The position numbers and the translations under genes are program-made. Shown piece by piece: positions 1-64,000 of a stretch of DNA of 64,000 nt. The notes beneath the pieces were generated by a model that was not told the origin of the DNA, ran no database searches, and worked only from the letters and a program-made list of their open reading frames with translations. The first letter of the stretch is position 1; each line of letters begins with the position of its first letter. Source of the stretch: Saprospiraceae bacterium. Lineage in GTDB: Bacteria > Bacteroidota > Bacteroidia > Chitinophagales > Saprospiraceae. The stretch is from the NCBI GenBank assembly GCA_020629035.1, contig JAHDEC010000004.1, positions 124,001 through 188,000 of the forward strand, in the 5' to 3' direction.

Positions 1-559
1 TTAGATTGTCCATCAGCGATTGTATAAAATCACTCATGTTGTCATGATGGAAATAACAAGCATAAATCATATTGGCTCCTAACAATCCGATCGCTTCTTG
101 TTGTAAAACATTGTCATTATCCAACATTTTTACATGAAGCATCAAGTCATTTGGTTTGCTGGTGGGGTCCAACTGAAAACGCACGCCCATCCAACCATTT
201 CCTTTTATCGTCCGAGCATAATTAATGGCTGAAACCGTATCTGCAAAGGCAAAAAACTTAGTCTCTGCTGTAGTCTTTACTAAACGCTCATCCATCAGTC
301 CATACTCATGGTCCAACATTCTAATCAACCTTGACCGACAAACATATCTGCCTGAAGCTTCAGCACCATAGATCGCATCTGAAAATTCCTTGTCATAAGC
401 TGACATAGTTTTTGCGATGGTACCCGCTGCAGCCCCGGCTTTAAAAAACAGTCGCGCTACTTCCTGTCCTGCACCAATTTCAGCAAAGGTTCCATAAATA
501 GACTTATCCAAGTTTATTTCTAAAGCCTTTTGTTGTTGTTGTAATATCTGTCGTTTCAT
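1..559 (-). CDS. Conserved protein of unknown function, C-terminus cut by window edge
   Basis: An open frame runs from an ATG at 559 off the left edge, giving about 186 residues without a stop. The N-terminus is glutamine-rich (MKRQILQQQQKALEINLDKS), followed by SIYGTFAEIGAGQEVARLFF and a TMSAYDKEFSDAIYG segment. I recall this family as a conserved bacterial protein of roughly 480 residues. As I remember it, database names for it (for example adenylyltransferase or TonB-dependent receptor) are not supported by any visible domain, so I assign no function. There is no signal peptide, so it is probably cytoplasmic. It is divergent from the pseudouridine synthase gene at 658. A TAnnTTTG element lies 21 bases upstream of the start. 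The frame is certain; the function is not. Confidence 0.75.
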   Translation of the reverse strand, partial: MKRQILQQQQKALEINLDKSIYGTFAEIGAGQEVARLFFKAGAAAGTIAKTMSAYDKEFSDAIYGAEASGRYVCRSRLIRMLDHEYGLMDERLVKTTAETKFFAFADTVSAINYARTIKGNGWMGVRFQLDPTSKPNDLMLHVKMLDNDNVLQQEAIGLLGANMIYACYFHHDNMSDFIQSLMDNL

Positions 560-579
560 AGCGTATCTACATTCCGCTA

Positions 580-587
580 CAAATATA
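580..587 (-). promoter_or_regulatory. Bacteroidota -7 promoter element TATATTTG
   Basis: The minus strand reads TATATTTG, an exact match to the TAnnTTTG element of Bacteroidota primary-sigma promoters. It sits 21 bases upstream of the ATG at 559. I see no good -33 TTTG at the usual spacing, so this is only a candidate. Confidence 0.4.
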
Positions 588-657
588 GATGCTTGACCTC
601 AACAATGTTGGCTTTTATATATTAGAAATCGTTATTTGATGGTAAATTGATGTGATT

Positions 658-1230
658 ATGGGGAAAAGCTACATTCTTTATAAGCCTTATGGCATGCTAA
701 GTCAATTTACAAAGGAAGCTGCTCATCATATGACCTTAGCAGATTTATCGTTTAGTTTCGATAAAGATGTTTACCCTGTAGGCAGATTAGATGCAGATAG
801 CGAAGGACTTTTACTTCTTAGTTCTGACAAATCACTCAATCATAAAATCCTACATCCATCTAAAAAAGAAACCAAAACCTATTTAGCCCAGGTAGAAGGA
901 TCACCAAGCCAACAAGATTTTAATGCTTTTTCTAAAGGGATTAGCATAAAAATAAAAGGGAAAACTCATCAGTGTTTGCCTGCAAAGGCCCGTGTTTTAT
1001 CGGACTCTCCCGATTTACCAGAAAGAAACCCTCCTATTCGAGTTAGAAAGCATGTCCCTGACACTTGGGTAGAAATAAAAATCCAAGAAGGCAAAAATCG
1101 GCAGGTAAGAAAAATGTTTGCAAGTGTAGGTTTTCCGGTGTTACGTTTAGTTCGAGTCAGCCTATCAAAGTGGCATTATAATCAAGGTGCACTCAAGGGT
1201 TTGGCTGTGGGTGAGGTTCGGGAAGTTTAA
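658..1230 (+). CDS. rluE: 23S rRNA pseudouridine synthase, RluE-like
   Basis: A 190-residue enzyme of the RsuA/RluB/RluE/RluF family that converts specific rRNA uridines to pseudouridine. The family signature GRLDADSEGLLLLSSD is present, with the catalytic aspartate at about residue 45. The later KTYLAQVEG and GKNRQVRKMFASVGFPVLRLVR motifs are also present. It lacks the N-terminal S4 domain of RsuA and RluB, which together with the short length points to the RluE type (U2457 in E. coli; the site here is inferred). A GTG at 652 is in frame, but ATG 658 gives the normal MGKSYILYKPYG start. It is a single gene whose 3' end is 6 bases from the convergent T9SS gene. Confidence 0.88.
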   Translation: MGKSYILYKPYGMLSQFTKEAAHHMTLADLSFSFDKDVYPVGRLDADSEGLLLLSSDKSLNHKILHPSKKETKTYLAQVEGSPSQQDFNAFSKGISIKIKGKTHQCLPAKARVLSDSPDLPERNPPIRVRKHVPDTWVEIKIQEGKNRQVRKMFASVGFPVLRLVRVSLSKWHYNQGALKGLAVGEVREV

Positions 1231-1236
1231 CAAGCC

Positions 1237-2970
1237 TTATAGTTTAATAATCTTTTTTGTAAACAGCATTTTCCCATTTTCTTCAATACTTAAGAGGTAT
1301 ATTCCTGGATCCAAAGTGCTCGTATTTAAATTAGTTTTATCGTCTGATAATAATTTTTTCACTACCAACTTTCCATCCAATGTATTCAATCTTATGCTTG
1401 TTCTTAGATTAGGTTTCACGGATGTTTTTATGCTTAATGTATTCTGCACAGGATTAGGAAACACTTGGAAGTTTAATGAACTCGACTGGACTACATCAGA
1501 TATATCTAGCGAAAGCGTTTTACACGAAATATCAATCCCAAATTGGTTAGAAACCTCCAGGCATATTTCATAGTTTCCATTTTCTTCAAAGGCATGTACT
1601 GGGTCAAGTGCTTGTGATGATGAATTATCACCAAATGTCCATTTCCATTCTTCTGGTGCTCCGTAAGACAAATTAACAAACTCAAATTTAAATGCATTTA
1701 CACTGTCAGGTGCTATCCTAAACTTACTTACTGGAATATTATCAATACCCAGCGTGTCGCATTCACTGCCATCAACAGGCCCTAATTTTAGATTTAATTG
1801 GTTAGGTACGGTTTGAGAAAAAACAGTATTACACCAAAGGGCATTGTTTTCAAAGTTACTGTCCTTGTTTCTTTTATGAGGACTATGAAGAACATGAATA
1901 TTTTGATTACTCGAACTTCCTGGGACACAATAAATCTTACCATTAGGCGCAGTCCATAAATAGCCTAAATTGTTATCCCAAAACCCATCGTATTCAGTCC
2001 CATCATATAAACCAACTGACTTCCTTGATCCGATTATATCTTCAGATTGAAGATCGTATTGGAAAATATTATTTCCATTACTTGCATATAGATATCGGTT
2101 ATCAACAGAAAAATCAATACCGTTTGCAAATGTTGAAAATGCAAACGTGTCTTGTGCTATTTGTGAATAATAGCCAGAACACCGATTAAAATCAAAAAAA
2201 GTTAACAATGATAATTGACCATGAGCACTATTGACTGTAAAATATCTTCCGTCAGATGAAAATCTAGCCGAATGAAACCCACCTTGATTTATTGCAAGAT
2301 CAATTGATTCTTGTTCTATAATTTTTCCTTTCTCGAAATACAAACTATTTATTTTACCAAAATCGTAACTTGGAATTGCTATCCACCAATCTCTCCCATT
2401 CGCATGCTTACACGCTGTAAAACCACCTTTTGTTACATCACTTAGGATTAAGGAGTCTCTAACAACAAATTCAAATTGATTCTCAGAATTCAATTGCAGT
2501 TTATGATAAATTAAGCTAAATTTTAAAAGGTCTTCTGAATATCTAATACAAGAAAATAAATGGACAAGACTATCTGATTCAGGAATAAAAAAGCTGCCTT
2601 GGTTGATTGGCAAACCTCTTGGCTCCCCTAGAGTTATATTAATATCCCAATAGTCACCCCTCCCAATTATTCCATCTTCAGATTGTAATCTAATATGTCC
2701 ACCATCATAAATTTCCATTCCATTTGTATAAAGAACTAGTTTTCCATCCTTGTTAAGCAAGGAAGAAGAAGTTAGATCAAAATTGCATTCAGCATCACCC
2801 AAATATGTTTGTTCTAATCCTTCATTAAAAGTCAGAATTGATAAACCAAATAAACTGTCACTTGGATTATTTTGGATTGAATACCCTAACAGCCACTGAT
2901 CTTCAAGAACTTGACAATTCAAATGGAATGTCATAAAAACCAGAAAATATAGACAATTATATTTATTCAA
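1237..2970 (-). CDS. T9SS type A sorted protein with propeller-like and PKD domains
   Basis: A 577-residue secreted protein. Residues 1-20 form a signal peptide ending in HLNCQ. Residues about 25-400 contain repeated segments such as ARFSSDGRYFTVNS and FSVDNRYLYASNGNNIFQYD, typical of WD40-like beta-propellers. Residues about 420-490 form a PKD domain (WKWTFGDNSSSQALDPVHAF). The C-terminal 75 or so residues (FQVFPNPVQNTLSI to IYLLSIEENGKMLFTKKIIKL) are a T9SS type A sorting domain. It is therefore probably exported by the type IX system and released or anchored at the surface; the ligand or substrate is unknown. It overlaps the upstream 991-residue gene by 8 bases, so the two are probably co-transcribed. 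Confidence 0.85.
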   Translation of the reverse strand: MNKYNCLYFLVFMTFHLNCQVLEDQWLLGYSIQNNPSDSLFGLSILTFNEGLEQTYLGDAECNFDLTSSSLLNKDGKLVLYTNGMEIYDGGHIRLQSEDGIIGRGDYWDINITLGEPRGLPINQGSFFIPESDSLVHLFSCIRYSEDLLKFSLIYHKLQLNSENQFEFVVRDSLILSDVTKGGFTACKHANGRDWWIAIPSYDFGKINSLYFEKGKIIEQESIDLAINQGGFHSARFSSDGRYFTVNSAHGQLSLLTFFDFNRCSGYYSQIAQDTFAFSTFANGIDFSVDNRYLYASNGNNIFQYDLQSEDIIGSRKSVGLYDGTEYDGFWDNNLGYLWTAPNGKIYCVPGSSSNQNIHVLHSPHKRNKDSNFENNALWCNTVFSQTVPNQLNLKLGPVDGSECDTLGIDNIPVSKFRIAPDSVNAFKFEFVNLSYGAPEEWKWTFGDNSSSQALDPVHAFEENGNYEICLEVSNQFGIDISCKTLSLDISDVVQSSSLNFQVFPNPVQNTLSIKTSVKPNLRTSIRLNTLDGKLVVKKLLSDDKTNLNTSTLDPGIYLLSIEENGKMLFTKKIIKL

Positions 2971-5938
2971 TTTTTATCAATTTTACTGGGTCCATATTTT
3001 CAATTTTTAAATAAAATATTCCTGATGGTAAATTTGTAGTGTTGATGATATTATTATTTATGTTACATGGCCATTTCTTTCCTAAATTATCAAATATTTC
3101 AAATTCTTTAACATCATATTTCATATTTAAAATTAATTGGTCTTTAATTGGATTTGGATAAACTTTAAGAGAGTTTGATAAATCTTTTTGATTGTTTTTT
3201 TGTTTCACTATTGGACAATCCTTGAATAACTCATAATTATAAATTCTATCCGACAAATTAAGTATTTCTATTGCAAACAATTTAGCAATTGGGTTTTCTA
3301 AATCACAAAACTTTGAAGCTTCAATGACTTCAGTGTAGTCAAAAATATCTTTTTGGACATTTCCCAGAGCATGATTAATATATACTTGTAGAATATTAGT
3401 AATAACTTCATAAGTTTGTTCTGTTGGATTGAAACTTATTATTTTATTTAATATAGAATTGTAATGTTCGTCAATTATGGAATCAACTAAGTTTTGATTG
3501 ACCGATATATTGTAATTATAACTATTTAATTCATTTGAAATATAATTAATTTGAAGTTCGTATTGACTTTCAGTTAATGTTGAATCTAGGTAAAACTGCG
3601 TGATAGTAACATATTCATTTCCTAAACTATCAACTAAGTCAATATCCAATTTTATTTCATTCAATATATCCACCACTGTGGAATCATTATTTACTGTATA
3701 AATTGTTTCAACAATGATATCAGCTAATACTTCTATATCAGTCCCTTGAATAGAATCAGCATATAGGTCAACCAACTCATTACTATTTTCAAAACGACAA
3801 TCATTTAAATACCAAATTGCATATAGTAACTTATAGTAGTTATTCACTTTTTTCTTATATGGTTTCCAATAAGATTGTTCATCAAACATTCTAATAATAT
3901 CCTTAACTAAAATATCGTCAAAAATCTCGGAACAATCATTTGAAACATAAAAGTCATCTTCATCACCTGTAAATTCTGGTTCACACTCAGTTGAGTTGGT
4001 AATAAGAGGTGAATCTATTTTATCAAACCAAACATGTTCTATCAATGAAGGAGTAACGATATTTGGGGAATAAACTCCTGTTTGATTTTCAGGATCACCA
4101 TTATTAATATTAAAATTAGGATCAACAATGAATTTAGATAAGAGTGCTAATTCGGTAATTAACTCAATACTCTCACCTTTTATTTCACAAGTCGACATAT
4201 CTTCCGGATGTTCAAACTCGTTTAATGTTAAATTTTGAGTCATCGTGACTGTATTGTTTTGATATCGAACATCAATTAGGTTTCCCTCAAATTTATTTTT
4301 AACTATACTATTTGATAGTGCGCATACATTCTGTTTCAAATCCCCAACTGATAATTTGCTATACAGATTACAATTATTTGCATTATTAAAACTGAATAAA
4401 TTTCCAATACTTGACCCAATTGTTTTATTCGCTAATTCCAATTGTTTTGGACTTGCAACACTATTTCTATTAATTGCCAAATATTGACTAGTACCCCATC
4501 CAACAACTCCTCTTTTATTCGTCGAATTTTGTTTCATTGAAATTTCATTTTCTAAAGCAAAAAGCCTGCCACCACCAACTACTTCTATACCAGTTTGATC
4601 ATGAATTTGACTACTTAATGTTATTTTATTTCTTTGTATTAGAGTTTCTGTTGCTGAATTTATTTTGAACCCAAATTGATGGAGATTTACAGGGTCTGTA
4701 GCGTCAAATGGATTATAATAAATTGTATTATCAACCCCTATATACTCATTATCTTCTATCCTAACTTTCGAAACTGACCCAATTACTTTTTGAACCTCAA
4801 CTCCAATTTCACAGCCATTAAAGAAATTCCTAGATATACTATGACTAGAAACATCATGATCATTCCTTATCCTTATAGCTTTTCCTCCACCTCTTTTGTT
4901 ATATTCAATAATCTTAATATTTTCAAAGTAATTATCTGAAAAATTTGCTCCATTATTTCCACTAAGTTCTACCCCAATCTTGTCTATATTGATAAAATTG
5001 TTGAAAGATCCAGAAACAGAATTATTAAAAGAGGCTAAAATAGCAATCCCATATTTAGTCCTATTGATTGTTCTTCTTCTAATATTTGTAAAATTATTAT
5101 TTGTAATTCTCACAAAGACACATTTATTCGCTTTGACTCCAACTAGATAGTTGCTAAAATCAGAATCAACTATAATGGTGTTTGAAACTTGATTAATAGT
5201 TATTGAGGTATGGGAATAAGGTTCATCAGGATAGTCTGTTTGTCCAGTGTATGATGGTTTGATTTCCCCTCCTAAAAAAGTACAATTTGCAATAAATCCT
5301 TTTAATTGAAGTGTAAATACATAGTCTGCATCTTCAACTGAATTAAAAAACCCTGACCCAAAACTTGAATATCCGGAACTTAAATGAATGTCATAAATAT
5401 TATTTCCAAATTGTACCGTATTTAAATTCAATGTAATTTCATTTAAAGGAACTTGGTCATAGTTTCCATTTTGTTCATATAGTAAATCTTCCGCATCATT
5501 TAAATTTTGAAGGTGAAAGTTAAAGCTGATTGCCTTGTCAGCGTCACTGATTGAACATTGAAACAAATCAAGTTTTGCACTCTTAAGAAGTTTGATTCCT
5601 TGCCATAAATTATTACAGCCCTTAAAATAAGTTGTCCTACACAAAAAATTAACATCACTCTTAACCACAATTTCAGCACCATCAGCCATAATTAAGTCGC
5701 AACCTCTAAAACTATAATCTCTATTTATAACTAATTTTCCTTTTACCAAGAGTTTTTTTCCAATAGAAACATTTTCATCAAGTACACCTGCAGCAACTAA
5801 TGCACCAATTGAAACAGAATTATCAGAGGTGTTGCTATCATATTGATCACAAATAATAATTCTATCCTCTTCACATGGACTTGGAATTTCGCAATTCAAA
5901 AAACTGAAAGGAAGTAAAAATGGTAGTAATGATATCAT
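2963..5938 (-). CDS. T9SS type A sorted protein with right-handed beta-helix
   Basis: A 991-residue secreted protein. A hydrophobic signal segment (MISLLPFLLPFSFLNC) leads the chain. Residues about 50-560 hold many short repeats with N-x-F and N-x-I patterns (NNFTNIRRRTIN, DNYFENIKIIEYN, NRNSVASPKQLEL) typical of parallel beta-helix (PbH1/NosD-like) folds. These often bind or cleave polysaccharides, but I see no catalytic signature. Residues about 660-900 look alpha-helical and acidic. The C-terminus (LKVYPNPIKDQLILNM to GIFYLKIENMDPVKLIKIE) is a type A sorting domain. It is the first gene of a two-gene unit with 1237-2970. It is AT-rich with many isoleucine and asparagine codons, which may reflect an accessory origin. 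Confidence 0.85.
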   Translation of the reverse strand: MISLLPFLLPFSFLNCEIPSPCEEDRIIICDQYDSNTSDNSVSIGALVAAGVLDENVSIGKKLLVKGKLVINRDYSFRGCDLIMADGAEIVVKSDVNFLCRTTYFKGCNNLWQGIKLLKSAKLDLFQCSISDADKAISFNFHLQNLNDAEDLLYEQNGNYDQVPLNEITLNLNTVQFGNNIYDIHLSSGYSSFGSGFFNSVEDADYVFTLQLKGFIANCTFLGGEIKPSYTGQTDYPDEPYSHTSITINQVSNTIIVDSDFSNYLVGVKANKCVFVRITNNNFTNIRRRTINRTKYGIAILASFNNSVSGSFNNFINIDKIGVELSGNNGANFSDNYFENIKIIEYNKRGGGKAIRIRNDHDVSSHSISRNFFNGCEIGVEVQKVIGSVSKVRIEDNEYIGVDNTIYYNPFDATDPVNLHQFGFKINSATETLIQRNKITLSSQIHDQTGIEVVGGGRLFALENEISMKQNSTNKRGVVGWGTSQYLAINRNSVASPKQLELANKTIGSSIGNLFSFNNANNCNLYSKLSVGDLKQNVCALSNSIVKNKFEGNLIDVRYQNNTVTMTQNLTLNEFEHPEDMSTCEIKGESIELITELALLSKFIVDPNFNINNGDPENQTGVYSPNIVTPSLIEHVWFDKIDSPLITNSTECEPEFTGDEDDFYVSNDCSEIFDDILVKDIIRMFDEQSYWKPYKKKVNNYYKLLYAIWYLNDCRFENSNELVDLYADSIQGTDIEVLADIIVETIYTVNNDSTVVDILNEIKLDIDLVDSLGNEYVTITQFYLDSTLTESQYELQINYISNELNSYNYNISVNQNLVDSIIDEHYNSILNKIISFNPTEQTYEVITNILQVYINHALGNVQKDIFDYTEVIEASKFCDLENPIAKLFAIEILNLSDRIYNYELFKDCPIVKQKNNQKDLSNSLKVYPNPIKDQLILNMKYDVKEFEIFDNLGKKWPCNINNNIINTTNLPSGIFYLKIENMDPVKLIKIE

Positions 5939-6545
5939 AAATTAATTTTTGTTGAAAATAATAACGGTTTCCCATATGTACCTAGTTTTTATTCTTTATT
6001 TTTCACATATAAATTTTTGATATGTACTAACTTAGGACAATTTGTCACACATAATTAAATTTGCCTTTATAACTCCATTTTCAAGCCCATGCAGATTCAC
6101 AAAGTCAAAAATCCAAAAATATTACAAGATTTCTTTAGCCACAAGACCATACGATCAACTTATTTAGATAAAAAACCCTAGATGGTCTTGCGCTATTTTT
6201 ACTTTTTTAAGAAATGGTAATTCCTCGAATGTGGAAACTTTCTTTCAAAACAATTCGAAGACTTAATCTTTAGAATGGATAAATTAGTATGAATAGTCAA
6301 TATGTTATCTTGTGGTTTCGCAATAATTGTTTTTGCTTAATCATGCACCTGAGGTTTATCTTAGGAAGTTCCTGTCAATTGCATAACCTTAGTATAATTC
6401 TAAAGTCTGAATTTAGACAAGTATCTTCAACCCCTACATTGAATTTCAGATTCTTTGCTAGGACCTAAATTAATTCAAGAAACACAGATTTTATAAATAA
6501 TTAGCAATTTAAGAAGTGCCCCCAATAGCTGTTGTAAGAATGCTA
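5939..6545. other. Intergenic stretch without recognisable gene
   Basis: About 600 AT-rich bases between the beta-helix gene and the end of the broken T9SS gene. I find no frame with family resemblance and no RNA gene. The only clear structure is a perfect 9-base inverted repeat, CAAGACCAT at 6142-6150 and ATGGTCTTG at 6182-6190, with a 31-base spacer. The spacing is long for a terminator. The stretch probably contains the promoter of the gene starting at 5938 on the minus strand. Confidence 0.5.
6142..6190. repeat. 9-bp inverted repeat CAAGACCAT/ATGGTCTTG
   Basis: Perfect inverted arms at 6142-6150 and 6182-6190 flank 31 AT-rich bases. It lies about 200 bases upstream of the beta-helix gene start. 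It could be an operator-like site, a relic of a small element, or chance. Confidence 0.3.
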
Positions 6546-7994
6546 CTAATTTGAAATAATTAATTTTTGATAACGGGTCTTGTTATAAAATTCATCATAA
6601 TAATTTAAAAAGTATAATCCGACAGGCAAAGTAAATGGAGATAAAATAAAAGTTTCGTTTTTTAAATTAAATTAATACAAAATTTCACCATTGGTTGAGC
6701 TAATTTGAAGAGTTCCTGTTGCAGGGCTTTCAAATGAAATATTAAATGTTCCATTGCTTGGGTTTGGAAAAACACTAATTTCACTTGAAAATGAGCTGGT
6801 CTTTGTTTGAGTAATGACTTCACTGCAATCTTCAACAAAACACCCTTCACTATTTAATTCTAAAGCCCATATTTCTCTACCATTTTCCTGAGACGTAATA
6901 TCTATTTATGCTAGAAGGTTCCCATTATCAAGCTCAATCATAGACTTAACAAAATATCCATGCTCGTCTGAGTCTGCATATTCAGGTCTTTCAATTCTTC
7001 TTGTCCATATGGTATCTCCTTCAGTGTTAAATTTTGTAATTATTGCTTTTGTAGAAGAAGATCCATTGAAGGAACCATACCCAAAGAAATTCCCATCGTT
7101 ACTCGCTAATAATTTATGATATGTGAGTTTCTGACCATTAGTTAAAAGTATTTCTCTCTCTCTAATGAGGTTTCCTTCAGAATCAAACCACAATAATTGA
7201 TAGGGGAAAGCCGTGAATGTGTTCAAATCAAATTCCTCATCATTCCATTTATTCACTTCATAAAAAAGAACAATTTCTCCATTTTGAAGAATTGTTACGG
7301 CCATTTTATTGCTTAGGCTCATTATCTCTTCTTCGTAATTTACAACCCATTTGGTTGTTCCATTAGGTTTAAGTGATCTAAGTCTCAGATGTCTGCCTGC
7401 AATTGTATTTTTAAAAATGCCGGCAGCAACTATTAGAGTTGTGTCATTCGGAGCTGCGATAGAAAAGGGATAAGATTTATTAGCATCTTGATCAAACTCA
7501 ATTTGCCATTCTGTTTCTCCTTCAAGATTTAATTTTGCAACTTGAAATCTATTTTTATTCTCAGGAAATTCTACCCAAATTACCAAGGCTAAGCCATCCC
7601 CAAATTTTGTAATATGCATGGGGAAATTATCAAATCCATCAGATGTGACATCTTTTCTCCAGTCAACTTCAAATGCTGAATTTATTTTAGCTAACTCTAA
7701 AGATTTTGGAATTTCTCGTATATCTCCAAAACAATATAAATTCTCCTCTACTTTGACACAAGGAGTAAAACAAAAATCAAAATCTTCAAATAGAAAATTT
7801 GATTGTGAATCCTCATCAAATAGGATAATTTCAGAGTAATCACCAATAAAAATAGTTGGAATTGCGAAACCATCATTTACCTCATACATATGTGTCGTGT
7901 TGTGACCAGGTGAGGTTGATTCAAGTATTTTATTCACTTGACTAATGCATAAACTGCATTTAAAAACTAAGGCTAATAGTATTAATTTTCGCAT
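6546..7994 (-). pseudogene. T9SS type A cargo gene with two in-frame TAA stops
   Basis: The frame starts at ATG 7994 with a signal peptide (MRKLILLALVFKCSLCISQ). It encodes a beta-propeller-like secreted protein (repeats with FGDGLALVIW, GYGSFNGSSSTKAIITKF) until a TAA at 6906-6908. The same frame then continues without shift for 77 codons (residues IDITSQENGREIWALELNSE onward) into a type A sorting domain (EISVFPNPSNGTFNISFES). It is broken by a second TAA at 6672-6674 and resumes with FNLKNETFILSPFTLPVGLY until a TAG at 6546. Undamaged, the product would be about 480 residues. As read, translation ends after 362 residues and the sorting signal is lost. Two independent nonsense changes suggest a young pseudogene; sequencing error is less likely because there is no shift. 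Confidence 0.8.
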
Positions 7995-8220
7995 ATAAAA
8001 AGTAAAACAATATAGAGAAGTGCCTCACTAAGTTAATTAATCACTGATTATTCTAGCACTTATAACTGCATTATTGTTGACTGTAAAACTTCAACAAAGC
8101 AGCACGAAATCAACATCTTTCTTTTCGGTTTTTCAATATGTATTTGATTTCATGAGTGATGATTCTACCTTAAAATAATCTGATGAAAAGAATGTTTCAG
8201 CATTTTATAAATTCATCGCT

Positions 8221-8496
8221 TTATATCCAGGAGCAACCCAGCAAACTTATTCGGCTAAAGAATGGTGGCTCTTCATGTCTAGGGAATATGAATTCAACAT
8301 TGTCAGCTAGCACGGCCTTTCTTGATAGCGACCCTTGATTAAATTTGCTATCTTTTGATAAATATCCACTTTCGTCACATTTAAAAAATATTTGATTGGA
8401 TTCATATTCATTAGGCCAACAGTTATCCTGACCATAAATGCTAAAGGTTAATAAAAGGCATAGCGATGCTAAGCCGCATTTTGTGTAGTTTCTCAT
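8221..8496 (-). CDS. Short secreted protein, possibly a truncated remnant
   Basis: A 91-residue product with a clear signal peptide (RNYTKCGLASLCLLLTFSIYGQ) followed by about 68 residues with three cysteines. I recognise no family. The abrupt end (LLGCSWI, then TAA) and the decayed surroundings suggest it has lost its C-terminus. The reading frame after the stop shows no extended similarity to a sorting domain. Its first codons and leader are copied at 9143-9195 (see the repeat entry), so the gene predates the local tandem duplication. It lies 31 bases downstream of the intact lipoprotein gene on the same strand. Expression is uncertain. Confidence 0.45.
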   Translation of the reverse strand: MRNYTKCGLASLCLLLTFSIYGQDNCWPNEYESNQIFFKCDESGYLSKDSKFNQGSLSRKAVLADNVEFIFPRHEEPPFFSRISLLGCSWI

Positions 8497-9195
8497 AATT
8501 AAATCTGTTTTTGGTATATTTTTTTGGCTAATAAAGTATTTCGACTAATGTAGTATCATATGAAGGGGTGAAAATATTTCTGAAGATAAATTCACCATCT
8601 ATTATGTTAGGTTTGTATCTGATTTCATTTTCAATATCTCCTGTAATTAAAAATAAATCGTCAAAATCTCCAAATCCTCCAAATATTGTGATTGAGTTAC
8701 CATTTGCGACTGAAAGTAATATCTGATTACCTTCTATTGTGTCCACATTCATTGCTTTAACTCTTACCCAAGCCTCAGCTCGCAACTCGTGCTCCATATC
8801 CATTGCTTCACTTTCAAAAAATTCTGCTCCATGATGTTCCCAATAACCTTCTTTTTCTAGTTCTGCTCTATACAATGAAAGAGAACCTATATCATCAACA
8901 CAGGCTGTATATAGTCCATTTTCGTCAGTCCTAACGGTGTCTAATAGCTGTCCTCCTTTTTCATAGATGGATATAAAGACATTTTCTATGGGCATGCCGT
9001 TTCCGAAGTCAGTCACAATGCCTTCTACACATACTCCATTGCATCTTTCTTTTCCGCATGAAAAGAGACACAGTAAGATAAGTAGACTAAATAATGTTGA
9101 AATATTTTTCATAGTTCTAATTGTTATATAATGCACCACACGTTGTGTAGTTTCTCATAATTAAATCTGTTTTTGGTTTAAATTTTTTGGTTAAT
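8481..9195. repeat. Direct repeat marking a 662-bp tandem duplication
   Basis: A 34-base block at 8481-8514 is repeated exactly at 9143-9176, and similarity continues with small changes to about 8531 and 9195. The block contains the leader and first codons of the MRNYT gene that starts at 8496. In the second copy these codons run into a stop after 13 residues (ATG at 9158). The offset of 662 bases equals one lipoprotein gene plus spacer. An ancestral lipoprotein gene plus the start of its downstream neighbour was therefore duplicated in tandem. Confidence 0.75.
8528..9112 (-). CDS. Lipoprotein with carboxypeptidase-regulatory-like domain (intact copy)
   Basis: A 194-residue product starting at ATG 9112 (MKNISTLFSLLILLCLFSCG); a longer in-frame start at 9139 would spoil the signal. 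The lipobox LFSC at about residues 16-19 predicts signal peptidase II processing and lipid anchoring. Residues about 24-70 (VEGIVTDFGNGMPIENVFIS, then LLDTVRTDENGLYTA) look like a carboxypeptidase-regulatory/transthyretin-like beta-sandwich, common in Bacteroidota surface proteins. The rest is unassigned. It is the intact member of a tandem pair; the second copy at 9191-9776 is frameshifted. The function is unknown. Confidence 0.7.
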   Translation of the reverse strand: MKNISTLFSLLILLCLFSCGKERCNGVCVEGIVTDFGNGMPIENVFISIYEKGGQLLDTVRTDENGLYTACVDDIGSLSLYRAELEKEGYWEHHGAEFFESEAMDMEHELRAEAWVRVKAMNVDTIEGNQILLSVANGNSITIFGGFGDFDDLFLITGDIENEIRYKPNIIDGEFIFRNIFTPSYDTTLVEILY

Positions 9196-9776
9196 ATTTT
9201 ATGTCTAAATAAATCGTATCTCCTTTGTCTGCAAATACTTTGATTTCAAATGTTTGAGGGTCAGGTACCCATGCAGATAATTCTCTATAAGTAATTATGT
9301 AATCCATATTGCCAATGATTTTATTTTTTTTATTATAATTTGGAAGACTTATTGTATGAGTTCCAATAGTAGTTGCAAATAAACTTATTATTCCTCCAAC
9401 AATAGAATCAACATCCTCGGCAGTTATCCTAACCCATGCTTCTGCTCTCAACTCATGTTCTTGTTCTTGAGCAAAACTTTCAAAAAATTCTGCTCCATGG
9501 TGTTCCCAATATCCTTCTTTTTCTATTTCTGCTCTATATAATGACAGAGAACCTATATCATCAACGCAGGCTGTATATATTCCGTTTTCGTCAGTCCTTA
9601 CGGTGTCTAATAACTGTGCTCCTTTTTCGTAGATGGATATTTAAGACATTTTTGATTGGCATGCCGTTTCCGTGGTCAGTCACAATGCCTTCTACACGTA
9701 CTCCGCTGCATCTTTCTTTTCCGCAGGAAGAAAAAAGAAAACATAGGGATATAAATAAAATAGAATGATGTTTCAT
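9191..9776 (-). pseudogene. Second lipoprotein copy, disrupted by a +1 frameshift
   Basis: A paralogue of 8528-9112. From ATG 9776 it reads MKHHSILFISLCFLFSSCGK (lipobox FSSC) and VEGIVTDHGNGMPIKNV. Comparison with the intact copy shows one extra base around 9640-9650, where this copy reads gatatttaagac and the intact copy gatataaagac. This shifts the frame and ends translation at 9591. The correct frame resumes as SIYEKGAQLLDTVRTDENG and stays open to the stop at 9191 (GDTIYLDIKY). The C-terminal part has diverged from the sister gene, so both were probably functional for some time before this copy broke. Confidence 0.8.
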
Positions 9777-10044
9777 GCTTGCAATTTCTGTTTCAAAGTT
9801 CACTATATCCTTTGATGAAATAGTAAACAATGTATAAATCAAGAATAATGTAGTTTACTATTTGTAAAATATTGGCAGTCTTCCAAGCTGTTATCAAAAT
9901 GGATCGTTCTGATCTTTACTAATTGTTATTATTTACGATTGCTTAGGTAGGGTATTGTAGGTTTGACTTGTTTTATATAGGGTGATGTTAATCATCTTAT
10001 GCATTTAAATCCTACTAGATTGTATATGACAAAATGTAATTAAA

Positions 10045-11495
10045 ATGAAACGTTCTACTTCCATCCTCTTCTTTTTTATTGCTTCATGGAATATTTCTAT
10101 AGGTCAAAATCAAATCGGTGAAGACATTGATGGTCGTCAGGCATTGGACCTCTCTGGTAGAGCAGTAAAGATTTCTGCAGATGGCAATCGGGTGGCTATA
10201 GGTGGCACTTTGCAATTTACAATGGAAAACAAATTAGGTCATGTAAGAATCTTTGAACGGATAAATGATTCATGGGTTCAGATGGGTCAAGATATTGAAG
10301 GAAATTTAGAAGGTAATCAAGCAGCACGTTCTATTTCCATGGCACTGAATGGCCAAAGAATAGCCATCGGCGCACGATTAAATAGTGATGCTGGGAATGA
10401 AGCGGGCAAGGTCAGTGTGTATGATTGGGACGGAATCGAATGGATGCAAGTAGGCAATGATTTAAATGGTCAAATGGCTGGCGCACGATTTGGTTCTTCG
10501 ATATCCTTGTCAGCTGATGGAAAACGTATGAGTATAGGTAGTCCTCGTGAAAATGAATTAGAAGGCAGCGTAAGAGTATATGAATGGGACGGTGATGATT
10601 GGAATCAAATGGGTACTACAATGTGGGTAAAGCTATTTCCAGCCAATTGGGCATGTCTGTATCTTTGTCTTCAGATGGTCAATTAATGGCCGTTAGTGCT
10701 TCGGGCAATTTAATCGGTTATGTCCAAATGTTTGAGTGGGTGGATAATGAATGGCAACAGCTTGGTGAAGATATTCTAGGAGATGTGGAGGGTGATTTGT
10801 TTGGGCACGACATTGAACTTTCTTCAAGCGGAAATCAAATAATTATAGGTATTCCATTTTATAATCAGAGCACTGAAAAGGCTGGATTAGCTAGAGTTTA
10901 TCATTGGAATGGAATAAATTGGGAGCAAACTGGAAGTGATATTGAATGTCGCTTAGGTGAATTTAGTTTTGGCATCTGTGTTTCGATAGCTTCTGATGGA
11001 AATAGAATCGCTGTGGGGGTGCCTATAAATGAGGCAAATCTGTCCAATGCAGGCTTAATAAGAGTGTATGACTGGGATGGAGAATCATGGATACAGTTTG
11101 GACCAGATATTTATGGAGAAGCTGAATCTGATCAATCAGGGACTGATGTTTCATTAACATCAAATGGAAGCAAAGTCGCAATAGGTGCATGGCTCAATGA
11201 CTGTAATGGAATGAACGCCGGTCATACAAGAGTTTATGAATTACCCATGTTTACAAATACAACTTTAAATCTAAACTCAGGACGCATAATTTATCCAAAT
11301 CCTACAACTGGTATTATTCACTGCTTAGGGCTAGATGATGAGATAGTTCGAATATTAGATATTCATGGTCATTTGTGCAAAATAATAACACACCCAAAGC
11401 TTGGAATAGACTTAACTAATTTGAATCCAGGCTCTTATTTTTTATCATTCGAAAAAAATAACGAGCAGGTATTTTTAAAGGTGATAAAAATATAA
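10045..11495 (+). pseudogene. T9SS type A beta-propeller protein with one frameshift
   Basis: From ATG 10045 a signal peptide (MKRSTSILFFFIASWNISIG) is followed by repeats of about 50 residues with the pattern SADGNRVAIGG, then GHVRIFER, then WVQMGQDIEGN. The pattern is like FG-GAP or kelch-type propeller blades. Around 10600-10625 the frame shifts by one base. The first frame then ends at 10686, while a second frame continues the same repeat (MSVSLSSDGQLMAVSASG) to 11495. The C-terminus (GRIIYPNPTTGIIHCLGL to GSYFLSFEKNNEQVFLKVIKI) is a type A sorting domain. Joined, the product is about 480 residues. It may be a true frameshift mutation or an assembly error; everything else looks healthy. 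Confidence 0.75.
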
Positions 11496-11783
11496 TGGGC
11501 TTGCTTTCAATTTTGTAACTGATAATAAATGCTTGATCTTAAGGCTACAGAACTCTTCTAACAAATTATCATTTCACCCAGAAGTAATAAGATAAAAAGA
11601 ATGATTTGGCTGTTCCGTTTTCCCTAAAAAATTCCTCAAAAATCAATTTCCTGATTAAAATCACTCAAAATAGATTCCACAAGGGCTTGCCGATGTTCCT
11701 TCAGAAATCGGACATTGACTTGCCGATGTTCCTTCAGAAATCGGATATAAGGATCTCGCCCATGCTTTTTCTCTAACAATCTT
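11496..11783. other. Intergenic, entry to the repeat array
   Basis: No gene seen. From 11670 the sequence carries a copy of a block also found at 12005-12096 (see the repeat entry). A 64-codon open frame on the minus strand across 11636-11830 consists only of these repeats and is not a credible gene. Confidence 0.5.
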
Positions 11784-12096
11784 GCATAAAAAAAGACTGC
11801 ACTTTCATACAGTCTTTCTGGTGGTTCCACAAGGCCTGCCTTTGTGAACCTTTTAGTTAACTAGATTTTTTAAATGCATAAAAAATGACCACGCTTTCGG
11901 ACAGTCTTTACGTTGTTCCACAAGGCTTGCCTTTGTGAACCTATTATTTAACTAGATTTTTAAATGCATAAAAAAAAAACCGAACTTTCGTACGGTCTTT
12001 TAGTGGTTCCACAAGGGCTTGTCGATGTTCCTTCAGAAATCGGACATTGACTTGCCGATGTTCCGATGGAAATCGGACATAAGGATCTCGCCCATT
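11670..12096. repeat. Duplicated 92-bp block with ccgat...atcgg hairpins
   Basis: 11670-11763 and 12005-12096 are near-identical. Each begins with a tRNA-tail-like ttccacaagggctt. Each then holds two copies of the small palindrome ccgatgttccttcagaaatcgg (arms CCGAT and ATCGG; the last copy is changed inside the loop) and ends in ataaggatctcgcccat. The pair is offset by 335 bases and encloses array units 3 to 5, which indicates a segmental duplication inside the array. Confidence 0.7.
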
Positions 12097-12245
12097 CCTA
12101 TTTCATACTCTTATAATAAAAAAGACCACGCTTTTCAACGTAGTCTTAATGTGGTTCCATAAGGCCTGCCTTTGTGAACCTTCTTATTGCTAATAAACTT
12201 ATGAAGTATAACAAAAAAAGACCAAGCTTTCACTTGATCTTTTCG
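11784..12245 (-). repeat. Array of hairpins each joined to a tRNA 3'-end copy
   Basis: Five imperfect units are seen at 11784-11850, 11877-11941, 11968-12025, 12115-12180 and 12211-12262. The last is the real tRNA terminus with its terminator. On the plus strand each reads A-run, stem, loop containing cttt, stem, T-run, then tggttccacaagg. The last part is the complement of the tRNA acceptor and T-arm. Stem arms differ between units but stay paired (for example AAAGACTG with CAGTCTTT, and GACCAAG with CTTGATC). In three units the tail has become a near-palindrome, ggttccacaagg-cctgc-ctttgtgaacc. This looks like repeated copying of the tRNA terminator and 3' end. Confidence 0.75.
12211..12245 (-). 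terminator. Terminator of the CAT tRNA
   Basis: Immediately downstream of the tRNA on the minus strand, the arms AAGATCAAG and CTTGGTCTT form a stem around a short loop, followed by TTTTTTTGT. This is a standard intrinsic terminator. The A-run on the other side would let it act in both directions. Confidence 0.75.
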
Positions 12246-12319
12246 TGGTTCCACAAGGGCTCGAACCTTGGACCCTCTGATTATGAGTCAGATGCTCTAA
12301 CCAACTGAGCTATGGAACC
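12246..12319 (-). tRNA. tRNA with anticodon CAT (elongator Met, or Ile2)
   Basis: A 74-base cloverleaf starts GGTTCCATAGCTCAGTTGG. The acceptor GGTTCCA pairs with TGGAACC and the discriminator is A. The D-arm is AGCTCAG...AGAGCA. The anticodon stem and loop CTGACTCATAATCAG give CAT, and the T-arm is GGTTCGAGCCC-like. CCA is not encoded. A CAT anticodon can be elongator methionine or, with lysidine at C34, isoleucine AUA; the identity elements cannot be settled by eye. Copies of its 5' end (12372-12380) and 3' end (the array) flank it. Confidence 0.93.
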
Positions 12320-12429
12320 TTTTTTCCTTTACCTTCTTAGATGCTCAATCCTCGATCTTGCATCGGGAAGCTATGGAACCTTTTTCCTTGCTTCTTGGAT
12401 GCTCAATCCTCGATCTTGCATCGGAAAGC
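12311..12429 (-). repeat. Tandem duplication of the tRNA 5' end and leader
   Basis: 12311-12371 and 12372-12429 are near-identical copies. Each contains the first bases of the tRNA (GGTTCCATA on the minus strand) and about 50 bases of leader. The primary transcript would therefore carry an extra tRNA 5' stub upstream of the real tRNA. Confidence 0.8.
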
Positions 12430-12452
12430 AATAGAACGGTCTTTAAGGACTG

Positions 12453-12460
12453 CAAATCTA
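12453..12460 (-). promoter_or_regulatory. -7 element TAGATTTG, probable promoter of the tRNA
   Basis: An exact TAnnTTTG match on the minus strand, about 134 bases upstream of the tRNA 5' end. A TTTG lies 16 bases further upstream, slightly closer than the usual spacing. If used, the leader includes both copies of the duplicated 5' stub. Confidence 0.45.
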
Positions 12461-12532
12461 ACAACTTTTCTTACAACAAAAAAGCAGTTAGAGAAATTCT
12501 CCAACTGCCTTCATTATCCTGCTTTTGGAATG

Positions 12533-15500
12533 CTAGTGGATAATTACTTTTTTAGTCCATCGCGTACTTGATGTTTGTATCATAATTACATAAGCTCCTG
12601 CTAAAAGATCTTGCGTATTTATCACAAACTGACTCGTTTCTTCTCCTAAATACTCAGCATCATAAACTTGTCTTCCGCTCATATCAAATAAAACAATGTG
12701 GGCTGTTTCTATTGGCTTGTTAAGTAATACTTGCAAATCATTTCCTTGTTTTATTGGATTAGGACGAAGATCGATTTCAATATTCATTTCCTCTTTAACT
12801 TCGATCTCATCATTGGACTCCATCACTAATGCACCTCCTCCTGAAGTACATGCTTCTATTAACACATCATCTATATACACTTTATCTGCGTTTGAACTTG
12901 CATCACATCTAAATCTAAATCTTGTAGTAGAAGTAAATGAAATCCCAGTCACTTCAACTACTAAATTATAAACGACGTTGTTTACAAATTCGTCGCCCGC
13001 ATCCCACTCCTCGATTAGGGAATAGCTGCTTCCTCCATTGGTAGAAACTTCTAAGAAAAAGTCTTCGTTTGTTTCCATACTACTCGCCTGAAAACTGAAA
13101 CTTACTTGAGCTGTAGAATAGCCAGATAAATTTAAATTGTCTGTGTACATGGCAGAAGGAGCACCAGAATTATCTCTTATCCTTATACTATAAGTTCCTT
13201 CAGGCGAATAACTAGAATTTACTCTAGAACAATCCGATCCACCATCATTCCAATTACCCCAGCCTGACTCAAAATTAGCCGCATCGATGGTAATACACGG
13301 TGAACCAGTATTACAACTAGGAGCAGAATCGTCAGGTACACAAGCATCATTATCATCTATATCATCACCAATGCAATATCCATCATTATCATTATCCACG
13401 TAGATTCCTTCGCATACGCAATTAGCTTGATAAATATCGTTTATAGTACATACATCTCCATCATCACATGAGCTACCTATTAGGTTGTCATCCATATTCG
13501 GGCAAACATCATCAGCATCACAAACACCATCATTGTCGCTATCTTGGAAAACACCTCCATTACAATTACAATTAACATCATAGGTTTCTCCGGTAGTACA
13601 CGCATCTCCATCATCACATGGGTCTCCTATGGTTAAACAACCACAATCTGGTCCACTGTTGTCTGGGTTACATGCATCATTATCATCTGGGTCATTCCCA
13701 ACACAATAACCATCTCCATCGGCATCAGTATACACACCACCATTACAATTACAATCTGCATCGTATGTTTCCCCAAGGGTACACACATCACCATCATTAC
13801 ATGGATCTCCTTCAATAGCACAACCACAATTCGGTCCACTATCATCAGGATTACAGGCATCATTATCATCCGGGTCGTCGCCTACACAATAACCATCTCC
13901 GTCACCATCTGTATAAACCCCACCATTACAATTGCAATCTGAATCCAACGTTTCTCCCACTGTACAATCATCATTGTCATCACAAGGGTCTCCCATTTCT
14001 GCGCATCCTCCAGTGATGGTTATCGCACATTTATGGATATATATATCATCAAAAAATAATTGGTCAGCATTACTTGAAGCATCACATCTCAATCGTAATC
14101 TGGTAGTATTACTGAAGGCATATCCTGTGATATTTACTGATTCCTGGTAGTAGTTGTTGTTAGAAAAATCAGTGCCGCTTTTCCAACTTTCCACGATCGA
14201 ATAGCTTGATCCACCATTAACAGAGATTTCTAAAAAGAAATCTTCATTGGTTTCCATACTATATGGATAAAATGAAAACTCAATCATTATACTTTCAGCT
14301 GAAGCCATTGCTAGATTGTCCGTATACATAGAGGAGGCAGCCCCAGAATTATCGCGTAACCTAGCACTGTAACTACCGCTGCTAGAATTGCCACTTAATA
14401 CACGAGCACAATCCGATCCACCATCATTCCAGATATCCCAACCATTCTCAAATCCGTGATAATTGGTCAAATTACAATCTGAGTTACATGAAGGATCGCT
14501 AGCTACTGGAACACAAATATTGTTATCGTCTGGATCATCACCTACACAATAACCATCTTGATCATCATCTGTATAAATACCTACACAATCGCAATTAGCA
14601 TCAATAACATCACCCGTTGTACATGCATCACCATCGTCACATGCATTTCCTTCGGTTGTGCATCCATCATCGGCAGCACAAGCTGATAAACAACTTGCAT
14701 TGTATACTTCGTCTCTAATTTTATCACCTGGTTGAGGTCCAAAACCTAAATTAAAATCTATACCTACTCCTCCCACTAAATGGCAGTAACTCATAATCGT
14801 TCCTGCAGCTGGTAAGCCAGCATCACAACCTTCTGAATAACCAGCAGCCGGACCACAACCATCAATCGCTGTATTGTTGCCATTCCATGCACATGCATGT
14901 GTGTGCTTCGATCCTAAATTATGCCCTATCTCGTGGGTAAGTACCTCTATCGTCCATGAGTAAGTTGGGACTGTGTTATACGAGGAAGTAATTGCACTGT
15001 ACCCTATCCCATAGTAACTGTTACACAGCACGTCTACATAAGCAACTCCTCCACCGCCATTATAGCCAATTAAATGAGCTAAATCACCGTTGTAATTTCC
15101 GTTGATTTCATCTTGAAACTGGTTTAAATAACTAACGGTACTTGGACCAGTATATGGATCTACTGTATCCCAAATGACAAGCTCACTCAAATTAAAATCA
15201 ATCGACTCATTAGCATAAAGTGTACTAACCTGGTTAAAGGCCCCGGTTATATAGCTAGAGGTTGCTGAAATACTTCCAAAATCGTTATAGATATCGTAAT
15301 CTACTTCGATGTACATATTTACACAATTATTCTCGTCATAGACTACTTTTTCTTCAGCATTGCCAATGTAATGTTCGTCCGAATTTGTGTGACAATCATG
15401 CGTAGGCGGGTTCAATACTGCTGCCTTATCATACATGATGTAATCTTCTGAGTCATGATTCTTTACTATGCTCGTCTGAACCCCATCAATGATCACAAAA

Positions 15501-15958
15501 ACAAGCAGCTCATCTGCAAAAGTACTGACGGAAACTAATGAGTTTGGTTTTCCAGCAACGATACCATAATAATGATTTCCTTTATCAATTGTTGAATTTA
15601 AATCTCGACCAGTACCTGATAAGAATTGGGTATCTTCTTTAAAAATGTCATTTCTAATCAAGAGAAGCGTCTCGTCTTTAGAATGTATAGAAACATCTAA
15701 ACCAAAGTTGTTAGGATTGGATACATATAAGTTAGAAAGTGCAGTTGCATCAAGCGTTAACCAATCCACTTTGCTAAATCCTTCCACTCCAGCCGTCTTA
15801 AGATGGTTTTGCTGAAAGGGAGCAATCTTGGTTTTGATAGAAGAAAAACTGGATTGATGTTTTTCGTAAATAGTGTGTTGAGAGATTAAAAGGGACGTGG
15901 TAAGGCATATCGCCACCATCGTAAAAAGTAATTGTTTAAGTTTTGCCATTTGTGCCAA
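12533..15958 (-). CDS. Secreted M12B-like metalloprotease with TSP3-like repeats, T9SS type A
   Basis: A 1141-residue protein (or 1138 from the second in-frame ATG at 15949). Signal peptide: KLKQLLFTMVAICLTTSLL. Residues about 30-200 look like a propeptide. The zinc motif HEIGHNLGSKH at about 344-354 and the downstream Met-turn GTIMSYCH at about 385-392 place the catalytic domain with reprolysin/M12B-like metzincins. Then come acidic calcium-binding-type repeats (DGDGYCVGDDPDDNDAC) alternating with CDDGDACTTGETYD cysteine units. Two copies of a jelly-roll-like module (GGSDCxRV ... SxMYTDNL ... METNEDFFLE) lie at about 500-640 and 895-1030. The C-terminus (IDLRPNPIKQGNDLQVLL to WTKKVIIH) is a sorting domain. 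It is probably an extracellular endopeptidase; the substrate is unknown. Confidence 0.9.
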   Translation of the reverse strand: MAQMAKLKQLLFTMVAICLTTSLLISQHTIYEKHQSSFSSIKTKIAPFQQNHLKTAGVEGFSKVDWLTLDATALSNLYVSNPNNFGLDVSIHSKDETLLLIRNDIFKEDTQFLSGTGRDLNSTIDKGNHYYGIVAGKPNSLVSVSTFADELLVFVIIDGVQTSIVKNHDSEDYIMYDKAAVLNPPTHDCHTNSDEHYIGNAEEKVVYDENNCVNMYIEVDYDIYNDFGSISATSSYITGAFNQVSTLYANESIDFNLSELVIWDTVDPYTGPSTVSYLNQFQDEINGNYNGDLAHLIGYNGGGGVAYVDVLCNSYYGIGYSAITSSYNTVPTYSWTIEVLTHEIGHNLGSKHTHACAWNGNNTAIDGCGPAAGYSEGCDAGLPAAGTIMSYCHLVGGVGIDFNLGFGPQPGDKIRDEVYNASCLSACAADDGCTTEGNACDDGDACTTGDVIDANCDCVGIYTDDDQDGYCVGDDPDDNNICVPVASDPSCNSDCNLTNYHGFENGWDIWNDGGSDCARVLSGNSSSGSYSARLRDNSGAASSMYTDNLAMASAESIMIEFSFYPYSMETNEDFFLEISVNGGSSYSIVESWKSGTDFSNNNYYQESVNITGYAFSNTTRLRLRCDASSNADQLFFDDIYIHKCAITITGGCAEMGDPCDDNDDCTVGETLDSDCNCNGGVYTDGDGDGYCVGDDPDDNDACNPDDSGPNCGCAIEGDPCNDGDVCTLGETYDADCNCNGGVYTDADGDGYCVGNDPDDNDACNPDNSGPDCGCLTIGDPCDDGDACTTGETYDVNCNCNGGVFQDSDNDGVCDADDVCPNMDDNLIGSSCDDGDVCTINDIYQANCVCEGIYVDNDNDGYCIGDDIDDNDACVPDDSAPSCNTGSPCITIDAANFESGWGNWNDGGSDCSRVNSSYSPEGTYSIRIRDNSGAPSAMYTDNLNLSGYSTAQVSFSFQASSMETNEDFFLEVSTNGGSSYSLIEEWDAGDEFVNNVVYNLVVEVTGISFTSTTRFRFRCDASSNADKVYIDDVLIEACTSGGGALVMESNDEIEVKEEMNIEIDLRPNPIKQGNDLQVLLNKPIETAHIVLFDMSGRQVYDAEYLGEETSQFVINTQDLLAGAYVIMIQTSSTRWTKKVIIH

Positions 15959-16281
15959 TTGAATTTAAAGAATTAGTTTAATGAGGTCCAACCCATTAGG
16001 ACTAAGTGTTTAATTCAGGGCACTACAGTGTGAGCGTCTTAGTGTTTAATACGAGCATACACTTACGAAAAAACGTAAGTATTTACAGTGTTCAAATAAG
16101 AGCGTTACATCTCAGTGTTTAAAACAAGAGCATTACAGTCGGTGACTCAAAGTAACAGAAAAAAAATGGATTCTTAGTAGGGGTAAGCACCCATTTTAAC
16201 ATATAAGTTTAACCCTTATTTGTAAACAAGTCATTACCTACCAATTAAAAATTATATGTTTGTTATATAAATAAATCCGTC
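15959..16281. other. Intergenic region between divergent genes with short repeats
   Basis: 323 bases separate the metalloprotease (minus) and the transporter (plus). The metalloprotease-proximal half holds the AGTGTT repeat cluster and a 7-bp hairpin (separate entry). The transporter-proximal half is plain AT-rich sequence, in which I see no clear TAnnTTTG element. Confidence 0.5.
16005..16140. repeat. Four degenerate AGTGTTTAA...AGAGCaTTAC repeats with a hairpin
   Basis: Units begin at 16005, 16041, 16087 and 16114. The consensus is AGTGTTTAAaacaAGAGCaTTACa, about 26 bases, with irregular spacing. Between units 2 and 3 lies a perfect inverted repeat, ACTTACG-AAAAAA-CGTAAGT (16061-16080). 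The cluster sits just upstream of the metalloprotease start. It may be a regulator binding array or a decayed minisatellite. Confidence 0.55.
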
Positions 16282-17202
16282 TTGAAAAAAACTAAGGAAT
16301 TTTGGTATATTTTACTTTCCTTTTTCGCAATTTATATCATTTGGGGTTCAACTTATTTGGCAAACACCTGGGGAATAGCATCGTTTCCTCCTTTCATGTT
16401 TGCTTCGCTTAGATTTTCTATTGCTGGACTATTTATCATCATTTTTCTGCTGTTAAAAGGTGGTTTACGAGTAACCAAAGAGCAACTAAAAGAGACATTT
16501 TTAGCTGGATTTTTGTTTTTTGCTCTTGGAAATGGATTACTCGTATGGGGTCTGCAGTTTATAGAAAGTGGTATTGCCGCCCTTATTATTTCTCTCCAAC
16601 CACTAGTTATTGGTCTCATGCTTTGGCTTCTTTATAGGAAAGCACCTGGCTTTTTAAGTTGGATAGGGCTGGGTATTGGCTTAATCGGTATGGGCTTATT
16701 GGTTTGGCAAGATGGTTTTATTTCTAGTAGTAATTGGCTCATTGGTTTTGGAGCTATTTTAGTGGCTATGACTTCTTGGGCTTTCATTTCTATCCGGATT
16801 AATGATCGAGAAAAGCCAGATTCGATTATTAAAATAGCTGGTTTACAAATGGTTTTCGGTGGTATCTTATTAGCTATAATGAGTCTTGTTACTGGAGAAT
16901 TCCAACAATTCCAAATGAGCGATGTAAATAAAAAAGCACTTTATTCCTTAATTTATCTCATCTTTTTTGGGTCGATTATAGCTTTCTCTGCTTTTAATTA
17001 TCTCTTGGTTAAGGTGTCACCCATCAAAGTGTCTACCTCAGCCTATATTAATCCGATAGTCGCCTTGTTTTTAGGTTGGCATCTAAATGCCGAGCAGCTT
17101 AGTACTCAGTCCATTATTGCTACTGTCATACTCTTAACCAGTGTGTTTTTAATTAATGCGGATAAGTATAAGTCAAAAAAGAAAGCAGTTAAGCCTGCTT
17201 AG
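16282..17202 (+). CDS. EamA/DMT family transporter
   Basis: A 306-residue inner-membrane protein with about ten hydrophobic segments arranged as two EamA (DUF6) repeats of five. The first begins IYIIWGSTYLANTWGIASFPP, with the family motif P-x-x-x-A-x-x-R-F as FPPFMFASLRFSIAG. The second half carries INPIVALFLGWHLNAEQLS. The family exports metabolites such as amino acids; the substrate cannot be told. The only fitting start is a TTG at 16282 (TTGAAAAAAACT), giving MKKTKEFW. Its 3' end overlaps the convergent YpdA gene by 14 bases, so antisense interference is possible. Confidence 0.88.
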   Translation: MKKTKEFWYILLSFFAIYIIWGSTYLANTWGIASFPPFMFASLRFSIAGLFIIIFLLLKGGLRVTKEQLKETFLAGFLFFALGNGLLVWGLQFIESGIAALIISLQPLVIGLMLWLLYRKAPGFLSWIGLGIGLIGMGLLVWQDGFISSSNWLIGFGAILVAMTSWAFISIRINDREKPDSIIKIAGLQMVFGGILLAIMSLVTGEFQQFQMSDVNKKALYSLIYLIFFGSIIAFSAFNYLLVKVSPIKVSTSAYINPIVALFLGWHLNAEQLSTQSIIATVILLTSVFLINADKYKSKKKAVKPA

Positions 17203-18148
17203 CCTGAATCGAAGAAATAATTTTTTCTCCCTGCTCACGAGTGTTTTCTATAAAATACTTTGAAGTTAAATTACCGCCTAAAACTACTCCAGCTAAATAA
17301 ATGGAAGATACATTTGACTCTAAGGTGTCTGGATTAAAAGTAGGTATGTTTGTTTCTTTATCCAATGTAATGCCTATAGAAGATAAAAAATCATAATCAG
17401 GATGATAGCCAGTCATTGCTAACACATAATCATTAGGGATGGTAATGGTTTGATTATTTTGTTCAATGTCGATACTCGTTTCATTAATCTGTTTAATCTG
17501 AGCATTAAAGTATGCTTTAATGGAGCCTTCTTTTATACGATTTTCAATATTGGGCAAAATCCAATACTTTACTTTTTTATACAGAGTGGCACCGCGAATA
17601 ACCATGGTGACCTTAGCGCCTTTTTGCCAGGTTTCCAATGCTACATCACAAGCAGAATTAGCGGCTCCTACAATAGCGATATTCATCCCTATATATGGAT
17701 GGGCATCATCATAATAATGTTTTACTTTGGCTAAGTGCTCTCCAGGTACATCTAACATATTAGCTTGATCATAAAAACCTGTAGCAACAACTACATGTTT
17801 GGCCTTGTATGTTTTGTCTGAACTACGTATTTGCAGACCCTCATCAGTTTGACTTAGCTTTTTTACTTGCTGCTTATATTGAATATCGATCTGATAAAAC
17901 TCTACTAACCTTCGGTAGTATTCCAGTGCTTCCTTACGAGTAGGTTTATCTACGTGTGAAATAAAAGGTACTTCTCCTACTTCCAAATTTTTAGATGTAG
18001 AAAAAAAAGTCATGTTTGTAGGAAAATGGTAGATACTGTTAACCAGCACACCTTTCTCCAGCACCACATAGCTGAGACCTGCCTTTATAGCAGCAATAGC
18101 GCAATTTAAGCCAGAAGGACCAGCTCCAATAATTACAAGATCATACAT
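17189..18148 (-). CDS. ypdA: YpdA family bacillithiol disulfide reductase-like flavoprotein
   Basis: A 319-residue FAD/NAD(P)-dependent oxidoreductase. FAD site: IIGAGPSGLNCAIAA at about residues 6-20. NAD(P) site: AIVGAANSACDVALETW at about 175-190. Also present are VVATGFYDQANMLDVPGE and the C-terminal YLAGVVLGGNLTSKYFIE. These match the YpdA/Bdr group, which lacks the CxxC of thioredoxin reductase and reduces bacillithiol disulfide in Firmicutes and some Bacteroidota. No bacillithiol biosynthesis genes are in view, so the substrate is inferred. It lies 3 bases from the T9SS type B gene upstream (stop to start), so co-transcription is possible but functionally unlikely. Confidence 0.85.
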   Translation of the reverse strand: MYDLVIIGAGPSGLNCAIAAIKAGLSYVVLEKGVLVNSIYHFPTNMTFFSTSKNLEVGEVPFISHVDKPTRKEALEYYRRLVEFYQIDIQYKQQVKKLSQTDEGLQIRSSDKTYKAKHVVVATGFYDQANMLDVPGEHLAKVKHYYDDAHPYIGMNIAIVGAANSACDVALETWQKGAKVTMVIRGATLYKKVKYWILPNIENRIKEGSIKAYFNAQIKQINETSIDIEQNNQTITIPNDYVLAMTGYHPDYDFLSSIGITLDKETNIPTFNPDTLESNVSSIYLAGVVLGGNLTSKYFIENTREQGEKIISSIQAKQA

Positions 18149-18151
18149 CCC

Positions 18152-21100
18152 TTACCTCATCAACGAAACATCTCCTTTAGATTCGTATTCAACTTGATTA
18201 AAACTCCATTTGGCGTAATACATGTAAACACCAGATGGTTGTTCGTCATCATCTTTTCTTCCATTCCATCCGGCCGTGGGATCAGTGGATTCGAATACAA
18301 GATTTCCATATCCATTGTACACATACAACTCATAACCTTCCAGTAAATTTAAATTACAATCTAAAGAAACTGGTTGGAAAAAGAAATCAGTTGTATCACC
18401 TACAATAGATCCTTGTCTTGAAGGGAAAAATATATTTGGCCATCTTAAACACGATCCACAAGGAGGAAAGCTATCTAGACGATTAACTAATATATTATCA
18501 CTAACCGGATTCCCACAAATATCTAAAACCTGAGCTGTAATGATCAGATTACCTAAAGTATCGTAAAGTATAGAATCCATTGCAATGTCAACTGATGTTC
18601 CTTCACCTCCAATAAGAGATGGTATCCAAGAAATGCTTGACTCATCTACATCACCACTTAATTCTGCACTAACATTAATAAATCCATTATCACAAAATCC
18701 AACACTGTCTAAAACTAATTCAATCATAGCTGGGTCAAGTTGCTCAAATTCGAATTCGATGGTTTCAGAAATAACAAATTCACATTGATCTACAAGATTA
18801 ACCGTAACAATACTAGGTTGACCTAAAGAAACATATAATGAATCCTGACCTGCGGCAGTTGCATCAATTGACCAAGTAATCGTTGATTGATCATAACCAG
18901 CTGGACCTGTCAATGTAATCAATGCCCCAGGCACACCTGAACCATCATTACCACAGACAAACTGTTCTAGGTTATAGGAAATTACATCTGGAACAGCCAT
19001 AAAATCAGGGTTAACATCTATAGACTCTGTGATATTAAATCCACATTGATCCGTCAAGTTAACAAAAACTGTTGCTGGTAAATCTCCATCAAATGTGCAA
19101 TCTAAGCTCCCATTACAACCAATATCTGGAGTCCAAATAATCGTATTTGGATCTATATCATCAGCATCTACATTTATAGAAATACTTGCTCCACATGCAG
19201 AAGCTTCTTGACTTAAACTAACTTCTACTGGCGTAGGCTCTAAATTAGGGTCCAGCATAATCTCATCCGTCAAAGTATAATTACAATTATCCACAACAGT
19301 AACTGAATATGGAACTGAATAATCTTCTACATCAATGACCGTTTGGCCATTATCCATAGGTCCAGTACTCCACTGAATAGAATTTATATTTATTGTTCCT
19401 GACTCAAAGTTTAATTGAATTTGTTCATAACATTCGTCTTCGATAACTTCCAGCTCTATCGTTTCTGGACCTGGTACATCAAAATCAATATCATCAGTTA
19501 TCTCATATTGACAGTTATCTACTAAAGTCACTGAATACATACCTGGACCATCTACAGAAATCGATAACATTCCATCATCTGCAGATCCTGTACTCCAACG
19601 TATGGTGGATTGGTCAAAGGCCGGTGTTGTTTCGTTTACAGAAACTTCTAATATATATGCTCTATTGTCCTCGGGACTTAAACAATATAAATCTTCTCTA
19701 AATGTAATTGTGGCAACATCAGGTTCGGGAATGCCAGGATGATCATATCCAATGTAGATTGCAGTTTCTGAAGTCATACCACATTGATCAGTAACTGTGA
19801 CAATAAAATTCATTTCAATGCTATCTTCTGGCATCAGGATAACCTGAGTGGTATCTCCAGTATTCCATTGATAAGTATATGGATCTTGTCCATCTATACC
19901 TTGACCATCAAGTCTAAATAACCGATCAGAACACCATAAATCCCAGTTTACATTATCAACTTCAGAAGTTAAAACATCATAGGTACTAACCTTAGCCGTA
20001 TCACATAAAGTAAAACAAACTTCCGTATCAAATGTCACAGTTACTGGATAATCACCCTCTTCCATAACATTTAAAATAGCGGTGGTATCTCCTGTAGCCC
20101 ATTCATATTTGATAGCATTTACTTGGGTACCATCTAGAAAAGTATCAATTGGTAAGTTTGGACAAACAACCACTTCTTCTATGCCTAAAATTGGCGCCGA
20201 AATCCCAAAATAGGGTACATCCTCAACATTCAAGCCTTGTAAAAAAGCGCCATCTCTAGCTGTCCAAACTAAAGTATCCACTGAAATAGTTAATGAATCA
20301 AGATTAAGCTCAATATCATTTTCACATAAAGCACCTCCAACATCGTCCGTTTTTATTAATAAAGGAGAGGCCTGTGGCGTTTGAAAACCAGGGCCATCAT
20401 ACATAGAATTCACGACCATATAGCCATTATCTGCCGAACTTAAAAGATTACCCTGGTTATTATATTTTAGTGGTGTATAATCTAAACCTCCCATCCCCAG
20501 ATAGTTAGAGTTTGTATTAAACACAATTTCTCTATCATACACTTTTGACCACACAATAGAACCATCATCTATAGATAATTCAATATTTACAACTCCTTGG
20601 ACAAATGGATTTAATTTTGAAACAATACCTGAGACCACTAGATTTCCATTAACTCCCTGAGTTACCTCATTTATATGTATGTTTTCGAAAGGTGAAGGAA
20701 TATTAAATGCTCTAATATTTCGATTCCAAATCACATTTCCATCTTTCGAAATTCGACAAGCAAATCCTTGAAAAGAATTTAAAACTCTAGCACCAACAAC
20801 CATGATACTAGAATCAGCTAATATCTCCATATCTAATGGAACAATCTCAGTTGAACTTGCTATGGTATATTCTTGGCTCCAGGTTGGAACACCTAAAGTG
20901 TCAAATCGTGCCAGGTAAAAACCATCATTGACTACATTAGTCGTATCAAAACCAAAGGTATCTCTAAAAGAGCCTACAATCAAAATATTACTATCTGGCT
21001 CAACCACCATATCAGAAAATGAACTTTGGAAAGCATTCCCTAAAGTATCCATGCTGCTATATGATTGATTCCAAATCAAAGAACCACCTACATCTAAATA

Positions 21101-21619
21101 ATTTATCAATACGCTACTTAATGAATCAATCGAATCTTGGGTAGCTGTTAAATATCCTCCATAGGGACTTTCAAATAACTCTACTCGATTTACTTCTGTA
21201 GTATCTAGTTGGACACCGCCAATAGCTCCACTATAATTTAATTCACCCATATTATTGGTGTGCAAAACTATTTGACCATAAGCACCATTATCTCTAGTTC
21301 TAACAGTCATCACTATGGTTTCTTCATCCGGTAATGAGATTATTTCACCGAAAGGCTCCACTGAAATGGTATCCGTTACATAATAATCTCTACTCCATCT
21401 ATTGCTGCCTTTTTCATCATGTCGAGTAAGGTTTATCCCTTGGAGACCGGCAAGCGTGTCTTGGAAAATTGATAATACATAGGTGTTTCTATTGTCTGTA
21501 TGGAAAGCATCTAGTGTTGTATTATCTCTATCTCCATGCCTAAACATTCGTTGATATGCTTGTGAATGAAGGCTTTCAGCCGTGATAAACAAACACACAA
21601 ATAGGGCAAGTAATCGCAT
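18152..21619 (-). CDS. Large T9SS type B (CHU_C) surface protein
   Basis: A 1155-residue secreted protein with signal peptide MRLLALFVCLFITAESLHSQ. Residues about 25-430 contain propeller-like repeats on recording and reporting motifs (WNRNIRAFNIP, IVGSFRDTF). Residues about 480-1040 are Ig-like or SprB-like beta repeats with recurring D-N-C/D-Q-C and IT-D/E-x-I patterns (VDNCQYEITDDIDFD, VDNCNYTLTDEIMLD, TDQCGFNITESIDVN), about 75 residues each. The last 90 or so residues (WPNIFFPSRQG ... LYVYNGYGNLVFES ... GWNGRKDDDEQPSGVYMYYA) are a gliding motility-associated type B sorting domain. It is probably surface-exposed and adhesive; the ligand is unknown. Confidence 0.88.
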   Translation of the reverse strand: MRLLALFVCLFITAESLHSQAYQRMFRHGDRDNTTLDAFHTDNRNTYVLSIFQDTLAGLQGINLTRHDEKGSNRWSRDYYVTDTISVEPFGEIISLPDEETIVMTVRTRDNGAYGQIVLHTNNMGELNYSGAIGGVQLDTTEVNRVELFESPYGGYLTATQDSIDSLSSVLINYLDVGGSLIWNQSYSSMDTLGNAFQSSFSDMVVEPDSNILIVGSFRDTFGFDTTNVVNDGFYLARFDTLGVPTWSQEYTIASSTEIVPLDMEILADSSIMVVGARVLNSFQGFACRISKDGNVIWNRNIRAFNIPSPFENIHINEVTQGVNGNLVVSGIVSKLNPFVQGVVNIELSIDDGSIVWSKVYDREIVFNTNSNYLGMGGLDYTPLKYNNQGNLLSSADNGYMVVNSMYDGPGFQTPQASPLLIKTDDVGGALCENDIELNLDSLTISVDTLVWTARDGAFLQGLNVEDVPYFGISAPILGIEEVVVCPNLPIDTFLDGTQVNAIKYEWATGDTTAILNVMEEGDYPVTVTFDTEVCFTLCDTAKVSTYDVLTSEVDNVNWDLWCSDRLFRLDGQGIDGQDPYTYQWNTGDTTQVILMPEDSIEMNFIVTVTDQCGMTSETAIYIGYDHPGIPEPDVATITFREDLYCLSPEDNRAYILEVSVNETTPAFDQSTIRWSTGSADDGMLSISVDGPGMYSVTLVDNCQYEITDDIDFDVPGPETIELEVIEDECYEQIQLNFESGTININSIQWSTGPMDNGQTVIDVEDYSVPYSVTVVDNCNYTLTDEIMLDPNLEPTPVEVSLSQEASACGASISINVDADDIDPNTIIWTPDIGCNGSLDCTFDGDLPATVFVNLTDQCGFNITESIDVNPDFMAVPDVISYNLEQFVCGNDGSGVPGALITLTGPAGYDQSTITWSIDATAAGQDSLYVSLGQPSIVTVNLVDQCEFVISETIEFEFEQLDPAMIELVLDSVGFCDNGFINVSAELSGDVDESSISWIPSLIGGEGTSVDIAMDSILYDTLGNLIITAQVLDICGNPVSDNILVNRLDSFPPCGSCLRWPNIFFPSRQGSIVGDTTDFFFQPVSLDCNLNLLEGYELYVYNGYGNLVFESTDPTAGWNGRKDDDEQPSGVYMYYAKWSFNQVEYESKGDVSLMR

Positions 21620-21742
21620 AAGGTTGTTTTTGATTGACTAGTAAAAATAAGTTTAAAAGACTAAAGTCTGAAAGGTTTTAGCAAATAACTCAGTATTCAT
21701 CTTATCTCCTCTACGACCTAAGGTGAATTAATACAACTATTC

Positions 21743-22453
21743 TTACTTTTTTGGAGGCCTGCTTGGTCGTATTTCTACTTTGCTTGGCAAAGTTCGCGGA
21801 TTGATTTTTAATAGATCGGAAACTATCTGTCCTAAATCTTCGGGTTGAATCTTCCAAGCATCCGCTTCACTGGGTACACGATTATTAAAATAGGTTGAAA
21901 CTGAACCAGGCATCAAGGTAGAAACCTTGATGTCATATTCTCTTAAATCTAACATAACAGCCTGTGTAAAACCAACTAAACCAAACTTACTCGCATTGTA
22001 GGCTGCACCTTTTGGAAAAAAGTTTGCGCCTGCTAAACTAGCGATAGTAAATAGATAACCTTTGCTTTCTTTTAAGGGAGGAATGGCTGATTTAACACTA
22101 TTAAAAACGCCTGTGAGATTGATGTCTATTGTTTGATTCCACTGATCCTCAGTCATTTCATCAATCGGTGCAAAATGACCCACACCAGCATTGGCAATGA
22201 GTACATCTAGTCGTCCAAATCGACGCATGGTCTGGTCAATGGCGGCTCTACAATCTTCCAAGGAACGCACATCAGCTACAACATCTAATACCAGAGAGTC
22301 TTGAGCTAACTCAGTTTTAGCTTGGGATAAAGATTCGGCATTCCTTCCAGTAATAACTACAGCATATCCATCAGCCAACAAAGATTTAGCAATACCTAAA
22401 CCTATGCCTTTACTTGCTCCAGTTATTAGTGCTACTTTATTGCTTGATGACAT
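21743..22453 (-). CDS. SDR family NAD(P)-dependent oxidoreductase
   Basis: A 236-residue classical short-chain dehydrogenase with a Rossmann fold. The nucleotide motif TGASKGIGLGIAKSL is at about 11-25, NAGVG at about 88, and the catalytic Ser, then YNASK with Tyr and Lys, at about 140-160. It resembles 3-ketoacyl reductase/sepiapterin-type SDRs, but the substrate is not predictable. The start ATG shares its A with the stop of the CDGSH gene upstream (TAATG), which indicates translational coupling. Confidence 0.9.
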   Translation of the reverse strand: MSSSNKVALITGASKGIGLGIAKSLLADGYAVVITGRNAESLSQAKTELAQDSLVLDVVADVRSLEDCRAAIDQTMRRFGRLDVLIANAGVGHFAPIDEMTEDQWNQTIDINLTGVFNSVKSAIPPLKESKGYLFTIASLAGANFFPKGAAYNASKFGLVGFTQAVMLDLREYDIKVSTLMPGSVSTYFNNRVPSEADAWKIQPEDLGQIVSDLLKINPRTLPSKVEIRPSRPPKK

Positions 22454-22692
22454 TAAAGCGCTTTATGTGATCCATCGCAAAAGCCTGGGTTAGCTGTTTG
22501 CTTGCAAGTACACATTCCTACTGTTTTTGTTTCCTCGGCTATAAAAACCTTAGGAACAAACTCAGTTCCTTTATGAGCTCCATTACAAAAGGGTTGGTTA
22601 TCTGATTCGCCACAAGTGCAATAAGCATATTTCTTTCCTGCTTCTAATTCTACTCGTATCGGCGACGTACCTGCTATTTTTGGATTTGCCAT
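22453..22692 (-). CDS. Tandem CDGSH iron-sulfur protein
   Basis: A 79-residue protein with two CDGSH-type 2Fe-2S motifs, CTCGESDNQPFCNGAH (about residues 24-39) and CTCKQTANPGFCDGSH (about 60-76). Each provides three cysteines and one histidine to a cluster. This two-motif form resembles the bacterial mitoNEET-3-like small proteins implicated in redox or iron-sulfur handling. It has no signal peptide and is cytosolic. It is first in a two-gene unit with the SDR, overlapping by one base. The functional link is inferred only from the coupling. Confidence 0.92.
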   Translation of the reverse strand: MANPKIAGTSPIRVELEAGKKYAYCTCGESDNQPFCNGAHKGTEFVPKVFIAEETKTVGMCTCKQTANPGFCDGSHKAL

Positions 22693-22771
22693 CTTTTTGT
22701 TTTATTCAATTAATTGTAATATTGCACAAAATTGAGTGCTAACTTAATAACTCTAAAATATCATACCAATT

Positions 22772-23218
22772 ATGTCAAAGCTAGCTTATTTCTTTATTCC
22801 TTGTTTATTTATTTTTCTTTTTAGCTGTGTTAGCTCAGAAGAAGTGTTTGATGATAACCAAGCTGAAATAGAACAGTATTTAGAAGATAACAATCTAACT
22901 TCAGAAATAACAGCTTCTGGTTTACACTATGTGACCACTCAAACTGGTAATGGAAATTTTCCCGCTAATAATGATGATGTTAAAGTAAACTATGTTGGAA
23001 AATACATTGATGGTTGGGAATTTGATAGTGGTGTAGGTTCTGAATTTAATTTGTCAGAAGTGATTGCTGGATGGACTGAGGGTATGCAGTTTGTATCCGA
23101 AGGAGGGTCAGCTATTTTATTGCTTCCTGCGTCTTTAGGTTATGGCAATAATCCTCCTGCCGGGATTCGAAAAAATGCAGTTTTAGTGTTCAATGTCGAT
23201 TTACTTGAAATCCTATAG
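22772..23218 (+). CDS. FKBP-type peptidyl-prolyl isomerase lipoprotein
   Basis: A 148-residue product. A lipoprotein signal (AYFFIPCLFIFLFSC, with the lipobox cysteine at about 19) predicts a membrane-anchored periplasmic enzyme. The FKBP core at about 50-148 includes VKVNYVGKYIDGWEFDSG, FNLSEVIAGWTEGMQFVSEG and IPA-region equivalents (LLLPASLGYGNNPPAGIRKNAVLVFNVDLLEI). It catalyses prolyl cis-trans isomerisation in exported proteins. The domain is minimal, without a dimerisation segment. It is divergent from the CDGSH-SDR pair. Confidence 0.92.
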   Translation: MSKLAYFFIPCLFIFLFSCVSSEEVFDDNQAEIEQYLEDNNLTSEITASGLHYVTTQTGNGNFPANNDDVKVNYVGKYIDGWEFDSGVGSEFNLSEVIAGWTEGMQFVSEGGSAILLLPASLGYGNNPPAGIRKNAVLVFNVDLLEIL

Positions 23219-23383
23219 CTAGGCTTTTAAAGCCTCTATTTTCTTTAAAACTTCTTCTGCTTCCTCACGCTTAGCATCGCTGGCTTGTCGATCGGTTTTT
23301 GATAACTGGAAAGAATCTTCCATCAGTCTTTTGTATTCTTTTTGTAAAGCTTTGACCGGATCTTTCTTGAATATTGAAAACAT
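23219..23383 (-). CDS. Small Lacal_2735/DUF6435-like protein
   Basis: A 54-residue product, ATG 23383 to TAG 23219-23221: MFSIFKKDPVKALQKEYKRL, then a charged helix (SKTDRQASDAKREEAEEVLK) ending in KKIEALKA. It matches what I know of the short Bacteroidota family named Lacal_2735 (DUF6435): an FxxFKK start, a central AFELSK-like motif and a coiled C-terminal helix. The function is unknown. It is convergent with the FKBP gene (stops adjacent) and divergent from the DJ-1-like gene 32 bases away. Confidence 0.8.
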   Translation of the reverse strand: MFSIFKKDPVKALQKEYKRLMEDSFQLSKTDRQASDAKREEAEEVLKKIEALKA

Positions 23384-23415
23384 ATTTAGTTATTTTTATA
23401 GCTAACATCCACACC

Positions 23416-24129
23416 ATGAAACTTGTTCATTATTGCTGTTTTGTACTACTAACTTTTAGCGCTTGCAAAACATCGAATGCTATTAATTATGTTCAAAATC
23501 AAGATGCCTATCAAGTAGGTTTTCTCATCATGGATGGAGTGTATAATACAGAGCTCACAGCACCTTATGATATATTCCAACATACGATATTTAGAGACAG
23601 TATTAAAGCAATGCAAGTCTTTACCGTAGCCGAAACTAAAGAGGTCATAACATCTTTTGAGGGACTGAGGATACTTCCTGATTTTTCTTTTGATGATGGC
23701 TCAATGCCGCTTATTGATATATTAGTTGTGCCTAGTGCAGAACATCACTTAGACTCAGACCTCGAGAATCAGCGGATGATAAACTGGGTTAAAAAGGTGG
23801 ATAAAACAGCACAGTTTGTTACCTCTCATTGCGACGGAGCTTTTGTACTAGCTAAAGCTGGCTTGTTAGATAATCATGTGAGCACTACCTTTCCATCAGA
23901 TATAATTACCATGAAAGAAATGTTTCCCTCCTTGGATATTCGCACAGATGTCTTGTTTGTTCATGATGGTAAATACATTACATCTGCTGGTGGAGCTAAA
24001 TCCTTTGAAGCATCTCTCTATCTGACTGAGTTACTTTATGGGAAAGAAATAGCTCAACGGCTAGCGGCTGGATTAGTCATAGATTGGGAGCTTGAAAAGG
24101 TGCCTCATCTAGTAATTAAGCAAGATTAA
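23416..24129 (+). CDS. DJ-1/PfpI family lipoprotein
   Basis: 237 residues from ATG 23416 (MKLVHYCCFVLLTFSAC), which gives a clean lipobox; an in-frame ATG at 23374 would overlap the neighbouring gene and destroy the signal. The DJ-1/PfpI glutamine-amidotransferase-like fold covers about 30-230. The nucleophile elbow is SHCDGAFVLAKAGLLD, with Cys in the HCDG turn, and the end is TSAGGAKSFEASLYL. This is the arrangement in the N-terminal domains of GATase1-AraC regulators, but no DNA-binding domain follows. It is probably a periplasmic hydrolase or chaperone-like protein. It may head the run of plus-strand genes to 25341. Confidence 0.82.
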   Translation: MKLVHYCCFVLLTFSACKTSNAINYVQNQDAYQVGFLIMDGVYNTELTAPYDIFQHTIFRDSIKAMQVFTVAETKEVITSFEGLRILPDFSFDDGSMPLIDILVVPSAEHHLDSDLENQRMINWVKKVDKTAQFVTSHCDGAFVLAKAGLLDNHVSTTFPSDIITMKEMFPSLDIRTDVLFVHDGKYITSAGGAKSFEASLYLTELLYGKEIAQRLAAGLVIDWELEKVPHLVIKQD

Positions 24130-24134
24130 AACTT

Positions 24135-24647
24135 ATGGAGTTTCAAACGGAAAGACTCATTGTGAGGCCGACAAACCTAAAGGATGCTGCTTTCATTTTA
24201 GCACTTATGAATACACCTAAATGGATAACAAACATTGGAGATCGTAAAGTAAGAACTGTCGAAGCTGCAGAGAAATACATAGAAGAGAAAATGTATCCAC
24301 AACTAAACTCTCACGGATATTCAAATTGCACTATTATACTTAAATCCACAGAAGAAAAGATAGGTACCTGTGGTTTATATCATAGAGAAGGCCTTGATCA
24401 CGTTGACATTGGTTTTGCTTTACTACCTGAATTTGAAAAAAAAGGATATGCTTTTGAAGCAGCTTCTAAAATGATACATATAGGATTTACCAGCTTTGGA
24501 CTCACACAAATTTCTGCTATTACTACGAAAGAAAACACAGCTTCCCAAAAACTAATCTTAGCTTTGGGATTAGGTTTTGATAAAATAATAAATATCCCAA
24601 ATGATCCTGAAGATTTATTGCTTTATCATATCTTCAAAAAACAATAA
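24135..24647 (+). CDS. GNAT family N-acetyltransferase (RimJ-like)
   Basis: A 170-residue acetyltransferase of the RimJ/RimL type. It starts METERLIVR-like (MEFQTERLIVRPTNLKDA). It continues with the acetyl-CoA region IGTCGLYHREGLDHVDIGFALLPEFEKKGYAFEA, where the loop is EKKGYA, and ENTASQKLILALGLGFDKII. Likely substrates are protein N-termini or small amines. It is 5 bases downstream of the DJ-1-like gene and 3 bases from the DinB-like gene, so an operon is likely. Confidence 0.88.
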   Translation: MEFQTERLIVRPTNLKDAAFILALMNTPKWITNIGDRKVRTVEAAEKYIEEKMYPQLNSHGYSNCTIILKSTEEKIGTCGLYHREGLDHVDIGFALLPEFEKKGYAFEAASKMIHIGFTSFGLTQISAITTKENTASQKLILALGLGFDKIINIPNDPEDLLLYHIFKKQ

Positions 24648-24650
24648 TAT

Positions 24651-25115
24651 ATGTCATCGACTCATTCGCAAATTGAAAGTTTCAAATCAATATTTAATCG
24701 AGATTTAGACCGATTAGCTAAAGAAATCAAAGCCTATGAAGATGAAGACAACCTCTGGGTATTAGGTAGAGGCATTACTAATACCGCTGGAAATTTGTGT
24801 TTACATCTAGTGGGAAATTTAAACACTTTTATAGGCCATCACTTAGGAGGTACAGATTATAAAAGAGATCGAGAACTAGAATTTGCTGGGAAAGGAATTC
24901 CTCGTGAGTTTTTATTAGAAGGCATTAAAAACCTTCAAGCAACATTGGACAAAAGCTTTACAGCTATGGAAGAAAATCAGTTAAATGAACTCTACCCTGT
25001 CGAAGTGCTAGGAAAGCCCATGTCTGTTCATCACTTTTTGACTCACCTAACTGGACACACCATGTACCATATAGGGCAAATAAATTATCACCGAAGAATG
25101 CTTGATCATGACTAA
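24651..25115 (+). CDS. DinB-like four-helix metal-binding protein
   Basis: A 154-residue helical protein of the DinB/YfiT superfamily (DUF1572-like). Metal-ligand histidines are recognisable in LHLVGNLNTFIGHHLGGTDY and LTHLTGHTMYHIGQINYHRR. Relatives act as thiol-dependent transferases with divalent metal; with YpdA elsewhere in the window, a bacillithiol S-transferase role is possible but speculative. It is tightly packed between the GNAT and a small membrane gene. Confidence 0.82.
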   Translation: MSSTHSQIESFKSIFNRDLDRLAKEIKAYEDEDNLWVLGRGITNTAGNLCLHLVGNLNTFIGHHLGGTDYKRDRELEFAGKGIPREFLLEGIKNLQATLDKSFTAMEENQLNELYPVEVLGKPMSVHHFLTHLTGHTMYHIGQINYHRRMLDHD

Positions 25116-25116
25116 A

Positions 25117-25341
25117 ATGGACCCCAAAGAACAAGAAAAAATCCTTAGAAAGTTTTTAATCTTCAGCGACGAACCTAGGGAGGATGGCAAATATGGAAAT
25201 GTATTTCCAATGACTGGAAAACAGCTCATCATCGCCTGCCTTGTTTTTGCCTTAGTAGCGATTTGGGTGATAAAAAATAAGAAAGCAGATTTTGGCGAAC
25301 AAAACTATGGCCCAGCACAAAAAATTGAAGCCGAAAAGTAA
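25117..25341 (+). CDS. Small single-pass membrane protein
   Basis: A 74-residue product starting at ATG 25117, one base after the DinB-like stop; an ATG at 25108 is also possible. The cytosolic-looking N-terminus is charged (MDPKEQEKILRKFLIFSDEP), and one transmembrane segment follows (LIIACLVFALVAIWVI). The C-terminus is short and charged. No family is recognised. Tight coupling to the genes upstream supports expression. Confidence 0.6.
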   Translation: MDPKEQEKILRKFLIFSDEPREDGKYGNVFPMTGKQLIIACLVFALVAIWVIKNKKADFGEQNYGPAQKIEAEK

Positions 25342-25684
25342 TTTGTATCCAACAAACTATGGCGTTTGATGACAATTCTCTGTCCGACTCGTAGGAGTTT
25401 AATTTGTCTTGATTGTTGATTCTTTGATCTAAGCAAAAGAATACATCCAACTTTATAAGAGCTTCAAAGATGTATGGTACAACAACATAACCCTAATATG
25501 GATTCCATAAAATTTTAGAACATTCAGGACTTTTTTAAAGAAATAGTGAACGAAGGTCCGAAGTTGCGTTCTGCTTAGCAGAAAAAAGCACGAAGGATTA
25601 TAGTGAGTGGTCCTAAAGGGAATTTCCTTAAAAAATCTAGCCCTTTTTGCTACTTTTTACGGCAATGGCAAAAAATAAAATAGA
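25342..25684. other. Intergenic region with dispersed repeat copy
   Basis: 343 bases with no credible gene. The left part (25351-25448) resembles 62473-62626. The remainder contains a short imperfect palindrome around 25556-25600 (gcgttctgcttagcagaaaaaagc). The region is convergent (25341 plus, 25685 minus), so terminators are expected, but I see none of textbook form. Confidence 0.5.
25351..25448 (+). repeat. Dispersed repeat, copy 1
   Basis: Shares ordered blocks with 62473-62626: aacaaa..t.tggcg.ttgatgacaa, and later ttg.tttgattgttg, ttgatc and agcaaaa..a.atcc. Copy 2 carries about 55 extra bases in the middle. Both lie between gene 3' ends. The origin is unknown. Confidence 0.5.
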
Positions 25685-26602
25685 CTACTTGACCATTTCA
25701 GCATATGGAATAACTACCTCGAAGCCTTTGCCTTTAAAATAGGCTTTAGTTTCTGCAACAGATTTATCAGAACTTATCAGTGCAAAGTCTCCTCCCCAAG
25801 CACCTAAGGATTTAGCCTTTCCCCAATAGTCACTAAAATGTGTTGCTTGGATACGATCTAATTTTAAAGCTTGACTTACTAGGTCTTCGTGTTTATCCAT
25901 TAGCCCTTCAAACTTGCTTAGACTTTTAGCCTCAAGCATAGCTTCAGTGATAGCTGTTAAGTCTTTGCAAAAGGTTTTCTTGCCTTTTACCGTCTTTAGA
26001 TAATACTTTATGGCATCATTAGAAGACTGCTTTTGGTTTAGATAAACAAAGTATAATTTATCACTAAAAGCTGGCTTAAACTCCACCGGCTCATATCGTA
26101 TACTATCTTCAGTAACCTGATATAAAATCGGATCATCTGAACCCGCACAGGCTACATCATAACCCGAACCATTAGAAACTTTGAAATGCAATTCCATCGG
26201 ATGGATATCTGCCCAAGCTGCCACGGCATGAGTTAGGGTCGAACTAGATCCTAATCCCCAATCTTTAGGAAAATCTAATCTAGAATCTACTCTAAATCCT
26301 TTCCATTTTGATAAAAATTCTGAATTCAAACGAACAGCAGATTTTAGAAGCTTTTTAAGATATAAGCTCTTTTCTTCATCGGTAGTTTCAATGGCACTAA
26401 AATCAAATAATGAAATTTTAGATTTAAACCATTCTTTACCATCTGGATCATAACTCTTCCAAATGATATCAGAACCACTATAATTTTTGACGTTTAATTG
26501 TTGGCCTTGCTTTGTTGGGACAGCTAGTGCTAAGGCACCATCAAGTACTCCATACTCTCCTGAAATTAGAAGTTTTCCGTTTGCGTAGAACTGGCCGATG
26601 AT
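25685..26602 (-). CDS. GYDIA-type GHMP kinase (mevalonate or related kinase)
   Basis: About 305 residues. The GHMP N-terminal motif FYANGKLLISGEYGVLDGALALAVP continues in frame upstream of the TTG at 26329, so the gene is much longer than a TTG start would give. The ATP loop is WGLGSSSTLTHAVAAWA and the family tripeptide region is GSGYDVACAGSDD (GYDVA). Members sit in Bacteroidota mevalonate clusters and are thought to phosphorylate mevalonate or phosphomevalonate. The C-terminal substrate loop is LGAWGGDFALISS. Between the in-frame upstream stop (inside the HMGR gene) and FYANGK there is no ATG, GTG or TTG; ATC at 26602 or ATT near 26656 are the candidates. A TAnnTTTG promoter sits just upstream. 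Confidence 0.85.
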   Translation of the reverse strand: MIGQFYANGKLLISGEYGVLDGALALAVPTKQGQQLNVKNYSGSDIIWKSYDPDGKEWFKSKISLFDFSAIETTDEEKSLYLKKLLKSAVRLNSEFLSKWKGFRVDSRLDFPKDWGLGSSSTLTHAVAAWADIHPMELHFKVSNGSGYDVACAGSDDPILYQVTEDSIRYEPVEFKPAFSDKLYFVYLNQKQSSNDAIKYYLKTVKGKKTFCKDLTAITEAMLEAKSLSKFEGLMDKHEDLVSQALKLDRIQATHFSDYWGKAKSLGAWGGDFALISSDKSVAETKAYFKGKGFEVVIPYAEMVK

Positions 26603-26625
26603 TTTTCGTTTTAGCTTTAAAGCAA

Positions 26626-26633
26626 CAAAAGTA
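26626..26633 (-). promoter_or_regulatory. -7 element TACTTTTG before the GHMP kinase
   Basis: An exact TAnnTTTG match on the minus strand, between the HMG-CoA reductase stop and the kinase. A transcript from it would start near 26618-26620, leaving almost no leader before the first plausible codons (26611-26602). This supports a downstream, non-ATG start. Confidence 0.4.
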
Positions 26634-26666
26634 CATAAATTAAAAATATTTTAATATGTATTTTTG

Positions 26667-28007
26667 TTAAGGCTGGATTATTGTTGTTCGAAGTGATAAT
26701 ACGTAATCCCTAACTGCACTATAAGAAATGGTTTTGTCCTCAAAATAATCACCAACCATTTTGGCTTCTTCCTCATTCGTTTCTAATTGATTTAGGATGT
26801 TTTGGAGGTGCATTTTCATATGTCCCTGCTGGATTCCTGTGGTCACTAATGAGCGTACTGCAGCAAAATTTTGGGCCAATCCTGTCACTGCAATAATTTT
26901 CATTAATTCTTCCGCTTTTGGGTTTTCTAACAATTCTAATGACCTTTTAGCCATTGGATGTAATGAAGTTAAACCACCAACAGTACCTACAGCTAGAGGA
27001 ATTATGAGCTCAAAATAAAACTCGTTCTTTTCAATTTTGCAAGTACTCAAACTTCTGTATTGACCATCCTTGGAAGCATAAGCATGCCCACATGCTTCTA
27101 TCGCTCTAAAATCATTTCCTGTGGCTAAAACCACGGCATCTATACCATTAAATATCCCTTTATTGTGGGTAACCGCCCGATACGGGTCGTGAATTGCAAT
27201 GTCTATGGCACTCTTAAATTTTTTGGCAAAATCTGCGGCCTTTAGTTTATTCGGAAAATTACCCAGATCCTCAATAGGACATTTCACCCAAGCTCTTACG
27301 GTACATTGTGGGGTGAAATTTGACAAAATACTCATCACAATTTCTACATCTCGCTGATTATCTGGTATCCGTTCACTCGTGAGCATATAGCTTTTAAAGC
27401 TTTGGGCAAATTGCTCTAAACAACTATTGATAAAATTTGCTCCCATCGAATCACAAGTCTCAAACGAAGCTTTTAATTGGTAATGGTTTGGTAAGTTATC
27501 CGCTGTTTTTTCTAACGCTATATCCAATATTCCTCCACCACGTTTTCGCATGTTGCTAGTAATCGGATTAGTATCTTCAATTAATCGGGCTTTTATTTGA
27601 TCAAACTGTTCTTCTAATAGATCAAAGTCTCCATCCCATTTAAAATGCATCTGACCCAGCTTTACGGTCCCTACAATTTCAGCATGAAATCCTCCCCTAT
27701 CCATCCAATATTTAGCGGCACTAGAAGCTGCTGCAACTACTGAACTTTCCTCGATTACCATAGGAATGCAGTAGGCTTTATCATTAATAACAAAGTTAGG
27801 CGCTACTCCGAATGGCATGGGAAAATTAGAGATGGTGTTTTCACTAAAACCATCAAGTATCTTTTGTTGATCTTCGTTGGCATGCCAGTAACTAGCTAGT
27901 TCTCGCATGACTGTTTCTGGATTTTTGAAGAAATTCTCCACTATCCATTTAATCTTTCCTCGCTTTGACAGCTTAGAAAAGCCTGTTATGGTTTTTTTAT
28001 TTTCCAT
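26667..28007 (-). CDS. mvaA: HMG-CoA reductase, class II (mevalonate pathway)
   Basis: A 446-residue enzyme that reduces HMG-CoA to mevalonate with NAD(P)H. Recognisable class II elements are the catalytic glutamate region PMVIEESSVVAAASSAAKYW (about 80-99), the DAVVLATGNDFRAIEACGHAY region (about 285-305), the glycine-rich PLAVGTVGGLTSLHPMAKRS, and the late catalytic histidine in GIQQGHMKMH (about 397). Class II enzymes include catabolic and biosynthetic forms; the neighbours (IPP isomerase, GHMP kinase) argue for biosynthesis. It overlaps the upstream isomerase gene by 11 bases, so translation is coupled. It is soluble, with no membrane segments. Confidence 0.94.
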   Translation of the reverse strand: MENKKTITGFSKLSKRGKIKWIVENFFKNPETVMRELASYWHANEDQQKILDGFSENTISNFPMPFGVAPNFVINDKAYCIPMVIEESSVVAAASSAAKYWMDRGGFHAEIVGTVKLGQMHFKWDGDFDLLEEQFDQIKARLIEDTNPITSNMRKRGGGILDIALEKTADNLPNHYQLKASFETCDSMGANFINSCLEQFAQSFKSYMLTSERIPDNQRDVEIVMSILSNFTPQCTVRAWVKCPIEDLGNFPNKLKAADFAKKFKSAIDIAIHDPYRAVTHNKGIFNGIDAVVLATGNDFRAIEACGHAYASKDGQYRSLSTCKIEKNEFYFELIIPLAVGTVGGLTSLHPMAKRSLELLENPKAEELMKIIAVTGLAQNFAAVRSLVTTGIQQGHMKMHLQNILNQLETNEEEAKMVGDYFEDKTISYSAVRDYVLSLRTTIIQP

Positions 28008-29049
28008 GGAGAAATGAATCTAGATCCGTTGGTTTTAATAATTTATGCGCCATCTGTAAGCCCTTAATCTGAGATTGAATATAGTTGTTTAATGCTGAAT
28101 ATCCTTGAATTGCATAGCGAAGCATTTCAGAAGCTTGTGCGTAAATAGCTGGCATTTTAGCTGATTCAGTCAAATAATAACCGTCTAAGAAGCTTTTTAC
28201 ACCACCCGATATAATTAGTTTTTTACACTTTATAGCACTTGACTGTTTCGAAATAATTTCATTTACAAAATGAACCATTTGGTATGCATTGTGGCCAATA
28301 TTGGCTACTTCTTTAAAACTAGTTTGTTGTATTTCATCAGCTCTTAGTAGCTCTAATTTCGAAAAATTAGTACCTCCATGAGCTCCAAAATCTAACGCCT
28401 CGATGGGCATCTTTAACAAAGCTTCTAGGCTTTTTGGACCCATTCCTTGTCCTACTTCTTTTACTATAATGGGATATTTGGCCACTTCTAGTAGTCGATG
28501 TAAGGTGTTTATGGGAGCGTATTTTATTTGATCGCCTTCAGGTTGTAACCATTCTTGTAGCGGGTTTATGTGGACTATTAAACCATCTGCAGAAAGCTTA
28601 GCTATTAGTTTATCGATTCGATTAGTTTCTCCTGCATCTAGTAACTCTTCAATCTGAGCAATACCTAAGTTTATAAGTAATGGTTGATCAGGCATTAAAT
28701 GTCGCACGTCGAAATCTACTAAACGATCATCACTATATAATAACTGACGGCAAGAGCCTAATCCCATTGCCAGCCCAAATGCTCCGCATGCTTTGGCTAA
28801 ATGTTGGTTGATCATTTTAGCTCGCTCTGTACCTCCAGTCATGCTGCTTACCCATATCGGAAATGACATCGTTTTACCGCAAATCTCTATGGGAAATTGT
28901 TCGTCATTTGGGTGGGAGGACAACATTGGCTCATAAAAAAACCGCTTATCTTGATGGATCCTACTTACATAGGAATCAAAGGCCAACTGTATGTGGTCTT
29001 CTTTCCGATTTGCTGCATTAGGATCATTTGTTTCCTTAAACTGGGACAT
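27997..29049 (-). CDS. fni: Type 2 isopentenyl-diphosphate delta-isomerase
   Basis: A 350-residue FMN-dependent TIM-barrel enzyme that interconverts IPP and DMAPP. Motifs include RKEDHIQLAFDS at the N-terminus, the substrate/FMN region WVSSMTGGTERAKMIN, GLAMGLGSCRQLL, LIVHINPLQEWLQPEGD (the type 2 HxNxxQExxxPEGD signature), IIVKEVGQGMG, and FGAHGGTNFSKLE. The length is normal. It is first of the tightly linked isomerase-reductase-kinase run. It follows the glycosyltransferase gene by 45 bases, so a four-gene unit is possible. Confidence 0.95.
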   Translation of the reverse strand: MSQFKETNDPNAANRKEDHIQLAFDSYVSRIHQDKRFFYEPMLSSHPNDEQFPIEICGKTMSFPIWVSSMTGGTERAKMINQHLAKACGAFGLAMGLGSCRQLLYSDDRLVDFDVRHLMPDQPLLINLGIAQIEELLDAGETNRIDKLIAKLSADGLIVHINPLQEWLQPEGDQIKYAPINTLHRLLEVAKYPIIVKEVGQGMGPKSLEALLKMPIEALDFGAHGGTNFSKLELLRADEIQQTSFKEVANIGHNAYQMVHFVNEIISKQSSAIKCKKLIISGGVKSFLDGYYLTESAKMPAIYAQASEMLRYAIQGYSALNNYIQSQIKGLQMAHKLLKPTDLDSFLHGK

Positions 29050-29094
29050 AGATATAAACGTATTTATTTATAACGATTTGCTTTGAGAATAGTT

Positions 29095-29835
29095 CTATTT
29101 GTATAAACTTGAGCGCAATAATTTCATCTTATTAAATCGATGTTTTACTGAAGTAGCTAGCACTCCTAAACCATATTTTACACTTCTTCTGAAATTAATG
29201 GAAGATGCTTCTTCAAAGTATTTTGTAGGGCAAGTCACCTCTCCGATGTCAAAACCTTTGTAGACAATCTGAGAAAGCATTTGATTATCAAACACAAAAT
29301 CATCTGAATTCTCATTGTAATTTATGCTTCTTAACACATTTCCACTAAAGGCACGATAACCTGTATGATACTCTGAAAGTTTATAATTGATTAATAAGTT
29401 TTGTGCCAATGTCAAGCAACGATTAGCAAAATATTTGTACAAAGGCATACCGCCTTTAAGCGCTCCTTTTCCTAAAATCCTAGAGGCTAAAACTACTTCA
29501 TACAGATCTTCTCCAATGATGTTTACCATACTGGGGATCAGTTTAGGAGTATACTGGTAATCAGGGTGAAGCATAATCACAATATCTGCGCCCAATTCTA
29601 AGGATTTGTTGTATAAGGATTTTTGATTTCCTCCGTAGCCCTTATTTTTTTCATGACTTATAATATGGGTGATACCTAATTTTTTGCCCAATGCAACCGT
29701 TCCATCTGTACTAGCGTCATCACATAGAATCACTTCATCTACCATTGGAAATGGAATTTCATGGTATGTTTTTTCCAATGTTTTTTCCGCATTATACGCT
29801 GGTAAAACGACAACGACCTTTTTGTTTTTATACAT
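29095..29835 (-). CDS. Family 2 glycosyltransferase (polyprenyl-phosphate sugar synthase type)
   Basis: A 246-residue GT-A enzyme. The nucleotide-sugar region is VVVLPAYNAEKTLEKTYHEI and CDDASTDGTV; the metal-binding and acceptor region includes IVIMLHPDYQYTPKLIPSM; the acceptor loop is LSEYHTGYRAFSGNVL. It resembles dolichyl-phosphate mannosyltransferase-like enzymes that load a sugar onto a polyprenyl phosphate. A lipid-carrier role fits the downstream isoprenoid genes, but this is inference. No C-terminal membrane anchors are seen, so it is a soluble or peripheral form. Confidence 0.88.
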   Translation of the reverse strand: MYKNKKVVVVLPAYNAEKTLEKTYHEIPFPMVDEVILCDDASTDGTVALGKKLGITHIISHEKNKGYGGNQKSLYNKSLELGADIVIMLHPDYQYTPKLIPSMVNIIGEDLYEVVLASRILGKGALKGGMPLYKYFANRCLTLAQNLLINYKLSEYHTGYRAFSGNVLRSINYNENSDDFVFDNQMLSQIVYKGFDIGEVTCPTKYFEEASSINFRRSVKYGLGVLATSVKHRFNKMKLLRSSLYK

Positions 29836-29948
29836 GGAACATTAATTCTAAGGCCGAAAATACTATTTATCCTAAATTCATACACTAGCACTGAGTATCT
29901 TCAAACAAATTTTTAGTTTTCGATGTTACTCTATATCTAATCAAAATC

Positions 29949-30680
29949 ATGAAACTTTTGAAAAAAATACTTATCGTTTGCCTGGCGCTTGCCTTACTTA
30001 GTATTGGCTGTATCTCTGCACTAAGCAAAAAAAGTCCTGCCCCTCTTAGCAATGAAAATGCGGATGCTTTAGCTGAAGCTATGCTGACAGCTTTAAATAA
30101 ACCTGCTTTTGACTCTTTAAACTATCTACAATGGGAGTTTATGATGGGTCATAAATATATGTGGGACAAGCAAAATAATGTGGCAAATGTCCAATGGAAA
30201 GACAAAGAAGTAATCTTAAATCTTGATCAAGTAGATGGCAAGGCCTTTGTAAATGGACAAGAGGTTGAGGGCGACAAAAAACGTAAACTCATAGATAGAG
30301 CTTGGGGTTTTTGGTGCAATGATTCATTCTGGATGTTTGCTCCATTTAAGATAAAAGACCCTGGCACCCAGCTATCCGTTGTCGAAGGAAAGGAAGGAAA
30401 TAAAGCACTAAAAGTCGAATATGTAAATGGTGGAGTAACACCAGGTGATACCTATGTCTGGCATTTAGATAAAAACAATATTCCTACTTCATATCAGATG
30501 TGGGTAAAAATATTGCCCGTAAAAGGAATGGAAGTTAGTTGGGAAGATTGGATCGAAGTAGATGGAGCAAAATTGGCCCAAAAACATGGCAGCAAAATGA
30601 TGAACTTCGAGATGAAAGGAGTTAGAGGTGGGGCAAGTTTGTCCGATATTGGCACAGAATCTTCAAGTTTTAAGTACTAA
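29949..30680 (+). CDS. Conserved exported protein of unknown function
   Basis: 243 residues. The N-terminal signal (MKLLKKILIVCLALALLSIGC) with a cysteine after SIG makes a lipoprotein plausible, although the -3 residue is not ideal. The mature part is rich in tryptophan and aspartate (YLQWEFMMGHKYMWDKQN, DRAWGFWCNDSFWMFAP, YVWHLDKNNIPTSYQMWV). It looks like a beta-rich periplasmic domain, reminiscent of LolA-like lipid-binding folds, but I cannot assign it. It lies two bases upstream of the exonuclease III gene, so the two are probably co-transcribed. Confidence 0.7.
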   Translation: MKLLKKILIVCLALALLSIGCISALSKKSPAPLSNENADALAEAMLTALNKPAFDSLNYLQWEFMMGHKYMWDKQNNVANVQWKDKEVILNLDQVDGKAFVNGQEVEGDKKRKLIDRAWGFWCNDSFWMFAPFKIKDPGTQLSVVEGKEGNKALKVEYVNGGVTPGDTYVWHLDKNNIPTSYQMWVKILPVKGMEVSWEDWIEVDGAKLAQKHGSKMMNFEMKGVRGGASLSDIGTESSSFKY

Positions 30681-30682
30681 GC

Positions 30683-31450
30683 ATGCATATCGTTTCTTAC
30701 AATGTGAATGGAATTAGAGCAGCCATTAAGAAAGGCCTTCTTAAATGGTTAAAAGAAACTAATCCTGATATTTTTTGCATCCAAGAAAGCAAATCCCAGG
30801 TCGATCAAGTGGATGCTAGCTTATTCGAAGATTTGGGTTATCATGCTTATTGGCATTCTGCAGAAAAAAAGGGCTATAGTGGCGTGATTACTTTCTCGAA
30901 AGTTGCTCCTACTAAAGTTATTGAAGGCATGGGTAATAAGGTTTATGATGTTGAGGGTCGAGTACTAGAAACCCAGTTTAAAGAGTTTACTTTACTTAAT
31001 TGTTATTTCCCTTCTGGTTCGTCGGGAGAAGCTAGGCATGATTTTAAAATGGAGTTTCTCCATGACTTTAAAAAGTACATTGACAAACGTCTTAAAAAAG
31101 GAGAAAAGCTGATTATCCTCGGTGATTATAATGTAGTTAGACTTGATATAGATATACATAATCCGACAAGAAGAGATAAACCTTCCGGCTTTAAACCAGA
31201 AGAAAGAGCTTGGTTAAACGAATGGTTTGATACCTCGTTTGTAGATACTTATCGAAAATTTGATCCAGCAAGCAATGATGTCTTTTCTTGGTGGAGTTAT
31301 CGAGCTGGGTCGAAAGCAAAAAATAAAGGCTGGAGAATAGATTACATTTCCTGTACCAAGAATTTAGAAGATAAACTGAAGAGTGCACATCATCATACGG
31401 AAATTACCTTTTCTGATCATTGTCCCATAGATGTAAAACTGCGTTTCTAA
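30683..31450 (+). CDS. xth: Exodeoxyribonuclease III / AP endonuclease
   Basis: A 255-residue endonuclease/exonuclease/phosphatase-fold DNA repair enzyme acting on abasic sites and 3' ends. Motifs include the N-terminal SYNVNGIRAAIKKGLLKWL, the metal glutamate in FCIQESKSQ, ILGDYNVVRLDIDIHNP (Asp/Asn pair), the tryptophan-rich FSWWSYR, and the C-terminal SDHCPIDVKL with the catalytic DH. It lies two bases after the preceding gene and overlaps the convergent thioredoxin-like gene by four bases. Confidence 0.95.
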   Translation: MHIVSYNVNGIRAAIKKGLLKWLKETNPDIFCIQESKSQVDQVDASLFEDLGYHAYWHSAEKKGYSGVITFSKVAPTKVIEGMGNKVYDVEGRVLETQFKEFTLLNCYFPSGSSGEARHDFKMEFLHDFKKYIDKRLKKGEKLIILGDYNVVRLDIDIHNPTRRDKPSGFKPEERAWLNEWFDTSFVDTYRKFDPASNDVFSWWSYRAGSKAKNKGWRIDYISCTKNLEDKLKSAHHHTEITFSDHCPIDVKLRF

Positions 31451-32787
31451 AGTTGTTCGATTTGCTCCATTAGTTGCATTAATTCATGATGTGCAACATT
31501 TTGGTTTTGCGAGAGCGCGATTCCTTTTTGTGCAGCAGCAACAGCTTTGGGTTTGTCTTTAAGTTTGAAATAGATTCTGGCCAGTGTATTAAAGAAAGCA
31601 GGATTAGTGTTGTCCTTAACAACACACTTTTTCATACACTGCTCTGCTTTTACCATCATTTCTTTACTGCTGTATTGGTATTCTAAAAAGGCAGCATATA
31701 GATGCATAATATTTAAGTCCGCTGTTTCTTCAAAACTGGGGAAATATTGCTCGCAATACCGCTCAAATTCTTTGTACTTCTTTTCCTCATACGATCGAGC
31801 AATAGAATACTTATAAGCCTTTTCTATCTTGTTTGTTGGATCTATGTATCCATATAATTGAATAGCTTTAGCTAGATCAGGTCTTGGATAACCTTGAGTA
31901 AGCTTAGTTTCTACTAATATTTCTATCGTGATATCTACTTGTTTTTTGTTAAGCAATTTCTCAAACTCCATTCGATTGTCGATAAAGTACTTAAAATCAT
32001 CTGTGTCGGTATCTTTCAAGAAATCGAATATAAAACGCATGTTTTTTTCAGTCCCCCAATCATATTGGGTAGATAAATATTGATTAGCAACATCCCAGTG
32101 ACTACCATCCATAAGTTGCATTCTGAAATAGGCCTCTTGATAGAGGATTTCAGGTGGTGCATCCAAGGCCTCATCTAATACGTACAGTATTTTTTCTTCT
32201 GGTTTTACTGTGCTATTCGTACTATTAGGTTTTTTTCTGACAGGTGCTTTAGTGGTCGGTTGAGTGCTTGTTTTGGGAGCAGGTGGCGGAGCTGTGACAA
32301 TGGTTCCGGTCGGAACTTCTACGGGTTTACTAGCTCTCTTTACGGTTGGGTTATTAGATATAACCATGGTGTTATAGACTTCGTTAGAATGCAAAGCCAA
32401 ATCTGCAAAGGCAAGTAACTCGTATTTAGAAATTACTTTGTCTACTTTGACTTTTATATTTCCTTCCTGATCTAAAAACAATAATGTAGGTAAAAAGACG
32501 ACTCTATATTTGTTTTTGAAATCAGTTGCCGTATAATCATCAGCATTAATTCTAACATTGATAAAGTCTTTGTTAAGTATTGCTACCACTTCTCGATCTC
32601 TGAAAACTGGATCCAATTTTTTACAAGGTTTACACCATGGAGCATAAGTATCAACAAAGATCAATTTACCTTCCATTCTAGCTCGTTCTTTGGCCTGATC
32701 AATACTAATGTTTTGAAATTGAACAGATGTTTGTCCTTGAAGACAACAACAGAAAAGCAATATGATGGAGGTGATGTATAAACGCAT
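31447..32787 (-). CDS. Thioredoxin-fold protein with TPR-like C-terminus
   Basis: A 446-residue exported protein with signal peptide MRLYITSIILLFCCCLQGQ. The thioredoxin domain at about 25-135 has the redox motif WCKPCKK. A proline/threonine/lysine-rich linker follows (about 165-200, TGTIVTAPPPAPKTSTQPTT). The C-terminal helical region at about 205-446 resembles TPR repeats (AYKYSIARSYEEKKYKEFER, NTLARIYFKLKDKPKAVAAA). It is probably periplasmic, in thiol-disulfide exchange or protein quality control. Its upstream neighbour is a paralogue of the same design 7 bases away, so the pair is an operon. Confidence 0.88.
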   Translation of the reverse strand: MRLYITSIILLFCCCLQGQTSVQFQNISIDQAKERARMEGKLIFVDTYAPWCKPCKKLDPVFRDREVVAILNKDFINVRINADDYTATDFKNKYRVVFLPTLLFLDQEGNIKVKVDKVISKYELLAFADLALHSNEVYNTMVISNNPTVKRASKPVEVPTGTIVTAPPPAPKTSTQPTTKAPVRKKPNSTNSTVKPEEKILYVLDEALDAPPEILYQEAYFRMQLMDGSHWDVANQYLSTQYDWGTEKNMRFIFDFLKDTDTDDFKYFIDNRMEFEKLLNKKQVDITIEILVETKLTQGYPRPDLAKAIQLYGYIDPTNKIEKAYKYSIARSYEEKKYKEFERYCEQYFPSFEETADLNIMHLYAAFLEYQYSSKEMMVKAEQCMKKCVVKDNTNPAFFNTLARIYFKLKDKPKAVAAAQKGIALSQNQNVAHHELMQLMEQIEQL

Positions 32788-32794
32788 ACTTTTT

Positions 32795-33961
32795 CTAGCT
32801 CTTAGCTTTTACTCTCTTTAAGTATGATTCTATTTGTTGAAAATCTTTAGATTCTTCACCTAATACCTTTTTTGCTTCATCACCCAGTTTGAAAGCTTCG
32901 TCATATTTTTTATCAAGTAATAAAGCCTTTGTGTAGTATAGATAATTAGGCCCAGAAGGCTCGTACTTGACCAATTTTGCTAATAATTCGTAAGCATATG
33001 ATTTGGCAGCATCTGTTTTAAATGACTGAAATAAAGTGCTACTAACTTTTTTGTAAACATCAATATCAGATTTACCTATTTTCTTTACATACGATTTAGC
33101 GTAGTGCATATACATTTTTTCATCTTTATATGCTTCGGCAAAGTCCATGTAAGAAGTAAAGCTAAATGCTTTTGCATCTGGCGACTTGCTGGCTTTTATT
33201 TTAGTATTAGCCTCTTCTAGTAACTCTTGGTAATCAAATTCAATGGCCTTAGTTACCGTTTTATTACAAGCTTTTAGTACCATCGCATAATAATCATCCT
33301 TACCTATAGTAGAAATAGCAAATGCTTGGTTGTCTGCTAATTCTTCAAACACTTTTGAATCAGCTTCAGTGCATGCTGAGGCTAAGATGGTAAATCGTTC
33401 TTTTTTACTGAGATCTTGTTCCTTTAAATATTCGTTGGCAATTTTGAGGGTAGGTTTTCCTGCTTTGTTCAATGCTTTCAAATAGTTATTTACTAAGGTA
33501 AAATCTCTTTCTCCTTCGTCATATTTTGCTGCGTACTTGGCACTATAATCAACCGAACCTAGGGCAACTTTTCCTTCGCTAATTAATGCATCACCTGTTC
33601 TAGCTCCTTTCATCTTTTTCACCACATTCCCAGTCCCATCTAGAAAAAACATTGTTGGATAAGCCGATACTGGATATTCTTTCCCAAAAGAAAAGCCATC
33701 CGTTTTCTCCATATCTAATTTTAGGTTGATAAAGTTGTTGTTGAAAAACTCGCCTACATCTTTTTTGGTAAATTCATTTTTTGCCATCCTTTTGCAGGGT
33801 CCACACCATTGGGCATAAGCATCTACAAATACTAATTTTTCTTCTTCGTTTGCTTTAGCAAGTGCTTCTTTCCAGGTGCCGTCAAAAAACTCAATGCCTT
33901 GTGCAGATAAATATCCTCCACCCAAAAAAATGAATAGTATATATAAACCAATCTTTTTCAT
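32795..33961 (-). CDS. Thioredoxin-fold protein, paralogue of the downstream gene
   Basis: 388 residues from ATG 33961 (MKKIGLYILFIFLGGGYLSAQ); an in-frame ATG at 33982 adds seven residues ahead of the signal peptide. The thioredoxin domain at about 22-130 has WCGPCKR, the classic active site, and the cis-proline region VSAYPTMFFLD. The remaining 250 residues are helical and lysine-rich (TPR-like, ending YLYYTKALLLDKKYDEAFKL). It is periplasmic by prediction. Two differently tuned active sites (CGPC here, CKPC next door) suggest separate redox potentials or partners. Confidence 0.88.
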   Translation of the reverse strand: MKKIGLYILFIFLGGGYLSAQGIEFFDGTWKEALAKANEEEKLVFVDAYAQWCGPCKRMAKNEFTKKDVGEFFNNNFINLKLDMEKTDGFSFGKEYPVSAYPTMFFLDGTGNVVKKMKGARTGDALISEGKVALGSVDYSAKYAAKYDEGERDFTLVNNYLKALNKAGKPTLKIANEYLKEQDLSKKERFTILASACTEADSKVFEELADNQAFAISTIGKDDYYAMVLKACNKTVTKAIEFDYQELLEEANTKIKASKSPDAKAFSFTSYMDFAEAYKDEKMYMHYAKSYVKKIGKSDIDVYKKVSSTLFQSFKTDAAKSYAYELLAKLVKYEPSGPNYLYYTKALLLDKKYDEAFKLGDEAKKVLGEESKDFQQIESYLKRVKAKS

Positions 33962-34165
33962 ATTAGAATCCTTTAGACTCATACGTTTAAAATGTGTTGC
34001 AAATTATATTATTGGGACTGAAAATTGGAAAGTTGCGATAAAATGTTCGCTTTTAACAGTATGATAACAAAGATATAAAACTTACGTACATTCTCTATAT
34101 CAAAAGCTTCCAAAAAAAGAGGAATTTGCCCTACCTTGCATTTTCCAAAAATATGTAATTAATAA

Positions 34166-35365
34166 ATGCCAAATCTTAGACAATTATATCTACAATATGT
34201 AGGACAAACTAGTGATTTTAGCTTAGCTTTTGAAGTGGCCAAAGCATCAGGTGTTTATTTATATGATACTAATCGAAAAAAATATTTCGACCTAAACTCT
34301 GGCATTTCTGTCAGTTCTCTAGGTCATGGCAATCCACAGATAAAAAAAGCCATCCACGATCAATTAGATCGCCATCTTCATACGATGGTTTACGGTGAAC
34401 ATGTTCAGCAAACCCAGGTTAAATTTGCCGAATTACTTACTAGTCAATTACCCGAGCACTATGAAAGTCTTTACTATCTTTTGACGGGATCAGAAGCCAT
34501 AGAAGCTGCTATGAAACTGGCCAAAAAAAGAACCAATAGAAGACAAATTATAGCCGCAAAACATGCCTATCATGGAAGTACTCAAGGTGCAGAAAGCCTG
34601 CGCTCAGATGAAGCTTATAAGCAAGCATTCTATCCACTTTTGCCTGCGATTGATTGGATTTCGTTTAATGAAGAAAAAGATCTAGCGCTCATAACGGAAG
34701 AAACGGCAGCGGTAATTATAGAACCTACTCAAGCAGAATCTGGCGTTAACTGTGCAAAAGAAGGATATTTAAAAGCAGTCCAACTACGATGTGAGGAAAC
34801 CGGAACCCTTTTTATATTAGATGAAATACAAACTGGTTTTGGACGAACAGGCCACTTATTCGCTTTTCAAAAGTATGGTTTGAAACCTGATGTTATTTGT
34901 ATAGGAAAAGCTATGGGTGGTGGACTTCCTTTAGCAGGCTTAATTGCTAGTAAAGATTGTCTTTCTTCCTTAATGAAAGAACCAGCATTGGGTCATATTA
35001 CCACCTTTGGTGGACATCCATTGTCCTGTGCGGCTGCACACGCATCTTTACAGTTTATGTTGGATGCCAAAGTCATAGAAAGCGTTATAGATAAATCGGA
35101 TGCCTTTGCTGAATTATTAAGGCACGAAATCGTGAAAGAAGTGCGTCGAGATGGTTTGTTAATGGCTGTGGAATTGACTAAGCGTAAGTATTTAAAACAT
35201 GTGGTTTCTAAAGCACACGAATTAGGTGCAATTATCGATTATTTTTTGTTTAATGATCGAAGCTTCCGATTAGCGCCTCCCTTGGTTATTAGTGAAGATG
35301 AAATAAAAAAAGCTTGTCACATTTTGCAACAAGCTTTCGATTATTCTTTTAGAAAATATAATTAA
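34166..35365 (+). CDS. Class III PLP-dependent aminotransferase (acetylornithine/ornithine type)
   Basis: A 399-residue fold-type I enzyme. PLP-binding features are TGSEAIEAAMKLAKKRT (phosphate loop), HAYHGSTQGAESL, LFILDEIQTGFGRTGHLFAF (Asp-Glu with Gln), and the Schiff-base lysine in CIGKAMGGGLPLAGLIAS at about 250-267. THFGGHPLSCAAA-like sequence follows (TTFGGHPLSCAAAHAS). It could be ornithine, acetylornithine or another omega-aminotransferase; no arginine genes are nearby, so the substrate is open. It is a single gene with a near-consensus promoter (TACCTTGC) about 35 bases upstream. Confidence 0.88.
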   Translation: MPNLRQLYLQYVGQTSDFSLAFEVAKASGVYLYDTNRKKYFDLNSGISVSSLGHGNPQIKKAIHDQLDRHLHTMVYGEHVQQTQVKFAELLTSQLPEHYESLYYLLTGSEAIEAAMKLAKKRTNRRQIIAAKHAYHGSTQGAESLRSDEAYKQAFYPLLPAIDWISFNEEKDLALITEETAAVIIEPTQAESGVNCAKEGYLKAVQLRCEETGTLFILDEIQTGFGRTGHLFAFQKYGLKPDVICIGKAMGGGLPLAGLIASKDCLSSLMKEPALGHITTFGGHPLSCAAAHASLQFMLDAKVIESVIDKSDAFAELLRHEIVKEVRRDGLLMAVELTKRKYLKHVVSKAHELGAIIDYFLFNDRSFRLAPPLVISEDEIKKACHILQQAFDYSFRKYN

Positions 35366-35368
35366 CTA

Positions 35369-35815
35369 TTATTCTCCTCCTCCTACTTTAAGTGAACCGG
35401 ATTCTCTTGCTGTATCAGAAATAAGTGACAAGTAAGTCTCAAACTGAGAAGCACTTAATAGTTTCTTCATATCTGCATTCTGACTGGTTAAGATTTTGGA
35501 CATTTCTGCAATCATTTTATCTCCAGAAACATTTTCCATCTTTAAGGCTTTTCTCATTTTGTTATATTTCAAAAGCGTAGTCGAAAAATCGGTTGCTTTA
35601 TCTCCTTCAAGTCCTAGCGCAGAAACAAGTCCTTTAGAATCTGTAGGCGATATTTGTTTAGAAATGGTTTTTGGAGCTGTTTCAATTTTTTTGTGAGTCG
35701 GTGCTTCAACTTCTTTAGTTGCAGGCTCTCCTGTACCAGCTAATTGTTCTAAAAATGCACAACTTGTCGACATAAATCCTGCTAGTAATAATAAAGCAAA
35801 TAGTGACTTTTTCAT
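35369..35815 (-). CDS. Small lipoprotein of unknown function
   Basis: 148 residues from ATG 35815 (MKKSLFALLLLAGFMSTSC, lipobox cysteine at 19); an upstream ATG at 35893 would put 26 residues before the signal. A lysine/threonine-rich linker follows, then a helical domain (DKATDFSTTLLKYNKMRKAL, EMSKILTSQNADMKKLLSAS). This is reminiscent of small periplasmic helical-hairpin proteins, but I recognise no family. Convergent with the aminotransferase, with 3 bases between stops. Confidence 0.75.
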   Translation of the reverse strand: MKKSLFALLLLAGFMSTSCAFLEQLAGTGEPATKEVEAPTHKKIETAPKTISKQISPTDSKGLVSALGLEGDKATDFSTTLLKYNKMRKALKMENVSGDKMIAEMSKILTSQNADMKKLLSASQFETYLSLISDTARESGSLKVGGGE

Positions 35816-35976
35816 AGTATTGTTTTTAATCGTTAAATATATCCTTTGGACTATTCTATTGCCATATAGTAACAGAATTAGACCATCATTCATTGGATTA
35901 ATAGATGATTTAATACTTCTTTAACCTGCCTGTAAAAACAAGTCAGTAGGTATACTTCAATAAATGTTTGGAGGAA

Positions 35977-37458
35977 TTAGAGTTCTTTCCTTAGCCTTGC
36001 TACCGGAATGTTTAATTGCTCACGATATTTAGCAACCGTTCTTCTTGCAATGTTATAGCCACGTTTTAGCAACATGTTCTTTAACTTTTCATCAGAAAAA
36101 GGCTTTCGCTTATCCTCAGCAGAAATTATATCATTTAAGATATTTTTTACTTCCAATGTCGAAACCAGTGTTCCATCTTGTGTTTGTAAAGATTCTGAGA
36201 AAAAGTCTTTAAGACGTTTTGTTCCAAACTCTGTTTGCACAAACTTGCTGTTGGCTACTCTCGAAATCGTAGATATATCTAAATTGGTTATTTCAGAAAT
36301 ATCTTTCAAAATCATAGGCTTTAAAACCTTTTCATCTCCAGAATAGAAATAGTCTAGCTGAAATTGCATAATAGAATACATCGTATTATGAAGGGTTTCT
36401 TGGCGTTGCTTTATAGCATCAATAAACCATTTTGCTGAATCTATTTTTTGTTTAATAAACATGACCGCCTCTTTCTCCTTTTTCGTGGATTTCTTGCCAC
36501 CTTTGGATACGTTATAAGACTTTAGCATGTCTAGGTAGTTATCATTAATTCTAAGATCGGGAGCATTCTTGCTATTAAGCACTAAATCCAGTTCACCGTC
36601 TCTATTAGTAATGATAAAATCTGGTACAATATATTGATTTGTTCTATCTCCTGCACCTACAAAATTACTAGCGGGTTTCGGGTTTAGTTTTAATATTTCT
36701 CCAATCGCATCTCTTAATTCAGACTCAGAAAGACTTAAGTTTTTCTGCAGCTTTGTGTAGTGTTTCTTTGAGAATTCTTCAAAATATTGATCCAATATTT
36801 TAATGGCGACGCTACGTTCATGTTCGAACTCATCGGTCATTTTTTCTTGTTTCCGTTGCAATTGAAGAAGTAAACATTCTTTAAGATCTCTACATCCAAT
36901 TCCCGCAGGATCAAATTTTTGAATTTGGCCTAAAAAGCTGTCTATTTCTTCGATGGTTGCATCGATATTCATAGAGAACATTAAGTCATCAAGAATAGCC
37001 ATAGGGTCTCTTCTTAAATAACCGTCACTATCTATACTTCCTATAATCTGCTGAGCTATATTTCGCTCTCTATCATCTTTAAGGTCAAGCATATCTAATT
37101 GCCTGTTTAGAAAATCATTAAATGATGTTTCTACTGCAATAGGCATTGCTTTATCTTCATCCTCTAAGCTGTAGTTATCGGATTTAATTTTATAGCTAAT
37201 TGGATCTTCTTCGATATATTCCTTTAAATAATCATCTAATTCAAAATCCTCTTTTTCTTCTGCTCCATCTTCTTTTTCATCTTGAATGTCAAAAACCTCT
37301 TGGTTGTCGTTTCCTTCATCAAGTGCCGGATTGGACTCTAGTTCTTCACTAATTCGTTGCTCCAAAGTAGCTGTTGGTATCTGTAAAAGCTTCATCAGTT
37401 GTATCTGCTGGGGAGACAACTTCTGCATCATCTTCTGGCTCAAATTCTGCTTTAACAT
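35977..37458 (-). CDS. rpoN: RNA polymerase sigma-54 factor
   Basis: 493 residues. Region I: glutamine-rich MLKQNLSQKMMQKLSPQQIQLMKLLQIP, which contacts activators. Region II: acidic linker at about 55-95. Core-binding region at about 100-330. Near the C-terminus a helix-turn-helix (ITNLDISTISRVANSKFVQTEFG) precedes the RpoN box, here ARRTVAKYRE at about 471-480, which recognises the -24 element. It directs transcription that needs AAA+ activators, none of which is in this window. It is a single gene with an AT-rich 163-base upstream region shared with the divergent aminopeptidase. Confidence 0.96.
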   Translation of the reverse strand: MLKQNLSQKMMQKLSPQQIQLMKLLQIPTATLEQRISEELESNPALDEGNDNQEVFDIQDEKEDGAEEKEDFELDDYLKEYIEEDPISYKIKSDNYSLEDEDKAMPIAVETSFNDFLNRQLDMLDLKDDRERNIAQQIIGSIDSDGYLRRDPMAILDDLMFSMNIDATIEEIDSFLGQIQKFDPAGIGCRDLKECLLLQLQRKQEKMTDEFEHERSVAIKILDQYFEEFSKKHYTKLQKNLSLSESELRDAIGEILKLNPKPASNFVGAGDRTNQYIVPDFIITNRDGELDLVLNSKNAPDLRINDNYLDMLKSYNVSKGGKKSTKKEKEAVMFIKQKIDSAKWFIDAIKQRQETLHNTMYSIMQFQLDYFYSGDEKVLKPMILKDISEITNLDISTISRVANSKFVQTEFGTKRLKDFFSESLQTQDGTLVSTLEVKNILNDIISAEDKRKPFSDEKLKNMLLKRGYNIARRTVAKYREQLNIPVARLRKEL

Positions 37459-37621
37459 ATCTTATTGAATTATTATTTAATTATATTACTTCAAAAATGA
37501 CTAATAAGTTTTGAATTTGGTCGAAAAAACCGAATCAAAACCAAATATAAACATATTATTATTTTTTGTAATATAAAATTAGCTTAATTTCAGTAATTAA
37601 CATTTTAAAGATATTTTTAAT

Positions 37622-39397
37622 ATGAGTGTAGATAGCCGAGTAGCCGCATTGAGAGCCTCCATGGAAAAAATAAATATCAAAGCTTTTATCATACCTTCTT
37701 CCGATCCACACCAAAGCGAATATGTAACAGATCATTGGAAATCTAGAGAATGGATATCAGGCTTCACTGGCTCGGCTGGAACAGCCATTGTAAGTTTAGA
37801 TCATGCTGGATTATGGACCGATTCTAGATATTTCTTACAAGGAGAAACAGAGCTAGCAGATAGCGAGTATGTCTTACATAAAGTATATGATCAGTTTGCT
37901 CCTTCTCATACTGATTGGCTTTGCAATAATTTGAATGCCGGCGATACTGTCGGAGTGGATGGCTTAAATGTATCTGTTAATCAGTTTAAGTCGCTCGAAG
38001 CCAAGTTGAAGGCTAAGAATATTCAGTTGAAGGACGTAGGCGATCTCATGGAATCAATTTGGGAAAACCGACCTAGCTTACCAAAAGACAAAGCATTTAT
38101 CCATGATCCAGCTTATCAAGGCGATACTATGTCAAACCGTATTAAGCAGGTCCAGCAAAGCATAAAAGAAAATGAACATTTATTATTCTCAGCCCTTGAT
38201 GATATTGCTTGGTTATTACACTTGCGAGGCAGAGATGTAGAAAGCAATCCAGTAGCAATTGCTTATGTATTAATGAATGCTAATGCTGTTTGTTTATACA
38301 TCGACCCTGATAAGTTAGATGAAGCAACATTGGCAAACTATCAAGAAAACAAGGTTAGTCTTAAACCTTATAAAGACATAATAAATGACCTAAGAGCAAT
38401 CAAGGATAATGAGTGTGTTATTATGGATAAAGGCATTGTAAGCTATCATTTCTTTAATGCGATCAAGGCTAAAGTTCGTCATAGTGGAAGTATTATAAGG
38501 CAACTAAAAGCCATAAAGACAGATAAGGAAATTGCACACTTTAGAAATTGCATGATAAAAGACGGCGTTGCTTTAACTAAAGCCTTTATGTGGCTTGAAG
38601 AAAATGTAGCTAGCCAAGCAATTACGGAATACGACTTTGCCATGAAATTAGCTAGTTGCCGAAGCGAACAAGGACAATACTTTGGAGAAAGTTTTAACGC
38701 TATTGTTGGATATGAAGCAAATGGAGCCATTATCCACTATCGACCTATGCAAGAGACTTCCTTAACTATAAAACCAGCTAAAACCCTTCTTTGTGATTCT
38801 GGTGGTCAATATTATGATGGAACAACAGATATTACTCGAACCATAGTTATGGAATCCTCTATAGATCCCAGTTTTATTGAAGCATATACAGCTGTGCTAA
38901 AAGGTATGATTGATTTAGAACAAGCCATTATTCCTGAAGGTACTTATGGTGTCCAAATGGATATCCTTGCTAGACAACACCTATGGGCAAAAGGACTTAA
39001 CTACCTACACGGTACCGGTCATGGTGTTGGCTATTTTTTAAATGTCCACGAACCGCCACAAGGTTTTACAGCAGGACCATCTCCGCGATCTAACACGGTA
39101 ATGCAAGCAGGTATGATAACTTCAAATGAGCCAGGATATTATAAAGAAGGACATTTCGGTATCAGAATAGAAAATCTAATCTTGACTAAAAAACATAGCA
39201 TTGAAGGATTTCTATGTCATGAATCAATCACCCTCTTTCCTATAGATATGAGACCGGTTAATTTAAACGAACTGAGCGCTAAACAACTGAAATGGATTAA
39301 TCAGTACCATCAGGAAGTGTATGATAAAATCAGTCCTTTATTAAACGAAAAAGAGCAAGCTTGGCTAAAAGATAAGTGCCAAAAAATTGAACATTAA
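37622..39397 (+). CDS. Aminopeptidase P family (Xaa-Pro) metallopeptidase
   Basis: A 591-residue three-domain form: two creatinase-like N-terminal domains (about 1-310) and a pita-bread catalytic domain (about 315-540). Metal ligands are seen in LLCDSGGQYYDGTTDITRT (two Asp), HGTGHGVGYFLNVHE (His) and ITSNEPGYY and GIRIENL (two Glu). It removes N-terminal residues before proline. It resembles cytosolic XPNPEP1-type enzymes of about 600 residues. No signal peptide is present. Single gene. Confidence 0.94.
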   Translation: MSVDSRVAALRASMEKINIKAFIIPSSDPHQSEYVTDHWKSREWISGFTGSAGTAIVSLDHAGLWTDSRYFLQGETELADSEYVLHKVYDQFAPSHTDWLCNNLNAGDTVGVDGLNVSVNQFKSLEAKLKAKNIQLKDVGDLMESIWENRPSLPKDKAFIHDPAYQGDTMSNRIKQVQQSIKENEHLLFSALDDIAWLLHLRGRDVESNPVAIAYVLMNANAVCLYIDPDKLDEATLANYQENKVSLKPYKDIINDLRAIKDNECVIMDKGIVSYHFFNAIKAKVRHSGSIIRQLKAIKTDKEIAHFRNCMIKDGVALTKAFMWLEENVASQAITEYDFAMKLASCRSEQGQYFGESFNAIVGYEANGAIIHYRPMQETSLTIKPAKTLLCDSGGQYYDGTTDITRTIVMESSIDPSFIEAYTAVLKGMIDLEQAIIPEGTYGVQMDILARQHLWAKGLNYLHGTGHGVGYFLNVHEPPQGFTAGPSPRSNTVMQAGMITSNEPGYYKEGHFGIRIENLILTKKHSIEGFLCHESITLFPIDMRPVNLNELSAKQLKWINQYHQEVYDKISPLLNEKEQAWLKDKCQKIEH

Positions 39398-39405
39398 GCG
39401 AGTAT

Positions 39406-39468
39406 ATGAGCGCTAAAAAGCTAGCAAAAGAAATTTATTCTAAGATATTTGGCTGTAAAGGCAATTAA
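39406..39468 (+). CDS. Possible 20-residue peptide
   Basis: ATG to TAA frame MSAKKLAKEIYSKIFGCKGN, positively charged, just after the aminopeptidase. Too short to support by coding signal; it may be chance. Confidence 0.15.
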   Translation: MSAKKLAKEIYSKIFGCKGN

Positions 39469-39525
39469 TTTTAAGATTTACTATTTCTTTGCACAGTATT
39501 TTGAAAACAAGATAGACTATAGATT

Positions 39526-39654
39526 ATGTCAGGTGGATCAAATCAAAATTGGGGTAGAAAAGGATCGTGTCTAGGACAATTCTTTTTGGTATTCTTACTA
39601 TTTATTATTTTACTTATCTATATGTACAACCACGCAGGTAACGGTTCCTTCTAG
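39526..39654 (+). CDS. Small single-pass membrane protein
   Basis: A 42-residue product (MSGGSNQNWGRKGSCLGQFF at the start) with one strong transmembrane segment (FFLVFLLFIILLIYMY) and a short tail ending NHAGNGSF. The clean signal-anchor form, its own ATG and its separation from the aminopeptidase suggest a real small gene. Its TAG overlaps the TAG of the convergent PfkB gene (shared bases 39652-39653). No family is recognised. Confidence 0.5.
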   Translation: MSGGSNQNWGRKGSCLGQFFLVFLLFIILLIYMYNHAGNGSF

Positions 39655-40565
39655 ATTTCAACCCTTGAAATCTCAATAAACTTTTGTACTCGAGCATCTA
39701 TTTGATCCTTATCAAGGGACTTCAACTTATTAATACTAAACTCTTCTACACAGAAGGAAGCCATAGCTGAACCATAAATAATGGCACGCTTCATATTATC
39801 AAAATTGATTTCATCTTGCGAAGCCAAATAACCGATAAATCCGCCAGCAAATGTATCTCCTGCACCTGTAGGGTCATAAACCTCAGCTAAAGGTAGCGCT
39901 GGAGCAGAAAATATTTTTCCATCCCCAAACAACAAGGCTCCATGTTCACCCTTTTTTATCACAACATACCTTGGACCCATAGTGTGTATTTTGGCAGCAG
40001 CATTGACCAAAGAAAACTCTCCAGATAACTGTCTTGCCTCTTCATCATTAATGGTAATAACATCTACGTGCTTAACCGTCTCTATTAAACTATCCCAAGC
40101 AATATCCATCCAAAAGTTCATCGTATCCATTACAATCAACTTTGGTTTTTTCTCCATTTGATTAATAACTTGTAACTGAATCTCAGGAGTTAGATTACCT
40201 AACATTACATAATCTGCGTTTTTGTAAGAATGGGGTAAAGTGGGGTCAAAATCAGCCAAAACATTAAGCTCCGTCACCAAAGTATCTCGTTGATTCATGT
40301 TATCGTGATATCTTCCAGACCAGTAAAAAGACTTACCACCTTTCACTATTTCTAAGCCTTCTAAATCTACACCTCGACCTTCAAGTTCCTTTAATTCACT
40401 TGAAGGAAAATCTTCTCCTACTATAGAGACTAATTTAATATCATCAGTAAAGTATGAAGCTGACCAGCTAATATAAGTACAAGCTCCACCGATTACTCGA
40501 TCAGCTTTTCCTCTTGGCGTTTCTATACTATCAAAGGCTACGGTTCCGACGGTTACTATACTCAT
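39651..40565 (-). CDS. PfkB family sugar/nucleoside kinase
   Basis: A 304-residue ribokinase-fold enzyme. N-terminal substrate motif: GGACTYISWSASYF. C-terminal PfkB signature: DPTGAGDTFAGGFIGYLA, with the catalytic aspartate in GAGD. It resembles adenosine- or ribokinase-like proteins common in Bacteroidota as single copies; the sugar is not predictable. It has its own TAnnTTTG promoter 29 bases upstream. Confidence 0.9.
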   Translation of the reverse strand: MSIVTVGTVAFDSIETPRGKADRVIGGACTYISWSASYFTDDIKLVSIVGEDFPSSELKELEGRGVDLEGLEIVKGGKSFYWSGRYHDNMNQRDTLVTELNVLADFDPTLPHSYKNADYVMLGNLTPEIQLQVINQMEKKPKLIVMDTMNFWMDIAWDSLIETVKHVDVITINDEEARQLSGEFSLVNAAAKIHTMGPRYVVIKKGEHGALLFGDGKIFSAPALPLAEVYDPTGAGDTFAGGFIGYLASQDEINFDNMKRAIIYGSAMASFCVEEFSINKLKSLDKDQIDARVQKFIEISRVEI

Positions 40566-40593
40566 GACGTTTTGTTTTTGCTTGTTTAGTATG

Positions 40594-40601
40594 CAAATGT
40601 A
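40594..40601 (-). promoter_or_regulatory. -7 element TACATTTG of the PfkB gene
   Basis: Exact TAnnTTTG on the minus strand, 28 bases upstream of the ATG at 40565. It lies in the short space after the protease stop (40614), so the kinase probably has its own transcript. Confidence 0.5.
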
Positions 40602-40613
40602 ACAAAACTGTCT

Positions 40614-43600
40614 TTAGTGTAGGATTTGGAATTGTTGGATTTTCTTCTGCTTAAATTCATCAAGAACTACCGCATAGTAAATCCCGGCTTTCCAGGAATC
40701 AGTTTCTAACTCAATCGATGGCTCACTAAACTCACAAGCATGAATTAGTTGACCTAAATAATTGTAAATAATTAACTGCTGCTGATGGTAAGAATGGGTG
40801 TGTATGCTAATCTTTTGATCGGCTGGATTCGGAAATATTAGTAATTCTCCATCTACAGACAGATCGTCATTTGAAGAGATTAAGCCGTAAATAAAGCTAT
40901 GTGTTTCAGATAAGCCTGGGCAATGTGTTAGATGATAATTGTGAATCCTTAAATAGTATTGAGTACTATCTAAAAAATCATATTCTGATACAAGCAACTG
41001 ATCAGTAATAGCTTGACTATAAACTATATTTCCAAAGAGTGAGTCTGTACTAATTTCAACTAAATATTCAAGGTCTTCTTCGCTTGTATTCCATTGGATG
41101 ATCACTGCCTCATTAAAGTGAAAAATCTTTTCATTAGCTGGACTTAAAATCTCTACTCCTTCACTTGCATCCTCCCTGACGACAACTATATCATGATTTA
41201 ACACGCTAGTATTATTATAGGCTCTTAGCGTTAAGGGTACGTAAGTCCCTAGCGAAATAGGCAAAGAATCAATAGTTATACTCACAATCTTATTACTCTC
41301 TAATAGGCTTAAATCAACATCTACTAGCAATGGATTGTCTCCTTGATCTAAAACAGTCACCGTTGTTAAATCTAAATCAGGCATCTTTAAGTAACAATCG
41401 AATTGGAGGCTGTTATTTTCACAATAATCATAACGATCTTTCGAACTTAAAAAAGTGTTTTGTTCACTATCAGCAAAACAGAATTCTAATTCCCAATGCT
41501 CCAAATAACCTCCATCGCTATTAAAGGCATCATCGATAATTAATTGCCACTCTCCACCTGCATTCATAGAAGTAAATTGGCTTAATGGTTCTAATGATTC
41601 GACAATAGCACCGTTCGTCGGCGGACAACTTATGGCCGCTGAAGAAATATCGCTAAATCCAAGGTTAAAATCTTGATCATCACCGCACTCATATTCCCAT
41701 AAGGAAACTTCCAAACCTTGATGTTTTAAACTAAAGCCTAAATCACCCACATAGCTATGAGTACCGTGCATATTAGGTAAGTAAACACTTTCTAAATAGA
41801 CATTGTATGGATTGTTCATTTTAGCTACAACGGTGCTTGCTGAGTTAGGTATGCTTAATCCTTCATCCCAACTTACCGTTGTGCAAAATCTGTTTTTAGT
41901 AGTAAAGTCTAATACATCTGACCAATCACTTTCTCCACAATGATTCAGTCCTTTAACTCGCCAATAATATTGGTTACTTCCTTCCAATTCAAAAGCCTGA
42001 AGAACACCATTCGATTTTACCGTAAAATCATAAATCAACTCGTTAAACACATCGTCTCCTGCTATTTGGATTCTATAATTTATAGCTTGTGGATCCATGG
42101 ACCATTGCAGATAAGGCGTTAAGGAAACATCTTGCTGGGATGCTGCTGGAAAAACCAATGTAGGTTTTGTGGGCACTTGATTCGAAACTTCTATAAAAAT
42201 AGTTTCCATTGCCATTTCTACTCCAGATTTAGCCATGACGGTGAGACTATAAATATCAGGAGGCAACTGATCTAAATCGTGAATAATTAGAGAAAAAGAT
42301 TGCCCTGGTCCGATGCTGTTATTCGATACTGATACACCTATATTATCAGGATTATCCAAACTAATAATCACATCATTACTAAAGAACTCATTCACACTTG
42401 ATTCTATAACTAATTGGTTACTATCCTCCGAACAGATATTTTGTCGATTGCTAACTAAATCTATTGAGTATCCACAGGAAAGACCATCCATTGACTCTCC
42501 TTCTAAACCATCGGGGTCTAACCAGTATTTTAGTGCATTATGACTGGCTCCTCCACCATTCCAACTTGATCTTAGCCAACCAAATTCATCATAATCATTA
42601 TTGCCACACGCCGCTTGACCTCCATTTAATTGACCAATAATTTGACCTTCTTTATTAAATAAGGGACCTCCTGAAGACCCAACTTCCGAAGAACCTATTT
42701 CCCAATTATCTACTTGAATATAGTTTCCATTGATGTTGTCATTTTTGTAATTAACTGGATCGGTATTTATGGAAATCCTTTTTTCTTCGATTCTGGGATG
42801 ATGGATCAATGCTGTTTCTTGTGGCAAAACTAAAGATCTATTCCAGCCAGGTAAATACAAACGATGTTCTGGATTTAGTGGGTCGTCTAATTCAATAAGT
42901 GTAAAATCGCTATTTTCTGAGGCAGCTCTAAAGATAGATCCCGTATTATATTGATTAAGTATACCGTCACCACTGCCTCCACTATCGTTACTATAAGGTA
43001 AGCGACAATAACTATTTTGATAATTCCAATAGACCACCACAGTAGGAGCAGTGACTTGATTTACATTACAATGCTCTGCGGTCAAGAAGAATGGCGTACA
43101 ATCATTTAGTGAGTTGTTTATTAGAGACCCTGAACAGATCGCTGTACCATTAAAATGATACGCGCCAACTCCATTAATCATTTTCCTGTACTTCTCAACT
43201 AATTCAAAACCTTCTTCACTACCACAAACCACATCTAAATGACAAGAACCTGAACGCACAGGACTTAAACCAATAAAATCATGATTTACGGTTAACAAAT
43301 TTAATTCGAAGTCATCCCAAACTTCAATGGGTACCACTACTTCGATGGTCACCATATCTCCTTGAATAATCGGTGTCCACAGCTGTCCATGAGACTCATT
43401 ATCTTGATCAGTAAAGGGGCCTTTGATATCTGTTAAGTCCTCGTTGTATATTAATAAATGAGCACCTGGTGGTAAATGGTATGAAGAAAACCCAAAATTT
43501 AATGAATAGGCTCCGGCTGAAAGAAAGCTGTTTTTCCAAATAAGTTGATCCTCGTCCGTATTTTGCCAACGATCATCATCTTTAAAATCAATTTTGTGTT

Positions 43601-43781
43601 TTATGGCTGTTGCAAATTCGAAAGGTCCATTTTCGTCTCCTCTGTGTTGTTCTAGAAGTTCTTTGTTGTCTTGAGGTGCTAAAATAATAGGTTCATAAGT
43701 TGTTTGACAACAACTTTTTCCTGGTCCTAAAAAGAGTAAGAACCAAGCAATACATATCGATATGATACTGTAAGGCTTAAT
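40614..43781 (-). CDS. Secreted trypsin-like endopeptidase with P domain, T9SS type A
   Basis: About 1055 residues. The frame extends 142 codons upstream of the first ATG (43355). It includes a signal peptide (KPYSIISICIAWFLLFLGPG) and an N-terminal domain (SAGAYSLNFGFSSYHLPPGA), so the true start is ATT 43781 or ACG 43784; no ATG, GTG or TTG is available after the in-frame TAA at 43794-43796. The S1 catalytic domain resembles lysyl endopeptidase: FFLTAEHC (His), DFTLIELDDP (Asp), VGSSGGPLFNKEGQIIG (Ser, about residue 369). Then Ig/FN3-like domains, a proprotein convertase P domain (about 630-770), a further FN3-like domain and a sorting domain (ELLIFPNPADQKISIH to KKIQQFQILH). Confidence 0.88.
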   Translation of the reverse strand: MKPYSIISICIAWFLLFLGPGKSCCQTTYEPIILAPQDNKELLEQHRGDENGPFEFATAIKHKIDFKDDDRWQNTDEDQLIWKNSFLSAGAYSLNFGFSSYHLPPGAHLLIYNEDLTDIKGPFTDQDNESHGQLWTPIIQGDMVTIEVVVPIEVWDDFELNLLTVNHDFIGLSPVRSGSCHLDVVCGSEEGFELVEKYRKMINGVGAYHFNGTAICSGSLINNSLNDCTPFFLTAEHCNVNQVTAPTVVVYWNYQNSYCRLPYSNDSGGSGDGILNQYNTGSIFRAASENSDFTLIELDDPLNPEHRLYLPGWNRSLVLPQETALIHHPRIEEKRISINTDPVNYKNDNINGNYIQVDNWEIGSSEVGSSGGPLFNKEGQIIGQLNGGQAACGNNDYDEFGWLRSSWNGGGASHNALKYWLDPDGLEGESMDGLSCGYSIDLVSNRQNICSEDSNQLVIESSVNEFFSNDVIISLDNPDNIGVSVSNNSIGPGQSFSLIIHDLDQLPPDIYSLTVMAKSGVEMAMETIFIEVSNQVPTKPTLVFPAASQQDVSLTPYLQWSMDPQAINYRIQIAGDDVFNELIYDFTVKSNGVLQAFELEGSNQYYWRVKGLNHCGESDWSDVLDFTTKNRFCTTVSWDEGLSIPNSASTVVAKMNNPYNVYLESVYLPNMHGTHSYVGDLGFSLKHQGLEVSLWEYECGDDQDFNLGFSDISSAAISCPPTNGAIVESLEPLSQFTSMNAGGEWQLIIDDAFNSDGGYLEHWELEFCFADSEQNTFLSSKDRYDYCENNSLQFDCYLKMPDLDLTTVTVLDQGDNPLLVDVDLSLLESNKIVSITIDSLPISLGTYVPLTLRAYNNTSVLNHDIVVVREDASEGVEILSPANEKIFHFNEAVIIQWNTSEEDLEYLVEISTDSLFGNIVYSQAITDQLLVSEYDFLDSTQYYLRIHNYHLTHCPGLSETHSFIYGLISSNDDLSVDGELLIFPNPADQKISIHTHSYHQQQLIIYNYLGQLIHACEFSEPSIELETDSWKAGIYYAVVLDEFKQKKIQQFQILH

Positions 43782-43823
43782 CGTTTGTTTGTGTTAGCTT
43801 TTATAAAGTTAAGCGAATAAATG

Positions 43824-43850
43824 CACTGATATTTTCAGTGTTTGTTTTTT
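43824..43850 (+). terminator. Hairpin with T-run, terminator-like
   Basis: CACTGA pairs with TCAGTG around a 5-base loop, followed by TTTGTTTTTT. There is no plus-strand gene upstream to terminate, so it might instead shape the 5' region of the protease transcript or be a relic. Confidence 0.3.
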
Positions 43851-44055
43851 AAACAATATTTAGCATTTGCTTAATCCAATGTAATAACGAAACTAAATTG
43901 CTTTTTGTGAATAAATCTTTTGCCTTTTTCAATTCTTCTTCTATTTTTGCAACCCGTTACACTATTAATGATGATTAATAGTTTTTAAAATGATCAACTT
44001 GCTGCTTGTTTCAATATTACAAAACGGTATTGAAAAGAAAGTAGTAAAATATAAA

Positions 44056-44070
44056 GCCCCCTTAGCTCAG
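44056..44070 (+). repeat. Truncated copy of the tRNA-Asn 5' end
   Basis: GCCCCCTTAGCTCAG repeats the first 15 bases of the tRNA-Asn gene 73 bases downstream, with one change. It then diverges and lacks D-loop, anticodon and 3' half. Confidence 0.6.
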
Positions 44071-44128
44071 TTCCGAAGAAGCATCTGCTTTTCAAGAACT
44101 TCGCTTTGAAGTGTTATAAATAAAAAAA

Positions 44129-44202
44129 GCCTCCTTAGCTCAGCTGGTTAGAGCGGCGGACTGTTAATCCGTAGGTCCAAGGTTCAAGTCCTTGAGGAGG
44201 CG
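44129..44202 (+). tRNA. tRNA-Asn (GTT)
   Basis: A 74-base cloverleaf. The acceptor GCCTCCT pairs with AGGAGGC and the discriminator is G. D-arm AGCTCAGCTGGTTAGAGC, anticodon arm CGGACTGTTAATCCG (anticodon GTT), T-arm AAGGTTCAAGTCCTT. CCA is not encoded. An intrinsic terminator follows directly. Confidence 0.95.
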
Positions 44203-44207
44203 CTTTA

Positions 44208-44236
44208 AAGCTTCGACAATTGTCGGAGCTTTTTTT
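44208..44236 (+). terminator. Intrinsic terminator after tRNA-Asn
   Basis: AGCTTCGAC and GTCGGAGCT form a stem with one mismatch around AATT, followed by seven T residues. Confidence 0.85.
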
Positions 44237-44286
44237 GTTATTAGCTAATTGACCAAAGCAAAAATGTTTTCGGTTGCTTTAACTTA

Positions 44287-45333
44287 TCATGCGAGTAATT
44301 CACCATAAAAAGCTATCCGCCTGTGCATGACATAAAACCATAAAGGTGGAAATAATGCAAGAATCATCATACCTGGATAACCCGTCGGCATCTGAGGACT
44401 CTCTTCAAAATGTCTTAATAATTGATATTTCCTATTCGATATAAAATGATGATCTGAGTGTCTAGATAATTCTAATAAAATCATTCTGCCTATTGGGTGG
44501 TTAGAATTCCAAGAATGGATCGGAAGCGTCCGTTCATATCGCTTTCCTTTTTTCTTTCTGCTTAAACCATAATGTTCAATGTAGTTAACGGTTTCTAACA
44601 TTAAGATTCCAATAAATGCCCCAGCAATAAAAAACAACATCACCTTAATTCCAAAAAAACATGCAATTCCTGCGAGTAAACCAATTTGTAATAGGTGATA
44701 AATTATCATCTCATTAGCTAAACTCCAGGCTTGTTTACCTTCTTTTCTCAACTGCTTATTTTCTATTCTCCAAGCTGAAATATAGGAGCCAGATAAAGTT
44801 CTCATAAAGAAGGAATAAATATTTTCTCCATATCGACTAGAAGCTGGATCTTCTTCAGTAGCTACATGTAAATGATGACCTCTATTATGCTCTATAAAAA
44901 AGTGCATATAAAGAGATGTCATTAATAAAGCCTTACTTAAGGTTTGTTCAAACTTGCTTGTCCTATGGCCTAATTCGTGTGCGTTATTTATCGATAAACC
45001 ACAAGCCATGCCATAAGCTGTAATCATTCCAATGGTCTCATGCAGAGCTAGGTTAGAATCACTAATACGGAAAAGGAAATAAACCAAAATTAGCAACTGG
45101 AAAGGTGCTAATCCATACAAAAGATAATCAAACCAACTATCCTCCTTAGTCATTTCATCCTCGATGCTGTCTAGGTTTTTATCATTAACTGAGGTAAACA
45201 ACTCCACTAAGGGGATACAACCAAATAAAAAAATCACGGCAGCAAAAGAAAAATAGCCACCTTGATAAATGGAAAATATAACAACTAAAGGAACTAGATA
45301 AGCAGATAGATATTTAAAGTGCGTCCATTTCAT
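44287..45333 (-). CDS. alkB: AlkB-like membrane alkane/fatty acyl hydroxylase
   Basis: A 348-residue integral membrane di-iron monooxygenase. The histidine boxes are all present: HELGHR (about 122), EHNRGHHLHVATEEDPASSR, the AlkB hallmark NYIEHYGLSRKK, and LSRHSDHHFISNRKYQ near the C-terminus. Six or so membrane helices surround them. The NYxEHYGL motif favours true alkane hydroxylase over desaturase. It is shorter than the 400-residue Pseudomonas enzyme, and no rubredoxin is fused or nearby, so the electron donor must be elsewhere. Substrate range is unknown. Divergent from mnmG. Confidence 0.88.
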   Translation of the reverse strand: MKWTHFKYLSAYLVPLVVIFSIYQGGYFSFAAVIFLFGCIPLVELFTSVNDKNLDSIEDEMTKEDSWFDYLLYGLAPFQLLILVYFLFRISDSNLALHETIGMITAYGMACGLSINNAHELGHRTSKFEQTLSKALLMTSLYMHFFIEHNRGHHLHVATEEDPASSRYGENIYSFFMRTLSGSYISAWRIENKQLRKEGKQAWSLANEMIIYHLLQIGLLAGIACFFGIKVMLFFIAGAFIGILMLETVNYIEHYGLSRKKKGKRYERTLPIHSWNSNHPIGRMILLELSRHSDHHFISNRKYQLLRHFEESPQMPTGYPGMMILALFPPLWFYVMHRRIAFYGELLA

Positions 45334-45425
45334 ATTAAATCAATGCTTTAAATAAACAACCAGGCATTTTAATCCTTATAAAAATACAGAAAAACAAATT
45401 CAATAAGATTCCGCAATTTTCTAAA

Positions 45426-45433
45426 TACCTTTG
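45426..45433 (+). promoter_or_regulatory. -7 element TACCTTTG immediately before mnmG
   Basis: An exact TAnnTTTG ending 4 bases before the mnmG ATG at 45438. A start site 5-8 bases downstream would fall on or next to the ATG, so the mRNA would be leaderless. Confidence 0.5.
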
Positions 45434-45437
45434 CAAC

Positions 45438-47303
45438 ATGTTTCCAAAATACGATGTAATTGTTGTCGGTGCAGGTCATGCAGGATGTGAAGCAGCAGTA
45501 GCTGCGGCAAACATGGGTTCCAAAGTCCTTCTTGCCACCATGAACATGAATACCATTGCACAAATGTCTTGCAATCCCGCTATGGGTGGTGTAGCAAAAG
45601 GCCAAATTGTTCGAGAAGTAGATGCTTTAGGTGGTTATTCAGGGATTGTCACTGATCATAGTATGATCCAATTTAGAATGCTAAACCTTTCCAAAGGACC
45701 AGCTATGTGGAGCCCACGTGCTCAAAGTGACCGTATGGAATTCGCTGCAAAATGGCGTCAAATGCTCGAAGCACATCCTAACATTGACTTCTGGCAAGAG
45801 ATGGTTCGAGGACTTATTGTAAAAGATGGTGTTTGTAAAGGAGTATTAACCGGCATTGGTCTAGAAATAGAGAGTGATTCTGTAGTATTAACGAATGGAA
45901 CCTTTTTAAATGGTTTAATCCATATAGGAGAAAAACAATTTGGTGGTGGTCGAGCAGGGGAAAAAGCAGCCACCGGTATTACAGAGCAACTTGTAGAATT
46001 AGGTTTCGAATCTGGAAGGATGAAAACAGGAACGCCTCCACGAGTAGATGGTCGTTCGCTAGATTGGGATAAGATGGAAACGCAACCTGGTGACGAAAAC
46101 CCATCTAAGTTTTCATTTACAGATACGCCCGAACTGACTAAACAGATACCTTGTCACATAGCTTTTACCAGTACAGAAGTGCACGAAGTACTTAAAACCG
46201 GATTTGACAGATCCCCGATGTTTAACGGGAGAATTCGAGGTTTAGGCCCAAGATATTGTCCTTCCATTGAAGACAAAATCGAGCGCTTTGCTGACAAAGA
46301 TCGACACCAATTATTTGTCGAACCAGAAGGTCGAAATACTTGTGAGATATATGTAAATGGATTCTCTTCATCTCTACCAGAAGATGTCCAGTACAAAGCA
46401 TTAAGAAAAATTGTTGGTTTCGAAAATGCAAAAATGTTTAGACCTGGTTATGCGATTGAATATGACTTTTTTCCACCTACTCAATTAGACATTAGCCTAG
46501 AAACAAGATTAGTTAAAAACTTATTCTTTGCAGGTCAAATTAACGGGACAACTGGCTATGAGGAAGCAGCATGTCAAGGCCTAATGGCAGGTATAAACGC
46601 TCACATGGCAGTTAATGAATTGGAACCTTTTATATTAAAAAGATCAGATGCTTACATCGGTGTACTTATCGATGACTTGGTAAATAAAGGGACCAAGGAG
46701 CCGTATCGAATGTTTACTTCAAGAGCCGAGTACCGTATACTACTTCGACAGGATAATGCAGACCAACGCCTTACTCCACTAGCTTCGGCCATCGGTATGC
46801 AAGGCATGGAGCAGCGTCTAGAAAAGGTAAAAGAAAAGGAACAAGCACTCATCGATATTGAAAAACTATTCAAGAAAACTAGCGTTGAACCCGCGAAGTT
46901 AAATCCATTCTTAGCAACTGTAGGATCTAAAGCATTGGACCAAAAACAAAAAGCTATTAACCTGATTAACAGACCTAAGGTAGGTATCCAAGATGTGATG
47001 GCTAATTGTGAAGCATTGGAAGTAGCACTTGCTCCCTATTCGATTGATGTATTACATTCAGCTGAGACTAAAATTAAATACGCTGGCTATATCGAAAAGG
47101 AACAAGAAATGGTGGATAAAATGAATCGATTGGAATCAGTCAAATTACACGCTGATTTTGATTACCATAAGCTTCCAAGTTTATCGGCAGAAGCTAAAGA
47201 AAAGCTTTCCACACAAAAACCAAGAACTATCGGTCAAGCTAGCAGAATTAGCGGTGTTTCGCCTTCCGATATTTCGGTACTTTTGGTGCATGTAGGCAGA
47301 TAG
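45438..47303 (+). CDS. mnmG: tRNA uridine-5-carboxymethylaminomethyl synthase subunit MnmG
   Basis: A 621-residue FAD enzyme which, with MnmE, makes the cmnm5 group at U34 of certain tRNAs. FAD motif VVGAGHAGCEAAVAAANMG; family motifs SCNPAMGGVAKGQIVREVDALGG, LTNGTFLNGLIHIGEK, RMKTGTPPRVDGRSL, and the C-terminal GEAALA-equivalent region ending ISGVSPSDISVLLVHVGR. Full length. It appears to be transcribed alone, or with the small gene 44 bases downstream. Confidence 0.97.
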   Translation: MFPKYDVIVVGAGHAGCEAAVAAANMGSKVLLATMNMNTIAQMSCNPAMGGVAKGQIVREVDALGGYSGIVTDHSMIQFRMLNLSKGPAMWSPRAQSDRMEFAAKWRQMLEAHPNIDFWQEMVRGLIVKDGVCKGVLTGIGLEIESDSVVLTNGTFLNGLIHIGEKQFGGGRAGEKAATGITEQLVELGFESGRMKTGTPPRVDGRSLDWDKMETQPGDENPSKFSFTDTPELTKQIPCHIAFTSTEVHEVLKTGFDRSPMFNGRIRGLGPRYCPSIEDKIERFADKDRHQLFVEPEGRNTCEIYVNGFSSSLPEDVQYKALRKIVGFENAKMFRPGYAIEYDFFPPTQLDISLETRLVKNLFFAGQINGTTGYEEAACQGLMAGINAHMAVNELEPFILKRSDAYIGVLIDDLVNKGTKEPYRMFTSRAEYRILLRQDNADQRLTPLASAIGMQGMEQRLEKVKEKEQALIDIEKLFKKTSVEPAKLNPFLATVGSKALDQKQKAINLINRPKVGIQDVMANCEALEVALAPYSIDVLHSAETKIKYAGYIEKEQEMVDKMNRLESVKLHADFDYHKLPSLSAEAKEKLSTQKPRTIGQASRISGVSPSDISVLLVHVGR

Positions 47304-47347
47304 TCGCCCACTTTTTAAATTAATAAACTTGGTTTACCTTTAATCAT

Positions 47348-47920
47348 ATGAAGAAACGTAAACCCATCCTGCGCGGATTACTCCAAATCATTCCAGTAAT
47401 GATTGGTGTTTTTCTTGGTTTAGTAGCTAATAATTGGAACGAAAACAGGAAAATTAATAAAGATAAGGAAGCACTTGGCGATCTGCTAAGCTTGGAGCTA
47501 AACGAAAATTTAAAGGAACTTCAAGAGGTGTACAGCTATCACAAAAATGTCCAAGATTCCTTTGCTGTTGTTTTTGATGAAGTGGGTGAAATCCCTGCTG
47601 ATAGACTATCCACTTTTTGGTATGGCATGAGACCGCCAAAATTAAAACGGTCCTGTTTTGAATCTGCCATTATTACTGGTTTGTTAAATAAGTTTGATGT
47701 AAACTCTATTAATCATTTGAACGAGACCTACTTACAACAAACTAACATCGATAAGTACTTCGACAAAGCCTTAAGTTCTTTTTTAAATTTAGACATGGAT
47801 CAGTTAGATAAAACACGTCCAATGATTCGAAAAATAACCATGATTTTAAGAGATGTTATTCAATCAGAATCAATATTGATTGAAAAAATCGAGGAGACCA
47901 TTACTTCGCTAAAACAATAA
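47348..47920 (+). CDS. DUF6090-like single-pass membrane protein
   Basis: 190 residues with a short basic N-terminus (MKKRKPILRG), one membrane segment (IIPVMIGVFLGLVANNWNE) and a helical C-terminal domain. The pattern membrane helix plus NNWNE plus acidic helix (LLSLELNENLKELQEVYSYH) resembles the DUF6090 family of Bacteroidota. The function is unknown. Convergent with the M28 peptidase, one base between stops. Confidence 0.7.
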   Translation: MKKRKPILRGLLQIIPVMIGVFLGLVANNWNENRKINKDKEALGDLLSLELNENLKELQEVYSYHKNVQDSFAVVFDEVGEIPADRLSTFWYGMRPPKLKRSCFESAIITGLLNKFDVNSINHLNETYLQQTNIDKYFDKALSSFLNLDMDQLDKTRPMIRKITMILRDVIQSESILIEKIEETITSLKQ

Positions 47921-47921
47921 C

Positions 47922-49526
47922 TTATCTAACTTCCCCATCCACCACAATACGTTCTTCTCTATTAGCAAGTTCCCAAGCTAATTGGAAAATATGCTGACCT
48001 ATCTTTTCCATTTTATCAAACTCGATTTTCTCGACTGTATCACCTGGTTGGTGATAATCTTCGTGAGTTCCATTGAAGAAAAAGATAGCCGGAATACCCT
48101 TTGCGGCAAAATTATAATGATCTGAACGATAATAATATCGATTAGGGTCGTTCTCATCATTATAAGTATAATCCAAGGTCAAATGAGAATAGTCATCATT
48201 GACGGTTTCATTGATTTTATGCAGCTCGGTGCTTAAACGATCTGAACCTATCACATAGATGTATTCAGGATTGTCTTTGTATTTTTTATCGATTCTTCCG
48301 ACCATATCTATATTGATATTAGCCACCGTATTTTCGATAGAAAATATTGGGTTTTCAGCATAAAATTGCGAGCCTAGTAAGCCTTTTTCTTCACCTGTTA
48401 CCCACAAAAACAATAGGCTTCTTCTCGGTCCATCGCCATTAGCTTTTGCCATGAGGAATGATTCTGCAATCTCCAATACAGTGGATGTTCCCGACCCGTT
48501 ATCATCAGCACCGTTGAAGATCTCATCACCTCTCATTCCTATATGATCATAATGAGCTGAAATAACAATTACTTCTTCTTTTTTATCGGTTCCTTCCACA
48601 AAAGCCATAACGTTTTTACCTTCTAAATGCTTTACTCTTTTAGAGGCTGTCAACTGGATTTTAGCCGGTAAAGCCAGGTTTTTTAATTTTCCTTTTTTAG
48701 TTAAGCACTTTCTGATTTTCGCAAATTTCTTTGATTTAGATCCAATAATTTCTTTTGCGATATTGGTTGATATATAGAGATGGTCAGCTAACATTATATC
48801 ATCATCTGTTTTCATCCCCAATTCTACTGTCGGACCTAAAACTCTTTTTCTATTTTCTCCCAAAAACTCTTTTAACTCATTCTTTATAATTAAGACTAAT
48901 TTGACTCCTTTTTCTTTGGCCAATGTCAATTTTCGATCCATGTTCTCACTCCAACTTTTATCGGCTACATCTGCTGGTTGATCTTCGTAAATCATGATCA
49001 CTTTCCCTGCAACTGATTTACCTTTATAATCATTATGCTTTCCGTCTTCTATCCCATATCCTAGAAATAACACTTCTTCCGCATTAATTTCTCCGGTATT
49101 AGAATTTACATTTGGAAAAGCTATGTAGTCCCACAAGTGCTTAAATCGATTACCATTTACGTAAATGACAGGATCTTCCCAACTTGAAAAGGTAAAAGCA
49201 ACTGGTTGAAAATATGAACCTTCTAAACCTACCGCTTGAAAAGCTTGACTAGTCAATTGATCCGCTAAATATGCTGAAGCTAAATCGTTACCAGGCTCAC
49301 CTGTTTCTCTTCCTTGAAACTGATCACTGGCCAAAATGGATAGGTGGCCAAATAGGTCTTCAGCACTAATTTCATTAGCATATTTAACTCTAGCTAATGA
49401 CTCATCGGTGATTTTTACTTTAGTAGAATCTGGAACACTCACTCCACTGATATACTGAGCAAACATAGAACTACTCAATAAAAGACCCATTATCGCTAAT
49501 AAACTCTTTCTCTTCATTACATACAA
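47922..49526 (-). CDS. Secreted M28 family aminopeptidase
   Basis: 534 residues with a signal peptide (KSLLAIMGLLLSSSMFAQ). A PA-type insert lies at about 130-290, and the M28 zinc peptidase domain at about 300-525. Metal ligands are seen in ISAHYDHIG (His), GADDNGSGTS (Asp), GEEKGLLGS (two Glu), NINIDMVGRID (Asp) and YRSDHYNFAAKGIP (His). It is periplasmic or outer-surface and removes N-terminal amino acids. It overlaps the upstream rpiB gene by 10 bases, so the two form a unit. Confidence 0.93.
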   Translation of the reverse strand: MYVMKRKSLLAIMGLLLSSSMFAQYISGVSVPDSTKVKITDESLARVKYANEISAEDLFGHLSILASDQFQGRETGEPGNDLASAYLADQLTSQAFQAVGLEGSYFQPVAFTFSSWEDPVIYVNGNRFKHLWDYIAFPNVNSNTGEINAEEVLFLGYGIEDGKHNDYKGKSVAGKVIMIYEDQPADVADKSWSENMDRKLTLAKEKGVKLVLIIKNELKEFLGENRKRVLGPTVELGMKTDDDIMLADHLYISTNIAKEIIGSKSKKFAKIRKCLTKKGKLKNLALPAKIQLTASKRVKHLEGKNVMAFVEGTDKKEEVIVISAHYDHIGMRGDEIFNGADDNGSGTSTVLEIAESFLMAKANGDGPRRSLLFLWVTGEEKGLLGSQFYAENPIFSIENTVANINIDMVGRIDKKYKDNPEYIYVIGSDRLSTELHKINETVNDDYSHLTLDYTYNDENDPNRYYYRSDHYNFAAKGIPAIFFFNGTHEDYHQPGDTVEKIEFDKMEKIGQHIFQLAWELANREERIVVDGEVR

Positions 49527-49945
49527 ATTTTATCAACTCTTCGCTTGTGCCTTCCACCTTCAAAATCAGTGTTTAAGAACACGTGTACAAATTGTAGTGC
49601 TTCTTTAATATTTATAAATCGGGCAGGTAGACACAATACATTTGCATTATTGTGTTGTCTGGTGAGACTAACGATTTCTTCATTCCAGCATAAGCCCGCT
49701 CTAACATTTTTATACTTGTTGGCTGTCATGGCAACTCCATTTCCAGTGCCACAAATCAAAATACCTAAATCGACTTCAGCATTGTCAACTTTTTGTGCAA
49801 CAGGATGGACATGATCTGGATAATCAACCGAAGCATCGCCATCAGTCCCAAAATCAAACATTTCATGACCCAGTTTTTCTAACATATCAATTATCTCTAA
49901 TCGATATTGATAGCCAGCATGATCACAGCCAATTGCAATCTTCAT
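49517..49945 (-). CDS. rpiB: Ribose-5-phosphate isomerase B
   Basis: A 142-residue RpiB/LacAB-family isomerase interconverting ribose-5-P and ribulose-5-P. Motifs are IAIGCDHAGYQYR, DFGTDGDASVDYPDH, the catalytic cysteine in LGILICGTGNGVAMTANK, and VRAGLCWNEEI. It starts one base after the stop of the large DUF2723 gene and overlaps the peptidase gene, so three genes form one unit. Confidence 0.95.
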   Translation of the reverse strand: MKIAIGCDHAGYQYRLEIIDMLEKLGHEMFDFGTDGDASVDYPDHVHPVAQKVDNAEVDLGILICGTGNGVAMTANKYKNVRAGLCWNEEIVSLTRQHNNANVLCLPARFINIKEALQFVHVFLNTDFEGGRHKRRVDKICM

Positions 49946-49946
49946 A

Positions 49947-52900
49947 TTATCCTTTCATTTGTTTCATTAGATCATACTCATCTAACATCGCCTTGATTTC
50001 TGTCAACATTGCTTTATCACCAATCTCCTTTGCTAAATCAATGATTTCTGAAACTGCTCGTACTTCATAACCAAAATCACTTTGGAAACTGCTCTTGAAA
50101 TCATCATCATCTAAGGACTCGTAAAAAGCAAGATTTTGTCTAGTCTCTTCAGCAAGAATCATTAAATGTTTCTTAGCCTCTTCTGTATTATTTGCCAATA
50201 CCATGTTTTCTATAAATGGAATGACCGTATTATCATAAGGGAAATTAAAATGTGGAAATGCCTCGAAATATTTTTGACTTAAAGCATTGGCTTCCTTTAC
50301 TTTTCTTTCCTGTAGTAATGAGTTTGCCGTTCGCATCATAATTAACTTCATAGCTTGAAGCTCTGCTGCATAACTATCATCAATAAAGGTTTCTTTCTTA
50401 TCGAAATTACCCCAAACCCACTTGTTCATAACATTATCATACACTCGATCAGTATTTACTGCTCCCGAACCAAATATGGATAATTGTTTATCAGATGGCG
50501 ATTTAACAGCCTTTAATCGAAGCGCAAGACCTTCTAATGACATATAATCATTAAGGCCTAACAACTTATCATTCTTACAGGTGACTGCAAAGTAAATAGG
50601 ACGATCATACATGTTTGATATGATTACATCTAAAACAGCCAACTCATCTTTCTGTAAGAAGCTCTTATTTTTACTAAACTTAACATTAATCTGGTTAACT
50701 GCTACCGTATCAGTCTTAGCTATTAATCCAGCTCTAAGCGCTTTATTTTTATCTATCGGTATAAATAAATTTCTAGATCTACTGATCGTCTGTCCCTTTT
50801 GCTCATTTGATTCATGTCCAATAAATTGGAACTCATCAAAGATATTGGTCGGATCCATTAGATCTTGATCTTCTGGATTCCTTGGGTTGTAAAAGAATAC
50901 CTGGTTACGCTTATTACCACGATAGTCGTCCTCATCCAAGGTCAACTTTAATGGAGCCGATTCATTTACTTTACTTCGTAATTTATTTATGTACCAGTCT
51001 ACTGCTATTAAACTCAAATTCACCACTCTCACATCTCTTCGAATGTTCTCTACTTCTTGAGCATACCATAGTGGATAAGTATCGTTATCTCCATAAGTGA
51101 AAATAATCGAGTTGGGCTCTACCGAGTTTAGGAAATTCGAGGCATAATCTCTCGAAGCATAATGATCTTTTCGGCTATGATCATCATAGTTCTGAAAACC
51201 CATAAGCAGCGGAGCAATCATCACTAAACATCCAGCAATAATGCCTGGTAATTGCTTATTGCTTCCTATTTTATCTTTCAGCATCGATGCAATAGCAATC
51301 ACTGCCATTCCTATCCATATGCAGTAGGTCATAAAAGAACCAACTAATACATAGTCTCTTTCTCTAGGTTCATTCGGTGGTTGATTAGAATACAATATGA
51401 TACCTATTCCAGTTATAAAGAAAAGTACAAACAGAACCGTAAATTCTTTAGGCCGTTTAAATGCCATGAAAAACAAGCCTAATAATCCAAACAAGAATGG
51501 TAGCATAAAGTAGCGATTGGTTCCTTTATGGTTTTTCATGGTGTCTGTCATCTCATCCATGTTATATAACCTAGCCTCATCAATAGGCTTAAAACCAGTT
51601 AACCAATGACCCGATTTTAAATCCCATGGTTTATATCCCTGTGCACCGTTTTGACGTCCAGAAAAATTCCACATAAAATATCGGTTATACATCCAACCAA
51701 TCTGGTAGTGAAGCATAAACTGAAGATTATAACCCATTTTGGGTTTACCCTTCATTTTCTTTCCGTTAATGGCTTCGTACCATTGCCTATGCAACTCTGG
51801 TCTTCCAGGATCTGAGTGACCCACTCTAGGAAATAACATCTTGTCTTTAGATGCATATTTGTAAGATAATCTTCGATCGACAATTTCGTACTTATCGCCT
51901 ACTCTACCATATCTATCTTCTTCATCCATTTCTTTCGGTCGAGCATCGAAATGTGGACCGAAAAGTAAAGGTCTTTCACCATATTGCTCTCTGTTAAGGT
52001 AAGGCAATAAACGCATGGCATCACTCGGCACATTCATGTTTATCGGCGTATCTGCATTTGCACGGATAACGACCACTCCAATAGTGGAAAATCCTACCAA
52101 GCACATAAGTGCTGCCATTGTTATAAACTGCAGAGGATAACTGTTTAAACGATGAGCAAATAATAACAGGGCATAAATTAACAAGGCTACTAATAATAAA
52201 GTAAGCACCAATCCAGAGTGAAAAGGAAGACCTGCTCCATTCACTAAACCCAACTCAAAATTCTTCCATAATGTAGGAATACCTACAATTACAAATTTTT
52301 GAATAAAAACAATAACACCAGCACCAGCCACTAAAGCCAGTCCCATTCCTAAAATGTTTGGATTTTTGTATTTTTTGAAATAAAACAACAGACCAATAGC
52401 AGGAAAAGTCAATAGACTCAAAAGGTGTACACCAATAGAAAGTGCTCCACAATAAATGCATAAAAGTAACCAACGGTCAGACTGTCTATTATCTGGCAAG
52501 AAATACCATTTTGTGGCTGTCCAAAAGGTTAATGCTGTAAACATAGTTGACATAGCATATACCTCTCCTTCCACAGCAGAAAACCAAATAGAACTACAAA
52601 AAGCCGTAGCCAATCCAGCTACTAAACCAGCAAATCCTATACTTAAATTTGAATCATTTTCATCATTTGCCTCTTTACCATTCATTACATTATTTGCAAA
52701 TAACATGGTTATTCTAGAGATGAAAAAGGCGGCAAAGGCAGTACAAACACCAGACATTAAGTTAACAGCAAAAGCAATATTTGCTGGATTGTCTGATACT
52801 AATGTCGCAACCCAAGTAAATAATCTACCCACTAAAACAAACAAAGAAGCTCCTGGTGGGTGAACCACTTGCAACTTATATGCTCCTAAAATAAACTCTC

Positions 52901-53009
52901 CACAATCCCACAAACTTCCTGTTCGCTCCGCAGAGAAAATATAGACTATCAAAGCAATAGCAAATACTGCCCAACTAACTATTGTCTTTGTTCGCTTAAA
53001 TGAATTCAT
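49947..53009 (-). CDS. DUF2723 multi-pass membrane protein (O-mannosyltransferase-like)
   Basis: 1020 residues. The N-terminal half has about a dozen membrane helices with the family opening VYIFSAERTGSLWDCGEFIL and VVHPPGASLFVLVGRLF. The acidic residues in that region are typical of GT-C enzymes using a polyprenyl-linked sugar. The C-terminal half is soluble and includes YASNFLNSVEPNSIIFTYGDNDTYPLW. Family members are widespread in Bacteroidota and have been proposed as protein O-glycosyltransferases. It is the first gene of a unit with rpiB and the peptidase, with a consensus promoter upstream. Confidence 0.88.
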   Translation of the reverse strand: MNSFKRTKTIVSWAVFAIALIVYIFSAERTGSLWDCGEFILGAYKLQVVHPPGASLFVLVGRLFTWVATLVSDNPANIAFAVNLMSGVCTAFAAFFISRITMLFANNVMNGKEANDENDSNLSIGFAGLVAGLATAFCSSIWFSAVEGEVYAMSTMFTALTFWTATKWYFLPDNRQSDRWLLLCIYCGALSIGVHLLSLLTFPAIGLLFYFKKYKNPNILGMGLALVAGAGVIVFIQKFVIVGIPTLWKNFELGLVNGAGLPFHSGLVLTLLLVALLIYALLLFAHRLNSYPLQFITMAALMCLVGFSTIGVVVIRANADTPINMNVPSDAMRLLPYLNREQYGERPLLFGPHFDARPKEMDEEDRYGRVGDKYEIVDRRLSYKYASKDKMLFPRVGHSDPGRPELHRQWYEAINGKKMKGKPKMGYNLQFMLHYQIGWMYNRYFMWNFSGRQNGAQGYKPWDLKSGHWLTGFKPIDEARLYNMDEMTDTMKNHKGTNRYFMLPFLFGLLGLFFMAFKRPKEFTVLFVLFFITGIGIILYSNQPPNEPRERDYVLVGSFMTYCIWIGMAVIAIASMLKDKIGSNKQLPGIIAGCLVMIAPLLMGFQNYDDHSRKDHYASRDYASNFLNSVEPNSIIFTYGDNDTYPLWYAQEVENIRRDVRVVNLSLIAVDWYINKLRSKVNESAPLKLTLDEDDYRGNKRNQVFFYNPRNPEDQDLMDPTNIFDEFQFIGHESNEQKGQTISRSRNLFIPIDKNKALRAGLIAKTDTVAVNQINVKFSKNKSFLQKDELAVLDVIISNMYDRPIYFAVTCKNDKLLGLNDYMSLEGLALRLKAVKSPSDKQLSIFGSGAVNTDRVYDNVMNKWVWGNFDKKETFIDDSYAAELQAMKLIMMRTANSLLQERKVKEANALSQKYFEAFPHFNFPYDNTVIPFIENMVLANNTEEAKKHLMILAEETRQNLAFYESLDDDDFKSSFQSDFGYEVRAVSEIIDLAKEIGDKAMLTEIKAMLDEYDLMKQMKG

Positions 53010-53046
53010 ACTTTAGAATTGATATTTTGCCTTTTTCACAACTTCG

Positions 53047-53054
53047 CAAAGGTA
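53047..53054 (-). promoter_or_regulatory. -7 element TACCTTTG of the DUF2723-rpiB-peptidase unit
   Basis: Exact TAnnTTTG on the minus strand, 37 bases upstream of the ATG at 53009; a normal leader length. Confidence 0.55.
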
Positions 53055-53140
53055 AGAAAATAGCCAAGTTTAGCCACAAACATTCGATAAAGCATCTCTT
53101 TTGAGAGCCTAATTATATTTTAAGACCTACAAAGCCTAAA

Positions 53141-54742
53141 TTACAGCCAAGTAGTTTCTAAATAATCATACTTTTCTGGGTAATCTGTATTGTAATGAAG
53201 ACCTCGACTTTCTCGTCGCATAATAGCCGATGAAGTAACTAAATAACCAATGGTAATTACGTTTCTTAATTCACATAATTGGGTCGAAACATTGGTGTTT
53301 TTATATAGTAATTCAGTTTCATTATACAACAAATTAAGCCGATCCATCGCTCGCTTTAATCGAGTGTTTGTACGTACAATACCCACATAATTACTCATGA
53401 TTTCCTTGAGTTCTTTCCAAGATTGGGTGATTAAAACTAATTCCTTAGGCACATCTGTTCCTTCAGCGTCCCAGTCAGGTATATTTTCTTCTAAAGAGAA
53501 ATTATCAATTTCGGCAGCTAATACCTTAGCAATCCGCTCACCAAATACTAATCCCTCCAATAGGGAGTTAGAAGCTAAACGATTAGCGCCATGCAAGCCT
53601 GAACTTGTGCATTCACCTGCAGCATATAAGCCCTTAACTGAGGTTCTTCCATGCTGATCAATGTGGATTCCACCACACAAATAATGACAAGCAGGAAGCA
53701 CAGGTATCAAATCTTTAAATACATCTATGCCAAGTGATTTGCATTTTTCGTAGATGTTAGGAAAGTGCTCTAAAAACTCTGTTTGGTCAAGATGCCTGCA
53801 ATCTAAACTCATAAATTCAAGACCCCTTGTTTTTATCTCATTATCGATTGCTCTTGCCACAATATCTCTGGGTGCTAGACTTAACCTTGGATCGTAGTTT
53901 TCCATAAAACTTTCCCCTTTCGGGGTTTTTAATATCGCACCAAAGCCTCTAACTGCTTCGGATATTAAAAAATCCGGATTTTCGCCTGCTGGATTAAATA
54001 GCGCCGTCGGATGAAATTGGACAAATTCCATATTGGATAAAAGTCCCTTCGCCCGATAAAACATGGCTATTCCATCTCCTGTGGCTATTGTTGGATTTGT
54101 TGTGTTTCTATAAATTTGACCAGCTCCACCAGTAGCCATTATGGTTGTTTTGGCCAATATAGTTTCTATTTCATTATTCTCTTTATTGAGGGCATACACC
54201 CCATAACATTCTGTGTTTGGCGAGAGTCTCGTGATGTTTCTCCCCAAATGATGTTGGGTCAATAAATCTATCGCAAAATAATGTTCCTTTAATTCTATGT
54301 TTGGAAAGGTCATCGCCTTTTCTACTAAGCTGCGCTGGATTTCTTTTCCAGTCACATCTTTATAGTGAAGAATTCTATGTTCAGAATGTCCTCCTTCCAT
54401 TCCCAAATTATAATCGCCACCCTCTTCTTTATCAAATCTTGTTCCCCAAGAAATTATTTCCTTCACTCGATCATGCCCTTCTTTCACCACAATATTTACA
54501 ATATCTTCATCGCATAACCCATCGCCGGCTATAAGTGTGTCATCTACATGCTTGTTAAAACTATCCGTATCAAAATCCCAGACTGTAGCCACGCCTCCTT
54601 GTGCCCAAGCCGTATTGCCAGCTTGCTTGTGTGATTTAGTTAATAAGGTGATCTTGAGATCTGATCTTTGCTCCGCAAACTTGATAGCAAAACTTAAGCC
54701 TGCTACCCCTGCTCCAATCACCAATACATCTGTCTTATACAT
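53141..54742 (-). CDS. nadB: L-aspartate oxidase
   Basis: 533 residues from ATG 54742 (MYKTDVLVIGAGVAGLSFAI); an in-frame ATG at 54760 adds six. It is the FAD enzyme that oxidises aspartate to iminoaspartate, first step of de novo NAD synthesis. Motifs are GAGVAGL, NTAWAQGGVATVWDFDTDSF, GHSEHRILHYKDVTGKEI, MEFVQFHPTALFNP, LPACHYLCGGIHIDQHGRTS and GLHGANRLASNSLLEGLVF. The length is standard. No nadA or nadC adjoins it here. Divergent from the mannosyltransferase gene. Confidence 0.95.
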   Translation of the reverse strand: MYKTDVLVIGAGVAGLSFAIKFAEQRSDLKITLLTKSHKQAGNTAWAQGGVATVWDFDTDSFNKHVDDTLIAGDGLCDEDIVNIVVKEGHDRVKEIISWGTRFDKEEGGDYNLGMEGGHSEHRILHYKDVTGKEIQRSLVEKAMTFPNIELKEHYFAIDLLTQHHLGRNITRLSPNTECYGVYALNKENNEIETILAKTTIMATGGAGQIYRNTTNPTIATGDGIAMFYRAKGLLSNMEFVQFHPTALFNPAGENPDFLISEAVRGFGAILKTPKGESFMENYDPRLSLAPRDIVARAIDNEIKTRGLEFMSLDCRHLDQTEFLEHFPNIYEKCKSLGIDVFKDLIPVLPACHYLCGGIHIDQHGRTSVKGLYAAGECTSSGLHGANRLASNSLLEGLVFGERIAKVLAAEIDNFSLEENIPDWDAEGTDVPKELVLITQSWKELKEIMSNYVGIVRTNTRLKRAMDRLNLLYNETELLYKNTNVSTQLCELRNVITIGYLVTSSAIMRRESRGLHYNTDYPEKYDYLETTWL

Positions 54743-54794
54743 TCTGTTATTTTTACGCAATAAATATACTTATGTTTTTTCGTTAATATAGTCT

Positions 54795-55889
54795 ATGAAA
54801 GTCTTTGCCCTCGAACCGTTCTATGGAGGAAGTCACAAAACATGGCTTGATGATTACATACATCACAGCAAGCATTCCATTCGCTGCTTTACCTTATCGG
54901 CAAAAAACTGGAAATGGCGGATGGAAGGAGCTGCCATAAGCCTAGCTGAACAATTAAATCAAGAAGAAAAACCAGACGCATTCTTAGTAACTGATATGCT
55001 AAATGTGTCTTTGTTCAAGGCCTTGTTAAGTCATAAGAATGTTCCCATTCATTTATACATGCACGAAAACCAGCTGAGTTATCCCTGGTCAAAAACGGAT
55101 CCCGATATTGAACTAAAAAGAGATCATCATTATGGTTTCATTAATTATACTAGCTGCCTAGTAGCAGATCAAATCTATTTTAATTCAAAATATCACAAAA
55201 GCTCATTTCTTGACGCATTAAAGGCTTTACTACAACGATTACCAGATAATCGATGTATGAGCAACATTGAACAAATAGAAAGAAAAAGTAGCGTCATTCC
55301 AGTGGGTATTCCATGGAAAAAAATTCAAGGTATTTCAGCCAATATCACCGATAAAAAACGGACGATTCTCTGGAATCATAGATGGGAATATGATAAAAAC
55401 CCTAGCCTTTTTTTCGAGACACTTTTTAAACTTTCAGCTGAAGGAATTGAATTTAACTTAGTAGTTCTAGGCGAAAAAACCCACAAATACCCAAGCATTT
55501 TTGATGAAGCTAAAAGTCGTTTAGCTAAACATCTAATCCACTTTGGTTATGCTTCTTCAAAAGAAGTCTATTACCAATATCTGGCTAAATCAGATCTAGC
55601 TTTTATTACAAACGATCAAGACTTTTTTGGTATTTCAGTCGTCGAATCCATCGCTGCTGGTTGTTTTCCGCTAATGCCTAAACAACTGGCTTATCCCGAG
55701 CACTTAGATCCTATACAATACGCTGATTGCTTCTACCAAACAGAAGAGGAAATGATGTTAAAACTCAGAAAGTACCTTTCATATGGTGTTCCCGCCATAA
55801 ATGTAAGTGCAGAGATGGAAAAGTATGATTGGAATAAAATTGCTTTACGTATGGATGATGCCATTTCAAATACTACATTTATATCATGA
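54795..55889 (+). CDS. tRNA-queuosine alpha-mannosyltransferase-like (DUF3524)
   Basis: A 364-residue GT-B glycosyltransferase of the DUF3524 family, whose animal member (GTDC1/QTMAN) mannosylates queuosine in tRNA-Asp. The diagnostic N-terminus is present: LEPFYGGSHKTWLDDYIHHS, LSAKNWKWRMEGAAISLA, TDMLNVSLFKALL and MHENQLSYPWS. The C-terminal donor half has HRWEYDKNPSLFFETLF, LGEKTHKYPSIF and DFFGISVVESIAAGCFPLMP. It overlaps the next glycosyltransferase gene by four bases (ATGA). Confidence 0.88.
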   Translation: MKVFALEPFYGGSHKTWLDDYIHHSKHSIRCFTLSAKNWKWRMEGAAISLAEQLNQEEKPDAFLVTDMLNVSLFKALLSHKNVPIHLYMHENQLSYPWSKTDPDIELKRDHHYGFINYTSCLVADQIYFNSKYHKSSFLDALKALLQRLPDNRCMSNIEQIERKSSVIPVGIPWKKIQGISANITDKKRTILWNHRWEYDKNPSLFFETLFKLSAEGIEFNLVVLGEKTHKYPSIFDEAKSRLAKHLIHFGYASSKEVYYQYLAKSDLAFITNDQDFFGISVVESIAAGCFPLMPKQLAYPEHLDPIQYADCFYQTEEEMMLKLRKYLSYGVPAINVSAEMEKYDWNKIALRMDDAISNTTFIS

Positions 55890-57010
55890 GGATAGCTATT
55901 AATGCTAGAATGTTACAAAAAGGTAGACTGGAAGGGATCGGTAGATACATCTACGAAACCACTAAATTGATGGTTTTGAATCACCCTGAAGATCAATTTT
56001 TTCTACTATTTGATCGCCCTTATGATAAAAAATATGTCTTTGCTGACAATGTAATTCCTTTAGTGCTAGGACCACCGACAAGACATCCCATTTTATGGAA
56101 ATTTTGGTTTGAAAGAAGAATACCTAAGGTCCTCAAAAAACATAAAATCGATGTTTTCTTATCAGGTGATGGCTACTGTAGTTTGTCTACAGATATACCC
56201 ACCGCAATGGTAAGTCATGATCTAGCCTTTGAGCATTTCGATGATCATAATAAATCTTCACATCTCACATTCTATCGTAAATACAGTCCACAATACCATA
56301 AAAAAGCAAAGCAAATCATTGCTGTCTCAGAAGCAACTAAGCTAGATATCAGTAAACTTTATAACATAGGATCCGACAAAATAACAGTAATAGGCAATGC
56401 TGCATCTAAAATGTTTAAACCAATAAGCAACATTGAACAAGAAAAAACTAGACAAAAATACACTGAAGGAGAAGCCTATTTTCTATATCTAGGGTCCTTG
56501 CATCCTCGTAAAAACATCGTCAATCTTATCAAGGCCTTCGAACTTTTCAAGCAAGCAACAAATAGTACAGAAAAGCTGGTTTTAGTCGGTCGTTTAGCAT
56601 GGAAAACGGAAGCTATAAATGCTGCTTTAGAAAACTCAATATTTAAAAAAGACATCATTCACCTAAATCAAATAGGTGATGAAATAAGCTCCATTGTTGC
56701 CTCAGCTAAAGCCTTAGTATATGTGTCTCTTTTTGAGGGTTTTGGAATACCGATTTTAGAAGCTATGCAAAGCGGAGTTCCGGTAATTTGCTCGAATATT
56801 TCATCTATGCCAGAAGTAGCTGGCGAAGCGGCCATTTTGGTTGATCCACATGATGTAAAAGAAATAGCTACAGCCATATCTCAAGTAGCTAAAGATGATG
56901 ACCTAAGAATCATGATGATTAATAAAGGGATAATGCAAGCTTCTACATTTAGTTGGGATAAGAGCGCAGAAGATATATATGCTTGTATTAAGTCTCTTTC
57001 GGTAGGCTAA
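55886..57010 (+). CDS. Family 4 glycosyltransferase
   Basis: A 374-residue GT-B enzyme of the GT1/GT4 superfamily. Glycine-rich N-terminal loop ARMLQKGRLEGIGRYIYETT; donor site FLYLGSLHPRKNIVNLIKAF, VSLFEGFGIPILEAMQSGVPVICSN and SSMPEVAGEAAILVDPHD (the E-x7-E motif as EGFGIPILE). It may act on a lipid-linked or surface glycan. Translational coupling to the queuosine-type enzyme is notable but may only reflect shared regulation. Its 3' end overlaps lgt by 23 bases. Confidence 0.92.
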   Translation: MRIAINARMLQKGRLEGIGRYIYETTKLMVLNHPEDQFFLLFDRPYDKKYVFADNVIPLVLGPPTRHPILWKFWFERRIPKVLKKHKIDVFLSGDGYCSLSTDIPTAMVSHDLAFEHFDDHNKSSHLTFYRKYSPQYHKKAKQIIAVSEATKLDISKLYNIGSDKITVIGNAASKMFKPISNIEQEKTRQKYTEGEAYFLYLGSLHPRKNIVNLIKAFELFKQATNSTEKLVLVGRLAWKTEAINAALENSIFKKDIIHLNQIGDEISSIVASAKALVYVSLFEGFGIPILEAMQSGVPVICSNISSMPEVAGEAAILVDPHDVKEIATAISQVAKDDDLRIMMINKGIMQASTFSWDKSAEDIYACIKSLSVG

Positions 57011-58202
57011 GGTTTTGCTCCCTCACTCTCTCTTTTTCTTCAGCAATATGCGTGTCCATGGTCTTTCCAAACTTGGACAAAAACAATACACCTGCAATCC
57101 CTATAAGTGCAAATAACAATCCTATCCATTGAGATAGTGACCAATCCATGCCTAACAAATCATATCGTTCATTGATACGGATTCCTTCTATAAAGAAACG
57201 AGCGATTCCATTTAGTATCATATAAATAAAGAAGAGCATTCCTGCAATCTTAATCCGTTTTCTCAAAAACCACAAGGTGGCTAAAAAGATAAGTGAAATG
57301 CTTGTTTCCCAAATAGGCGTTGGATAAACAGGATTAACTAATTGGTAACAATAGTCTCCATAACATCCAACTATTTCTTCGCCTTTTTTGAGCACGTTAT
57401 TTGGATAATCATAAGCCCATGCCCAGTCCGGTAAAATAAACCAATCAGGCTTCGGTTTCAAATTATCAATGCCCCAATCTCCATCACCTGCAAAATGGCA
57501 ACCTAAGCGACCTATTCCATAACCTACCGCAAGAATGGGTGCTGCTATATCCATAATATGGATCATCTTCATACCTAAACTCCTAACGTACCAAGCTACA
57601 CATAAAAAGCCCATAATAAAGCCACCATAGACCGTTAAACCACTCCCAGAAAATAATTGTCCAACTGGATCATTTAGAAAATCACCAAAATTCTCTAGTA
57701 TGGAAAATAAGCGTGCCCCAAAAATGCCTGACACAAAAGCCAATACAATGATATCGCCTACTTTCTGATAAGGATGAACTCTCTGAATGCTTAGATCTAA
57801 ATCGTTATCCTTATATCTAAAATAGAAAAATGCAGCCGCACAAACTCCTATTAATAGACCTAGCCAAAGGTTTCCCGAAGTAGAAAATATGACGGATGCT
57901 GGGTTGTTTTTAAATGAAGTAAAATGCTGACTAATATAGGGTACTTTGCAGCCGGCAACTCCTAGAATTATACCATTCAAAATGGCTTCCATCATGCCTG
58001 GCTTTAAGAATTTTCTTGGCCTAACAATAATTTGGCTGATCAATCCCTCTTGTTCTTTTCTCTTTAATTCGATGTATAAAATGTAGGTGCAAATAAGAAA
58101 AGTAATCGCCAAGATTAAACCAAATGTCTTAAATATTGCCGTCCAATTGTCCATTGGTGTTCCAAAGACATCATGAAAAAAATACGACAAATCAGGGTAC
58201 AT
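56988..58202 (-). CDS. lgt: Prolipoprotein diacylglyceryl transferase
   Basis: 404 residues. Lgt transfers diacylglycerol to the lipobox cysteine of lipoproteins at the inner membrane. The multi-helix core contains TVYGGFIMGFLCVAWYVRS and the signature region AVGYGIGRLGCHFAGDGDWGI with the essential arginine. It is longer than the E. coli protein (291) through an N-terminal extension and a periplasmic insert (KPDWFILPDWAWAYDYPNN), as is common in Bacteroidota. The many lipoproteins in this window depend on it. Confidence 0.93.
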   Translation of the reverse strand: MYPDLSYFFHDVFGTPMDNWTAIFKTFGLILAITFLICTYILYIELKRKEQEGLISQIIVRPRKFLKPGMMEAILNGIILGVAGCKVPYISQHFTSFKNNPASVIFSTSGNLWLGLLIGVCAAAFFYFRYKDNDLDLSIQRVHPYQKVGDIIVLAFVSGIFGARLFSILENFGDFLNDPVGQLFSGSGLTVYGGFIMGFLCVAWYVRSLGMKMIHIMDIAAPILAVGYGIGRLGCHFAGDGDWGIDNLKPKPDWFILPDWAWAYDYPNNVLKKGEEIVGCYGDYCYQLVNPVYPTPIWETSISLIFLATLWFLRKRIKIAGMLFFIYMILNGIARFFIEGIRINERYDLLGMDWSLSQWIGLLFALIGIAGVLFLSKFGKTMDTHIAEEKERVREQNLSLPKET

Positions 58203-58311
58203 AAGGAGTATTTAAACTCAAAGATACTATAAACTAAGATGACTCAAAAAACTAATATGTTTAATGTGGTTTTATGACCATTGTCAGGGAGAGTATTTCG
58301 CTTTTTACGCG

Positions 58312-58686
58312 CTATTTTGAACCTAATCGCTTAATGAGCATCTGGATAATACGCTTGTTGTATTCTGCTGAATCTGCTTGATAAATTAAGAGCTCTTCTA
58401 TGCTCATTAATCCGATTACCATTCCGATGTACTGAAATCGTAATGCTTTGTTCGTTTTTATAAGTTGACTTACTAGTGTATAATAAGCTTTAGGGTCTTC
58501 TGCATTTATGTTTATCAACTGCTTAGAAAAGTGAGGGTTAGCTTTTAATGTGCTTTGTAATAAATCATGTTGGAGTTTCAAGATAGGTCGTAAAACTGCG
58601 TGGTGAAGCTTTCCGCTTGTTTTTTCCTTATCAATATCAATGCCTAGTGCAGGACGTATAGAAAGTATTTTCTCCGTTCTATTCAT
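58312..58686 (-). CDS. Conserved helical protein of unknown function
   Basis: 124 residues from ATG 58686 (MNRTEKILSIRPALGIDIDK); an upstream start at 58770 is in frame but adds a non-native-looking stretch that runs towards the neighbouring promoter. The chain is basic and all-helical (LRPILKLQHDLLQSTLKANP, YNKRIIQMLIKRLGSK). No motif that I can name. Single gene, divergent from 58785. Confidence 0.6.
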   Translation of the reverse strand: MNRTEKILSIRPALGIDIDKEKTSGKLHHAVLRPILKLQHDLLQSTLKANPHFSKQLININAEDPKAYYTLVSQLIKTNKALRFQYIGMVIGLMSIEELLIYQADSAEYNKRIIQMLIKRLGSK

Positions 58687-58784
58687 AATGTAGAGCAAAA
58701 CAAAAAGTTTAGATAATAGTTGATTGCTTAGCTTAGTTTTTAGACCTTTGCATAGCGATTGATATCCCAATCAAACGAGCCACA

Positions 58785-59351
58785 ATGAAAAACCTACTTT
58801 ATTTAATTGTACTGCTGATTTCAGTAAACTTTGTACAAGCACAAGCTGGTATGCATGTTTATCTTGGAGCTTCACAAGCATATAATCAGTTAGAAGAGTT
58901 TACACCTGTTAATCAAAGTCATCCAGGTTATCATATCGGTGTGGATGGAAGATTAAATGAAGGAAATATGTATTTCCTTTTTGGTGCTCAATTTCATAGC
59001 ACTTCGCACGAGCCGTCTACCGAATTTAAATTAATGGATCATCCGCATGATGTTCGATGGTTAAAGGGCAGAGGAGGTTTAGGATACCACTTGTTTAGGA
59101 TAACTAAAAAGTTTAAAGTTCGTGGTAAAACCCTAGCTTCTCTGGATTTAATTTATCCTGAATTAGCCATTGCGACATTCGGACCTTATAGGTATAATGA
59201 TGCAACGGTGAGCGGTGTTTTAGGTCTAGGAATCGAGTTGTTTGGTCTCACTGCGGATATAGAATATCACCATAGCTTTGTTAATGCTATTCATGAAATT
59301 AAAGAAAGTAAGGTGAATTTCTGGGCGGTAAATGCCGGCTTTTTCTTTTAG
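58785..59351 (+). CDS. Exported outer-membrane beta-barrel-like protein
   Basis: 188 residues with signal peptide MKNLLYLIVLLISVNFVQAQ. The mature part alternates short amphipathic strands (YHIGVDGRLNEGNMYFLFG, GVLGLGIELFGLTADIEYHH) and ends with aromatic NFWAVNAGFFF, as in small outer-membrane barrels. No named family; probably a porin-like or structural protein. Convergent with mtaB with no gap. Confidence 0.7.
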   Translation: MKNLLYLIVLLISVNFVQAQAGMHVYLGASQAYNQLEEFTPVNQSHPGYHIGVDGRLNEGNMYFLFGAQFHSTSHEPSTEFKLMDHPHDVRWLKGRGGLGYHLFRITKKFKVRGKTLASLDLIYPELAIATFGPYRYNDATVSGVLGLGIELFGLTADIEYHHSFVNAIHEIKESKVNFWAVNAGFFF

Positions 59352-60704
59352 TTATTTACTCAATATTTCTTGTGCTAAAACAGCCACCTCGACATGATCA
59401 TCGCCTAGCATTAGGGTTTTTACCTCAACTAGTTGATTCGCTTTAGTGGGGTCGTAGCTTGTTCTAACCTTTATATAGTTTTCTGTAAATCCGTACATAT
59501 AACCATCTTTATCTTCGGCTTCAAACAAGGCATAAAAGCTTTGTCCTAGATGCTGCTGATAAAATTGTTGCTTTTTTTCTTTAGAAAGTATTCGAAGCAT
59601 TTCGTTTCGCTTTCTTCGGGTATTTACAGGAATTACATCTTCCATGCTTGCTGCTAAAGTATTTGCACGTTCAGAGTAGGTAAAGACATGCAGATAAGCA
59701 ACATCTAATGATTTAATAAATTCATAAGTCTCTAAAAAAAGCTCGTCAGTTTCTCCTGGAAAACCGACAATAACATCCACACCAATGCAAGCTTGTGGCA
59801 TGATGGATTTTATGTGTTGTACTCTAGAGGTATAGAGTTCTCGTTTATACCTCCTGCGCATGTTTTTTAATAGCTCATTACTTCCTGATTGGAGAGGCAT
59901 ATGGAAGTGAGGCATAAACTTCTTAGAATTTGCTACAAAGTCAATCACCTCATCAGTACATAGGTTTGGTTCAATGCTGGATATTCTAAATCTTGGGACT
60001 TCTCCGTGTACATCGATCGCTCTAATTAAATCGATAAACATGGCTTCTTTTTTGGGCTTTAGGCCTTCTATGACTTCCGTTCCATTGCCAAAATCCCCAA
60101 TATTTACCCCAGTTAACACAATTTCTTTAATACCAAGTGCTTCTATTTCATCTATGTTCTTCAGCACATTTTCGATTGTATCAGAGCGGCTTTTGCCACG
60201 AGCTTGTGGAATAGTACAAAAAGTACATTTGTAATCACAGCCATCTTGAACCTTCAAAAAAGTCCGAGTGCGTTGTCCAAAAGAATAACCACTCTCAAAT
60301 GTATTGGCTTCATTAATATCTCCAACTAAGACCTTTTCTTCTTGTCCAGGATACATTAATAAATCGTTTACGTGGGCCAAGATATTAAACTTCGCTTCTG
60401 CACCTAGGACCATATCTACGCCTTCAATATCAGCTATTTCTTTTGGCTTTAACTGTGCATAGCAACCCATAACCACCACTTTCGCCGATGGTGAGAATCG
60501 CTGAGCTTTTCGCACAATATTTCGGCATTTTCGGTCTGCAAAATCAGTAACCGAACAGGTATTAATGACATAAATATCTGCCCCTTGATCAAAGTCAACT
60601 ACTTCATATCCAGCTTTAATAAACTTCTGACTAATCCCAGAAGTTTCGGAAAAGTTTAGTTTACAACCAAGGGTATGAAATGCAATAGATGCCTGAGTGG
60701 ACAT
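59352..60704 (-). CDS. mtaB: tRNA t6A37 methylthiotransferase MtaB
   Basis: A 450-residue radical-SAM enzyme converting t6A to ms2t6A at position 37 of tRNA. N-terminal UPF0004 domain with three cysteines (HTLGCKLNFSETSG, NTCSVTDFADRKC, VMGCYAQLKP), then the radical-SAM CxxxCxxC in DGCDYKCTFCTIPQARG and a C-terminal TRAM-like domain. The N-terminal spacing and length fit MtaB rather than MiaB. It lies 15 bases downstream of the DUF2461 gene. Confidence 0.94.
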   Translation of the reverse strand: MSTQASIAFHTLGCKLNFSETSGISQKFIKAGYEVVDFDQGADIYVINTCSVTDFADRKCRNIVRKAQRFSPSAKVVVMGCYAQLKPKEIADIEGVDMVLGAEAKFNILAHVNDLLMYPGQEEKVLVGDINEANTFESGYSFGQRTRTFLKVQDGCDYKCTFCTIPQARGKSRSDTIENVLKNIDEIEALGIKEIVLTGVNIGDFGNGTEVIEGLKPKKEAMFIDLIRAIDVHGEVPRFRISSIEPNLCTDEVIDFVANSKKFMPHFHMPLQSGSNELLKNMRRRYKRELYTSRVQHIKSIMPQACIGVDVIVGFPGETDELFLETYEFIKSLDVAYLHVFTYSERANTLAASMEDVIPVNTRRKRNEMLRILSKEKKQQFYQQHLGQSFYALFEAEDKDGYMYGFTENYIKVRTSYDPTKANQLVEVKTLMLGDDHVEVAVLAQEILSK

Positions 60705-60719
60705 AGTCGTTTTCTTAAA

Positions 60720-61397
60720 TTAATCTGCCAACAAAGATACGCCATTTAGATCGTGAGTAAGTATATCACTCATGTAATTAAAGTAGGGTCTGAGCGCTTT
60801 AAAATAATCACTGGCATGTTTAGCAAAGTCTTTGTGAAGTACTTCTTTATCAGACAGATGCTTACTAACGATAAATTGTTTGTATCGAAGTAGGTCAATG
60901 GCTGGGTGATCTTTTGGGTATCCTTTAGGTGCAGTTTTTAATTGTTCTCCTTGAAGTGTTCCCCAAGTATCTTTAAATTTCTTGGCTTTTAGCACTTTTC
61001 TCAATGCTGCGTCATCTGCAGCAATATGGGATCTAATTAATTTTAAGTCATCAGCATTGGGACTCCAAAATCCGCCTGCTAACATGCTATTTCCAGGTTC
61101 TATATGCACATAATAACCTCCTCGCAATCGATCGGTATCCCTTGAAAAACCTCCCGAAAAACTTCGTTTGTATGGCGTTTTATCCTTAGAAAACCTGACA
61201 TCTCTATAGATTCTATAAACTTTAGTTTTTGCTATCGAATCATGTTTAGCCATTTGCTCCTCCATCGCAGCAAAGAAGCTTTTTACTTGTTCGTAACTTG
61301 CTTGATATCGAGGCTTATTTTCTGCAAACCAATCTCTATCATTATGGTTAGCAATGTCTTTTAAAAAATCAAATTCGGTTTTTGTTATTGTACTCAT
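60720..61397 (-). CDS. DUF2461 family protein (TIGR02453)
   Basis: 225 residues from ATG 61397 (MSTITKTEFDFLKDIANHND). Family motifs: NHNDRDWFAENKPRYQ, RIYRDVRFSKDKTPYKRSF and GGYYVHIEPGNSMLAGGFW. The function is unknown in bacteria. It is upstream of mtaB in the same direction and may share a transcript. Confidence 0.9.
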   Translation of the reverse strand: MSTITKTEFDFLKDIANHNDRDWFAENKPRYQASYEQVKSFFAAMEEQMAKHDSIAKTKVYRIYRDVRFSKDKTPYKRSFSGGFSRDTDRLRGGYYVHIEPGNSMLAGGFWSPNADDLKLIRSHIAADDAALRKVLKAKKFKDTWGTLQGEQLKTAPKGYPKDHPAIDLLRYKQFIVSKHLSDKEVLHKDFAKHASDYFKALRPYFNYMSDILTHDLNGVSLLAD

Positions 61398-61467
61398 ATT
61401 CGCTTTTAATTGAGCTTTCACTCATACTACTGATAATACTTGGTAAATTTACCTCAAATTTAATCCA

Positions 61468-62391
61468 TTGTCAAAATCTACCTTACATCCATTCAATATT
61501 CATCGAGAAGGATATGATCTTAGTGCCTTAACTAAAGCCTTACCTGAATTAAGCAAATTTATTATTAAATCTAAAGCAGGAAGAGATACTATAGATTTTA
61601 GTAACCCTACCGGTGTTTTATGCTTAAATCAAGCTTTACTTAAACACCATTATGGGATAGATCACTGGAATATTCCCAAGGGATATTTGTGTCCTCCTAT
61701 TCCTGGTAGAGCTGAGTATTTACTTCTGATTAAAGATTTAATAAATAAAGAGAAAGCTTATAAAGTACATATGCTTGACATTGGATGCGGAGCAAATTGT
61801 GTTTATTCCTTATTGGCTCACAAAATGTTTAATTGGACTTGTGTGGGGACAGAAGTCGATGATTTAGCCTTTGGAAATGCTAAAACAATAGTCGCACAAA
61901 ACAAACTGGAAAATGTTATCTCCATCAGATTTCAGCGTCGTCCAGAAATGATTTTCGAAAACATTAGCTACAAAGGAGAGAAGTTTGATCTCATGGTTTG
62001 CAATCCACCTTTTCATAAAAACTTGGAAGATGCACGACGTGGAACCAGCAGAAAATGGAAAAACCTTGGATACAAAGACCAGAAGAAATTAAACTTCGGT
62101 GGCAAAAAAAGCGAATTAGTTTACCCAGGTGGCGAACCGGCTTTTGTCGGACAAATGATTAAAGAAAGTTTCTACTATAAAGATCGTATAGAGTGGTTTA
62201 CCAGTCTAGTTTCAAGAGACGAAAACGTTGCAGGTTATATCAGGCAACTAAAAAAGTTTAACAACCTAAGATACGAAGTCTTGGAAATGAAATTAGGCAA
62301 TAAAACATCGAGGATATTGTGCTGGACTTGGGTAAAGCCGCCTAAGAAAAAAGCAAGCTCCGAATCCACAATCCACTTCAAAAAAGGATAA
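61468..62391 (+). CDS. rlmF: 23S rRNA (adenine-1618 N6) methyltransferase
   Basis: 307 residues starting at TTG 61468 (TTGTCAAAATC), giving MSKSTLHPFNIHREGYDLSA; no ATG fits. SAM motif MLDIGCGANCVYSLLAHKM and the catalytic N-P-P-F in MVCNPPFHKNLEDA, specific for N6-adenine methylation, place it as RlmF. Other hallmarks are HRE-x-YD at the N-terminus and IEWFTSLVSRDEN late. Divergent from DUF2461. Confidence 0.94.
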   Translation: MSKSTLHPFNIHREGYDLSALTKALPELSKFIIKSKAGRDTIDFSNPTGVLCLNQALLKHHYGIDHWNIPKGYLCPPIPGRAEYLLLIKDLINKEKAYKVHMLDIGCGANCVYSLLAHKMFNWTCVGTEVDDLAFGNAKTIVAQNKLENVISIRFQRRPEMIFENISYKGEKFDLMVCNPPFHKNLEDARRGTSRKWKNLGYKDQKKLNFGGKKSELVYPGGEPAFVGQMIKESFYYKDRIEWFTSLVSRDENVAGYIRQLKKFNNLRYEVLEMKLGNKTSRILCWTWVKPPKKKASSESTIHFKKG

Positions 62392-62472
62392 ATCCTTCCG
62401 AATAGAGATAAAAACATATCCCAAAAAATTCAGCTTTACTTTAAACTTCCAACAATACTTAACTTGGAGTCT

Positions 62473-62626
62473 AACAAATAAAGTGGCGCTTGATGACAAA
62501 TTTCTTTACGAACGGATTGTGCTTAGGCAGTGCTAATGACAAATGCTGTTACCATACATTTTGCAAACAGAAAAAATTTGCTTGTTTTGATTGTTGGTTT
62601 TTTTGATCCTAGCAAAAAACTTATCC
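62473..62626 (+). repeat. Dispersed repeat, copy 2
   Basis: Longer relative of 25351-25448, in the space between the convergent rlmF and mutase genes. Shares the ttgatgacaa block and the block around ttttgattgttgg...ttgatc.tagcaaaa. The apparently inserted central part is unique. Confidence 0.5.
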
Positions 62627-62627
62627 C

Positions 62628-64000
62628 CTACATATTGCGACGATACTGCCCACCCACAGCAAATAGTGCGTGCGTTATTTGACCCAAGGAGCAAGTCTTT
62701 GAAGCCTCCATTAAGGAGTCAAATAAATTCTCATTATTACGGGCTCTTTCCTGTAGATCTTTTAACTGAGCTGAAATGCTTGATTCGTTAGTTTTTATGA
62801 GATTCTGGAGATTATCTATTTGTGCTTCTTTTTCTTCAGTAGTAGATCGAATGACTTCTTCCGGAATCACAGTAGGCGAACCTTCACTAGACAAGAAGGT
62901 ATTGACGCCAATAATTGGAAATTCTCCTGTATGTTTTAGCATCTCATAATGCATACTTTCTTCTTGAATCTTATTACGCTGATACATAGTCTCCATGGCA
63001 CCTAAAACTCCACCTCGTTCAGTAATTTTATCAAACTCTGACAAAATAGCTTCTTCCACTAAGTCCGTCAATTCTCTAATAATAAACGATCCTTGTAATG
63101 GATTTTCGTTCTTCGTTAGACCTAATTCGTGGTTAATGATCATCTGGATGGCTACTGCTCTACGCACACTTTCTTCAGTAGGCGTAGTAATGGCCTCATC
63201 ATATGCATTGGTATGTAAGGAGTTGCAGTTATCATAGATGGCATACAATGCCTGTAAAGTTGTACGTATATCATTGAAAGCTATCTCTTGGGCATGAAGT
63301 GATCTACCTGATGTTTGGATATGATACTTTAGCTTTTGTGATCGATCATTTGCCTGATATTTTTCCCTCATAGCTTTGGACCAAATCCTTCTGGCAACCC
63401 GACCAATTACAGCATATTCAGGATCTACACCATTAGAAAAAAAGAACGAAAGATTCGGGGCAAAGTCATTAATATCCATACCCCTGGATAGGTAATATTC
63501 CACAAAAGTAAATCCATTAGCCAAAGTAAAAGCTACTTGCGATATTGGGTTTGCACCCGCCTCAGCTATATGATATCCTGAAATGGAGACTGAGTAAAAG
63601 TTTCGCACCTTGTTCCAAATAAAATATTGCTGCACATCACCCATTAAACGAAGTGAGAATTCAGTAGAAAAAATGCATGTATTCTGAGCTTGATCTTCTT
63701 TTAGAATGTCCGCCTGTACTGTTCCTCTTACAGAATTCAGGGCTTTATCCTTGAGTTCTTGATAAACAGTATCTTCCAAAACTTCATCTCCAGTTAAGCC
63801 TAACAACATTAAGCCTAAACCATTATTTCCTGCTGGTATTTCGCCTTGATAAACAGGTCTTTGGGTGCCTTTTTTATCATATTTGTTAACTAAAGCCTTT
63901 TCTACTTTAGCCTCTAAACCATGCTCTTTGATATAAAGCTCACATTGTTGATCTATTGCTGCGTTCATAAAAAATGCACAGATAGTCGCTGCAGGCCCAT
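62628..64000 (-). CDS. IcmF-like acyl-CoA mutase, C-terminal part; N-terminus cut by window edge
   Basis: About 456 residues of the catalytic barrel region of a methylmalonyl/isobutyryl-CoA mutase. The frame stays open past ATG 63968 to the window edge; the residues before it ([20 protein letters not shown]) continue the family motif, so 63968 is internal. Features are [61 protein letters not shown] and [22 protein letters not shown]. The chain ends ([16 protein letters not shown]) without a C-terminal B12-binding domain, which fits the fused IcmF type or a split subunit. IcmF contains a G-protein chaperone domain; it cannot be checked here. Confidence 0.88.

Follow-up and report, generated by a model that had tools for sequence, protein, structure and literature searches.

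A decayed tandem array of tRNA-tail hairpin units behind a tRNA-Met gene in a Saprospiraceae bacterium, and its plausible origin from a minimal mobile hairpin

Behind a tRNA-Met(CAT) gene in the genome of a Saprospiraceae bacterium there is a run of short repeats that carry, again and again, the 3′ end of the tRNA itself, which raises the question of what these repeats are and how they came to lie there. The locus is part of the 64,000-nt stretch of DNA that was analysed (positions 124,001–188,000 of contig JAHDEC010000004.1; hereafter, the window), and all features of the array described below are on its minus strand.

The tRNA-Met(CAT) gene (12245–12319), found by both ARAGORN and Rfam and corresponding to the adjoining CAT-anticodon tRNA of the preliminary description, has from N59 on the tail GCCCTTGTGGAACCAC, whose reverse complement is GTGGTTCCACAAGGGC. 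Its terminator hairpin, T1 (12213–12243), belongs together with the tail to a repeat family, D1, with five copies (11788–11836, 11880–11928, 11971–12019, 12119–12167 and 12213–12261); this is the number of terminator and tRNA-3′-end units first reported, the last copy being the tail and terminator of the tRNA itself. Besides the tail within the tRNA gene there are five extra copies of the tail, four of which are the other D1 copies, with a terminator of their own: T2 (12119–12149), T3 (11971–12001), T4 (11880–11911) and T5 (11788–11819). The remaining one lacks a terminator and is situated at ca. 11673–11686, so that the array starts there and not at 11784 as originally proposed.

The extra tail copies are of two kinds. 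Three of them (kind A) form the near-palindromes already noticed, at 12153–12180 (unit A2), 11914–11941 (the third unit) and 11823–11850 (the fourth); among 500 mononucleotide shuffles of each, 1, 11 and 2, respectively, attained the same fold energy. In these units GGTTCACAAAGG is followed by CCTTGTGGAACC or something close to it; comparison with the reverse complement of the tail indicates that the near-palindrome combines an inverted with a direct tail copy and is not a single tail copy that has drifted. The two others, B1 (12005–12093) and B2 (11673–11761), carry a different insert. The kind B inserts (repeat family D2, 91% identical) start with GGGCGAGA and end with CAAGCCC, followed by the tail. 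They are decayed versions of the hairpin H defined below, partly doubled in B1; in B2 the direct tail copy has diverged and has no terminator behind it. A search of its own genome did not reveal a second copy of the array, the three other matches being tRNA genes.

Other repeats occur on both sides of this array. Two tandem copies of the tRNA 5′ end (GGTTCCATAGCT...GAGCATCT), with a short hairpin-like stretch in place of the D-loop part, are found upstream of the tRNA (window 12333–12437; L016:4016–4140), and are also present in the related genome G002. Beyond the array, positions 8204–9842 contain a series of similar small ORFs that look like lipoproteins, together with a cut ORF, 1865 aa long in G002; in that genome, relatives of these ORFs flank the array on both sides.

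The locus was compared among three genomes of the genus, including G001 (draft) and G002. A search with the array identified only tRNA-like matches in G001. G002 retains the neighbouring large ORF and the tRNA, with 27.6 kb separating the tRNA from the array, and T1, which lies behind the tRNA in the window, is there situated behind a displaced tail copy. The order of units is T1-A2, T2-B1, T3-A, T4-A, T5-B2 in the window and Ta-B, T1-A2, T2-B in G002, the last one decayed; recombination between tail copies would reshuffle arrays in the way seen between the two genomes. The B unit of G002 reads GGGCGAGAAGTCAATGTCCGA...ATCGGCAAGCCC, and both B1 and B2 from the window align with it. This unit was matched by a covariance model, R1, with an E-value of 1.4e-4, even though it is absent from the alignment of the model. 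R1 yielded no match in the window up to an E-value of 5, and none in G000, the window units being too decayed for the model; the membership of the window in the family consequently rests on the G002 unit. The anatomy agrees with this assignment, since B1 and B2 keep GGGCGAGA, a CCGA/TCGG hairpin and CAAGCCC followed by the tail, having lost the inverted acceptor part, and the A units keep the inverted and direct tails, with H gone.

An intact unit of this family consists, in order, of the tRNA, a trailer (often with a terminator), an inverted tail copy, the hairpin H, a direct tail copy and, often, a copy of the trailer. Hairpin H comprises GAGAAGTTTATCCCG, a variable loop and CGGGAA, spans about 26–66 nt and contains no gene; the inverted and the direct tail copies both join it at the base next after A58 of the T loop. 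Units like the B unit of G002 are found behind tRNA-Lys in G002 and behind tRNA-Met in G032, which belongs to another genus. A 15-base pattern had five occurrences in 120 genomes (reversed control, 1); one of them is a chance match within an ORF, and the other four are at tRNAs or in the array. A gapped pattern had 20 in 17 of 398 genomes (reversed control, 2), of which about eleven are H units, including L060, with no tRNA nearby, and nine look like chance matches in genes. H as part of a dehydrogenase-like ORF (L050) was dismissed as a chance match. Since these first searches fixed both GGGC/GCCC and H, the apparent conservation of the motif derives in part from the selection of hits. A scan of 84,980 species genomes returned 92 stretches, and 75 of the 80 titles listed were from Bacteroidota, including Algoriphagus, Cyclobacterium and Mongoliibacter; one of those 80, L135, looks like a chance match. 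The analysis covered these 80 and also the other 12 stretches. In Mongoliibacter ruber, a single locus, at tRNA-Lys, contains five matches to the pattern.

Searches with R1 produced matches in 17 of 120 genomes of the family of the window (E ≤ 0.001) and in 11 of 41 genomes of the family of G404 (E ≤ 0.01). Among 30 loci fetched, 23 have an H unit behind a tRNA, four have H without a tRNA detectable by ARAGORN, two have no H according to our script, and one (L232) is not a unit; in Flavobacterium, an H unit was present in two of 30 loci fetched. Copies and covariation, whose absence had been named at the outset as grounds for dismissing the array as a product of slippage, are found in the family at large, with no further copy in the genome of origin. 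No match over the units was found in Rfam 15, either at the gathering score for the window or at E ≤ 1 for eight loci. A literature search, PMC2864571 and PMC3733652 included, found no paper on this motif, and the H unit family is seemingly undescribed.

H units are closely tied to tRNA genes. A same-strand tRNA is present within 500 nt upstream of 127 of the 153 distinct H units in the fetched loci (L235–L355 excluded); of the other units, 15 have a tail copy within 160 nt, three are at the edge of the locus and eight have neither, although in three of these eight (L082, L145 and L054, the last being the same place as L128) a partial tRNA 3′ part can be recognized by eye. Half of the stems start no more than 57 nt from the tRNA (median distance) and, among the loci examined, there was no H away from tRNAs in a form fit to be a source locus. 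One possible reading of the units is that they work as structured RNAs, made on the same transcript as the tRNA. Co-transcription is feasible for the closest units, because 34 of the 37 units situated less than 40 nt from the tRNA are not separated from it by a run of five T, and the hairpin is conserved and shows paired changes. However, runs of five or more T precede 47 of the 56 units at 40–110 nt, the presence of the units is patchy, their tRNA partner varies and Rfam does not recognise them, and we hence consider a role as RNA quite improbable.

The stems were examined with an open-stem pattern, which identified 68 places in 34 of 40 genomes, all of them picked for a GGGC-type hit, and none in the reversed control. 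The stem is GGAG/CTCC behind tRNA-Leu(CAA), GGGAG/CTCCC behind tRNA-Ala, GGTC/GACC behind tRNA-His and GGGC/GCCC behind most others; the Leu, Ala and His stems correspond to the bases of their own tRNA from N59 on and their complement, and the R1 loci supplied further Leu and Arg stems that fit the tRNA. Of 126 units that lie no more than 450 nt from a tRNA, 29 have an inverted 12-mer that resembles the complement of the tail in at least nine of twelve positions, compared to about 2.1% of cross-locus pairs. Changes on both sides of the stem occupied 46 cells of alignment A2 (44 units), as opposed to 16.5 in shuffles, with none of 500 shuffles as high, a contrast that is inflated by related rows. 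Stem positions 1–4 pair in 96–100% of 124 units, whereas the inverted copy has retained little of its acceptor part, with 41–62% pairing per position over the next eight positions versus 29–55% across loci. Selection for wobble pairs in the inverted copy was also considered: 70 transitions keep a wobble pair and 39 break the pair, but with 159 transversions besides these the counts lend the idea no clear backing. The boundary at A58 suggests the idea of a tRNA-primed reverse transcription; a complement of CCA in front of the inverted copy was not seen by eye in the 29 best units. Other copies of a tRNA 3′ half were noticed in L402, L077 and L029, with a palindrome, such as CCCCGAAAGCTTTCGGGG or TCCCGATAGCTATCGGGA, inside the tRNA part.

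Similar H sequences also occur at different tRNAs. In G032, the units behind tRNA-Met and tRNA-Arg have a long loop in common and each stem fits its own tRNA, the direct tail copy of the Arg unit having one change. Likewise, G424 has long, similar loops at tRNA-Gly and tRNA-Gln, each with the stem of its own tRNA, and in G100 the arm variant GAGAAGCTTGT is common to the Arg and Leu(tag) units. Among 12 genomes chosen for having at least two tRNA partners (G403 and G405 left out of the between set), loops were more alike within than between genomes (16 versus 305 pairs; Mann–Whitney P 8e-5, the pairs not being independent). Ten of the 16 within-genome pairs score below 0.3, and recent copying from one locus to another can therefore not account for most of the loci. 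H units are patchy in their presence, and their tRNA partner varies.

In some last units the duplication takes in local sequence as well as the tail, for the trailer that precedes H agrees with the one following the final tail copy in 18/18 (L069), 37/37 (L108) and 35/37 (L144) aligned bases. In other units the two terminators differ. Terminators of tRNA-Asn also differ among the fetched Flavobacterium genomes, and unlike terminators behind the same tRNA are thus no proof of foreign origin; nor, for the same reason, do the differing but complementary terminator stems of the window indicate selection for structure, as was initially suggested. In L378, behind tRNA-Asn, the terminators around the unit are the same except for an inverted loop (TACAAT versus ATTGTA). 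The idea that, within arrays, H changes more slowly than the trailers was dropped, because many of the 91 pairs compared set a last unit against a non-H flank.

Tandem units that are identical or nearly so occur in, for instance, L076, L078 and L104. Along with the duplicated trailers and the inverted loop of the duplicated terminator in L378, they are what would be expected if the units arose through fold-back and slippage errors of replication at tRNA and terminator hairpins, with no element involved, and slippage alone could account for the three A units of the window. As an explanation for the family, nevertheless, such errors are very unlikely, given that, across many genera, one conserved H occupies the same T-loop position in different tRNAs.

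A different origin is suggested by the 27.6 kb that separate tRNA and array in G002. This insert (L016:4214 to L017:13807, G002:C23) sits in the tRNA-Met tail and contains two tyrosine recombinases; an unrelated terminator marks its start behind the tRNA and the tail block AGCCCTTGTGGAACCAC its end, identifying the tail as the crossover block of an integrative element. Near its right side it contains genes that resemble the ones lying downstream of the window array. Genomic islands that integrate in tRNA genes, including tycheposons, use tRNA 3′ ends, keep the tRNA whole and leave tail copies, and T-loop junctions are usual for elements of this type with tyrosine recombinases. H units share the use of tRNA 3′ ends, the whole tRNA and the tail copies, and one such island is present at the G002 locus itself; additionally, integrase genes lie 223–304 nt from units in L111, L127 and L088. 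The units might then be attachment-site scars of tyrosine-recombinase elements whose cargo was lost, close to the attL-like scars of the preliminary description.

We nonetheless regard these scars as an unlikely source of the units. The G002 element has no H at its own ends, and its right end is different from a unit. In L111 and L127, the integrase gene is separated from the unit by a tRNA 3′ half that begins within the anticodon loop; this displaced half sits with the unit beyond the element, and the unit was consequently there before the element arrived. In L088 the intervening sequence is an imperfect tail copy recognized by eye, where our script detected none within 3 mismatches. We therefore rejected H as the end of integrase elements in these loci, less clearly in L088: the elements in G002, L111 and L127 have ends of their own. 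Moreover, an inverted tail copy is unexpected in such scars, and H units, in contrast to genomic islands, are short and gene-less, carry an inverted tail copy plus H and are distinct from the ends of the elements observed in these loci. The exact pattern used in the species scan is absent from viral contigs, and a search of phages and plasmids with one unit as query returned no match. The single exact match of H in a virus (L235) is inside an ORF of the contig and was taken as chance, and a looser H pattern, with at least 120 matches in viral contigs, was left out of the analysis. A motif scan of the loci for tyrosine recombinases missed known ones.

Two Bacteroidales genomes have units 5.0 and 8.4 kb apart with genes between them, including one for a Fic protein, and a common 2.1-kb block, 98% alike. 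In these places (L112:303–7300 and G430:C106:62931–71368) there is no tail copy before the unit, and the block is ordered differently. An arrangement of this sort recalls integrons, whose attC sites are foldable, with complementary arms, a variable end loop and an uneven internal loop. H units can be folded with such arms and loops and also form arrays, and it could be argued that H and its tail arms serve as a recombination site in folded form, at which a recombinase acting in trans has inserted the intervening stretches behind the tRNA as cassettes. Still, the arms of H units are the tail of the neighbouring tRNA, and cassette exchange to another tRNA would bring the tail of the donor, whereas the copies fit their own tRNA. 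As the trailers on the two sides of the last unit often agree, what was duplicated is local sequence, and no recombinase was found in the cargo ORFs examined between the Bacteroidales units. An integron-like system is accordingly quite unlikely, but the gene cargo between these units is left unexplained by the reading that we prefer.

By shape, the H family is nearest to REP-like palindromes. REP elements are short, palindromic, gene-less bacterial repeats with associated Y1 transposases, and H units are also short, palindromic and gene-less; some H loops, for instance that of L378 (CCTGAGCTTGTCGAAGG), look like REP palindromes. The REP-like element initially suggested is matched in size and shape only, because H units are not dispersed through intergenic regions as REP elements are, but lie behind tRNA genes, with an inverted and a direct tail copy and no tie to Y1 genes. 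Of the 17 genomes that R1 matches, 16 have a Y1 transposase, as do 16 of 23 without an R1 match (three of these 23, G028, G030 and G031, not being named in the R1 result list), whereas the genome of the window has none (E ≤ 0.001); for want of a clear association, we rejected this enzyme, the one candidate examined, as the mobiliser of H. We know of no parallel to the tailoring of the flanks to the tRNA.

The anatomy of the units, their place behind tRNAs, stems that follow the tRNA, the similar H at different tRNAs, their patchiness and the tandem arrays are shown by the sequences. On this basis, it appears somewhat more probable than otherwise that the window contains a decayed tandem array of tRNA-tail hairpin units, H being a mobile DNA element of minimal size whose copies enter the T loops of tRNA genes. 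The first description was right that the array is more than debris, and its three guesses bracket this answer, but the evidence comes from the insert family of B1 and B2 and not from the terminator stems. A more specific proposal, that of a gene-less mobile hairpin of ca. 26–66 nt that enters only the tRNA T loop, duplicates the 3′ tail, has an inverted tail written in front and is re-tailored to each tRNA, is more tentative and, in our estimation, falls somewhat short of an even chance.

According to the mobile-hairpin reading, H would copy into the T loop of tRNA genes right after A58, most likely in the form of a folded single strand, on which an enzyme encoded at some other place would act. 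The direct duplication of the tail upon insertion would keep the tRNA whole, and the inverted tail copy would allow the site to fold. Recombination between tail copies could then lengthen, shuffle and shorten the array; in the window, the H parts would have decayed, and three units would keep little beyond the inverted and direct tails.

Movement with re-tailoring would, if confirmed, be categorically new. If this reading is true, bacteria would contain a class of mobile hairpins, minimal and gene-less, that seek out tRNA genes and acquire flanks built anew from each target; this would also explain tandem arrays of tRNA tails that are otherwise read as island scars or debris.
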